Below are positions 1 through 54,553 of a DNA stretch of 54,553 nt, piece after piece. Position 1 is the first letter of the stretch; each line of letters opens with the position of its first letter. The stretch is from the NCBI GenBank assembly GCA_000310025.1, contig FN648521.1, forward strand, positions 34,243 to 88,795, written 5' to 3'. Origin of the DNA: Ectocarpus siliculosus (lineage: Eukaryota; Sar; Phaeophyceae; Ectocarpales; Ectocarpaceae). The translations under genes were made by a program, and so were the position numbers. The notes beneath the pieces are model-generated. The model had not been told where the DNA came from, did no database searches, and saw only the letters and a list, made by a program, of their open reading frames with translations.

Positions 1-310
1 TTGCCCTTTTTAACCCAAGGGGGGGGGATTTCCCCCCGTTGGGGGGGGGGGGTTTTTTGGCCCCGGCCCAACTTTTTTTCTTCGCCCCCCTTTGGGTTTC
101 CCCCCAAAAAATTAACGGGGGAAAAAAAAAAAAACGGTTACCCGGGTTGCGGGTTTCAGAAAGGAAATTGCCTTTTTTAACACCCAAGCGCAAAAAACCC
201 AACCCCGGATGACAAACCCGGGGGGGGGGGGCTTGTTTTACAAGGTCGTTGCCAAGCGACGAAAACCCAACCCCGATGGCAAACCCCGGGGCCAGGGGGG
301 GGGGGGGGGG
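1..310. other. Low-quality contig edge
   Basis: The stretch is dominated by runs of G, C, A and T homopolymers. It contains two near copies of a phrase resembling aaaacccaaccccg followed by gacaaacccgggg, at about 190-225 and 250-290. This looks like error-rich sequence at a contig end, with repeated partial copies, rather than biology. No gene is supported. Confidence 0.7.
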
Positions 311-1061
311 AACAGTGTACAAGTTTGTCGTTTGTTCTCGCTGTCGCTATCGTTAACCTCTTTCCCTACAAGCCCTAGCATGCCGTCATTGAAAATTACA
401 TCACCGCACGAAGCGAACTAGGAAGCAGTGCCAATAATGGTGGTACAAGGAGGGAATCAACCATTGTAGATGCGGAATGTTCCCCCGCGAAAGGATGCAA
501 CAACTTGGAACAACAAACACACACACATACGGAAACGTGCGACCACAACACCCCTCCGCCTAAAAAAACAAATTGTCCACGACACACGGACCTTGAAAAA
601 TCGAAAACCCCCCTGAGAATTATCTTTAAGTGTGGGGTTTCATGCTACATTAGCGGTCCCTGTTTAGTGCGGGCACGTGCCCACAGACTGCCGTACCGGA
701 CACCGGCGCTATTCGAGAAACATAACGACATGGTTCTGCGCCTGCCGAGCACACCGGCACAAAACAGGCAGCTCTGCTGTACTACCGTATACGACACAAG
801 ACAGCGCATCCCCTGGAGCGCTTTTCAAAGCTCGACGGCTTCAACGCCGCCGTTTTCGGCCTCTCGGGCATTTTTTCCGAATGGTAACAACAGCCGTACC
901 TGCTATCACCAGCACCTTCTATCACGTCAACAACAACAATGAAAACAACAACAACAACATCGCTACCGCCACCACCACCGCCAACAACCGCTTCACTGTG
1001 TGTCCCATGTTTTTTTTTTTGTTTTTTTCCTCCTCTCTCTCTCGGCATTTCCTCCCCCAAG

Positions 1062-1148
1062 GGCAACAACAGTCACATTTGCGAGGACGGAGAGCCGTGC
1101 CAGTGTAGCAACGACGACTGGGACTGCTACCGCCCGGCGCAGCAGAAT
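1062..1148 (+). CDS. Candidate Cys-rich exon, function unknown
   Basis: This is an 87-nt open exon of 29 codons in phase 0. It follows a pyrimidine-rich tract ending in CAAG and stops at a good donor (GTGAGG at 1149). It encodes a secreted-looking Cys-rich peptide with the core CEDGEPCQCSNDDWDCYRP. The CxCSxxDxxC...YRP pattern faintly resembles the Cys-rich module after the Vps10/sortilin propeller, but one short exon cannot establish that. It lies 1.1 kb upstream of the PhoD-like exons on the same strand, so it may be an earlier exon of that gene or belong to another. Splice borders are predicted by eye. Confidence 0.35.
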
Positions 1149-1689
1149 GTGAGGCTCGACCCAACAGTTTGTAACAAATGGGAGCATTTTTTTTTTGTAT
1201 TGTGTATTGTATTGAAATTATTGCATTGTATTGTAATGTCTTGCGTTGTGGTTCGTTTTTGTTTTGTATTAAGCAGCGTTTTTTTGTTTCGTGTCTTGGG
1301 TGTTTGTCATAATTTTTGTTCATTTTGGTGAACATCATGTATAGAGTTGTTCCATGTATGAGTGACTACTCTAGCAGACCTTTCCCGCTGTGTCTGTTGT
1401 CATGGCATTCGTTCTGTTTTTCGCTTTTCCGTTGTGGTCGGGCGACCCCGGGATCATGGACATGGTGCAGCTGCTGCTGTCCGAGACACACACCTCGGCA
1501 CACTGACCTTACTTGCTTCACGCGTTCCGTGACGTCGTGGTTTGCAAGATCGCGGATTAAGATAGATTCCCTCCACTCTCCGAGGCGGGTTCATTCCACT
1601 CAACTGTTGTCGAAGTCACTCTCGTTCGTTGGGACCGCCTTTACGAGATTGTAAAGTCTTACGAGGAACTAGACGAGGGAGGGGGTACC

Positions 1690-1796
1690 CAGACCCTATC
1701 CCTACCCCTAACCCAACTTCCCCGATTGTACACTACGCTTTGTCCAACATGTTTACTGCATCGAAAAATCGTGCGAAGGCCACTGTATCGTTGGGT
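1690..1796 (+). repeat. Diverged repeat, inverted copy at 9.1 kb; possible exon
   Basis: The sequence from ctaacccaacttcccc onward matches the reverse complement of about 9020-9145 over some 100 bases with scattered differences. The plus-strand frame reads NPTSPIV then ALSNMF and is followed by a strong donor-like GTAAGT (1795-1800). In the other copy a 5-base gap changes the frame between these two peptides. It could be an exon of a duplicated gene or an old transposon piece. I do not recognise the family. Confidence 0.4.
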
Positions 1797-1905
1797 AAGT
1801 CGGCTTGTGACCACGGGAGGAAGGCGTTTTCCCGTCGGTTGGACCAGTACCGTACAGAACAAGGTACTTTGTAAGCGGAGACCGGGACGCTTTTTAGTAT
1901 GAAGA

Positions 1906-1945
1906 CAGCAGCAGCAGCAGCAGCAACAACAACAACAGCAACAGC

Positions 1946-1989
<44 letters not shown>
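1906..1989. repeat. (CAG/CAA)n microsatellite
   Basis: This is about 28 triplets of CAG and CAA. It would read as poly-Gln, Thr/Ala or Leu depending on frame. It probably lies in an intron of the 1-3.7 kb plus-strand gene region. Confidence 0.9.
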
Positions 1990-1990
<1 letters not shown>

Positions 1991-2085
1991 CGCCTATCCC
2001 CGCGCGTTCCTAAACCCGCGTCTATATATATATGTTCGGACCACTCCCACGTCTTGCGTGATGCTGGTTTATTTATGTAGATTCT

Positions 2086-2310
2086 GAGCCACGTTTCGAA
2101 CGCCCCCGGTTGATCTGTTTCCTTGTCTACGGCAGCACTGTGTGTCCCTTTTCGCAACCACGGATTGTCTTGTGAGATAGCTCCTGAGCCAGCTTTCGAA
2201 GCCCCCCGGCTGATCTGTTTTGTTGTCGCACCGTGCGCACCACGTTGTCCCTTTTCGCGACGATGAAATAGCTCCTGAGCCAGGTTTCGAAGGCCCCCGG
2301 CTGCTCGGTG
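2086..2310. repeat. Three-copy tandem repeat, about 95 bp
   Basis: The phrase ctgagccacgtttcgaac / ctgagccagctttcgaag / ctgagccaggtttcgaag, followed by a cccccggytg box, recurs at about 2086, 2187 and 2275. The last copy runs into the first PhoD-like exon, where its final AAG appears to serve as splice acceptor. An exon border inside a tandem repeat is unusual. Confidence 0.65.
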
Positions 2311-2422
2311 ATTCTCACGGGCGACTACCACTACGGGGACATCAAGGCCTTGATCCCCGGGGGGGAAACGCCGTACTGGGAGTGGTACTCCAGCGAGGGC
2401 AACGACTTCCCGGTCTACCAGG

Positions 2423-2455
<33 letters not shown>

Positions 2456-3685
2456 CGTGGCTATTGGCAAAGGCGGTGGCGATGTTGTTGGTTGTTGTTG
2501 TTCATCGTGGTTGTTGATGTGTTGCTGTTGTTGTCGTTGTTGTTGTTTTCGTCGTTGTTGCTGTTGTTCGTTGTTGTCCGAAGCCAAATGCAAAAGCTGC
2601 ACGTATTTCCTTGTCGGGAAGAGAACAAAACGCCTTTAAGCGAAACGGCGAGGGTTGTGCTCGCATTGTTTGCGCCGATGAAAGGTTATTCAGAGTTCCA
2701 GCATGTACACGACAGCTACAACAGCTAGGCTGACGGGGAAGAATGCCAACCCGGAGGAAACAATAGTCTGTACCCAAGATGTTTGCGAGGCAAAAGAGGA
2801 GACTTGCACGCTTGGTGGTGATAGTGCAAAATTGTGAATGCCAACCCGGAGGAAAGAGTTCACTGATAAGGTGAAAAGAGAGAGAGGATCACTTGCAATG
2901 CTCCATTTTGTTTTGTTGTTTCATGCAAGACCGTCAACACAAATGTGTATGCGCTCTACAAAGACGTGCTCAGGGCTCATCGGCGACGTCCTGGACATTC
3001 TACGAAAAAGCAGGTGATGGCATCGGGCATGACAACTTCGACAGCGGAGAGGAATCGGTCCTGCGACACGTTTTACCTAGATGAAGTTGGTCTCCGGACT
3101 CACCCAGAGTGCGACCTGGTGCAGGACCCCAACTTCGGTCTTTTGCAGGTGAGGCAAAGGCTGTTGTTTTGTTGCCATTGTTGCTGTTGTCGTCGTTATC
3201 GTCTCCAAACGCGCGGTTCGTTTCCCCCCGTATTTTTGAGCAGTCCGCCGTGGGTGGGGTATTTCAGGCGGCGGACGGTCTTCGATATCTTCTCGGCGTG
3301 TCGGCATGTGTGATTGTTCGTCGCTAGGCCGAGGACCAATCTTTTTGAGCATAGAAACTATGACGGGTACATATGGCCCAGAAGAGTATATCCAGAGCGT
3401 AGGACCCAGAAGTGGACATAAACCGAACATGAAGACAGCATGAAAGCACGCTTCCATGACCGAAACAATAAGCTCACCGGAACAAAACCTGAGCTTGAAG
3501 GCAACATACCAGTTACTTGTTTTCCCGAGCGGAATTGCGTAAATGGCCGAAAAGAGAAAACGTAAGCTTGCCGACTTTTTTTTTTTTTTGTGTCCCTCCC
3601 TTCGGAGCAGGTGGGGTTCGAGGACGGCACGGAGGGATTCTCCAGCCTGGAAATGCAGATCAGGGACTGGAACGGGACCGTGAGG
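2293..3685 (+). CDS. PhoD-like phosphatase, C-terminal exons (partial)
   Basis: Three phase-0 exons join cleanly: 2293-2421 (43 codons, donor GTGTTG), 3014-3148 (45 codons, donor GTGAGG) and 3611-3685 (25 codons, donor GTATCC). Exon one has VILTGDYHYGDIK, the metal-binding [SG]GD-x-H block of alkaline-phosphatase-D enzymes, and ends PVYQ. Exon two opens VMASGMT, the family's conserved SSG[LM]T block, and ends DPNFGLLQ. Exon three reads GFEDG then LEMQIRDWNGTVR, the usual terminal strand region after NFG. The family hydrolyses phosphate esters and is usually secreted or in the endomembrane system. The N-terminal half is not seen here. A frame at 1456-1505 (GIMDMVQLLLSE) would fit just before exon one but has no good donor. 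The 3' end past 3685 is unresolved. The long minus-strand frame over 3077-3934 is treated as a shadow. Confidence 0.7.
2422..2580. repeat. (GTT)n-rich intron repeat
   Basis: A run of GTT triplets starts directly at the PhoD-like donor and continues, interrupted, to about 2580. It fills the start of the intron. The mirrored (CAA)n at 1906-1989 on the same strand could pair with it in RNA. Confidence 0.85.
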
Positions 3686-3689
3686 GTAT

Positions 3690-4588
3690 CCGCATCGCTT
3701 TCGCCAGGTCTGTGTGCAGGGTTTAGACGCCGATCTCCACATACAACATTTGACAAATGCGTGTAGCTTGCATGGAACTTTACTTCTGTCAAATCTTAAC
3801 CAGTTCCTCGGAAGTTGTTGGAATTTGACTTCCGTTAGTGTTCGGTAGGGTATGTACCACAACGAAACGTTTCGGTCTCTCTTCTCAAAGGGTTGACGAT
3901 CGTGGTCCGCGTCATTTTCTTGTGTCCGTGGCACCTTCTACGTTAGTTGTGCTGGCCCTTTGGTCCACTTTTTCGAAGACAAATCCGCAAAAATATTTCT
4001 CGGTGTGATAAGCTTGTAGCGGTAGCGCGTCGGGCTCAGCCGCTTCGGAAATCCGACCGCAGGTGCTTTGCTGAGAAGCAAGAAAAGCCTTTACATGCGA
4101 GAGGCGGAACAACGCTGATCGCTCTCGGAACGATGAGAATAGGATGTCGTTAAGTTCGTTATTTCTGGCTGACTCCAAGGCCAGGTTTTGATGGTAGAAG
4201 ACGAAAGTGAGAGAACGGCGCGCTGGCCAGCTCTCCATCAATATCTTCTACTGTTTCAGACCCCGAATAACGAACCGCCTATGTTAGGGTTCCCTCGAGA
4301 ACTTTTCTGACCTTACGTTGACAACCCCGTACGGGAACGTGTCACACAGCGTGTGGTCTCTGCTCCACAAAACTGCTCCGTGGCTGCTAGCTACTGCTGA
4401 TTTGCTGGTACATGAGCCCACTCCATAGGGACCACTTGTATTGAGGGCGAATTTGTTGCACGGGGGGTGTTTTTCAGAGAGAAAGACGACAACGCCACTC
4501 AGACTCTTCGAAGCAGCTCTGTGTGCCATTTTTCCTCCGGTGGTGACGTTTTTCTTTTAATGTTCTGGGCAGACATGTGCAACCCCAG
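3690..4588. other. No supported gene
   Basis: Only short overlapping frames on both strands, with no recognised motif and no splice-consistent exon. It may hold the rest of the PhoD-like gene's 3' end or untranslated region. Confidence 0.4.
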
Positions 4589-4684
4589 GCAAACGACGAC
4601 GACCTGAGCACAAACGCGATGGCCTTCATTGCCATCGTTATCGTCAACTTCGCTGCAGCCTTCGGGGGGGGATGGGAAAAAAAA
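4589..4684 (+). CDS. Candidate single-transmembrane exon
   Basis: This is a 96-nt phase-0 candidate exon. The acceptor is the CAG after a CCCC run and the donor is the weak AAA|GTGGAG. It encodes an acidic start (ANDDDLST), then a 17-20 residue hydrophobic helix (MAFIAIVIVNFAAAF), then GGGWEKK. The layout of acidic lead, hydrophobic helix, F-G-G and a Lys/Glu tail resembles the minus-strand segment at 48.8 kb. The protein is unidentified and the weak donor lowers confidence. Confidence 0.35.
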
Positions 4685-4734
4685 GTGGAGCCGAAAAATG
4701 GGGGTTTTCTTGACAAAACACCCAGCCTGGCGGT

Positions 4735-4940
4735 CCTTTCTGGGAGCCGCAGGACTGTAGTTGGACGTCACCCTGTCAACAAGAAATAGTAGGCTTGGCC
4801 GACAACGTCTCTTGTAACCAGAAAACGTACAACAGTAGATGGATGGACGCCACCTGTCAAGAAGAAATTGGCTTGGGGCGACAACCTCTCTTGAAACCGC
4901 AGAAATGTACAACAGTAGATGGATGGGCGTCGTCGGCCGA
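4735..4940. repeat. About 82-bp tandem repeat, 2.5 copies
   Basis: Units carrying acaacagtagatggatgg and gacaac-tctcttg-aacc recur at about 82-bp spacing (4826 and 4908), with a degenerate first copy near 4750. No coding role is seen. Confidence 0.7.
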
Positions 4941-5830
4941 GAAAGGGGCTTGGGGAGAAGGTGTGGTTGCAAAAGATTTATATTTGTTCGTGCTTGTTGC
5001 GGCGTGAGTGTAGTAATAATGTGCTTTGCTTTGCCGTCAGTGTTGACTGTTTGTCCTCGCCATCGTAGTAATCTGTTCCGTCACGCGGCGTGGCGGCGAA
5101 ACACGCTTTAATTATTCCGTTCTTTTTTTTTGTTCTTCCGATAACGTTGGGCCTTTCAATTTTCAAACCTGCTGTTTTTGCTGGAGCGGAGGTGTCCTAT
5201 CCCCATGTATGTACTTGGCAATGCGCGGCGTTAGGGTGATGCAATCATCATCTCGTTTCTGGAATGCGCCTCGGGGACGATTTTCATGCCGATGACGGCT
5301 GGGGCGTGTAGTCCTGTCTTGGGGAAGAGCGGAAGCTCTCCTCTGAGCTTTTACCCGATGATGCGGCCTGTTCTAAATAGGGAAAACCAACACGTGTATG
5401 ATGTGCTTTTGGTAATTGGTATCGCAGCTTGCCTCGGGCAACGGTGCTGGTTCTCCAAGAGGTTTTCGTTTATATATCGGTGGTAGTGTAGAGAGCTATG
5501 AAGAGATGAAGATTTATTTGCACAAAAAGTAGTGTGATGAATCTTGTTGCATCCTTGGGACGACGGTCAGGGCAAGAAAAACGGGTTTAAGTATATACAT
5601 AGTTTGGATGGACAACCCCTAATACTCAGTCTGATGTAGAGGGAATAGACGAGGATAAGAATGTCGGTGCTGCGTGCAAAACTACCCGAATTGGGTTGTT
5701 ACGGAATTGGATAACAACAGATGTGATAACCCGCATGCCTTGGACTGAGGGAGCGCGTGTTTTCCATGTCTTCGCACGTATCCGCAAGACTGTCCACACA
5801 CCTCACCCACAAAACACACCCACACGTAGT
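4941..5830. other. No supported gene
   Basis: Open frames are short and overlap on both strands. I found no family motif, convincing exon or repeat other than T-rich runs near 5120. Confidence 0.4.
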
Positions 5831-6220
5831 TTGGGCTTGCTTGCCGTGAGGTGGATACCATGGTGGTGCACGGTGGCATGAAAAATCGCCCCGGATCGCG
5901 GATGAACGCGGATGAACATTTACCCACGTCGTCGTCGATCATGGATCGTGGATCGTGCCGAACTTCGTTCGTGCTGTCGACATAGACTACAGACTACTGC
6001 TTGGGACCGTTGCAAGGATCACGGATGAACGCGGATGAACATTTACCCGTCGTCGTCGGATCATGCCGAACTTCGTTCATGCTGTCGACATAGACTACAG
6101 ACTACTGCTTCGGACCGTTACAACCATGGACATGTCTGCAATGCACACCCGCTGGCCAATTGGCATGAACACGTGTCCTGCGGCGAGGTGGATATCGGAT
6201 ACGGTATTGTCACGGTTCCG
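5831..6220. repeat. Duplicated block, copy 1
   Basis: The block matches 6849-7124 in the same orientation. Shared phrases include ttgggcttgcttgccgtga, gcggatgaacgcggatgaac and cacccgctggccaattggc. This copy has an internal tandem duplication of about 123 bp (5891-6013 and 6014-6121). GTGTGG runs follow it. Confidence 0.8.
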
Positions 6221-6848
6221 TTTTTGGTGGTGTGGTGTGGTGGTGTGTGGTGTGGTGGGGTTTGATACCCTGGGTGTTTGTTGTTTGAGTTTGGGGCAAG
6301 AATGAGAGACAGAAGTTGTGCCAGCCAAACAATTCCAGGGTCGTCTGCTGTTGTCCATGGTGCTCGCCTTTGTTTCTGTACCCTATCGCCCAAAACGCAC
6401 CAATTTGTTCTGCGCCAACACGACGAAGAACCTGGCCAGCATGCTGTGCGGGACCATCGATTGAGTTTGAATGCTGTGCTAACGGTCGTGCCGTGCGCCA
6501 ATGAATGGTGTGTTCGATCTTACAACGTACAACGGCGTGCAACAATCACCCAGCCAGGCTGTAGTGGTGTGCCCGAGGATCAGCGTTGCCAAACGGTCCT
6601 GTTGTGCGATACATGCCTTGATATGCTAACATACGCATGTCCGCCGCTGGTCTGCCCTAGAATGAAACGTTTACCCGTCGGATCTATCCGTGGATCCGTC
6701 CACCCCTCCCTCCACTTCTTATGTTGTTGCTGAGGGCATGATGTTTGAGACCGGCACCACACTGGCATGTCTTCAGAGCACACTCGTTGGCAAACTGGCC
6801 ACACACCACACCCACACCACACACACCCACACACGTACACGTAAATAG
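6221..6848. other. Spacer between duplicated blocks
   Basis: Contains GTGTGG repeats (6228-6262) and a CA-rich run (6785-6842). Minus- and plus-strand frames here are low complexity or short, and I support no gene. Confidence 0.4.
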
Positions 6849-7124
6849 CTTGGGCTTGCTTGCCGTGACTTGGATACCATGGCGGTGCACGGTGGAATGA
6901 AAATTCGCCCCGGATCGCGGATGAACGCGGATGAACATTTTCCCGTCGCCGTCGGATCATTCATGCGGAACTTCGTTCATCCACTACAGACTTCTGCTTG
7001 GGACCGTTTGCTTGGGACCGTTACAAGCACAGCCATGTCTTCAATGCACACCCGCTGGCCAATTGGCATGAACACGTATCCTGCGGCGAGGTGGATATAG
7101 GATAATGGTAATGTCACGGTTCCG
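6849..7124. repeat. Duplicated block, copy 2
   Basis: Second copy of the 5831-6220 block, lacking its internal 123-bp duplication. The start-to-start distance is about 1.0 kb. Both copies leave a similar minus-strand peptide (GKCSSAFIRDPGR), which follows from the DNA duplication and is not by itself evidence for a gene. Confidence 0.8.
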
Positions 7125-7607
7125 GTGTTAATGCAAGACTGTTCGGGAATATGTAGAGATACACAAGCACGCCTGCACAAATCGCTCCTTCCATCCCGCT
7201 ATGCGCGCGCCCATGCACAAGCACACATATTGTTTCCCCCGAAACGCGGCGAATAGTCTATCGCGGGGCACACGACGTGTCGAGATCAGGATAAACTACT
7301 GTACGAGATCAGAAACCTGAGTACACACACAGAAAGACTACCCGTTGCTGCCTGATATTCAAGCAGCCACGAGCTGGCTGACAGCACCGCCGATCGCCGA
7401 CCTGCTCTCTGTCTTGCTGTCTCGGCGTCTCCTGTCTATATCGTCCAGTCAATCTCTCCAGCCGGTTGCCTCTGGCACCAAACCTCGCTAGCGTCGTGGC
7501 GTGGCTGCGGCTGTACCCCATTTCCTACATAAATACCACGGCTTGTTACGTTTTTCTATCTAGAAAAAAACCGAGTGCAACTGCCGATTGACAGTGCAAC
7601 GGCTACT

Positions 7608-7792
7608 GACCGACCGTAGCTGCCGGTGGAATAAGGAACAATTGTGCGGCCACCACACCGGGGGGGGCGCGGAAACAATGACCCGAGAAGCGAGCGAAGT
7701 TTCAACCGACGGTAGCTCCCGGCGGAACGAGGAAACATTGCGCGGCCACCAAGGTGGGGGACGAGGAAACGAAGGCCCAAGAAGCCCTCCAG
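7608..7792. repeat. Two-unit tandem repeat, about 93 bp
   Basis: Two diverged units contain gaccg-cggtagct-ccggyggaa, then gcggccacca, then gacc/ggcccraagaag. A plus-strand frame of 91 codons crosses both units. It has no recognised motif, so I do not call it a gene. Confidence 0.5.
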
Positions 7793-9019
7793 CTTTCGAA
7801 CGAGAACCAGAGGACGAGCGCGCGATTGAAGGCGTGCAGTCTATCTGTAGACTATTAATTTAGTTTTTTTCCTGGTGACTACAGTAAAAGACAAAAGCTC
7901 CTCCTCGACGGCCTCGTCGTGGAGCGCGGGAACGCCAGGCCCCGAGAAAGTCGTTCTCTGCAATGACTGGCTGCGCGTCTGATGGGCACATGGCTCTCCG
8001 GCACCTGGGTACAACTTAGTTGACGTTGGCTATTTTGGCCGACTCGGTGTGGCGGAGACTATATTGTTACAGACAACCAAACTCCAGCCGGTTTTAGCGT
8101 AGGAGTAGCATCGGCAATTCCTTTTCCAGAAATTGTGCCGATGTATGTAGTAGCTGGCCCACGTCTGGAAAATACGGGATAAGACAAAAATAGAAAAAGT
8201 CTGGCATGAAAAGGGATGTCTTCCCTCGAAATATCGATACACCACGATGGCGTGATCACCACCTACAGTAAGTACCCCAGGTTTTATCTTTCTCTCTTCG
8301 ACATTCACGCTATTACCAAAGCACCTTTCTCACCCCTCGTCCTTGACTGCTCACTGCTTTGCTCCTCGTTCGATATTACTTTCCCGATCCCATGTAGTCC
8401 TGTTCCATGCATTTCTGAACCGTTCCTTTCTCTCATTGCTTTCCCCCCTCTATAGCGATATTTCCTTCTCGAGGGGTGTGCTCGAACTGGCCTTGTCGCC
8501 CCTCGTCTTTTGCTGCTCACTCCTAACAATTTCGAAATGAACTCATAGCTCCGCCCCTATCGAGACCTTCTTTCGGAGATATCTTCATATTCATGCTTTC
8601 ACACCCTCCTCAAATCAATCGATCTTTCTTCATTATCCACTCTTATCGTTGATCCGAAATGCCTCCCGTCACCCGCCTCTCGCCAACCTACCTACCACAC
8701 GTAGACTATCGAACCCATGATCTCGGTCGAGTGAAGTCGATCGAGAAAACGTTTGCATTTTGGAGGTGTGAGCGACGTGAGGGGGGCCCACTTTCGGGGT
8801 GACATCTTACTCTTGACGCAACTATACGTAGAAGATGTGTGTTCACGGAAACATGGTGTCGATCAGGCACACAGCTTCCCACCTACTATTTACATACATT
8901 CCCGGATCCCGACGATCACCAAACGTGTCTGGATTCAATACTGCGTCGTTCAACAACCTGGGAAAAATATCGGCACATGCTGTTCCTGCGACAACTGGAG
9001 TCAGTCGAAGCGTTGGTTG
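7793..9019. other. No supported gene
   Basis: 8280-8540 is pyrimidine-rich with repeated 'cccctcgtc...tgctcactgctt' phrases, suggesting a loose internal duplication. The rest holds only short frames with no recognisable domain. Confidence 0.35.
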
Positions 9020-9145
9020 CGTGCGAGGCGTTCTTGCCCGTCTACCAACTCGCAGTCGTAGTGGCAGCCGGGAAAGTCTTCGCAGGTTTCGCAGGTTCAG
9101 CAAACATGTTGGATAAAGCATACAATAGGGGAAGTTGGGTTAGCG
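9020..9145 (-). repeat. Inverted partner of the 1.7-kb repeat
   Basis: The reverse complement aligns with 1690-1796 (ctaacccaacttcccc, then ccaacatgttt). The peptide NPTSPIV is retained, but a gap of about 5 bases shifts the following ALSNMF part out of frame. If the locus was coding, this copy is broken. Confidence 0.45.
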
Positions 9146-10022
9146 GTCCAGCTCATCCCAAAGCACCTACCGAAGGTAAAGCGACCGAACAGTATCTCGA
9201 AATGGCGACGGGTCCGGGCGCCAACCAGAAGTCTGCACATCCCAAGAATATTGCGTAAGATTCGACCAACGATCGACTGGAAAGAATACCGCGGCCCATG
9301 CACAGTCGAGGAACCTGTAACGCGATCGCAACCTTTGCTGAAACCCCAAAGCACATGTGTTGCTGTATACGTTGACCCTAACATTAACCTGCAGTGAGTG
9401 GATTGACGACAGCTACGAAGGCAAATCTCTCCACGAACATTGACTTCAAATGCTGTTCGTTAGCATTCGGCAGAGTAATAAGAGAGAGCTCGGATTTTTT
9501 TTGGAGTCTGTGTTGTAGCACCCTCGCACGCTGTTCTTCTTCCGCATAGCTGCACGTGTATATTCGGAACACGTTGATTCAGTATCGAACCAAACACGTT
9601 TGTTTTTCAATAAAACGCCGAAAGACGCGGTCGAAGGGGATATATGTGTTGACAGTCTTGTAGCAACGAGTGGGGGAGACAACCTGCTGGATTCCCGGTT
9701 TGTTTGAGGTTGCTTGGAGTTGTTCTGTACAACTGCGTCGGATTCGGCCCCGACAGGACGCAAGTTTTTCTACATGTAAGGGTTCTTTGTGGTGGGACAC
9801 ATTTGTTCTTTAAATTTTTCACATTGCATGTTCGAAGTATCCTGCGGCGTGAGTGTCACCGTCCGTGTCGTCCTTGGTTATCGGACCCGACACAATAGGC
9901 TCATTCTCGGTCACTAGGCGGCCAATGGTATCTAAAACGCCAAGGGGTGCTCGTGCGTAATTTTTTCCCTCGGGATTGGTTGGTGCCTGGGTACCAAAAC
10001 GTGCGACAGGGCGCCACAAACG

Positions 10023-10476
10023 CAATCTTCCACACTATTGACAGTTTTGCTAAACCATCCATGGGACACCCATGGGTTTCCCATGGTCACCCATGGGCAC
10101 TTCAAGGGTCGCCAATGGGTTACCCATGGGCGGCCCATGAAGTGCCCATGAAGTGCCCACCGTGGGCACTTCAACCTAGAACTTCGCCACATGCACATTA
10201 ACCTAGAACTTAGGCAACTGCACAACCTAGAACTTTGCCTCCAGCGCCAACCGGGTTTGGGGCTAGGGTTCCTTGTGGGTTTGGGTTTAGGGTCAGGGTC
10301 GGCGGTAGGGTTTTATTAGCTGCTATAGTGCCCATTCCAAAGCAGCTAATCTATTGTTTAGGAGTACACTGGTTCCGGATGGAAGGGCTCTCATTGGTCG
10401 CCCATGGGTTGCCCATGGGTCACTCATGGGCTGCCCATGGGCGTTTTAGAAGAGCTGTAGAAAGTGTGGGAGACCC
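10023..10476 (+). mobile_element. hAT-like non-autonomous element, CCCATGGG type, copy 1
   Basis: A 454-bp element with imperfect terminal inverted repeats. The left end reads caatcttccacactattgac; the right end, complemented, reads gggtctcccacactttctac. Flanking 8-mers cacaaacg (10015-10022) and tacaaacg (10477-10484) match at 7 of 8, an 8-bp target duplication as in hAT elements. Inside, both arms are packed with CCCATGGG palindromes. The middle has three tandem 'cctagaactt' units and a telomere-like gggtttgggtttaggg stretch. It has no transposase frame, so it would need one in trans. Confidence 0.75.
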
Positions 10477-10734
10477 TACAAACGTACGGTGGATTTACCA
10501 GAGGGCGATAAGTCTCGAATATTAGTTGGAAGAGCGACAAGGACAAGAACGAACGGCCGTCGGCAGCCCCGCTGACCGCACGGACGAATCCTCACGAATC
10601 GACCTGAACTTGTCCTGCAGCTATATCTAGGCAACCGTGCTCGAAGTGTTCGAAAATCGGAGCGCACTGCAGCATCCAGGAATCAACCCTGCTTCAAGCT
10701 CACCGATGTCGACGACCACGATCTCCGCCGGTAG

Positions 10735-10977
10735 TTGGCGACAGGGGAAGGTTGGACACCGATTACATGCTGTGAAGGTGCGTCCTGTGAAGGTTGGGGT
10801 GAGGAGGTTGGCAGGAGGGAATCGACCGTTTACTTACGGTTTGTCGATGCGGCCAATCCGCCGAGTTTGTTGGATTCGACGCCACTATCCAAGGTGTGGG
10901 ATTGGTTACACACGGCGAACAACCTCACTACCCCAGGATTAAAGCCGATTGTAATCGGCGCCCAACCTGGTCTCTGA
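10735..10977 (+). CDS. Possible terminal exon, unknown protein
   Basis: An 80-codon open frame ending at 10977. The stretch STVYLRFVDAANPPSLLDS followed by PLSKVWDWLHTANNL has a natural protein-like composition. A possible acceptor (GGCAG) lies near 10810 and a possible donor (AAG|GTGTGG) near 10891, so the coding part may be shorter than the frame. No family is recognised. Confidence 0.3.
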   Translation: MATGEGWTPITCCEGASCEGWGEEVGRRESTVYLRFVDAANPPSLLDSTPLSKVWDWLHTANNLTTPGLKPIVIGAQPGL

Positions 10978-10984
10978 TCACCCT

Positions 10985-11326
10985 GTCGTTTAAATGATAA
11001 CTAAAATAGAAGTTGTAGGACCAACAAATTGTGGAGTATTACGTCACAAGAGCATTGTACTCTCCCGACCTGTGCGGACACTACTGACCCGATGGTATGC
11101 CAATACTGAATTTACATTAGACTTTCGAAAAACAAATGAGGTAGGTTTTCGCTGCGGTTAGCCGAAGAGAGAGATCTGGACAACAACTTCACTGCTCGCA
11201 ATGCGATCTTGGGCCTCAGCAACAGGATACCTCCAAATCAAAAAGCAAACAACCTAACATAGCATTTCCACCTCCTTATCTCGCCTGCCGGCCCTTCCGT
11301 ACCTCTTCGCCCGCTCGAGACCCCAC
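10985..11326. other. No supported gene
   Basis: AT-richer spacer with only short frames. Its 11210-11280 part resembles the sequence just 3' of other helical-module exons (a caacagga phrase), so it is probably intron of that family. Confidence 0.35.
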
Positions 11327-11419
11327 CTGTTGTTGCAGCAGGCAGTCGTGAAGGTCGTGAGCTGCCTCGAGAAATGTTGGGTGGAGGGGACCCACGTCGT
11401 TGATGTAGTGCACGAGGTC
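11327..11419 (-). CDS. Helical module exon 2 (YLNDVG type)
   Basis: A 93-nt phase-0 exon of 31 codons. Acceptor GTGCAG lies above 11419; donor GTGGGG follows CAACAACAG at 11327. It encodes DLVHYINDVGPLHPTF and then a predicted helix ending HDCLLQQQ. This is the same module as the exons at 33.4, 35.3, 51.5, 52.3, 53.4 and 54.2 kb. A matching exon 1 lies 300 bp upstream at 11719-11778. The family is unknown to me. The pair reads like a TPR-like helix-turn-helix. Confidence 0.6.
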
Positions 11420-11718
11420 CTGCACAAATTCGATTCGGTCCGAGCAAAGGCGTTGTGTCGAGGGACAAGACCGATCAACCTGCGGCACTGCATTGCCCGA
11501 CGGCGGGGTAATATCGTGAGAGTGTACATATGGCTTGCACATCCACCTCCTTGGCGCTTTCCGTGAGGACTCCATTATTCAAGGAGACCACAATTCACGG
11601 GAAGGAGGTGCGACTCTGATTCATGGTACATCGGAAAGCTGAACAAACTGAGGGATCGGCAACCTGCACCATGAACGACCGAGAGAGCCTGAGCAAGCTC
11701 TTGCACGTGTGTACATAC

Positions 11719-11778
11719 CCGAATCGCGTACTCCCACCGCCCCAAACGCTTGTAGTCCCGGGCCCTTTGGAGCAACGC
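11719..11778 (-). CDS. Helical module exon 1 (60 nt)
   Basis: Exactly 60 nt, phase 0, acceptor CCAG and donor GTATGT. It encodes ALLQRARDYKRLGRWEYAIR. It shares length, phase and the A-R-x-[HY]-K-x-L-G-x-W-E-x-A-I pattern with exons at 33.9, 51.8, 52.8 and 53.8 kb. The pattern looks like the first helix of a tetratricopeptide-like repeat, completed by exon 2. Confidence 0.65.
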
Positions 11779-12394
11779 CTGGACAGCGATACATCGGTGG
11801 TCGACGGCAAAAGTGAGTCTGTATCCAGGCATTTTGTCAACACTCAAATATCCGAAACAAGTAGATACTGTACGCCGAAATGCTGTGTTCCTTCGAGGGC
11901 AACTATCCCCCTCCTCCCTATGTTTCTGCCCCCCAGCGTCTCTACCCGGCCCTGGCGTACGGCCTGGGTATGCCAAAATTTCCTAGGAAAGTACATCGAA
12001 GGGTTGTTGACCGCCCCTGCTGACATATCCCCTCTGCTAGGCACCTGCCGCCGGAACTCCGGCAGAAAAGCGTGGTCGGGAACGGGTGCCGGCGGGGGGG
12101 GCTAGAGAGGACGGGGGGCGGCGGCGGGGGGGGGGGGAGAAAGGGGAGACGGCATTTTGACATTTCATTTCGTTGGATCCTGAGAGTGATATGTGAAATA
12201 CTGCCAACAGCTTTTGTTAAATTACTTGTGGTCTTTTTGTTATCGAAGGCATGAATACAAAGGACTCTTGCTGGCTACTCAATAACGGCACTACTGTAGT
12301 CTCTCCACAGTGATTGCTGTATCCCTCTTCCGTATGTTTCTGCCTCTCTGCGTCTCTACCCGGCCCTTAAAAACACGCACATGACCCACTTCCC

Positions 12395-12844
12395 GGGTCT
12401 CCCACACTTTCTACAGTTTTCCCAAATGACCCGTGGGACACCCATGGGCCTGTGGGCGGCCCATGGGCGACCCATGCGCGGCCCATGGGCAACCCATGGT
12501 TAGCCCATGGGCGGCCAATGAGAGGCCTTCAACCGAACCAGTGGACACCTAAAAACTAGATTATCTGCTTTGGAACGGGCTTTATAGCGGCAAATTACCC
12601 TAACGCAAACCGTAACCCTAACCCCAAGCCCACACGATACGTGCTACAGTAGGTTGGCGCTCGTGACTAAGTTCTAGGCTGATGTGAAGGTGGTCAATTT
12701 CTACTGTACATACATAGGTTGATAACCGGTGGCGAAATTCTAGGATGCAGTGCCCACGGTGGGCATTTGACGGGCCGCCGATATGGGATACCCATGGGTA
12801 TCCCACGGGCGGTTCAGCAAAACTGTCAGTAGTGTAGGAGATTG
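12395..12844 (-). mobile_element. hAT-like CCCATGGG element, copy 2 (inverted)
   Basis: 450 bp in opposite orientation to copy 1. The ends are gggtctcccacactttctac and, complemented, caatctcctacactactgac. Flanks cacttccc (12387-12394) and cactcccc (12845-12852) match at 7 of 8, again an 8-bp target duplication. CCCATGGG-rich arms flank a core with ccgtaaccctaacccc (telomere-like on the complement). It is diverged from copy 1 throughout, so the insertions are independent. Confidence 0.75.
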
Positions 12845-12894
12845 CACTCCCCTAGGAAAATACAGCAAGATTTGTTGACAACTGCGAGGGGAAC

Positions 12895-12898
<4 letters not shown>

Positions 12899-12947
<49 letters not shown>
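12899..12947. repeat. (GA)n microsatellite
   Basis: About 24 GA dinucleotides directly beside hAT-like copy 2, followed by a G-rich run. Confidence 0.95.
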
Positions 12948-12949
<2 letters not shown>

Positions 12950-12950
<1 letters not shown>

Positions 12951-14357
12951 AGGGGGGGGAAGAGAGAGAATGGGGGGAGACGGCATTTCGCACTACATTT
13001 TTCTTCGTTATCCTGTGAGTGTTGAAAATACTCCCTAGCTTTTACCGGTATTCGATTTGTTGCCGAAGAAATTAGAAAACCAAAATACTTGTTTCTGTTC
13101 AGTATCGGTACCAGTCTCTCCACGATACGTCTCCATGTATCTGTGTGTACGCCAGCTGTGTATCAAGGTAGGTTTCTCCACGCAACGTTCATGTTTCTCA
13201 TACTAAGCGAATAGAGCGTGCGTCTCACTTCATACTCTAAGCCAGCCCCTCTTGTTAGGGATTTGGAAGACGAACCCTTTGGCGCACTGGGTTTTGATTT
13301 GGTGCGACCCAATAATCTCGTTGTCATCCAAACAATACTGTTTGTTATTGTCAGATAGAAAGGGAAAGAACAACACGACACGAGCAGAAAAACACTCTTT
13401 CCCCCTGGAGGAAGTTGGGGTGAGAAGGTCCACGGAGTACCGAAACGAGGTAAACGGTACCGTTACTGGGGAATATACAAGATTCGAAGCAGTACAGTAG
13501 TATCAGTCTTCAAGGACCTCCTGTGTAACCGTTCTCTTGTTCGACCCCGGAAAAATACCCACGCCAGACATACAGTACACCAAAAATGTGGGTAGCCGAA
13601 TGCGGGTAGCCGGGTCCCAGAGTAGATGGAACCAACACAACAAGAGTTTCGAGCGAGCTGACCTTCCGCACAACGAATGCCAGAGGCATAAGACTGTAAA
13701 ACAAGCAACAATATGTAAAGTAACAATATGTAAAGTGGGCCTTAACGAACATGAGTACGAAGAAGAAACCTTGGTAGATTCGTCTGCTACCGTTCCTTTC
13801 CTTGATCCAGCGAGCCTCTGAGTCTTCCCCATGAGGTATCCCTGCGAATTATGGCGTTCATTTTTTCGTTTTCAGCCGCATTAGAGATGGACTGACCTCT
13901 CTTCAAGGGCCATCCGATCCTAACGACAGGGACACATCTACAAACAAACATGGCTTTTGCCGATGTGTCCGGACTTCGAAACTTCCGCCCGTATGCACTA
14001 CCCCGAAAAAAGTGCACCCACAGTACCTCTTGGTGCTGGGGATATATAGCATGGACCATTCATTGGCAAGTTCACATATATTTTGTCCGAAAGGAGGGTG
14101 TGGGCTTACAGCAGTAGGCCTGCGAGCAAAACCATCGGTAATCGCCGTACTGTTTCGGATCTCTCCCCATGTCGGCCTCATGTGCTTTCCCTGTGCAGCC
14201 AATGATGTTTACCCGGAGTCTGGTCAGTCCCGAAGATAGACTACTGTAGCGATAGACTAGAATGCGAAGCTGGCATGACCCAGCTTTTCATGACACAAGA
14301 AGCCAGAGCTTCTTCATCAGTTTTTGACTTGTTCGTGAACAACAAAGGTCTCCTTAC
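12950..14357. other. No firmly supported gene
   Basis: A plus-strand frame near 13235-13360 and a minus-strand frame at 13903-14202 have protein-like stretches (for example ANEWSMLYIPSTKRYCGCT on the minus strand). Neither has a recognisable domain or clear splice borders. Confidence 0.3.
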
Positions 14358-14474
14358 CTCGGGGTGTGCCTCCCTTTTTAAAGCGTACACCGCTGCTATA
14401 ATAGCCCCGGAGACGAGCACCATCGGGAGGAGTAGCCCGAGGACATAGAGCCCGCTTTCGTGCAGATCGGTCAT
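14358..14474 (-). CDS. First exon, single-transmembrane N-terminus
   Basis: 117 nt starting with ATG at 14474 and ending at a near-perfect donor (GAG|GTAAGG), phase 0. It encodes MTDLHESG, a hydrophobic helix (YVLGLLLPMVLVSGAIIAAV), then a basic tail (ALKREAHPE). The positive tail suggests an N-out signal anchor. Next downstream on the same strand is the helical module pair at 11.3-11.8 kb, so the exon may start a membrane-anchored module protein; that is inference. An exon-like frame with NINIFAAVESVVGHEI lies just upstream (about 14690-14760, minus). Confidence 0.5.
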
Positions 14475-15383
14475 CAATCAGAAATGAAGGCGCGCGACAC
14501 CTGGTTTCATGACCAGTAGTGACGAGGCCAATCCTGAAAAAGTGTCGACCTACACACAGTAGCACTATCAGGCCTGAACGTTATGGAAAAGCACCTGCCG
14601 CAGCACGGCGTACATGATGCATTCGTTGTGCCGACCGCGCGAACTGCGCAATGGTAACCTGTTGATTCGAAAAAATATGAGCTTTGATTGTTGATTGATT
14701 TCGTGTCCCACCACCGACTCCACGGCGGCGAAGATGTTGATATTATCGATACCAGAAGCGATGACGCACCTACATACATATAATCCCATACCTTCCAACC
14801 CATACCTTTAGACCAGGAAGGCGTGGGGGACTCACGCGATCACCCTGCTACAATAATAGTACATTGGTGTAGAATGGGGGGATTTGCGCGGGTTGCCGGT
14901 TTTCCATTCTCGAGGCCATTTGCGTACTTGTAGGTACTGTACCTGCCGTGAGTGGGATGATACGAAGCGCTCAGTACGTGCTACTGCAGGTACCTCTATC
15001 ATCCCGAACCATGTAAGTACGCGGCTGCTACTGCTGTACGGCCGTCGTGGCTGTCTCGCTGTCACGACGCGAGTATGCCTTTGAATTGCCCCGAGTCGCG
15101 AGCATGTTGAGTATCCCGTCGTACATCGGACATCCTACTGCTTATAGCGGTGCCGTCCGAGCGGAGGAGAGACGACGGTTGAACGTTACCTGCGGATCTG
15201 CTGGGAGACCTTGGGATGGACGGCAGATGGCGAAGACGGTGGATAAAATTGAAGAGTATGGTAGTTGAAGAGCTCCGTGTTCTCGAGTCTATGTGACAGG
15301 GAGGAACGGAGGAACGGATTCAAGTCTAAAAATCCAAGTTTTTTTTTTCTCCGGGCCATGCGGAAGCGAAACAACATTTTCAG

Positions 15384-15488
15384 CACCTTCATCATCTCTG
15401 CGCCCACATGGCCATCATCACTTTCATCGTCGTCGTGCTCATTGCAGAGGTGGCGGACGAGCACAAAACCAGCGGAGCTCTCCTACAG
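15384..15488 (+). CDS. Candidate single-transmembrane exon
   Basis: A 105-nt phase-0 exon (acceptor TTTTCAG, donor CAG|GTACAT). It encodes HLHHLCAH, a helix MAIITFIVVVLIAEVA, then DEHKTSGALLQ. It may start at the internal Met. It has the same layout as the other transmembrane exons in this window. No neighbouring exon was recognised on this strand. Confidence 0.45.
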
Positions 15489-16736
15489 GTACATGTAGAT
15501 CCCTTCTTCATCGCAGAACACCTTTTAGTCTAAGCATACATACGTCTGGAGATAGATATGCTGCGTGATGAAATCTCGAACTAGGCGCCTGTCTGGAATG
15601 AATCGACAGATAGAGACGAGTACTGCAAGCTGGAGAATTCTGAGCAGGTGGGAGGCGAACCACCGCATGGCGAGAACTGGTGGTTGTCCCAAATCGACGC
15701 TGCGATTCCCTCCTCTCTGAGAGTAATCGTGTATGATTTATATGCTGAACGGGGATAGTTTGTTGCGGCCTTTTCGAACAGGCCGCCGGTGGCCGGCCGC
15801 GGTTGTGGCTCGCGGGTTGTTTCGCAAGCGTTGGTGATGTTCCGTCGAAACTTGACAGGATAAGTGTAGTCCGTCTTAGCTCGGGGATGCAATTGGGTTG
15901 AGCTCACGTGTGTCTTTACATTGTCCAAGTATATACAGAAATCACAACTCTTGTCTCGTCCTGGTTGTTTTCCAATGTCATGGGGCTTGCACCATGACAC
16001 GTGCCACGCCCTGAGGGTGCTAGCCCCTGCGCATTCCCACACGTCTGCGTTCCTACTGTACAGCCACGCCAGTCAGTCGAACAACAGTAGCCTTGTGAAG
16101 GAACGTTAGATCACAAAGTATCCACAATACCCGAACAGGTTCCAGCATTTTCGTGCAGCGATTGGCGGAGATTCATGCACGGGCCACGGCCGGAAATCGC
16201 GATGGAGTGAAACCGTACAGACGTACGTGGGACATGCACGCCTCTCCCGACGAGGACACCCCTACACGAGCACCAACACCGACACGCGTGTCCGACTACT
16301 CCTGCAAAACAAGTCCCTTGCAAAGCAGCAGCATCACTTCGGAAGATAATTCCGATCGCTCATGGCACCCAAAGCATTGGACGCCGGTTGTTGCTAAACC
16401 GAAACCCTAACATGGCAGGTGAAGGCGAGCCGCGCCCTCGCAACCCCAGAGCGTACACCACCGTCCCTCTTGGTGTTCGACGTGCACCGTACATCAGGAC
16501 GACTTGTACATGACGCCCCTCACAGGTTTGAGCTCCTAGTGATCAGTGCCGAAGAGCATACACGATGAGGTGAGTTGGCAGAGCGGCCTCCTCATCGTAC
16601 ACCACGAACTCGTCGAAGTTCAGCCCTCGGCCCACCTGACCGAGTGATGACCGAGGTTGGGCGGGTGACATAAGGGCTTACGTTGCGGCTGTTATGTCCT
16701 CTACCTCGCATATTCAGCGACAAACAACACGCAAGG

Positions 16737-17440
16737 CATGGAATCCCAATCAACCGACGACACCTCCAGTTTGCGGATGATGGAGACCTCGTGATTCTCG
16801 AGCGTGTACCACAACAAGCAGGACCGGCGGGAAAATGCAGAGAACGCCAAATCACCCTGGCTTGACCTACAACGTCTGTCTTTGGATCCTCGATTCGAGT
16901 TCGTGTATGCATATCATCTCGTGTATTTCCGCTCAACGCTGGGAGACCAGACCGAGCGAGACGTTTGTAGTTCCGACCTACGCATTCTGACGTCGATGCT
17001 GCCATGACAAAAAGTTACTGTGTACGTTGTTCCAGTAGACAACCTCAAGATAACACACCCCCCGGACTGATTTTCGAGGCTCGATTTCTCAACAGCAGAA
17101 CTAGTCACAGCGCCGAGAACGACGGCGTTGAAGCCATCTCATCGGGAGCTCTGTGATAATATATCTATGCATCCTCTTCGCCGTCGCGTAACAGAGCATT
17201 GAACATCGGTCCAGGGGGTGTGTTATCTTGTGTCGTACACGGTATTAACGTGTGAACCACTATATTATTATGGTACACACACAGAAACACCGCTTCCTGT
17301 GACCAGGAGCGCGACCCCGGCTCCCGCAACCGCGAAACAGCGCGGGAATGAAAGCGACGCAGCCTGGACAACCACGGCTGTGTACGGCTTGGAGTACGAA
17401 GAAATTCCCGACTACGACAAGCTCTTGCTTTGAATGTAGC
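16737..17440 (+). mobile_element. Insert with LINE-like reverse transcriptase fragment
   Basis: This block is present in duplication copy A but absent at the matching point of copy B (about 31133). Near its left edge the plus strand encodes GIPINRRHLQFADDGDLVIL, which has the FADD catalytic box and preceding Gly-Ile-x-Ile of non-LTR reverse transcriptases. The rest of the domain is missing or out of frame. It lies in the intron between E5 and E4 of the PARP-like copy. Another frame near its right edge ends EYEEIPDYDKLLL and is unrecognised. Confidence 0.5.
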
Positions 17441-19206
17441 GGGGCGGAGAAAACGGAGTCTTGAGCCACGGAAGGGGAGGCAGTACGCGTTTCTCAGGTT
17501 TGTTTGGGGCCATTCACGTCGAGGCGGCCGGAACCCAAGGTCTGAGTTGTAGCACTTGAAACCACGCCAATGGCAACGACATTGTTTCCGTAGAGAGAGT
17601 TAAGCTCCTTCCCTCGATGGCAAATACATACCTCTCCCACCACAGATTGGTACCCAGGAGGCGGGCACTGGTTTGCCGGGAGGCTGGTACTCTTGGTTTT
17701 GAACGTTCTTCCCACGGCGACGTTGGCGACGAACATGCACCTCAGCTCCGAGTCGTTGCCGATTTTCTGATATGATGATCAATCGGAAGAGGAGAAAGGA
17801 CCGGGCGCGAGCGAGACAAAAAGGGACCACCCGGGAGCACATTCATACATGCGGCGGCGAGAAGGACGTATCATATCGCTACCTTTGTTCTATGGCCAGG
17901 CCGTCAATGGACTGACGAGCGACTTGCTGAGAGTGTTGGATACTCTCTCTACGCCAACAGGGAAACTCGGTCCATGACCTACAACTTCAGTATTAAAAAT
18001 GGATGATACGCGGGAAAGTGTTGGTTGAAGCAGCGTGTCTTGCATGCTGCGAGGCTACTACACCGCAATTCTCTGTTGTATTATGTTTCCATACCGAGGA
18101 TCACGTAATGTATGCACTGGATTGGACGACGGCTCCTGCCTGGCCTGGTGTGCATGCCACCCCGCGCAGAGAAAAAAAAAACTGGTGAGCCGCGAAGAAT
18201 TCCTCATTCCCCACGATCATGCGCACCTTGGCCGAGCGCGAGGCGTAGTCGTTCGCCTTGCCGGACACGCTCGTCAAGTAGACACCCTCCCCGTACCGAA
18301 GCGGAAAACCGGTTGCCCGGGCCGTGCCGGCGACGTTGGCTCCCAGCTTGAAGCCTAGCTTGCAGATGTTGCAGACGCTACAGCTGCTCTTCCCGCACGG
18401 GGCTTGTCCACCCTGCACGTCAACAGGCCCCGAACGAGTGGATAAGGTTGACTGACGAGGCGCTGCGCCCACAAGGAGGGCAGGATACAGGAGACCCGGG
18501 CGCCGGGGCGTGGCTGTTCGAACCGATCGGGACGAAGTAAACTAGCCAATCAATACTTCAAGCGGGTGGTACACTACATCAGCCTGCCATCTATCTATAC
18601 AAGGGCCGCTGTTCACCTGTGGGTCGACCATGAAGTTGCACCCTTCGTTGCAGGAGGTGCCGTGAAAGCGTTGGCACAGATTACCGAACTTTCCTTTGTA
18701 CCGCTCGTGCTCCTCACGCACCTCACGAGAAACCTTGTGAGGGCAACCGACAGGGGCGTTAGAGCTGATCAACGAATGGCAGCGAGGCGAGTGAGTGCAG
18801 AGAAAAACTCCTGTCTGAAATGCAGACTGTTCTACTCTTCCTTTACACCACTTGTAGCGCGGTTAGGGGAGTGGTTGCCGAAAGGACTGCTGGTATCTGC
18901 CCATTTTGACATGGTGTGGCGAGGCGCGTGGCAAAGAAATATCAGCTTTTGTCCATTTTGACCATTCCGAAGAGCGTCCGTCACGTGCTGGTTGTCCAAA
19001 ACATAACGTAGGCGAGATAATGCTTGCACCAAATTTCTGGTGTTCTATCGACTTTTGTGTTGAGAGCAGTGTTTTCGCGCCTCATGAATACACATGTTCG
19101 GTTGTATGTTCGGTTCTAACCGACATTTAATGGGGTCAACGTAGTACCTGGATGCTGAAGATGCGCTCGATAGAAACACCCTTTGCCGGCCGTGGCTTAA
19201 TCCACC

Positions 19207-19460
19207 TGTTCGTGGGTCTACGGACATGGTTTGGATATGTTAGCCGTACGTACAAGTGTGACGCAGATGGTGTAGAACCTTTTAGGTAGGGGTACGGTGA
19301 TGATGTACCGGGGCCCCCTTTTGTTGTGTGCAGCAGCCCTGCTGCCACTCCTCCTTTCTGAGCACGACAGCGCCCTGGGTACGGGCGTTGCCTCACCGTC
19401 TGAAGTTAATACACTACACAAACAATACCCGATAAGTACGCGGAGTACGGCCGACAAACA
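19207..19460 (+). repeat. 5' LTR
   Basis: 254 bp, starts tgttcgtggg and ends gacaaaca. It differs from the 3' LTR at one position (gatgatgt against gatgatgc). It should contain the element's promoter; no TATA box is asserted. Confidence 0.95.
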
Positions 19461-19508
19461 CTCTAGAGTTTAGATTGATTGTCCCTCGAGGGATAGCCGC
19501 ATCGGGTC

Positions 19509-22163
19509 ATGTCTGCGTCGGACAGCGGTTCCGTCGCAGGGCTGGGGGAAGAGACCTCAGCCACGCAACAGCAACACGCCGAGGATCCGGCGATTGCGAG
19601 GCTGGAGGGCCAGTTATCGCAGCTGATGAGCGTAGTGATGGAGTTGAAGAGGAAGGAGCCTGGTGACGCCGTGGCGGGCGATGCCAGTAGGGGCGGCGGT
19701 GCTGCCGTCCCAAGCCAGAGAGAGGCTCTGCCGCCTGGGGGCGGCGGGGCGTTTTCCCGGGAAACGGCCCGTGATGGGCGAAATCACCCGCGGGAAAGCA
19801 GCTGGGACAACATACCGGGAGCGAGTCCTGGGGTTCCAGCGAGAGTGACGACTGGCTGGGCAGGTAGATCGGGAGCGAATCCTGTGGGGCCAGCCGGAAT
19901 GAGCCCGGGCGTAGGACCGGACCGCGGGGAAGCGAGGGGGTTAAACCCCCAAGGTGAGCAAACCGCAATTCGAGGGGCCGGAGCATTTTTTGATGGGTAC
20001 AGCAGTAGTAGCCAAAAACGTGTTACGGTCAATGCACCGCGTCTCGAAGGGGAGAGTCGCGGCCACGGGTACGACTCGTGGAGGAAGGCACTTATTCAAG
20101 CCGCAAAAACCGTAGGCTTGGACGGGCAGCTTATCGGCAACGCCGAGAAGCACGCACCCGTCGGTGACCCAAACAGGCCTAGCTCGGAGCTGTATAGCTT
20201 GGGCTACACAAGTGATGAGGTTCAGAGGGGCCTCCAGGCGTTCCACTTTGTGACTACAGCCATCGTCCGAGAAGCCGACAAGGCAATCGTGAATAAATGC
20301 GAGACCGCAAAGGAGATCCTTGCGGAGCTCGACAAAGTACACAACCCGGAGTCGCAGGGCTCGAAACAAGCCCTCATGAAGAAGATGTTTCGATTCACGA
20401 TCCCCGCACACAGCAACAGCAACCCTGTCGAGCATCTATACACGCTCGAGCTGCTGTACTCACGACTGCGGGAAAAAGGGCTCAACGCTGACACACCTTT
20501 TGTTCTCGCACACTTTGTCGATGCCCTTCCACCCGAGTACCAACAAGCCAAATTCTTGTTGGAGACGGCTACAAACCTGGACCGGGGCGAGATAATCAGG
20601 GTAGTCAGTACCGTGCACGCGAGCCTCCCGGAGGGGAGGAGGGCCACGAAGGGCCAGCGGAAGGCGGAGCATGCTTTCCTCGCGAGCGACGGTGGCAACA
20701 GGGGCGGAGCGCCCGGCCGCAACAGCGGCGGCCACAGCAAGGGCGGCGGCGGCGGTGGCAGCCAGAAGGGGAAAGGGGGTGGTCGCAAGGGCGGTGGTGG
20801 TGGCAACAGCGGCGGAGGCGGCGGCGGTGCAGGTAGCATGCACGGCCGCTGCTTCCGGTGCGGAGAGAAGGGTCACCAGGCGGCCGCCTGTACCAAGCCG
20901 GAGCCCCTGCGATGCGAGAAATGCCTGGGCTACGGACACGACAAGAGCAAGTGCTCGTCCGAGCAGGCGGTGCTCGCGGTGGAGCTGCCGGTCTTGGACG
21001 CCACCGCACTGGACGTGGCAGAGGAGGCGCTAGTGGTCCGTGACTTCACAGGCGAGTGGAACAGAGTCGTTGATCGAGGGGGTGTAGAGCAGGCCAGGCA
21101 GGAAAGGTTTGTGGCCGATACCGGCGCAACCAACCACATGTTCCCGAGCGCTAACGCGTTCGAAAACTACCATGAGTGCGATCGACGTTTGAGTGTCGCC
21201 GCAGGGAAGCAAGCCTTCGCCATAGTAGGCTACGGCGACGTGAGGGTGTCCATCGGTTCTCGCGTTGGGACCACAGACCTGCTGTTGAAACGGGTCGCTC
21301 ATGTGCCGGAGCTGAATTACAACCTCGTGTCCCTCACAGCCCTTTTGAAGCAAACCAAGGGCCGCTTAGCCGCAGACGAGCGTGAGTTGGAGGTGTTCGT
21401 TGGTGGGGGGGAGTCGGTGTACTTCCCTCTATGGGGGGACCTGTTCGTTCAGACTGGTCACCGCATAGACTCGGGTAGGGAACTAGCCTGTGCCATAATT
21501 GCTCCTGGTAACGCGAAAGCGAACCGCACCCCCGTTGACATCAACGACTTCCACTGCGCGCACGGCCACTCCCACGAGGTGCTGCTGAAGAACACGGCGA
21601 AGCAGCAAGGGGTGACTCTGGTGGGCCAGCTCCGGGAGTGCATGGGGTGCTCGACGGCAAAGGGGCTATCCAAGCCCATCCCCAACAGGACGTCAACCCG
21701 AGCAGTTAAGAAACTGCAGAGAGTGTTCGTGGATTTGAGTGGGAAGGCAAGGGTGCAGAGCTTGGGGGGGAAGTGGTACACTCTCATTGTAAGGGATGAC
21801 TGCACGAGGTGGAACCGCGTCTACTTCTTGAAAAACAAGTCAGACGCTGCAGAGGCATTCGAGAGATACCTAGCGGAAAACAGGGCAGACGGAGCCCCAT
21901 CCGAGGTCATGGTCGTGCGGTCTGACAACGGAGGAGAGTTTTTCGAGGGAGAGTTCGGAAAGCTGTGCCGCAAGTATTGCATCAAGCAGGAGTTCACCCC
22001 CGCATACAGCCCAGAATACAACGGTGTAGCTGAGAGAGCACTGGGACTGATAAAAGGATGCAGCACTAGCCGCCCGCATACAAGCGACGATTCTTTACCC
22101 CGAAGCACCAAGCTACCCCCTCCCTTTGGGCCGAAGCCACAGCTTGGGCATGCAACGCCCTGA
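19509..22163 (+). CDS. Copia Gag-Pol, first frame (gag, protease, integrase)
   Basis: ATG at 19509, 49 bp past the LTR. In order: Gag (about residues 1-390), a Gly-rich linker, two zinc-knuckle-like motifs (CFRCGEKGHQAAAC from residue 448, CEKCLGYGHDKSKC from 469), aspartic protease DTGA (Asp537), the integrase HHCC finger (His682 to Cys711/Cys714), and an integrase core with Asp742, Asp806 and Glu842, a DD35E spacing. The frame is lost shortly after Glu842. Homologous sequence continues in a second frame (about 22058-22113) and then a third (PYEMWHGHPPP near 22205), consistent with two single-base insertions, one at an A/G run and one in a C run. The gene continues to an assembly gap. Given the young LTRs, sequencing error is as likely as decay. 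Confidence 0.95.
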   Translation: MSASDSGSVAGLGEETSATQQQHAEDPAIARLEGQLSQLMSVVMELKRKEPGDAVAGDASRGGGAAVPSQREALPPGGGGAFSRETARDGRNHPRESSWDNIPGASPGVPARVTTGWAGRSGANPVGPAGMSPGVGPDRGEARGLNPQGEQTAIRGAGAFFDGYSSSSQKRVTVNAPRLEGESRGHGYDSWRKALIQAAKTVGLDGQLIGNAEKHAPVGDPNRPSSELYSLGYTSDEVQRGLQAFHFVTTAIVREADKAIVNKCETAKEILAELDKVHNPESQGSKQALMKKMFRFTIPAHSNSNPVEHLYTLELLYSRLREKGLNADTPFVLAHFVDALPPEYQQAKFLLETATNLDRGEIIRVVSTVHASLPEGRRATKGQRKAEHAFLASDGGNRGGAPGRNSGGHSKGGGGGGSQKGKGGGRKGGGGGNSGGGGGGAGSMHGRCFRCGEKGHQAAACTKPEPLRCEKCLGYGHDKSKCSSEQAVLAVELPVLDATALDVAEEALVVRDFTGEWNRVVDRGGVEQARQERFVADTGATNHMFPSANAFENYHECDRRLSVAAGKQAFAIVGYGDVRVSIGSRVGTTDLLLKRVAHVPELNYNLVSLTALLKQTKGRLAADERELEVFVGGGESVYFPLWGDLFVQTGHRIDSGRELACAIIAPGNAKANRTPVDINDFHCAHGHSHEVLLKNTAKQQGVTLVGQLRECMGCSTAKGLSKPIPNRTSTRAVKKLQRVFVDLSGKARVQSLGGKWYTLIVRDDCTRWNRVYFLKNKSDAAEAFERYLAENRADGAPSEVMVVRSDNGGEFFEGEFGKLCRKYCIKQEFTPAYSPEYNGVAERALGLIKGCSTSRPHTSDDSLPRSTKLPPPFGPKPQLGHATP

Positions 22164-22629
22164 ACTGCACCTCCACCACATCCAACCCGGACAAGAAATC
22201 GCCGTACGAAATGTGGCACGGGCACCCACCTCCCCCAGAGGCGACGTACCCGTTCCTCAAACCCGCCGTATACAAGGTCAAGCGCACGCACAAGTCAGAG
22301 CCGAAAGCAAAAAAGTGTTTTTACCTCGGCCCTGGAATCAACACAAACCGTGATTGCGTACGCATCCTGAACGAAAAACGCCAAGCGATCACCACTCGCA
22401 AACTTCACCTGGCAATCTGTGCCCGCCGCCCCGACCGCGCACCCCCAGCCGCTGCCTCCCATTGCAGAGGAGGACGAGGAGCTCACGACTGGGGAGCACG
22501 AGGGCGGAGGGGGTGCGTCATGCCACGGTGGAGGGAGGGCGGAGGGAGAACCTGAGGATGGAGGTTTCTACCTTGACACGACTGCAAACCCGGGGCCCTC
22601 GGAGCCGTCATCGCGCGATGCGTCGAGTT

Positions 22630-22945
22630 NNNNNNNNNNNNNNNNNNNNNNNNNNNNNNNNNNNNNNNNNNNNNNNNNNNNNNNNNNNNNNNNNNNNNNN
22701 NNNNNNNNNNNNNNNNNNNNNNNNNNNNNNNNNNNNNNNNNNNNNNNNNNNNNNNNNNNNNNNNNNNNNNNNNNNNNNNNNNNNNNNNNNNNNNNNNNNN
22801 NNNNNNNNNNNNNNNNNNNNNNNNNNNNNNNNNNNNNNNNNNNNNNNNNNNNNNNNNNNNNNNNNNNNNNNNNNNNNNNNNNNNNNNNNNNNNNNNNNNN
22901 NNNNNNNNNNNNNNNNNNNNNNNNNNNNNNNNNNNNNNNNNNNNN
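22630..22945. other. Assembly gap (316 N)
   Basis: Unknown bases inside the integrase C-terminal region of the Copia element. Flanks are Ser/Gly-rich, low-complexity coding sequence, which may explain the gap. Confidence 1.
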
Positions 22946-24969
22946 AGCAGCAGCGGTGGCGGCAGCGACAGCGGCAGCGACACGGATATTCCGGCGCTCC
23001 GCGGGCCCGAGGAACGGAGGCTCGCCCGCTTTGGCGAGCCGGCCGAACTCACCAGCCGCCGACTCAGGGAGAACCCTCGCCGGAACACGAGGTACGAGTC
23101 GTCAACGAGTGCCGAAGGTCTGCTCGCCCGCCATGCATCGGCGGCCGGGCTGCCCACCCTGCCCATCACCAGCACGGAGGAGTACACCCACTGGATGCTC
23201 GCGTGTGTGGTCGACGTGGTGGAAGGGCTAGAGGCGAGGGCGGTGCAAGCGCTGCTGTGCGAGCGCGCGGAGGAGGCCAACATCGCGCGCCAAGAGGCCG
23301 AGGACTTCCTGCTGGGAGCGGAGGACCTCGTGCTCAACTCTCCAGACGCCTTCGTGAGGGCCCTGGCGTCGACCGAGCTGAGTACAGAATCCCCCATAGG
23401 CAAGCGTCCTGAGTGACGTTGAATCCCCCCCCATGACCGTAGCCGGCGTTGCCAAGTCTGTGTACAGAGAGGGGTGGGAACAGGCCATGAGGGAAGAGTT
23501 CGATGGACACTTGGACACGGGAACGTTTTCATTCGTAGACGGTACGCCAGAGGGGCGTAGACCTGTGAGTTCTAAGTGGCGTTTTACTTGGAAGACGAAC
23601 AAGGAGGGGAAAATCGAGAAGTTCAAAGCGCGTCTGGTCGCTAGGGGTTTTTCGCAAATTCCGAATGTGGACTACTTCTACTCATCCTCCCCTTGCCCAT
23701 CATCCGCATCCATTAAACTGATGCTTGCGGTAGCCAATGAAGAAATCATTGAAACTCAACCACTGGGATGTCAAGCAGGCGTTTACACACGCTAAGTTAG
23801 ACGAGGATGTGTTCTTGAGGCTCCCCGCGGGGTGCGGGGAAAAATCCCACAAAGTTGTGAAGGCTGAGCGTGCTATTTACGGCTTGAAGCAGAGCGGCAG
23901 GCAGTGGGGGTACCACGCTGCCGACACGCTTGTAGAAAACGGGTTCGAGCAGTGCAAGGCGGACCCGTGCGTCTTCCGCAAGATGAAAGACGGTGTCGTG
24001 GTGATGATTATCGTGATTTATGTGGATGACATTCTGGTGGCTGGGTCTGATGATGATTGCAAGGAGTTGCTCGCTTCCCTCAACAAGGCATTCCCCACTA
24101 AAGACCTTGGAGAGTGTGTGTGGTTCGACGGGTGTGCCGTTGAGAGAGACCTAGAGGCTGGGACCCTTAGAATCTCCCAAACCGCGTACATTGACAGCAT
24201 CGTGAATCGCTTTGATGTTCAATCGACCTCCCCCATCCCTGCTTCCCCTGGTGCTGACCTAGGACCGAAGCGAGATGACGAAAGTGGAGGGGAGTGGCCG
24301 GTGAGGGAGGCCATCGGCAGCATGATGTGGGTGTCGACGTTCTCGCGCCCGGACATCTCGTTCGCTGTGCGTGCGGTAGCGCGCCACGCCCACGCCCCTG
24401 CCGAGAGGCACTGGAAGGCGATACGGAAGATCCTCGCCTACCTCAAAGAGACGAGGGACCTCGGGATCACCTACAAACGGGGATCGGGGCTGGGGCTGGC
24501 GGTGTACGTGGACGCTAGCTACGCCGACGCTGAGGATAGACGTTCGGTGTCAGGGCTGGCAACAACGGTTGGAGGAACCGTCATCAGCCACGGTAGCAAG
24601 ACGCAAGCTATCGTATCTTTGTCGTCTACGGAGGCAGAGTACATTGCTGCCGGAGAGGGTGTGAAAGAAGCTTTGTTTGTGCGTGCAGTGCTTTCGTTTA
24701 TTGCCCCAGAGACCAGCGGCGGTAGCATTCAGGTCCTTGAGGACAATCAGGGGGCCATGGCTTTGGTGCAGAACCCCCTTAGCTCAGCGCGTAGCAAGCA
24801 CATCGACGTGCGGTACCACTTCATTCGTGGATTGTTTAGGTCGGGTGACATCTCGATCAAGTTTGTGTCGACGTCGGAGCAACATGCAGACATGCTCACC
24901 AAGGCTCTTAGCAAGAGCAACCTGCAGTACCACCGGAAAAAGCTGATGAATTTGCCGGAGCTTCTGTAG
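22946..24969 (+). CDS. Copia Pol, reverse transcriptase and RNase H
   Basis: After the gap, an integrase C-terminal frame runs to about 23413. The reverse transcriptase then opens in another frame (REGWEQAMREEFD, KARLVARGFSQ) and shifts again near 23748 into the long frame ending at TAG 24969. That frame has NHWDVKQAF, the catalytic YVDDIL (24019-24036), and RNase H residues in VDASYADAED, SSTEAEYIAA, LEDNQGAM and KHIDVRYHFIR. The two shifts lie at a C run and at 'gaagaaatc', again single-base changes in or beside homopolymers. All catalytic blocks are otherwise intact. Confidence 0.93.
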
Positions 24970-25271
24970 GATTTTCTAGCGCTTGGGGAAGGTCATGTAT
25001 ACCATGCGGGGAAAGATGCATTACTGTCGCGGGCTGTGTCCCAATGGCAGGAGTAGGAGGCTTGCCTCGCATTCTTGTCTTCGCCTTGGCCTTCCTGATA
25101 AGTGCGGCCGTTGTGATCCGCCGTGATAGCAATGGTTTGTGTTGGATGGGATTTATTTTCGAGGGGTTTTGCCCGGGCGCCGGGTTTCCCCTCGACCACC
25201 GTATTGGCATTTTATTGATGTATCCGGGGTGTTTTTGCCCCACTGATGGTTAGTCACTTGCGTGAAGAACC

Positions 25272-25279
25272 AGGGAGGG
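25272..25279 (+). promoter_or_regulatory. Polypurine tract
   Basis: agggaggg immediately before the 3' LTR, the expected primer for plus-strand DNA synthesis. Confidence 0.75.
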
Positions 25280-25533
25280 TGTTCGTGGGTCTACGGACAT
25301 GGTTTGGATATGTTAGCCGTACGTACAAGTGTGACGCAGATGGTGTAGAACCTTTTAGGTAGGGGTACGGTGATGATGCACCGGGGCCCCCTTTTGTTGT
25401 GTGCAGCAGCCCTGCTGCCACTCCTCCTTTCTGAGCACGACAGCGCCCTGGGTACGGGCGTTGCCTCACCGTCTGAAGTTAATACACTACACAAACAATA
25501 CCCGATAAGTACGCGGAGTACGGCCGACAAACA
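25280..25533 (+). repeat. 3' LTR
   Basis: 254 bp, 253 identical to the 5' LTR. It is followed by CACC, the target-site duplication, and then resumes the interrupted PARP-like exon. Confidence 0.95.
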
Positions 25534-26377
25534 CACCGAGTGTTGAACAGATCACGGAGAGCATTGTACTCCCTGCCATTGTCTTCAAGCATTCGCAAGG
25601 CACTTTCGCTGCTGCCCACAGGCAACACCTGTTGTCGCGATGCCATAAACTGGGGGGTTAAATTGTTGTTGTGTCATTGCCCCCGGGCCACCCCCGGAAT
25701 CCCTTGGTGTCTATGTTGCTTTCGGTGGCCTGGAAAGCACATCTCCCACAATATTACATGTGGCAATCGCTCCTCCTTCGGAACGAAATCGCCAGAACAT
25801 GCCTTAGAATTTACAATTCGGCATCAAGAGCACACTGCGGGTGACCTGGAACTCAACACAAAAGCAAAAGCAGCACGCAAGAGGAGCACTCTGACAGCGT
25901 TTCGATGCTATTGCATACCAGGAACAAAATAGGGCACGCTCGAGGGCTTGCAGCCCGCTGCACACGCAGTGTGTGTGTGTCTCCCTCTTTCTTCTGCGTG
26001 GCACACCAGAAAAAAAACATTGCATGGTGCTGGCGAGACTGGCGAAAGGCGGAAAATTGTGAAAATCTGACCGCAAACAGAGGCTGCGCTCAGACTGACT
26101 GACTGACTGCTGGAGAGAAAGAATTGGGCCGCATATTTCCTACTTTAATAGGCTACTCATACACGGGAGTAGCTGGTACCTGGGTGCTCTTCTGTCAGGA
26201 AAGCGCTGAGAGTCCTAAGCCAGGAGTAGGTAGGCCCCTCATGCGATTCAACGCACACGATTCCACCCAGAGTTTCGGTGTTGTAACGTGTATGCACATG
26301 AATACGGTATGATGTCGTAATTCTTTCGCCTGCAAAAAAACACCCACGGATGGTGCACTCTGACGAGGAGCACGCAC

Positions 26378-26542
26378 CTCTTCGCTGTGCTTCTCCAGGG
26401 TTGATTTTTGCCGAGCCTTCAGGACGACGTCGCTCTCGTCCTCACCGCGCCCCAGCATTTTGAACCTAGCCTTGACGAGGCTCGCAGTCAACCTCAGAGC
26501 GGCCAATGCGCCCAGAGCAAGCGGGATCTCCAAACCTGACAT
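26378..26542 (-). CDS. First exon, membrane-helix N-terminus; may start PARP-like copy A
   Basis: 165 nt from ATG (26542) to donor GAG|GTGCGT, phase 0. It encodes MSGLEIPLALGALAALRL, a moderately hydrophobic helix, then a charged region ending STLEKHSEE. It lies 750 bp upstream of E1 of the disrupted PARP-like copy, on the same strand and in compatible phase, so it may be that gene's first exon. No equivalent was recognised upstream of copy B, so the link is unproven. Confidence 0.5.
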
Positions 26543-26599
26543 GATTCCAAGGCAAGCAGCAGCTGGCCGGTGCCACAGCAGAGGGAGATGATGACCGTG

Positions 26600-28790
26600 A
26601 GACAGCTACACAAGCAGTTGCGATACCGGGGTTTGGGTGTGCCCCCCGGCCCCCGCACACCCAAGCACCTCCTCCTTCCCGCCCCTGTGACTTGAAGACA
26701 ATTAATATATACAATTTTCGAAGGATTTCATCACAGAATGGTCCGGGAACCAATCGATGGTTGACAGGATTGATCCAAGAATGTTCGCCGGGCGGTGCCA
26801 TGCTTTCCTTAGACACCAGCCGATGGAACAACCAACAAGGATCCACATCTACAGCGAATGGTAGACTGCAGCTCGCCGGATGCCGGAACCCACCAATCAG
26901 CCCCGCACCCGTAACGGCCTAATCAGGATGCGCGGGGATTCAGCCGGTATTCCGGGTGGTTTGGGGCTCACGGGCTCACTACTGCTACAGCTGTTGTACT
27001 GCTGCAGGCGGTTCCAGCTACGGAAATCCCGCCGCACAAAAAATGCGGCGAGATTACAGACGGCAGCCGATGCGTTGGAACGTTGCAGCGTCACTACGCC
27101 CCCACACGTGGCTTCTTTCTCAGGCTAATTGGACACCTTTGGGCATGATGCGAGGCTCGCAGTTGGACCCAATCGTGGGCAAGGAGAGAGATTTACTGCT
27201 TGTGAAAGGCGTTGCTGCATACGAGATGCACGGACGAGAGGCAACGCCGACAACATCGGAACGCTCTCCACTTCGGGCAGCTTCATGTGCGGGAGAGGGG
27301 GCGTAAGGCGACCATTGAGGGAGAGGCTAGCCCGCCACACTATTGGTAAGCTCGTGAAGGGCATGTGCGCGGTTCAACGGGAGCATGCCAATCCACGGAC
27401 GGCGGGAGAGCGGGACACTTTTGCCGCTCCATGCACCACGGGTGCCCGGTGAACAGAGCGCGAGTGGAGAGAGAGAGAGGCGGGAGGTGAAATGGGAGCT
27501 TGTGTGCTGCTGCAAAGATTCTTGGCCTGGTGGATTTCTGGTCGTCGGCACGGCCGTCGATATTGCTGCTGAGGTGAGTCATGTGGAGTCGGTTCGTGTG
27601 TAGCAGTTGTACTGTCGTCAGCGCCTGCACCATCGCCGATTTTCGAGCACCGACAGGACTGTAAGGGTAAGCCTACAGCAGCAGAAGTCGTTGTTGTCGT
27701 CTCGTACCAGCCCACTTTCTCTCGCGTTCCCGTTCTCGAGTCAAAGCCGCCGTTGATTGGCGTTGGAAAATGCGTGTCAGTGATGCCTTCGTGTCTGTGC
27801 TGTGCCGTAGTCGTGGTTGCGGCTGCACCTATTTGAGCATAGGGTGACACGGCTCGGGACAGGCGGTTACAGCAGGTCAGCTTGGCGCCAGCAGCGTACC
27901 TTGAGACACGCCCAAGGAAGCGAGTCTGCAGCGGTTGGTCGAGATCACATACGCAAGCCCAGTGGCGACAGCAGTACGTACGCAAGCCTAGCGCCGTGTG
28001 TGTCATTCCACATTTTTCTCTCCCGGGTTGATACTTATCTCGCCTATGCTTGGTGTTCGAAGGTGCCAAACGTGCGTCGACAAGGTGTGGTGAACGAGAA
28101 CATGCCAGGCCACACCACCGGCGACTGGAACATATACGTACTTGGGGCGAGAGCTGAGGGCGAACGAACGTCGACGGTCCGAACCTGGGAGACAGACGGC
28201 GCGGGTCATTGCTCCGGAGAATACCGTCGATGGAGCTCAAGCGAAGGTGAGCTGCACTACTGACGGTATCTCTCTCTGGCCTTGCGGACGGGATGCAAGG
28301 GGGCGTTTCCCTTTCGTATGGCAACGTCGAGGAGAGCCCCGAGCTCACTGCTGTTGTAGCTCACTGGTGTTGCTCAAGACGACCTGCGTCGTTGTGAGTG
28401 GAACTTTTGCTGATTCACTGGGGGGTGCTAGGGTTGTTGATGCACTTGGTAATATCTGTGCGGTGTACTGAGACCACCCCAACAACAATTCGCTGACGAC
28501 TGCCTTCCGGCCACTCATTCGCTCGCACGCCATTTTTTCCCCCGGCCAACCTCTGTATTCGTGTTCTCTGTCAACCTTCTTGGGCGATTTAAAGCCGGCG
28601 ACGATTGACCCGGCCTTGGCCATTTCGACGAGTACACCGCTGATGGCTTCCCCTCCCTGCCACCCCCGTCAAAGCCGAGACCGATACCACCTCCACTTCA
28701 AGCAGCCAGCAGCAATTTCTTAGGCGTTTGGACCAAGCCGCTGCCATTTGCCGGCAGCCCCATCGGGAAAGGGAGGGTGGGGAAGAGAGA
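26600..28790. other. Unresolved region with exon-like frames
   Basis: Plus strand: an acceptor (ttctttctcag, ending 27123) precedes a frame beginning ANWTPLGMMRGSQLDPIVG; another plus frame across 27240-27450 reads NIGTLSTSGSFMCGRGG; a frame ending ENTVDGAQAK meets donor GTGAGC at 28247. Minus strand: an ATG frame from 28623 (MAKAGSIVAGFKSPKK) runs 92 codons. None has a recognisable domain and the strands conflict, so no gene is called. Confidence 0.3.
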
Positions 28791-28840
28791 GGGAAGGAGG
28801 GAGGGAGGGAGGGAGGGAGGCAGGAAGGCAGGGAGGGAGA
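28791..28840. repeat. (GGGA)n-rich repeat
   Basis: Purine-only run of GGGA/GGCA units. Confidence 0.85.
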
Positions 28841-29939
28841 GGCAGCGGCAACGAGTGGGAAAGGTGGCTAGTGTTTGGCCGGACGGGTGGGCTTGCATGG
28901 CCGGAGGGGGGGGGGAAGAGGGTCGTTGCGGAGGAAATTGACACTGCAGTGGTGGGCAGGGCACGGCTGAGCAGGGAGAGGGGTGGGCCACGAATGGAGA
29001 AGAAGAGGTCGAGACATAGTAACTGCGGCTGAATAAATGCCCTTTGGGTGTTGTGTAGTTTGCAGGGCACATGGGCTGCCATCAAGAGCAGATCACCAGA
29101 ACTTGACGTTCTGCTTGAAGGTTGCGTGCGGGAGGCAAGCAAAACATGCCCGACCTGTGAAATAATATGAGCGTGTTTCGTTGCGTGCATAACGTGTTCT
29201 GTGAGAGTTTTTTTTTTTCTTCGTTTTTTGGGGCACGGGTTGGATTCGACTTTCAATAGTAACGAGTGCGGACCCAGTGTAGAAACAATGGGTAGATGAA
29301 GGGTAGATACAGGGTTCTCTTCGCCTTGTCCGAAGATGCCGTATTTTGATTTTGTTCTCTTGAAGCGATATGTGTTTTTTTTCAGCACCTCTGTTGATGT
29401 TCGGTGCTTCCATGCGAAAGGTTTATGCAACAAAACACCATGGCAAGAGATATGGGTAAACCATGTCGCAAATAACGTACAGCACAAAATATCACAGACG
29501 CAACAACGCCCAAGACGACCGCGTTCGAAACGAACAAGTCTTGGGAGAAAGACATGGAAAATATAGTAAATACCTCCACACGGACTCGAACGCCATGCCT
29601 TGGAGGAGTCTACATGCAGAGAAAAGGACAAGAAAGTGAGGGATCGGGAAAAAAGAGGGTTTGGGAAACACCACAAATTACTATTACGGTTAAGAACGTT
29701 CCGCTATAGTAGCAAGTGTCAAGCCCCCCGAGCACGGTTTTTCTCGTCTCATTGCGAGATGCGCATGTATGCTTACGTGGAGAATCATGGCTAGGCTGTG
29801 TACAGTCGGGAAACGATTTCGTATGATCCCTGAAGATGTGAGCGTCTCTTCGCCGTTGCTGCTGCTGATCATGAGCTGATGAAGGCGATCGTGTGCGCTG
29901 TGGCGCCCGCTCGGTTGCAAGTCACGAGGACGAAACTGG
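28841..29939. other. No supported gene
   Basis: Short frames only. A minus-strand frame crossing 28720-29676 is long but low in complexity and overlaps the GGGA run. A T-rich run lies at 29208-29227. Confidence 0.35.
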
Positions 29940-32850
29940 AGCACGGGATGTCAGTCCAGATACAGCTGTTCATGACAGTAGAGAAGATTAGGCAACTATG
30001 GTCTAGAGGCGACAGTATTCGTTTGCGGCAGGAACCCTCCGCCGTCGTTACACGAACGCCGTTCAATATAGAAATGCTTTACCCTGAACGGGGGTTGTTT
30101 GTGATGGCCGTTTTGAACATGGCCGGTGGCCGGCCGCTCCGGTTGGTTGTGGCTCGCGGGTTGTTCAGCAAATACTTGTGTTGTTTTTCGAATTTTGACA
30201 TAGTTAGCGCAGTCACTCGTACAGTAGCTCGGGCAACGCCATTGGGTTGACCTCACGTGTCTATACGCAGTAGACGATACTCCCTGAACGCGACAAAGAT
30301 TGGCGTTGTCGTGGTATCTTCCCGCGCGATGCTGCTTCTTTTGCGAGAGATTTACCGTAGTATGTACATGTAGTCGCGTCGGTTTGGGCGATCGCGTAGG
30401 CGTCCTTTCGAGGGGGAAGGTGTTCATGTCCTACGTACGTCTGCACGATACGACACTGTAATTTTCACCCCATCGGGAATATTTCTAGCCGTGGCCCTTG
30501 TTTGAAGCCCTGGGAACCTCTACAAGGTAGAGTTGGAACCGGTTCGGAAACACTCTCGGGTGTTTGAGCACACTTTATGGATCTGACTTTCTTTCCCGGG
30601 ACTACTGTACGGTAGCTCCACTGACTTGTGTGGTTGTGGGACCAGAGACCCGTGGGAATACCGCAGAGGCTAGCGCCCACAGGGCATGGCACATTTCATG
30701 GTGCGAGCCCCAAGACATTGAAACACAACTAAGACGAGAATTGTGATTATTGACAATACTTGACGATTCCGACCGCTCATGGCATCAATAGCCTTGGACA
30801 CCCTTTGCCTCGCAACCGAAGCCCTACCATGGCAGGCGGGAAGGGCGAGCCACGCCCTCGTGGTCGCGGATAATGCACCACCGTCCCTAGTGGTGTTCGA
30901 ACTGAAAACTAGTACACAGCACCCCGCGCAGATTCGACCTCCTTGTACTCAGTGCCGAAGAGCATACACGATGAGGTGAGTTGGCAGAGCAGCCTCCTCC
31001 TTGTACACCACGAACTCGTCGAAGTTCAGCCGTTGGCCCGCCTGACCAAGCGACGGTCGAGGTTCGGCGGGTGACACAGGGCTCACGTTTCGGCTGTCAT
31101 GTCCTCTACCTCGGATATTCAGCGATTAACAACGCCCAAGGAGAAAATGGAGTCTTGCGCCACGAAAGGGGGGGAGTGCGCGTTTCTCAGCTTTGGATGG
31201 AACCGTTCGCCTGGAGGCGGCCGAAACCTAAGGTCTGAATTGTAGCACGTGAAACCACGCCAATGGCAACTACATTGTGTCTAGAGTCTACAGTAGTCGA
31301 CAGAGAGAGAGTTGACCCCGTTCACTCGATGGCGAACACATACCTCTCCCACCACAGAATGGTAGCCAGGAGGCGGGCACTGGTCTGCCGGGAGCCTAGC
31401 ACTCGTGGTTTTGAACGTGTTCCCCAGGGCGACGCTGGCGACGAACATGCACCTCAGCTCCAGTTCGCCGACTTTCTGATACGATGACGGAGACGAGGCG
31501 GAAAAGAGGGACGGGCGCGAGTGAGACAAAGGAAGCACATGCGGGGGCGAGAGGGACGCATCTTTGGCCAGGCCGTCAACGGACTGACGAGCGGCTTGCT
31601 ATTTATATTTGGGTACCCCCTCCGCGCCAACAGGGGAACCCGGCCCCGGATCTACTTTATATTTCAGTGTTAAATATGGATGACACGTGGGAACGTGTTC
31701 ATTGAAGCAGCGTGTCTGGCCTCCTGCGAGGCTACAGGGTAATTCTCTGTTGTACTACACCTTCATACCGAGGATCATTTAGTTAAAGGATATGTAACTG
31801 GATTCGGGCAGGGTTCCTGGCCTGGTGTGCATGTCACCCCGCGCAGAGAAAAAAAAAAATGGTGAGCCGCGAGGAAGGCCTCACTCCCCATCATGCGCAC
31901 CTTGGCCGAGCGCGAGGCGTAGTCGTTAGCCTTGCCGGACACGCTCGTCAAGTAGATGCCCGCCCCGTACCGAAGCGGGAAACGGGTTGCCCGGGCTGTG
32001 CGGGCGACGTTGGGTCCCAGCTGGAATCCTAGCTTGCAGATGTTGCAGACGCTGCAGCTGCTCTCCCCGCACGGGGCCTGTCCGCCCTGCACGTTAACAG
32101 ATCCGGAACGAGTGCACAAGGTCGACGACGCGCTGCGCCTAAAATGAAGGCATATAACTGGAGAGCGTGGTTTGCCGATCGGAGAGAAGTGAATGGGCCA
32201 ACCCATACCTACGATGCACGAGCCTACATCTACGGAAGGGCCGCTGTTCACCTGTGGGTCGACCATGAAGTTGCACCCTTCGTTGCAGGAGGTGCCGTGA
32301 AAGCGTTGGCACAGATTACCGAACTTTCCTTTGTACCGCTCGTGCTTCTCACGCACCTCACGAGAAACCTTGTGAGGGCAACGGACAGGGGCGTTAAAGC
32401 TCGTCAATGAATAACAGAAATATGAGGTATGTAGTGCAGAAAAAGCTCCTGCCTGGAATGTAGACCATTTACTGTTATTATTCAACGCTGTAACACGGTT
32501 AGGGGAGTGGTTGCAGAAAGGACTTCTTGCATATCTGCCCATTTTGACATGGTGTGGTGAGGCGCGTGGCAAATAAATATCAGATATTATCTGGTGTGCC
32601 ATCGACTATTGTTTTCACTACTTATGCATAGTACACATGTGCGGTTGTCGTTCGCTTCTAACCGACATTCCACCGTTCACTGGGATCCAATGCACCTGGA
32701 TGCTGAAGATGCGCACGATCGAAACACCGTTTTCCGGCCGTGGCTTAATCCACCGAGCATTGAACAGATCGCACAGGGCCTTGCACTCCGCGCCATTGCC
32801 CTCAAGCCTTTGCAAAAAACTTCCGCTGAACCCCACAGACAACACCTGTA
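29940..32850. repeat. Segmental duplication copy B
   Basis: Collinear with copy A apart from an inverted block (30.37-30.75 kb). It lacks the reverse-transcriptase-bearing insert and the Copia element, so it preserves the ancestral structure at both points. Confidence 0.8.
30949..32845 (-). CDS. PARP-like ADP-ribosyltransferase catalytic domain, intact copy B
   Basis: Five exons, all phase 0 with GT/AG borders: E1 32845-32696 (150 nt), E2 32368-32234 (135), E3 32086-31901 (186), E4 31475-31344 (132), E5 31041-30949 (93, TGA stop), about 231 residues. E1 has DLFNARWIKPRPENGVSIVR, the F-x3-W start of the fold. E2 has QRFHGTSC with the NAD-binding His. E3 has a Cys cluster (CGESSCSVCNIC) and YGAGIYLTSVSGKANDY with the catalytic-site Tyr. 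E4 has CPPPGYHSVVGE. E5 has LNFDEFVVYKEEA with the catalytic Glu, then LPTHLIVY. The H-Y-E triad is that of PARP-type transferases, which move ADP-ribose from NAD+ to proteins or other targets. The Cys cluster recalls a branch I associate with fungi and algae. Upstream exons (regulatory domain) were not found. The branchpoint-like CTTTAAC precedes E2. Confidence 0.85.
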
Positions 32851-33438
32851 TACCAGTTTTGAAGACAGCAGATGGTGTGGGCATTTTCGATAGGCACACA
32901 CTCAGTGCCACACGCCGTGATACTCGGGTAAACGTGTGTCTGCAATGTAGCGTTGTCATGCTGATGGTCTTCTCGCGTTTGGCACAGGTGCCAGATTCTG
33001 ATCGTCGTGTCAAGTTCTACCGCCCATGCTGGGGCGAAACTTGAGCTTTCCTTGGCGCTCAAGACACAAGTGCATCGCGCCAAACTCAGTGTCATTTTAC
33101 GGGTACCGTTGACTCTTTCTTTTGCTCTGTCTCACCCCCCGCGAAGTACGCCTCTGCTCGTGCTCCACGTTCTTTGTTGCAAGAAGCCGAGAGTCGTTGG
33201 CCGCCCAACGGCAGCCCCCACAATTGAGTACGTGCACGTTGCAGTTCCATCATTTCCGCGAACTCTGAAGCAGGGTTTACATGTCTCTGCACGCAATACT
33301 TGTCCCAAGCCGAGGTGACCTACACATCCGTCGTCATTTCGGAAGCCAGTCCGCCCATAAAATATACGAAATATGTGTACGAAGTCGTACGCGATTTGTG
33401 TGGGTCTTAAAAGCGAGCGGCGTATCGTCTCGCTCCAC

Positions 33439-33576
33439 CTTTTTTCGCTCATCTTCGGTCGCGTTCTCCCTCCAATCCTCTTCCGACTTCTTCTGCTGGC
33501 AGTCGTGGAGCTCGGCACGTACGATGATGCACGTGTCCAAGTCTGCACCCTCGTCGTTGAGGTAGAGCCGGAATAG
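33439..33576 (-). CDS. Helical module exon 2
   Basis: 138 nt, 46 codons, phase 0. Acceptor ATACAG, donor AAG|GTGGAG. It encodes LFRLYLNDEGADLDTC, then ELHDCQQKK and an acidic/basic coil ending ERKK. It is a diverged member: HPT of the consensus is replaced. It pairs with exon 1 at 33897-33956. Confidence 0.6.
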
Positions 33577-33896
33577 CTGTATTATTTCGATCGGAGCGAG
33601 GGCAGAACATCGGAGGATCAGACCCGCTGTTGTCTGTTCCTTCTAGTCTTCCCCGGCGTCGGCGTGATGATGTGTGATAGTGTAAACATTGTTTTCCGGC
33701 CAGCACACATGCTTCGCATTGCCCAATTCTTGGGCGTTGTACGCGGAGGATGTGGGACTCCCTTGACAGCAATGAGTTACACGTACGTGATATCGGGGAA
33801 CTGAGCAAGCCAAGGAACCTTTGTGATGGGTGCGCTGTGCTCGCAAGACGAGCAACCTCTTCCAGCATGCCCTACCACAGGTATCTTGATACGCAC

Positions 33897-33956
33897 CGTA
33901 ATCGCCAACTCCCACCGCCCACGCTTTCTGTGAATTCGCCCCTTCTGCAGAAGCTC
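33897..33956 (-). CDS. Helical module exon 1 (60 nt)
   Basis: 60 nt, phase 0, acceptor GACAG, donor GTGCGT. It encodes ELLQKGRIHRKRGRWELAIT. The core W-E-L-A-I is identical to the copy at 51.8 kb. The intron to exon 2 is 320 bp. Confidence 0.65.
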
Positions 33957-34154
33957 CTGTCGAAAGCAGAAAAACAAAATACGCGTTCACCGATTGAACG
34001 ATCATATTATGTCCCTTCAGTGTTGTCAACACTCGCATGGGACCCAGAGCAGTATCACTCGAACAATCGAATCTTCAAGGTCGATCCTGTCTCTGTCTCT
34101 GCCTCTCTCTCGCTCCCAGGAGCCTAGCCTGCACGCGCCGGGTCCCCCGAAAAA

Positions 34155-35040
34155 CAAGCAAAAACCCCCACAACTGGGAGTTTTGGCGTTTGTTTACCTG
34201 GCAGCTCATGGGCAGCCCACGGGCAGCCAATTGTGCGCTGCGCATGGGCAACACGTGGAATTGCCCAGGATGGACTGCCCGTTAGAGCAATCAATATTTG
34301 CCCAAAATGGCTGTCCACGATAGGTGCCCATCGGCTGTTGGTCGTGGGCATGTCGACGGGGTGCCGGTGTTGACCTTACCATATGGGAGGTGCCCATGGA
34401 TGGCGTACAGCCCGTCAAAGAAAGGTCTACATGTAAAGAAGATGTGGCCCTCTACTGGCCCGCTTGCCCTGTAAAAGCACGGTGCGCGAAGAAATCCACG
34501 CAGGCACTCATCCAGAAATCGGCGATCGATCGTGCTTGCACTTCTTCAGGTAAGCGATATCGGTGGTGAGAAACAATTTCAGACCCAACTCACATGTGGT
34601 GTAAAAACAATTTTCCTTGTGGGGGGGAAACGCTGACGGTGCTGACAAAAGAGGGGGGTGCAGCACTCACTATTGCTTAGTCGTGAAGAGAATGGGTTAG
34701 TGTGATAGGGACAGTGTTAGGGCGCCCCCGTGGTGGACTGCCCTGGGTTAGCATTGCAGTATGTCCATGATCGTGTCCTTTTGGGGGATGCCCCATAGTG
34801 GGCCGTGGGCAAAGTTGAGGTGAAACTTAGGCTCACGGTTGGCAGCCCATGGGAACTACCCATTGATGATGGTCGTTTCACTTTTGGGCGATCCATGGAA
34901 TACTAAATGTCCATGGGCATTTCGTGGGCGTTTCGTGTTCCATGGAGTGCCCATGGGCTGCCCATGGAATGCTCGCGGGCATTTCCGTCCGTCGGCAGTC
35001 CATGGAACAACAAACAAGACGTTTTGGCAACCAACCGCGA
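34155..35040. mobile_element. CCCATGGG-type element, degenerate copy
   Basis: It begins with ccccacaactgggagttttgg, like the left end of the copy at 44.9 kb. It has palindromic gcccatgggc-type arms at 34200-34400 and 34840-35010, with a 'gggttag' motif between (34692 and 34747). The right end is unclear and no target duplication was identified. It lies between module units at 33.4-34.0 kb and 35.3 kb, so it probably split them. Confidence 0.5.
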
Positions 35041-35297
35041 AACGGGGCAGCCATACAACGCCCTTGCCATCTTTCACGGGATATTCTGTCCGTCCCGGGA
35101 ACTGTCCAACACGATGTGTCGTCGCGCGTAAGAAAACATCCTCTAATCTAAGAACGTGAAACATTACTATTCTAAAATGCAAAGGCCAGTCCCATGTGGT
35201 GCGCAAAATGATTTGGCTTCGACAGCAGGACACCCTCAATCTTCACCCAACCAATCTATCTTGCCGTCTCTACCTTTCTTCTCCTCTCGTCTTCGAC

Positions 35298-35453
35298 CTT
35301 CCTCCGTTTTTCCATGCGCGTTTTCTTTTTCTTCTCTTCTTCTCCTCTCCTCTCCTCTTCTTTTTTCTGTTGGCAGTATTTAAGCTCACGGGCCACCGTG
35401 AAGTGCCATTCTGGGTTGAAGACTCCCACTTGGTCGCGGTAGGCCTTGTATTG
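35298..35453 (-). CDS. Helical module exon 2
   Basis: 156 nt, 52 codons, phase 0. Acceptor CATGCAG, donor AAG|GTCGAA. It encodes QYKAYRDQVGVFNPEWH, then ELKYCQQKK and a long K/E/R coil ending KRRK. The donor context matches the exon at 52265. Flanking intron (gacagcaggac, then a CT-rich run) matches the 52.2-kb unit, so whole units were duplicated. Confidence 0.6.
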
Positions 35454-36270
35454 CTGCATGACATCGATCGGTCGGAGCGAGGGCACGGTTCGAGGGACCA
35501 GCGTAGTAACGATTTGTCTAATGAAGTCAATTGGAGAAGAGATAGGGTTGTGGGTGGGTGGGGGGTTGTTTGGGCGCCTGACACGCGTAGTTCGAAGGGT
35601 TCCACGCACTGTACCGGTTGCTCCTCCTGACTTTCGGCGTCAGTAGTCATTGCATGCGAATGAACAGAAATTTGCGCAGAAATTTGCGCAGAAGGTGGTA
35701 TGTCAAAATCTAAACTCGTTTTGGTTCTGGCCAGGATTCAGGTTGTGTTCTTAGAAAGCAATGCGTTATCCTTTGCCCGCGGAGCGGGATTCCCCTGCAA
35801 GGACTGAAAGTACACGACCATTCAATTTTTGGTAGTCGATCATCCCGAAAATAGACTTGCATGGGCCACGGGGAGGGTAATAATGATGGCGCAAGCAAGA
35901 GCGGTTTCCGTTTGTACTTCATGGAAATCGATCCAATTTCTATGGAAGTCGAGGGCTACATCGTCCGTCCATGGAAACCGACTGACCAGTCTAAAGTTGC
36001 CCTTTTCGAAGAAAACCCTCCATTGTAGCCACCGCCCCGGTGATAATCGCAGCTGCCATGGAGGCCTTGCTGAATGAATTCCATGCAAATCAACGAACGA
36101 ACCCATTTTCCATGGAAGAACAGTTAAGTTTGCTACTCCCATGGAGGGGCCATGAAACTCCGTACCTACAGTAGATATACGCCATACCCACGAGGCTTCC
36201 GTGATTCCCAACAACTTTCCTCCCGTGGAAGTCTCAACTGCGCCCTTCCATGGGGTTCTCACGACAACAT

Positions 36271-36504
36271 CACAGGTGGACGTCCACCCCCCTTCCCCAC
36301 AATGTCGCATGCCCTCGCCCCCTTGTTGAGGCCTTGACAAGGTCGAATACCTTGGAGAAGACAACCAAGGCCTCGAAAGGGGAGAAATCGAGGTATGTTT
36401 TAGGCCTTGGTTGTCTTCTCCAAGGTGTTCGACCTTGCCAAGGCCTCCACAAGGGGGCGAGGGCATCCGACATTTTGGGGAAGGGGGGTCGACCTCCACC
36501 TGTG
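36271..36504. repeat. Long inverted repeat (103-bp arms, 28-bp loop)
   Basis: Arms 36271-36373 and 36402-36504 are complementary with about 7 mismatches in 103. The loop is 36374-36401. Around it (35.9-36.6 kb) ccatgg(aa) palindromes recur, as at the edges of other elements here. It is likely a foldback/MITE core. A transcript would fold into a long double-stranded RNA hairpin. A long minus-strand frame through it is an artefact of the symmetry. Confidence 0.85.
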
Positions 36505-36694
36505 ATCCTTCCATGGAAGTCATCACATCTCGCCAAGGGTTCACAATAACTATTGGAATATGCCATGTCGAAACCACGTCTGCTATTTTCACCGTGGATT
36601 TCCCATGCCAGCACACACCAGACGTGAGAACGTTCAGGATATATGCACATACATGTTGAGGAGTGGGGTTCAAAGACTATGAACAATCACCTTT

Positions 36695-36800
36695 GTCGCG
36701 AAATACCACCTTCTTCCCAATCTCATGTGCTCCCGGGCCTTCGCCAATTTCCACCGTCCCAAACTCTTGTGCTCCCGGGCCTTGCACAGAGGAGGCATTA
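36695..36800 (-). pseudogene. Degenerate helical module exon 1 copies
   Basis: The minus strand reads CKAREHKSLGRWKLA followed by KAREHMRLGRRW: two tandem, partial copies of the 60-nt exon motif without the conserved length or donor. Probably a decayed module. Confidence 0.45.
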
Positions 36801-36996
36801 TCAAGCAGCACAAAACGTTTTCGGTGCACGAAATGATTAACATCAATGTTGCATCATCAACAAACACAGAAGCAAATCGATTTGTCTTCGAAAACGAAAA
36901 ATAAATACATTTAAAAAGAAGGAACTGCAATATACAATGTACTTGCCTTTGTCAATTATTCAACTACATCCCAATGGAATGATTCGGGGTACTTCC

Positions 36997-37493
36997 ACTA
37001 TTGGAAGTTCACGTTGGACGTCCTGTGGGACACCATATTGGACGTCCAAAACGTCCCATGGGACGCGTGGAACGTCCAATTTGGACGTTGGACGTCCAAT
37101 TGTGTGGGACGCCATGGGACATGCCGTCGGCCATCCCACGGGAGTCCCATTGCACGTCACATGGGACAGGTGGGACGTCCAATGCGAGACGTGGGTTGTC
37201 CCATCTGACGCCCGCGCGGGTCGGATGGAACCCCCATCACGTGCCAATTTACATTTTGACCTACTGTAGCAGGAACCACTATTTCACAGCTTCACCGCAT
37301 CCGATCTGTGCGTACAAGTGCCTCCCATCTGTTTGGCTTACGTGCGTCCGGTTGCTATATCGCGTAGGACGTCCAATAGGACGCGCAGCTGGGGCGTCCA
37401 ATGGCGTCGCATGGGACGTACACAATGTCCAATTGGACGTCCAGCGTGTCCCATGGGACGCCCATTGGGCATCCGACGTGAGCTTCCAATAGT
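36997..37493. mobile_element. GGACGTCC-type inverted-repeat element, copy 1
   Basis: The left end actattggaagttcacgttg and complemented right end actattggaagctcacgtcg match at 18 of 20. Both arms are filled with ggacgtcc and cccatgggacg palindromes around an AT-richer middle. No transposase frame. Homology with copy 2 extends about 40 bp left of the terminal repeat (catcccaatgg to tacttcc), so the true boundary may be wider. Confidence 0.75.
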
Positions 37494-37519
37494 ATTAGGG
37501 CCGGCATTGAACGATCATT

Positions 37520-38173
37520 TCAAATTCCATCCCAATGGGACGATTCCGGGGTACTTCCATTGTTTGGACGTTCACTTTGGACGTCCCACGGGACACCATT
37601 GGCCGTCCAAAACGTCTGATGGGACGCGTGCAGCGTCCAATGGGACACGTTGGGCGTCCAAAGGCGTGGGACTCCATGAGGCACACGCCGTTTGACATCC
37701 CGCGGGGGTCCCATCGGACGTCCAAAACGTCGCATGGGACACGTGAGACGTCCAACGGGACACGTGGGCCGTTCCATTGGGTGCCCGCGCCGACGGATGG
37801 AACCCCTATCATGTACCCATTATATTGACCTACATAGCAGGAAACTCAACTTCACAACTGATCAGGTCCATCTGACCTATGAAATCAGCGTACTATTTAT
37901 TATGTACATCTGTTCGGCTTTCGTGCGTCTGGGGGCTAAATCGCGTACGCATAGGACGTTCAATAGCGCGTCCAGCTGGGACGTCCAAGGTATATCATCG
38001 GGCGTATATGTGGGACGTCCCAGACGACGTCACATTGGACGTCCTACGTCCAAAATTGGACGTCCATGGGGCGTTTTGGACGTCCAATGGGGTCCCATGG
38101 GACGCTCGATGCGTTCCATTGGACGTCTGACGTGTCCCATGGGACGTTCATTGGACGTCCGACGTGAAACTAC
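37520..38173. mobile_element. GGACGTCC-type inverted-repeat element, copy 2 (tandem)
   Basis: Same orientation and order as copy 1: shared leader cccaatgggacgattc, GGACGTCC-rich left arm, middle with ggatggaacccc and gtgcgtc, then right arm. The inner terminal repeats ttcactttggacgtcc and (complemented) ttcacgtcggacgtcc are less perfect. The head-to-tail arrangement suggests tandem duplication or repeated insertion at one site. Confidence 0.7.
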
Positions 38174-38244
38174 GTAGTGTCCGTCACCGAGGGACTACAA
38201 CCGACATGATAGTCTCGTCTATTGAAGAATACTCCTGGAGTATA

Positions 38245-38326
38245 TAGTTTCTTGTACATGTAGTACTTTTTCCCGAAAGAGGAGTATATAGTTTCTTCTA
38301 GTACTTTTCCCCGAACAAGGAGCGTC
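38245..38326. repeat. Short tandem repeat, two units
   Basis: ggagtatatagtttctt...tagtacttttyccccgaa occurs twice, starting near 38236 and 38280. Confidence 0.7.
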
Positions 38327-38362
38327 GGCTTTTTGTCCCAACAAGATACTATCTGATTTGTT

Positions 38363-38671
38363 TTGTTATACAGTTCGTTGACACTCTCTCACCTCTTTCA
38401 CCCTCGTTATTGTCTTCCAGACGTTGCCCAGGGACCACCAGCAGCATTTCAACGTCCCATACGAAAGGTGGTCCAAAATCGCAACGAATGCCTTCATCCG
38501 CAGACTCTGAGGCAATGTTCGGATATTATACGATCGATCTCAGCGATGTTACGAGCAAATTACCAATCAATCTGTGTCGGGCCTCTGCGCCATGCTGTTA
38601 TGGTATTTGGAGGTAGACATGTGAACGTGCTTGACCATGGTTATTTGGCGTCGTCTGATGCTATGACGTGA
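38363..38671 (+). CDS. Open frame of unknown significance
   Basis: 103 codons including stop, no recognised domain. It lies between two repeat elements. Composition is protein-like (LPDVAQGPPAAFQRPI, LRHAVMVFGGRHVNVLDHG), and an acceptor-like CTTCCAG falls at about 38420. It may be an exon or chance. Confidence 0.2.
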   Translation: MLYSSLTLSHLFHPRYCLPDVAQGPPAAFQRPIRKVVQNRNECLHPQTLRQCSDIIRSISAMLRANYQSICVGPLRHAVMVFGGRHVNVLDHGYLASSDAMT

Positions 38672-38876
38672 CGTCATGAAAGATTCGGGCTTACGCCGAC
38701 GCATGTGCCCTCCTGGTCAGTGTGCGTACGATCGGGTGATCGGGTGTGCTTGGGATCTGTGTGAGTTGGCTTTTTGGGAAAGCGTTAATCAAGAGAAAGC
38801 ACCCAGAGAAAGAGAACAACGGAAAGCAACAACAACATGCGTGAGATCCACACAGACAGCACGCATTCTAACAGTA

Positions 38877-39456
38877 CAGATGGGGCCCGCAGTTAGGAAA
38901 CATTCTGTTCAGAAACAAAAGGCTCAAATTGATAAGGAAATAAGAAAAAAGGCCTAAGAAACACAGCTCAATCTCGGCCACAACATAAGAAACGCCCCAA
39001 TAAGAAACATGATCGTGCGATACCCCAAGACAAAAGAAACGAGGGGGTACAAGCTGGGGGAGCGTGTCCAAAGAAACGTCCGACTACCTAGCTCACATGT
39101 CCATGTAATTGTTTGGTAGGGGCAGAGAGTGGTCATTTTCGCGGCGCCCCCCGTGCCCCGCGCCCCAGCGCCGTCGTGGGCTGCTCTACCCACTGCTGCT
39201 GTACTTCTGTACTGCCACAACCCCCAATGTTCGCCACACCGAGCTGTCGGTTCAATGCTGCATGAAGGCTTGGTGTGTTGTTGTTTTCTTCGCCATCAGA
39301 AACAATAAGAAAAAATAAGAGAATCAGCAGGATGCGACAGCATCGAATAAGAAATCCGTTTCAGGAAATTGGCCGACTTCGGCTGGTCCTTCTGCCCAGA
39401 ATATGAAGTTGAGTCTCGACCCGATTTTGACGTTTCTTATCTCCGGGCCCCATCTG
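38877..39456. mobile_element. Tc1/mariner-type MITE
   Basis: 580 bp flanked by TA on both sides. Terminal inverted repeats are CAGATGGGGCCCGCAGTTAG left and CAGATGGGGCCCGGAGATAA (complemented right). Subterminal ataagaaac motifs recur inside both ends. TA flanks and CAG termini fit Tc1/mariner-mobilised elements. There is no transposase. Confidence 0.8.
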
Positions 39457-39459
39457 TAA

Positions 39460-40172
39460 GTGATTGACTCTGAAGGACGGGGTCAAATGTCTTGACATTG
39501 TCGGCCTCGTTCACTTTCTTCCCTGCGTAGCAAATTGGGTTCTACATTGATCTCCCGTCAGTTTCAAAGATAGATTGTGCTCATCATATACCACTCCGTC
39601 CGGCATTATACTGTAGTTAGTTCCGCTTTCGGGGAAAGCAAATATTTTCTCGAAGCGTACTTGGAATTTGTTGACGCGGGTTCGAGCCGTCGCACCGCTG
39701 GCGGTATATTTTTTTCCAGTTTGCTTCACTTTTTTCCCAGGCCCGAACTGGCAGCTTGTTCCATATTATTCTATTTCCAACCGTTGCGTTGTGAAAAAAG
39801 GTTTGATGTGACCAGTAGTGGTTGGAAAAGAAGGCCAGAGGGTCAACAGACAAAAAAAAAAAATGGCGCCAAGAAACGGTTTTTGAAAAGTCAACTTTTC
39901 TTACCGAAAAAGTCTTGAGGAACCCCCATTGTCCCGGTTGGGATAATAAACACCTCCATCCCCGGCTTTCAGGGTGTTTTTTCGCGTTCATCCTTCATAT
40001 GCATACTTAGGTTGTAGGAGTATCGATGCGAAGTTTATCGGGCTAAAACCGTTCCCGTCGCGCTTAAAAAATATTGAAAAATATATTCCCGGATGCTCGT
40101 ATTGGAACAACATTGCCGGACGAAATGTGGTAGCTAAGAAGTTGGTGACCTGTTCTCCTCGTCGTACTTTAC
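39460..40172. other. No supported gene
   Basis: AT-richer spacer with short overlapping frames and an A run at 39857-39868. Confidence 0.35.
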
Positions 40173-40265
40173 CTTGAAGGTTGCCTCCCGCCATGAGACA
40201 TACAGCACGGCTCCAATGGCCCCGGCGAGCAACTGGAAAATCATCAGACCAGCAAGCCCTCGTTC
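40173..40265 (-). CDS. Single-transmembrane exon
   Basis: 93 nt, phase 0, acceptor AAGCAG and donor AAG|GTAAAG. It encodes ERGL, a helix AGLMIFQLLAGAIGAVLYV, then SWREATFK. The ending W-[RK]-x-x-[AT]-F...K before the donor resembles the exon at 45899-46051. On the minus strand the next coding features are module remnants at 36.7 and 35.3 kb. Confidence 0.5.
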
Positions 40266-40875
40266 CTGCTTGAAGGTTGTGTACTGTGTAAACGTGAGGG
40301 CTGGCGGTTGATGGATGGATTGAGGTTATTTGGAGATGGATTATGGATACACTTAGGCGAAACATTCCACAGTGGCGAGGCCAAGAGCATTCTATTACCA
40401 AAATATGTATACTGTCCGTGCAGAATTGCGTGGTGTTCGTAGCAGTATTTGCCTTCCAATGCCCCACATGACGATCGATGCGTTCGTTGCATCAAACCGC
40501 GCGAAGTGCGTCTCTTCCTGTTTGTTCGCGTTGAACGAGAAATTGAGGATTGATTGCATGCAGTTGATTCGTTTTCGCCCGACAATTTGTTCCCGAACGA
40601 CTGCTACCTACTCTTGGCCGAGACAGGGAAAGATGTTGAAAGGATCGATATAAGGAGCGATGAAGCTTCCAGAATCCCATACTTTCAGAGCAGTCAGGCG
40701 CAGGGGCTTCACGCGAGCACGGCTGCAATATAGTTTGCGCCTATTCTACATACAGACTCTAGTAGAAATGCGCCGTTCAATTTCGCGACACCATAAATTT
40801 GGCGCGAAAGAACTATTGTAAGTTTGAATTTGTTGTGCATCAGAAAAATCGTAGGTGTAGTGTAGAGAAGACATA

Positions 40876-41060
40876 ATGCATGTGCCAGCAATCCGAAATG
40901 AGGCGAGGGGGCGGATGAACGTCACCTGGCCTGTTGTCGTTCGGGAGACCTTAGAATGGCAGAACAGGAAGACGGCGGCCCGAACGGTTGAAGCAATCAG
41001 GGCAGAGGGTTGGAACTACACTCACTCACTGTCTGATGTGTCGGTGTGCCTTTTTGGACT
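40876..41060 (+). CDS. Possible exon, unknown protein
   Basis: The frame reads MNVTWPVVVRETLEWQN and then AARTVEAIRAEGWNYTHS, with protein-like composition. Borders are not clear and no family is recognised. Confidence 0.25.
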
Positions 41061-41834
41061 TGGGTTTTCGTATCTGTTTTTTACCCGCACGCCTTCGCTG
41101 ACTTCCTGTGCGCGTGAAGCAACCGACTGCTCCAGAAGGGGGCTGGCTGTCCTTTTTCCCCTTTCGTCATCAATCAAACGACGAACGTATGCATATGTAT
41201 GCATAGCGGGGCCCCCGTGACTGATCAATCCTCTACTCTCCCGCTTCCACAAAAAAAAAAAAATCAACACCATCTACTGAAGTACGGTATCTTTCTATGC
41301 CTCTGTAATCTTCCGCTTTCGGCATTGCTGCATGAATTTCAATCAAGGACATGCATCAACTATCCGGTCGTGCCCCCACAAAACTCTCGAATTTGAGTTG
41401 TCCGACCGCTGAAAAAACGAAGAGACCACGCCCGTGTGTCCGCACATACTCCGAAATGTATCCACACATATACATACCCAAATACCCGTTACATACGCGT
41501 ACCACATTGAAAATACGTTTGAAAACTGAGGGAGATTGCATGCCCTACGACTAAAAGGGTGCCACACACAAAACGCCCGACCAGTACCTAACACATATCA
41601 TCTGCACCTTCCCAACATAACATATATGGGACACACAAGACAGCTACCAAACTGTCTTGTTGAGCCTGATACCCGCAGGGGAGATGTCCCTATATATATA
41701 TGCTGTCTGGGAAACCGTAGACATACAGGTACTTTCTGACGCTATGAATCCATTGCCAATCTGTCTCAGACTCTTTTCTATGATAGAGATGGTTTCGTTG
41801 TGTCATATTAGAGGGAATCCACGTGTTGTTGAAA

Positions 41835-42730
41835 TGACGTGAAAGATTGACATTTCAGGAAGTTTTGACGTGAAGAGGTTGCGCCGCTTTTTTGGGGGCA
41901 AACTCTGACGGCGAAATTTTTGTGAGGAAGCGTCAAAATTAAATTTCACCCAAACATAAAACGACGCGAAAAGATTGACGCTTCAAACATCGCCAGACTG
42001 TGGCTCACACACGCTTGCTCTGCTGCGGTCTGCTGTGCGCGGTCAGCAGCGAACACATTGGCCATGCCTATACTGATTGCTCCTAGCGGTCCTGCACCCA
42101 CGCGTCTCGGCAGTTCTCACGGCGGCCAAGTGGCCAGACGCGCGTGTTCGGCGCGCGCGTTCGGTAGATGCGCCGTCGCGATTGCGCACGGGCTTTCAGC
42201 AGCAAAAAGGGGCATAGGCAGGGGAGTGATTGGGGGAGTCTCGCCCTCGAAGGCAGCACATGGAGAGGAGTAAGGGAGGGTACACGGACTTTGCCAGTCA
42301 GTAGGTGCATTTCGCCCGCCCCCTCACGGGGTTCGGTGCTCTGCTGCCGCAGTGACATCGGTATATACACAGCAGTGCAGCGAGCAGCTGCCTTACTCAT
42401 CAGCAACGAACGGCAGTTTGACGCCTGGGAAGTCGTAGTTTGACGCCTGGGAAAAGTCGCCGCGGCAAAGGAGGGAAGGTCGGCGGGATGAGGCGAAGGG
42501 GTACACCTAGTCTCCTGGGAGCCTGGGGGTGTGAGTCTTCGCTTCGGAATGTCGACCCTGGGTGGCAGCCCGAACCAACCTTGAACTCTACCTCCACCAT
42601 TTTTTTTTTTTCACCTCTCACGTGTCAACGGGCACACGCGGTGCGAATTTTTTCCCGTCAAAACCCTCAACCGTCACTTTATGTTGGCGTCAATCCTCAA
42701 AGGTCAAAATTCCGCGTCAATCCATAGTGG
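41835..42730. mobile_element. Possible TTGACG-repeat element
   Basis: About ten TTGAC(G)/CGTCAA motifs cluster at both edges (41850-41990 and 42610-42725), with tandem tttgacgcctgggaa at 42418-42452. The ends gattgacatttcaggaagtt and (complemented) gattgacgcggaattttgac are loosely inverted. No clear target duplication, no transposase. Tentative. Confidence 0.35.
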
Positions 42731-44154
42731 ATACCCTATATTAAGAAAAAAAAAAAATCTGAGCAATATTTTGTTGTATTGTGTGTCCGCCATCTACGCG
42801 GCGGTACGTGGTGGGCGGGATCAACAACCATCTGTATGTAAAAAGCAGTTACTAACTGCTTTCACCCCGATCACTACTACTGTGTCTCCTCTACGTAGAT
42901 ACCTGGTACTACACATTAATTGATCGTGTTCCCTACTAGGTTGTAGGAGCCGCCTTTGTTCTGACATGGGCCATCACGAAAGCGTAGTCTGTTTTCTCAA
43001 TACTAGTGCTATATTGTAGAGATGATAGAGATTGTGAATATTGATTACATAGACAGACGGATTTCGCAATATTTATTCTTGTGACGGATGATTGTCAAAA
43101 TATTTTGATCAACATCATCATCAGTAGGGAAAGCGCTACTACTGCTGTTGATCCATTGACCGCCACCACGCTCGATCACCACCGCCCAAGCTATCGTGTT
43201 GTCTCGACAGGGTGACAGCATCTCCCCTAGGGCTCTCTGAGGGCACACCAATCTCCTGGCCATCTTCTGTTCCACCTTCTTCACACAACCCAGGGTTAGT
43301 GTCGATTTTGAGGCATTCCATTGGTGCATGTGGTAGTCTCTATAGTCTATAAGGTGAGAAGTTGTCCTCGTCGACGTCCGCGAACCGGTCTGAACAACCT
43401 GTTGCGTACACTGCAGCCTTACCCAACGCAAGATACATACATAGGTAGGAGACATACGGGGATCGCGTGTGCCCAACAGTCTACTTTTCTTTGCGAACGC
43501 GGGTCTCAAGTCCCTGCGTCTGGTAGCAATTGGATGGCACGCCAGTTGTGGTGTCAATCGGCGAAATAATATTGAGGCGACCTTGTTCTGAAAAAAGTTC
43601 AGAGAGTATAAACATACCGACAGTAGGCTTTGGTCAACGTGTTTTGGTTTGTTGGGTGGGGACGTACCACCGTAGAACACGGTGGCAGCAGGGATTTACT
43701 GCTGGAGCATGGTGCAAACGACAACTCAAAGCAAACCCACCTGCACAGGGATACGTGTCGCCCACCCGCGTTGAAGAGTAATAAATTACTCCTTGTCTAC
43801 CCCCTGTCTCTCCAATCATCATCTGTTTGCCTCTCTCGCCCCCCCCCCCCCCCCCTCTCTTTTTTTCTCTCTCGTTTGCGTTACGCTCTTCTTCTGCATC
43901 CTCCGCATGTGATCCTCAATAATACACGTGCATTTCCAAATCATGACGCAAGTACCTTCAAACACCTCTTGAAAAATACCGTGTGCGACAGTGTCAGATG
44001 CAACCGGCCCCCGACTCCGGAGTACGTACATACCAGTACACTTTTTTTTCGAATCAAATACGCTTGGAAGCCCCTCTGTCTGTTGTTTTCCAACCCGCTC
44101 TCCAAATATCTGTCCCATTTATTGCTCAACATTTAGTCGAGAGTTCGACCCATC
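42731..44154. other. No firmly supported gene
   Basis: A 211-codon minus frame (43045-43680) overlaps another minus frame with an acidic, protein-like stretch (ECLKIDTNPGLCEEGGTEDG, about 43250-43320). No domain is recognised. A C run lies at 43840-43855. Confidence 0.3.
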
Positions 44155-47113
44155 ATGGTGGGAAGCGAAACCTCTGCATTTATCGGTGTCATGACGGTCA
44201 TGGCATTGGTTCATGTATTCTCGTCACCAGCTCGGGATGGCACGGGAACTTTCGCAGATAGTTTCAAGGTGAGGGCAAGCCTGGTCTCCGCTTCCTACAT
44301 CTATCTCCATTTGACGGCCCAAGCCCGTTCCACGTCGGCATCCATACAAACCACATTGACTAACTATACTGCGAGGGCAAACCATGTACTGTACACTCTT
44401 TTGTGCACTATAGCCGTACCCAGGGAACGAGATATCCTCTTGGTTCAATTTCTCGGTCTAACATCAAGTAAAACAGAATTCGGTCGCCAAGTCTGAACAA
44501 AAACAACACTTCGAAGTATGTCAAAATTAGGTTGGTTGTTATTTCAGTATGACGTTGACGAGGTCTACGGTAACAGTCGCACTTACCTGTTCTTTGCCGC
44601 ATCGAATTGAAAACACATTCGGAACTCGACAGACAATTTCCCGGATCTGAACTCTGATTGGCTAACGTTTCTGCTTAAAACACACGCGCACGCCCAAAGC
44701 TCAACGAAACAAATCTCCAATCACCTCACACATGTACGTACGTCGATGTACTAACAGCGAAGCGTCGCTTACCAGGGCGCGGTGTTTCCCGATGCGACTG
44801 TACCTGCAGTCCAACTGATGTTATCGTAGAATGTATGTCCAGCCACGCTCGGCCTAAAGGGGGAAGGAGAACCAGTCGTTCTGGGGGGGTATGCATGACC
44901 CCCAATTTTCCGCACTACTGGGAGTTTTATCTAAAACCGCCCATGGGCAGCCCATGATCTGCCAACGAAGTGCCCGCCGTGGGCACTTCAACCAAGAGCT
45001 TAGCCACCGGCACGTCAACCTCGAACATACATCCACCCAGCGCCAACTTAGCACGAATCTATCGTGTGGGCTTGGGGACAGGGTTAGGGTGAGCGTTACG
45101 GATTTTTAGTCGTTATTCTGCCCTTCCAAAGCAAAGTCTACAGAATAGGAGTGCCCTGGTTACGGTAGGAGGGCACTCATTGACGGTCTATGAGCCGCCC
45201 ATGGGCAGCCCATGCGTTGCTCATGAACTGCCCACAAAGAGCCCACCATGGGCTGCCCATGGGCTTGCCCAGGGGCATTTCCCATGGTGGCCCGTGGGCA
45301 CCGTTGTGCCCACGGGCACTTTGTTTGGTGCCCATAAGCGGCCCGTGGGCTGCCCATGGGCTGCCCATGAGCAGAATGCTGTGCCCATGGGCAGTCCATG
45401 GGCAGCCCGTGGGCTGATAAACAAAACCGCCGAAGTGCAGGAGATCCTGCACGGCTGATAGTTTCCCGAGGGGCGCGTGGTTTGATTGACACCAACCTTG
45501 GGCAGGCATACTCCTGTCTGCGGGGTAAGTGGCTGCCGATGATCTTGTCAGTTTATCAATTTTCGCAGCAATAGAGGCCGGGAACACATATCCATTCCAC
45601 ACCGTCTCGTCAAACTCCGACGCCTGCACGAGAGCACTACTGTAGCTACCCCACGCTAACACGATATATAGTGTGCGTACCCCAACACGCTCATCACGAT
45701 TTAACGGGGATAGATTTGAAGTTGGAAAGGACAACGTATTTGATTGCAAGTGCGAACTGGAATGAAGAACCTCTACAGTTTCCTTCCAAAGGTTGCCCCA
45801 AAAGGAACCTGACACATGCCCAACCGTCGTTTGCTTGGCCGCGTAAACCGAATATACATGGTGGTGGAATGATGGGGGCGCGCGGCTTGCAAAAATAGGA
45901 ACCCTATGAGTATGCCACAACAAACGTTGGCTCCACGAAGCGCAGATTCATCCGACTCTTCGGGCGGGTGGTGTTCGTCTTGGTGATGTTCGGGACGTAC
46001 GTCGGACTCGAGTCTATGATTCGCTGGAAATCGTCGGCTTTCACGTCCAAGGTAAGGGCGCGTGCAAAACAAATCGTTCAGCACTGCGAACGGGATCGAG
46101 TTATTCGTACATATATTGTCATCCGAGAGTGAGGAGCAAAATCTGGCGCACTACTACTGCACTTAAGTGACACTCATGATTTTTGTCCATGTCGAAGATC
46201 ACGTGCGGCGTTTCGTACGTGGGCCATACAAAATATATCTTCGGCTTTGTGTGCTGCCATTGACGAACATGTCCGTCTCACATTCGATCCTTCTCTCTCT
46301 TGATCATTCTCCGCCACCTGCTGTACTTTGTTGTGTCGACGTCGTCGCTTTCGTCTTTCGGGTTTCCTGGCTTTCGGGTTATTTTCGTGAACATTGGCGT
46401 AGCCGGCTGCACCGCAAGCGAGGAAGAAAGCCGCCGAAGAACAAAGGGGCAGAGGGACGGGCGGATATGGCGACGCATACGGCAAAAGAGCTGAGGAAAG
46501 AGAGAGCGTCAAGATCGAGAAAGAGAAGAGGGAGGCCGTAGAAGAGAGATACGGAAAGGAGGGCGAGTACTACGACGCACACAGGAAAAGAGCGTTGGAA
46601 AACGAGAGGATCAGGATCGAGAAGGAGAAAAAGAAAGCAGCTGAAGAAGAGAGACGCAGGGTCGAGAAAGCGAAGCGGGAGGCTGCCGCTGAAGAAGACA
46701 GGCGCAGCATCGAGAAACAGAAGAGGGAGGTTGCAGCTGAAGAAGAGAGGATGAGGATCGAGAGAGAAAAGAAGAAAGCCATTGAAGTAGAGAGACGCAG
46801 GATCGAGCAAGCGAAGGGGGAGGCTGCCGCTGAAAAAGACCGGCGCAGGATCGAGCAAGCGGAGAGGGAGGCCGTCGCGGAAGAAGAGAGAGGCAGAATC
46901 GAGAAAGCAAAGAGGGAGAGCCCTCAAGAATCGAGACGCAGAAAACAGCTGGAAAATTACGAGACATACAAGAAAGCAGCCGAGGAAAAAGAGAGGATCA
47001 GGATCGAGAGAGAGAAGAGGGAGAGCCCTGAAGAAATGAGACGCAGAAAGGTGGACGAGTACTACGAAGCACGAAAGAGAACGGCTGCGGAAAAAGCGAA
47101 TGCGAAAGCGTAG
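44155..47113 (+). CDS. Membrane-anchored coiled-coil protein (three-exon model)
   Basis: Three phase-compatible exons. E1 44155-44268: ATG, 38 codons, donor AAG|GTGAGG, with a hydrophobic helix (AFIGVMTVMALVHVF). E2 45899-46051: acceptor ATAG, 51 codons, EPYEYATTNV then a helix (VVFVLVMFGTYVGL), donor AAG|GTAAGG. E3 46403-47113: 236 codons and TAG. E3 is almost entirely K/E/R/A coil with six to seven 15-16 residue repeats (RRRIEQAKGEAAAEKD type, about 48 nt each) and EYYDAHRKR-like blocks at both ends. A CCCATGGG element lies in intron 1. After TAG the same frame keeps coil-like sequence (KEATENESVSSEGDYFEAE) past a second stop, so the C-terminus may be truncated. Other exons may exist in the introns. 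The function is unknown. The large minus-strand frame across E3 is its shadow. Confidence 0.55.
44903..45447 (+). mobile_element. hAT-like CCCATGGG element, copy 3
   Basis: The left end caattttccgcactactggg matches copy 1's left end; the complemented right end ggatctcctgcacttcggcgg is its inverted partner. gcccatgggc palindromes fill the right arm (45190-45415). The core has gacagggttagggtgagcg. Target duplication is unclear (about 6 of 8 at best). It sits in an intron of the coiled-coil gene. Confidence 0.65.
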
Positions 47114-48779
47114 AAGGAGGCCACTGAAAACGAGAGCGTCAGTAGCGAGGGCGACTATTTCGAGGCAGAGAGGAGCTGATGCAAGAGGGTGGCGCAGGAG
47201 TACGAACAAGTTTCAAAGGATACGAACACGCAAGGGGCGAGACACTCGTCGGAACTCTGCCAGAAAAAGCAAAGAGTAAGAGCGAGGACGGTAACCGTCT
47301 GTGCTATTTCCGGTTCATTCGCCAGGCAAAAATGATTCGTGTATTGTTCTTGGCAGCCCCTCCCGTCCCAGATGCGATTGCACGACGGGTATTGATAAAC
47401 CAAAGCGAACCGAATACTCAACAGATGAGAGGAGGTCCGAACAGATTATCGTGCGTGGTATTTCGAGTCGGGAATAAACTAGCGGCCATACAGCTTCATT
47501 GGATCGGCACGTACATGCGGACACCGTCACAGATTGTCTGTGTTGATGTACATGCGCACATTGCGGGTGTTTCACCAGGTCTCCCTCTGGGGCGGGCTTG
47601 TGTTACGGCGTCCGTGTACCTGTCGCGTGAAGAATGTGACCACATGCTTGTGGGGAGTGTGGTACCAGCTTGGGGAGCGCGTGGGGGCGGGTGATGTGCG
47701 TATTCTTCAACTCGAGCTGTGTCGGACGAGAGGTTTGCCAGAAACGTCGGGGAAAGATACCGTACATAGCACCCCAAAGAGACAGTTAGCATCGCCTACG
47801 TAGCAAGACAGGATGTTGCGTTTACATTCGGGGTAGGCACGTTGGCGGCGGATATGGAGATATAAGGTGAGGAGCACGAGGCACACTCGTTTCACGGGAT
47901 ACCTGGCTGGAGTGTGAACGCAAACGCGACTACATGCCTTGGGAAAGTGAACGAACGTCGAACATGGGGCGAAAGATAGAATCGGAACTACGGTAGGGTG
48001 ACGCTTACATCGTCGCGGCGACATATTTCGGGGGAAATGATAACCATTCTCACGCCGCTTCCCATTTATTTTTTTCGTCCTATACATTCTGGACGTTTGT
48101 CTTTTCCATCTTTCAGTACAGTTTCGACACGCGCCATGCAAACATTTGGGTGAGCGCACAGCCCAGCAGACGTGCAGCCTGTCTGTAAAGATATACTTTC
48201 TCGAAGAGTTCGTGCGTTCCGACACGAGGCTGTCGATGACACGCTTGGCCTCGTCACCGGGAATGCAGGAATGAGCGAACCCGAAACAGCTGACTATGTG
48301 GACTGCGCGCCTTCTCTTAATCGCGCTCACGCTGCAGTTTCGTTGAAACGTTGTACGCTGTAGAAATCAAAAGGGCATACATCCTCGAACGCACACATGG
48401 AATCTAAGGCTCTGTCCGCTTCTCTCGGTGCACCAGCACTTGAGCAGACACGATCTTCGCTTTGTCCAGGGATAAAACGTTGTCCCCATGGTGTGTTGTA
48501 CAGCCATAAGCAACGGTTAGCCGTGACGGTTGTGCTTGCGCACAATCTATGTTCCTTCTGTGGGTGTAGGACGCAACTCGAACTCATACAAGTGTGATGG
48601 TGGGTTGTGTACCAATCGCCATCTCGTCGGTCGTTCTACGATGGTTTCGCGTCGTCTTTTCGCAAAATCCCCATCACGACAAGAGCACCACTGCCTAGAA
48701 AACGATCACGAGAATCTCGTAGGTGGAGGACACCACGGTTGCTTGAGGCAAGCTGGGGTGCCAAGAATCAATCAACACA
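47114..48779. other. No firmly supported gene
   Basis: A 171-codon plus frame (47179-47694) and a 207-codon minus frame (47707-48330) lack recognisable domains and splice context. The first 150 bases hold the frame continuing from the coiled-coil exon. Confidence 0.3.
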
Positions 48780-48789
48780 GCCTCCCTGA

Positions 48790-48881
48790 GACGAAAAAGC
48801 CCCCTCTTTGAGCTCTTTCATCATCCCCCCGAAGGAGGCGACGATGAGCATGACGATGAAAATTGTGAAGGCATCGTCTGT
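48790..48881 (-). CDS. Candidate single-transmembrane exon
   Basis: After acceptor CCCTAG the minus strand reads TDDAFTIFIVMLIVASFGG and then MMKELKEG. The layout (acidic lead, hydrophobic helix, F-G-G, charged tail) resembles the plus-strand candidate at 4589-4684. No good donor was found, so the low-coordinate border is approximate. Confidence 0.35.
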
Positions 48882-49029
48882 CTAGGGTTGGTTGCACGTG
48901 CAGCACAAGAAAACCTACATTCAAAACGGTGCCAACAAACTCCCATGAAGAGGTAGGAGTCTAGATTATGGTACCCTTCCCGGGATCGCATAAGGTAGTC
49001 TACACTACTACCGGGGTTCTTCATTCTAC

Positions 49030-49140
49030 AAAGTACATCCCAGGAACGTTCGTCTTCTAGAGAAGCTCTGGGAAACGGGATTATCACGGTCGTGAAGAGG
49101 ATTATGACTGCGAATAGCCATTGGGAACGAAAGCAAACAT
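49030..49140 (-). CDS. Candidate transmembrane segment
   Basis: The minus-strand frame reads SQWLFAVIILFTTVIIPF followed by PRASLEDERSWDVLCR. This is a hydrophobic helix with an acidic tail. Splice borders are not resolved. It could be an exon upstream of the 48.8-kb candidate. Confidence 0.3.
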
Positions 49141-50346
49141 CCACATTGCTTCCTACGGGTTGCTGACTTCACTCTTGGAATCTTGGAAATGTTACACAGT
49201 GATTTCGTGCGGCTGGCAGAGGGGGTTTCCCGGACGTTTGAACCTCAGGCACAATCTGCATACTCTTGTTTGGCTTGCAGAACACAATTTCCTTGTCGGG
49301 ACCCGACTATTTTTTGCGAGAAGCCGAGAACACTCGGGGAGGTGCCATTGGCCTGCCCAGTGATGGTTGTGCGTGCGAGGGATCATTTGCCTGAAAACAA
49401 CTGAATCAAAGATCAACCATCACTCGTCTCTTGAACTATCGATGGTGACGAGTCCGTTGTACTTACGTAAGAAATAAATCACTTAAGGGTCACCATAAGC
49501 ATCCAACAACAGTGCTGTTCGCGGCAGGTGTACGAGCAGAAATGGGGCAAAAAAACTTCCGCTGAGGCCCAACAGCTGGGCATCCGCAGAAAAAAACTGT
49601 CGGCATGGTGCACGATAGTCGCTCCCAAGCCCCGATCCCACCATATCCACCCCTATTCGATAGTCGCTTTCCCGAGATACATGATCGCATTTTCGTGCTC
49701 ATGTTGCCCACTTGATGTTCATTCACTGGATTCGAAGTGATTGGTTCTTCTGCCCTATGTCGATTTGCTTCTTGCCCGAGGCATGCAACGCAAGTCGATT
49801 CCACGTCACGTCGTCTCGATGCCCATTTCCATACACATTGAACCAAATCCAACTCGGTTCATTCATCTGGACTACCTCTTTTGGTGGAGAATCATAAGGT
49901 TATCATGCTGCCTCTCGCCCACATCACTCTCCTCGCGAGAGGAAGCTCGTCGCCTCAACATATATCAGTGCAATTCTATCTGATCGACACACAGGATACA
50001 TACGCAATACCTCTCGCTAACACATGGAGGGCATCACCCTGTCGCTACAATAATTGAGCCAGAAATTTCTTGGCCAAGGAAGAGAGGTCCATCGAATGTG
50101 CCGCCGGCTGTTTCACAGATGGATGGTCCAAATTGCCGCCTGACCTACAGGGCGTGCAGGCATCCATGAAGATGCGCGATGACGAAAATAACAATGATCT
50201 GGCCCCACCTCATATCTTCTTGATTCAACCGGACAAACCGTGCCCACGGAAATGCGTTGGTGGATACATGGCACACAACCACCTCCATAACGGATTGCGA
50301 AGATCACACATGTTTTAGGTCATGTCTCCAACACACATGAAATAAC

Positions 50347-50460
50347 AGGAACCCTATGAGGTGGCCCTGCGACGCATGAAGTCGTCGTAGCGTCTGTTGT
50401 GTGCAAGGCGCTCTTCGTCATCCAATTTACGATTGTACTCGCGGCGTGTGCCCTGGTCCT
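50347..50460 (+). pseudogene. Frameshifted relative of the EPYE transmembrane exon
   Basis: The acceptor and first bases (acaggaaccctatgag) match the start of E2 at 45899 (ataggaaccctatgag). The EPYE frame hits a stop after 13 codons. A neighbouring frame then gives a hydrophobic helix (ALFVIQFTIVLAACALVL). A small indel between the two parts would explain this, so it is probably a broken paralogue. Confidence 0.4.
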
Positions 50461-51024
50461 TAAGTACCTACCGACAGCGGTAGAAAAAGGGCGAGAATGA
50501 GGGGGGTCCGGCCAAGCAGAAAGTTGTGTATCTACATAACCCAATAGTTCATTGCATATGGTATCAACAACTGTCGAACCGTGCTATCGTGGCCATACAG
50601 TCTAGAAGTCCTGTTAAGGAGCCTTATCGCAACCGCTGTTGAAAACCAAACATCTGCACCTGTTGCCCTCTGGAACGGCTGTCACCAACATCAACCTACT
50701 GTGGATGGCCGAAAGTGATGGGTAGTGTACATAGGGTCTCCACTATGGGGAACAATGCTGTATCGATTGGCGCGATTTGTAGGCGAGCTCGTGTTTTGTG
50801 CTTCGGTATTGCGATGTAAACAATAGACTATATTTTCTGTACAGTAGTCCCCCTGCATGATGTTGCTTCCGTTTCGTTTTGGTTGAGCAAAGTTGCTCTG
50901 TATCATACTTCTTCCACCCGACACAGACAAGATATGTTCCAAACGGGTTCTTCGTGGTAATCCAACGTGCTGGCGGTGTGAGTCTTGCCATGTTACCGCG
51001 CCTGCCGGTGGTTCATTTTCTCAC

Positions 51025-51129
51025 CTCATACGCTTCATTAATTGCCCGAAATTGGCGAGCGGCGTCTGAATTGCCTGGGTTTTTGTCGGGGTGGTGCCTG
51101 AGCGCCAACTTGCGGTAGGCTTCCTTGAT
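51025..51129 (-). CDS. DnaJ (J-domain) exon
   Basis: 105 nt, 35 codons, phase 0, acceptor CGCAG and donor GAG|GTGAGA. It encodes [20 protein letters not shown] then [10 protein letters not shown]: helix II, the invariant HPD loop and helix III of a J domain, the Hsp70-stimulating part of DnaJ-type co-chaperones. The N-terminal part (Y-x-x-L-G-V) was not found upstream. Downstream, at about 50890-50930, the minus strand has ILSVS in one frame and KKYDTE in another, which would fit the end of the domain if one base is missing. Flanking helical modules on the same strand could belong to the same gene. Confidence 0.75.
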
Positions 51130-51478
51130 CTGCGTGCCATCCCCGGACGCGAAAGGTGGCGAAAGAGAGGTTGGAAGACCATGGCAGGAGACTGAGAGGC
51201 GCGCGGGGAGATCGGATGAGTCTCATCATGTTAGACTACCTCTATCTTACAACGGGCCCAGAACATGCACTCGTATGTTTCGGGAAAGTAAAATACGTCC
51301 ATTTAGCAGGACTCGTGCTCGCGTTCACCTTATTTCGTGGGGCGTTGGACCTGACCCAAAGGGTCGCGTAATGCCCCCCTCCGCTCCCTTCTGCCCTGAC
51401 GGCCTCTTCCTGGGCGGCCTCGTCCGCGGCTTTCCTCCTCCTATCTTCGGCCTTCCGTTCCTCTTCGGCCGCTCGAAC

Positions 51479-51574
51479 CTTGGCTTGTTCCTGTCTGCAG
51501 TAGTCGAGCTCTTGAGCTACCTCGACCGACGTTGGGTGGCCATCACCAACATCGTTCAGGTACTTCAGGTAGTG
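51479..51574 (-). CDS. Helical module exon 2
   Basis: 96 nt, 32 codons, phase 0 (acceptor GCGCAG, donor AAG|GTTCGA). It encodes HYLKYLNDVGDGHPTSVEV then ELDYCRQEQAK. The open frame continues as an acidic coil past the proposed donor, so a longer exon is possible. Confidence 0.6.
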
Positions 51575-51816
51575 CTGCGCGAACTCGGTCGGATCAAGTG
51601 CATAGTTCGAGGGAAACACCGAAGATTGAAAAAACATTGCTGTCGTACTTCCCCGACGTCGGCGGTGTAGTCAAAATGGTGTGAGGATTTACAGATTTCT
51701 CTCCCGGCGCATGCTACGCATGACCATCGTGTCTGTGCGTTGCCATGACGGTGCTAGATAGAGTAGTGCACGAGCAACGCCTTCCAGCATGTGCTAGAAA
51801 GGCGTTTCGCACGTAC

Positions 51817-51876
51817 CGTAATCGCCAACTCCCACTGCTCCGAGGACTTGTGGCTCCGTGCCTTTCGGAGTAGTTC
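51817..51876 (-). CDS. Helical module exon 1 (60 nt)
   Basis: 60 nt, phase 0, acceptor TCCAG, donor GTACGT. It encodes ELLRKARSHKSSEQWELAIT. It lies exactly 1000 bp below the next copy. Confidence 0.7.
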
Positions 51877-52264
51877 CTGGAGAGCAGTGCGTGTTGTTTC
51901 GCGAGAGAACAAACGACGGGCACTCGCATTATGATCGAAACAGATTTAGCGCCAAATTCCGTGCTTCTTCAAGACCTCTCCTTTTCTCTCTCTCTCGCTC
52001 GCTCGTCCAGGGACTCAGCCTGCTTGCGCCGCTCTGGAAGCAAACCACGGGACTTATGAGCAATCCCCAACCGGAGCCGCAGTTGGCCGAAGTATCGAAC
52101 ATGTTGGTCCAACGATGCATGCGACATCTCTCAAATCAACAGCCGCCTAGACTATGTGCCTAGTACAAAAGCTGATCACAATGCGATTGGTTTCAACAGC
52201 AGGATCTCTTACGCTCAACCTTAATTTAACCTCTCATTTCCACCTTTCTTTTCTCGTCTTCGAC

Positions 52265-52396
52265 CTTCTTCCGCTTCTCTTCTGCCGCTTTCACTCTCTT
52301 CTCTTCTACTTTCTGGCGGCACTCGTCGAGCTCATCAGCTACCTCGTGCCATGTTGGGTGGCGGACACCCACGTCGTTGAGGTACCTCTGGTAGTC
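52265..52396 (-). CDS. Helical module exon 2
   Basis: 132 nt, 44 codons, phase 0 (acceptor ATGCAG, donor AAG|GTCGAA). It encodes DYQRYLNDVGVRHPTWHEV then ELDECRQKVEEKR and a coil ending EKRKK. It is closest to the family consensus. Confidence 0.65.
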
Positions 52397-52816
52397 CTGC
52401 ATGGGGCGAGGGCACAGTTCGAGGGAAGATTTATTACGGTCTAATGTTGCTGCGGGAAGACAGTGCTGAACTCTTCTCGCATTAAAAATCGAAGGCAAAG
52501 TACCGCAGAGGGGAGGGTAGAGAGGGGTATTTTTGTGTGACCACGGGTTGGAGTAAACGGCACTAGTGCTGTGAGCGCTCATTTGAAGTGAAGAAAAAAA
52601 AAATGATGCTGCACTTCCGAGGTCGGTGTGACACTTTTTTGAGTCTAAACGCAGTTTCCATTGAGTCGAATGGGGTGCGATACTGATGTAGATGTCGGCG
52701 AAACTGTGAAGAAAACGATGTGCCTCGACGAGAAACTGCACGCACACACGTGCGGGTTGATAGCGCACGACCAACGTAATGTGGCGCACGAGAAGAAGGG
52801 GCTACGTTGAACGCAC

Positions 52817-52876
52817 CGCAATCGCCGACTCCCACTGCTCCAAGCACTTGTGGTTCCGGGCCGTTCGCAGCAACTC
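52817..52876 (-). CDS. Helical module exon 1 (60 nt)
   Basis: 60 nt, phase 0, acceptor TCCAG, donor GTGCGT. It encodes ELLRTARNHKCLEQWESAIA. Confidence 0.7.
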
Positions 52877-53315
52877 CTGGAGAGCAGTAACGCGTGTTTG
52901 ACGACGTAACGAAATACAGTATACAGGCTACATATCAAGGGAAGTCGAGGTAGTATATCAACGCTCACATGGTCGAACTAAGTGAAACGTCAACAATCAC
53001 ACCTTCAAGGGTCCCCCCCTCTCAATCTCGCTCTCCATGCGTTTGGGTCGGTCTTCATCTTGTCATCTGTCCGACCCGCTCCTCACCCAGGAACCCATAA
53101 TTGCCCTTGCCCCACTACATCTGGAGGGATTTTTCAAGACTTGTTGGCAACTCTCACACGGAGCCTTCCATGCATATAATAGATGTCCGTTCAAGCTAGC
53201 TGTCAAACAGGGTTTACGTATCGCTGAACTCGTTTCAAAGCCCAATCAATTCTGGAAATGATATTGGCTTCTACAGCACGATATTCTACGTTCACACAAT
53301 CAATATTGCCGCCAC

Positions 53316-53453
53316 CTTCTTCCGGTTCTCGTCGGCCGCTTTCGCCTTCTCTTCCTTTGCTTTCAACTCCCGTCGGCAATGGCGGAGCTCTTCTGATACC
53401 TCGCACGATGTTTTGTGGCACAAACCCACGTTGCTGAGGTAACGGCGGAAGTC
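53316..53453 (-). CDS. Helical module exon 2
   Basis: 138 nt, 46 codons, phase 0 (acceptor TTGCAG, donor AAG|GTGGCG). It encodes DFRRYLSNVGLCHKTSCEV then ELRHCRRELKAKEEK and a coil ending ENRKK. Confidence 0.65.
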
Positions 53454-53757
53454 CTGCAAGAATTCGGTCGGATAGACGTCGTATTTTCGAGCGACCAGAC
53501 TGTTGCCTCTTGTTTCTTCTCTTCGTCGGCGTGGTACTATGACTGTGCCGGCGACCAGCGCACGCTACGCAGAGCCTCATCCTGGGTGTGCTGGGTGGAT
53601 TGGTGGTTTCCGTGGAAATGGGACTGTATTGAAAGGAATGAGGCGCGGCACAGATGTCGGAACTTTGGGTAAAAGTGTTCCTACAGTGAAACTGCGCATG
53701 CGTGCATTGCTAACAGCGAGCAACGTGTTCACACACGCCAACGTGAGTGGTACGTAC

Positions 53758-53817
53758 CTCAATCGCCAGCTCCCATTCTTGCAAACGCACATGGTTCTGT
53801 GCCTTCTTTCGCAAGGC
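53758..53817 (-). CDS. Helical module exon 1 (60 nt)
   Basis: 60 nt, phase 0, acceptor AACAG, donor GTACGTA. It encodes ALRKKAQNHVRLQEWELAIE. Confidence 0.7.
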
Positions 53818-53964
53818 CTGTTGAGCAATGCGAGTTCGACGACAGCACGAACATCCAGGGAATACTACAGTATCAGTTGTCACATGATGATCGAAACAAA
53901 GATCCCCTTCGATTGTGGTTTTATTCTCGTAGGCCATATTTCCTAATAGCACCGCCAGCACTTG

Positions 53965-54015
53965 GTCTCCCTCTCTCCCTCTCTCGCTCTCTCGCTCTCT
54001 CTCTCTCTCCCTATC
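53965..54015. repeat. CT-rich microsatellite
   Basis: CTCTCTC/CTCGCTCT run. Similar CT-rich runs stand at the same relative place in the units at 51.98 and 34.09 kb, so it is part of the duplicated unit. Confidence 0.85.
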
Positions 54016-54183
54016 TCTCCACCCCTCAATCGGTTGCTCCCCGCTGCCCTCTGGAGCATTCTCTTTTTCTCTATCCCACCGAGGCGCACGGCCTGCTCGC
54101 GCCCCACTCTCCTTGGGAGAATGCAACAAGACTTGTCGGCGGCTTCAACACATCTCCTACTAACCCCCGCCAGGCCAAGGTAC

Positions 54184-54282
54184 CTTCCACATCGGCTCCC
54201 GTCGGCAGCGTTCAAGCTCGTCTGCCACCTCGTCCCATTTCGGGTGGACGACGCCCACTTCGTCCATGTAGCTCTGGAAATA
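54184..54282 (-). CDS. Helical module exon 2 (array edge)
   Basis: 99 nt, 33 codons, phase 0 (acceptor ATGCAG, donor AAG|GTACCT). It encodes YFQSYMDEVGVVHPKWDEV then ELERCRREPMWK. Its partner exon 1 would lie beyond the window edge, so the array probably continues. Confidence 0.65.
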
Positions 54283-54553
54283 CTGCATAGATTCGGCCGG
54301 AGCGGGGATGCAGTTTCGAGGGACAATGCGGTAGTGAGTGTCTACGAACATACATGTGCCATGCTCTTGCACTCTTCCCGACGTCGGCGAGGTGTTGTGA
54401 GAGGTTCCACGTTTTTCCAGCCAGGGCATGCTTCCCACGGCCTGATTGTGGGAGTTATCTGTGCCCCTTGAGAATCACGGGGTGTGCAACAAATTCGGAA
54501 ATCTGAGGAAAAGTGCACTGAAGGACCGTGCCACGGGCGCATGGTAAGTGCAC

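Follow-up and report, generated by a model that had tools for sequence, protein, structure and literature searches.

DNAJC3 (P58IPK; 2y4t) joins many upstream TPRs to a helical neck and a C-terminal J-domain. DNAJC7 (TPR2) also combines TPR domains with a J-domain and, in the available text of PMC9025444, bridges Hsp90 through the former and Hsp70 through the latter. Repeat exons are multiplied in genes of other kinds in brown algae. The accessible part of PMC11378527 describes ROCO genes with LRR exons of 72 bp and phase 2 that are shuffled and alternatively spliced, and NB-ARC-TPR genes whose TPR exons are multiplied in tandem (Teng 2023 and Zambounis 2012, as cited there).

We analyzed a window of 54,553 nt from Ectocarpus siliculosus (C96:34243–88795), searching the genome as a 189-Mb assembly of 492 contigs. 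The window holds an array of alternating short exons that is real and coding-like. Judged from sequence, it is probably the 3′ part of a working gene for a TPR and J-domain co-chaperone of the DNAJC3/DNAJC7 type that carries its last TPR exon pair in several tandem copies. The rival readings discussed below overlap in part.

The array lies on the minus strand and runs from 54282 downwards in the order B4, A3, B3, A2, B2, A1, B1+J1, J2, J3 and stop (Table 1). A exons (n = 3) of 60 nt alternate with longer B exons (n = 4) of 99–138 nt, the last of which is fused to J1 and measures 246 nt, which makes three full A-B pairs, with B4 left lacking a visible A. Exon lengths are divisible by three throughout, both for the eight that precede a donor and for J3 counted with its stop codon. 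With AG before and GT after each internal border, the visible introns are all phase 0. An earlier note on this DNA had listed seven of these exons without their strand, together with the 60-nt length of the A exons, GT/AG borders and uniform phase 0, and each of these details was found again. Its B exon starting at 51574 was taken to end at 51479; the frame can continue to 51329, encoding the start of a J-domain that the note had missed, and after splicing to J2 and J3 ends at the stop at 50356–50354.

Table 1. Exons of the array and related copies (window coordinates; SEQ tokens stand for sequence)
Feature	Position	Strand	Evidence
B4, B exon without visible A partner, 99 nt, YFQSYMDEVGVVHPKWDEVADELERCRREPMWK	54184..54282	-	HMM match, splice borders
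A3, TPR helix A, 60-nt exon	53758..53817	-	HMM match, borders
B3, TPR helix B and charged coil; 3′ border uncertain, GTGGCG donor	53316..53453	-	HMM match, borders
A2, 60-nt exon	52817..52876	-	HMM match, borders
B2, TPR helix B and charged coil	52265..52396	-	HMM match, borders; fold of frame 52396-52229
A1, 60-nt exon	51817..51876	-	HMM match, borders
B1+J1, TPR helix B, charged coil, GSGGG, J-domain start HYATLWVRSNAPRNK	51329..51574	-	HMM match, borders
J2, J-domain helices II-III, HPD	51025..51129	-	DnaJ profile match, borders
J3, J-domain end, C-terminal tail, stop codon TAG	50354..50467	-	Spliced frame; starts VLKDQGTRREYN
Degenerate A-like sequence (20.3 bits) in an outlying pair, lacking its start and repeated in part	36742..36783	-	HMM scan
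B exon core, partner of the degenerate A	35364..35453	-	HMM scan
Outlying 60-nt A exon, AG/GT borders	33897..33956	-	HMM scan
Outlying B exon core (33-kb pair)	33490..33576	-	HMM scan
Outlying 60-nt A exon, AG/GT borders	11719..11778	-	HMM scan
Outlying B exon core (11-kb pair)	11333..11419	-	HMM scan
Frame-broken J3 remnant	8985..9048	-	Score 46 vs best of 100 shuffles 28; HMM E 0.012

Random stretches of the contig were open over 20 codons in 57% of cases and over 29 codons in 44%, so open frames alone are weak evidence. Profile HMMs scored the array at 38–46 bits for A exons and 57–68 bits for B exons, partly by construction as these copies were seeds; in ten reversed or shuffled versions of the 124 kb, no decoy exceeded 14.1 bits (A) or 8.6 bits (B). 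The profile search proposed in the earlier note, run on this genome with only the three array units and a relative on contig C347 as seeds, picked up four B exons that were not among the seeds, namely B4 and the exons at 35.4, 33.6 and 11.4 kb (domain E-values 3.8e-10 to 6.3e-6). The pairs are homologous.

Donor sites were less uniform. Those of the A exons read GTACGT, GTGCGT and GTACGT, and those of B4, B3 and B2 read GTACCT, GTGGCG and either GTCGAA or, 21 nt on, GTGGAA, leaving the 3′ border of B2 uncertain. Judged by eye, the B4, B3 and B2 donors look weaker than the A donors. This would fit a relic array, in which only the last A-B pair and the J-domain work, or nothing does, and the upstream pairs are skipped or untranscribed leftovers of partial duplication. 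We regard such a relic as the less likely reading, though one with a real chance of being right. A CCGACCGAAT-like stretch lies within the last ~20 intron bases, before the AG, of 6/7 B exons (54282, 53453, 51574, 35453, 33576 and 11419); it is absent from B2 and from the C347 relative, and may represent a branch site or reflect shared ancestry.

Spliced at their phase-0 borders, J1, J2 and J3 give an intact frame that matches Pfam DnaJ (PF00226) over positions 2–63 of 63 with 81.0 bits (E 6.7e-23; cut-off 27.8); the J2 piece alone reaches 57.4 bits. A complete J-domain with HPD in J2 places the product among the J-domain proteins (DnaJ/Hsp40), despite LWV instead of LG[VI]. This glycine to tryptophan change, at 51361–51353 in J1, is a second feature in keeping with a relic; the C347 relative (LGI) and both solved J-domains compared keep the glycine. 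PF00226 had 48 matches genome-wide, one on C96 and one on C347. A PDB search with the 304-residue array protein placed all 50 best stretches in the J-domain region.

The TPR reading of the A-B unit draws on the C347 relative, a divergent single-copy gene with the order TPR, one A-B pair, J-domain. Its TPR_1 match (37.7 bits; cut-off 27.8) stands directly before the A-B pair, which is followed directly by the J-domain. The joined C347 query aligned with STIP1 (6–131) and CNS1 (4–134), with the A-B positions 69–132 inside the TPR part of these matches, and with DNAJC3 (2y4t) over 50–180, from TPR through J, at E 6.2e-12. Among the 37 PDB matches listed for this query, DNAJC3 alone had a best stretch spanning both TPR and J. 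Because the C347 pair sits between a TPR match above cut-off and a J-domain, and because its A-B positions align with STIP1, CNS1 and DNAJC3, we read A-B as a TPR. The A exon of C347, judged from the sequence, measures 90 nt instead of 60, and its upstream donor would be GC.

The order A-B then J is also present in the array gene, and the array runs in frame and phase into its J-domain. Its A-B pairs themselves fall below every curated TPR cut-off (23.5 vs 26.3 bits, TPR_6), and the scanned pairs outside the array do so too, at 18.1 vs 27.9 and 18.7 vs 35 bits. Other sub-threshold Pfam matches of the array, such as Peptidase_C7 (21.0 vs 27 bits), were taken as chance. AlphaFold2 predicted for B2 a helix (2–9), a turn and a second helix (16–55), with mean pLDDT 87.1 and pTM 0.50; the seven B sequences of the window were supplied alongside, and the model covers B alone. 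Given the C347 order, the most fitting reading of the array is that it repeats the last TPR and charged neck helix of a DNAJC3/DNAJC7-type co-chaperone. The motif had previously gone unrecognized; its description as a tandem, two-exon, phase-0, TPR-like helical unit, in which an intron splits the TPR and a charged coil follows, is supported. Weak B donors, LWV, pairs below the TPR cut-offs, an array protein that matches J-domains only and the 90-nt A exon of C347 all count against the co-chaperone reading.

Exons are conserved beyond introns. Within the array, DNA identity was 0.58–0.82 for A and 0.62–0.77 for B exons, and blastn matches were centered on exons, a few extending roughly 40–80 nt into introns. 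Among 21 comparisons of A-to-B introns, which include the upstream flank of B4 and C347, five were matched by no more than 1 of 200 shuffles when 12 nt were trimmed at the 5′ end, and four when 60 nt were also trimmed at the 3′ end. B-to-A introns exceeded shuffles in 2/3 comparisons, with the same outcome when GA runs were masked; none of the comparisons with C347 did so. GA runs (sense strand) precede A3 and A1 only, with none of ≥16 nt before A2. Repetition of flanking intron sequence, claimed earlier together with CT runs as a sign of whole-unit duplication, is weak. With only local intron similarity left, the pairs appear to be old duplicates with drifted introns.

Nei-Gojobori style proportions were calculated over 49 codons per pair, leaving out B4 as it lacks an A; the comparisons are short and non-independent. 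Array pairs gave pN 0.26 and pS 0.46 (pN ≥ pS in 13/2000 bootstraps), array against C347 pN 0.32 and pS 0.63 (0/2000), and J2 against its C347 counterpart pN 0.26 and pS 0.74 (0/2000). Single array comparisons were less firm, with pN ≥ pS in 72/1000 (unit 3 vs unit 2) and 46/1000 (unit 2 vs unit 1) bootstraps. Outlying pairs against the array gave pN 0.36 and pS 0.45 (119/2000), and array unit 2 against the 11-kb pair gave pN 0.28, above pS 0.20. These values speak for past selection on the array and, on the outlying pairs, for selection that was weaker or absent. The array ratio argues against a relic, as do A exons that have retained their length of 60 nt, their frame and the splice dinucleotides on either side despite intron drift; the outlying ratio can be set on the other side.

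The HMM scan of C96:4243–128499 (124,257 of the 178,311 bases of the contig) yielded seven B exons, six A exons (five intact, one degenerate) and one J-domain, with all exon copies on the minus strand. All five intact A exons measure 60 nt with AG/GT borders. Of the 12 matches to a consensus query run across the genome, nine fell on C96 (seven were B and two A) and two on C347, and the remaining one, on C4, was at chance level (E 1.2); these counts are lower bounds, as single 20-codon exons are easily missed. A second J-domain was sought downstream of the 11-kb and 33-kb pairs and of J3, and only the J3 remnant downstream of the 11-kb pair, which carries frame-breaking gaps, was clear. A J2-like stretch there (28 vs a maximum of 25 in 100 shuffles; short and gapped) was taken as chance, and seven other J-exon searches stayed at or below their shuffle maxima. 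The outlying pairs and the broken J3 indicate that the 3′ part of the gene was duplicated more than once and that at least one copy decayed. The pairs at 33–37 kb and 11 kb would then be older or decaying copies in a cluster undergoing birth and death. The broken J3 and the degenerate A within this cluster are again what a relic array would lead one to expect.

Upstream of B4, just past the window end, lies a run of 1228 N (54554–55781), possibly a gap. The DNA before B4 can be aligned to the intron between A and B in the 33-kb pair (0/200 shuffles as good), and a fourth A exon may therefore be hidden in the run of N. The canonical TPR exon of C347 had no counterpart in C96:4243–128499 (best E 0.42), a search limited by the 1228 N just upstream of the array. 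Beyond the gap a 220-nt sequence occurs twice in direct orientation, the copies being 99% alike and 1942 nt apart (56908–57127 and 58850–59069 on the window scale; L007:2651–2870 and 4593–4812). They look like LTRs, perhaps of a young, short element. Nearby we read by eye a YVDD motif, presumably of a reverse transcriptase. An LTR pair so close upstream could accompany a relic array. It could also hint that the A-B units are non-coding parts of a transposon, the outcome that the earlier note had named as fatal to its case; the pair lies 2.4–4.8 kb past the end of the window. The gap separates this element from the array, however, and among the 12 genome matches, apart from the chance one on C4, the A-B pairs occur, in few copies, on C96 and C347 only, forming no interspersed family. 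Unless copies were heavily undercounted, these numbers refute a transposon origin, whose probability we consider negligible.

Several other features were noted in the neighborhood. A 229-nt repeat occurs in three tandem copies, 76–100% alike, at L007:7706–8396. An open frame of 236 aa at 46403–47113 (plus strand), close downstream of the array gene and on the opposite strand, consists largely of charged EERRRIEKAKREAAAE-type repeats. CCATGG occurs 52 times in the window against 8–24 in ten dinucleotide-block shuffles, with clusters at 10059–10124, 12442–12505, 34847–35000, 35969–36248 and 45199–45396; in translation these resemble MGSPWAAHG runs and are perhaps one dispersed repeat family. A non-coding RNA reading was rejected, with no Rfam match at gathering score in the window. 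The EsV-1-7 domain is expanded in brown algae, and PF19114 gave 150 scored matches among 880 candidates in this genome and none in 14 control genomes, in keeping with a brown alga.

The earlier note compared the array with symmetric-phase repeat exons in expanding brown-algal receptor genes (LRR and TPR families). Such exons with a TPR-like motif in a brown alga could suggest an exon-shuffled immune receptor of NB-ARC-TPR or ROCO type. The frame ends in a J-domain, and none of the 27 NB-ARC matches in the genome is on C96, a count limited by the upstream gap. ROCO repeat exons, as far as the accessible text of PMC11378527 goes, are 72 bp in phase 2, against 60 nt plus about 100–140 nt in phase 0 here; no A exon, B exon or fused last exon of the array has the ROCO form. 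We therefore set aside a receptor gene as very unlikely.

In the co-chaperone gene that we favor, exon A would encode TPR helix A, and exon B helix B, a turn and a long charged helix, which in the single-copy relative leads from the TPRs towards the J-domain. Unequal exchange between introns is a plausible mode of duplication; as borders are phase 0 at every junction, a whole A-B pair can be added without breaking the frame. The predicted protein strings together TPR hairpins, each bearing a charged helical neck, and closes with a J-domain, which would stimulate Hsp70. The repeats may lengthen the neck or offer several docking sites. We infer that all pairs are spliced together and that the gene is expressed.

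Alternatively, A-B pairs could be spliced in singly or in varying number, yielding J-proteins with different TPR necks. Any choice would keep the frame as all junctions are phase 0, the C347 relative has one pair, and tandem repeat exons are alternatively spliced in the brown-algal ROCO genes of PMC11378527, as far as its available text describes them. We consider such alternative cassettes rather unlikely. Slightly less likely again is that these cassettes are splice-selectable necks, through which one locus would supply a family of J-proteins holding the Hsp70-activating domain at different distances or with different partners. If true, an exon-cassette strategy seen in brown-algal receptors would also serve the chaperone system.

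If instead the pairs are spliced together, as in our preferred reading, brown algae multiply phase-0 repeat exons in a chaperone helper as well as in candidate immune receptors. The trait would then be a habit of the genome rather than a sign of immunity, and the locus would serve as a natural experiment on the neck that links the TPRs to the J-domain. Among open papers, judged by title or abstract, we found no earlier report of repeated TPR exons in a J-domain gene.

Among the described systems, ROCO genes share with the array one repeat unit per exon set, constant phase and tandem multiplication; in the part of PMC11378527 available, their units are LRR exons in GTPase receptors, whereas the array multiplies an exon pair in a J-domain gene. 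NB-ARC-TPR genes, as outlined in the same source, also have tandem-multiplied TPR exons; the array differs in having no NB-ARC match on its contig, a unit split over two exons and a J-domain end. DNAJC7 resembles the array gene in joining TPR and J. Its two complete TPR domains are not seen in the array gene, and the repeated neck units of the array do not appear in the available description of DNAJC7 (PMC9025444). DNAJC3 shares the order of TPR repeats, helical neck and C-terminal J-domain, and the C347 relative aligns with it across both domains. The many upstream TPRs of DNAJC3 are not seen adjoining the array; in the array gene, the last TPR and its neck are instead repeated at least three times.
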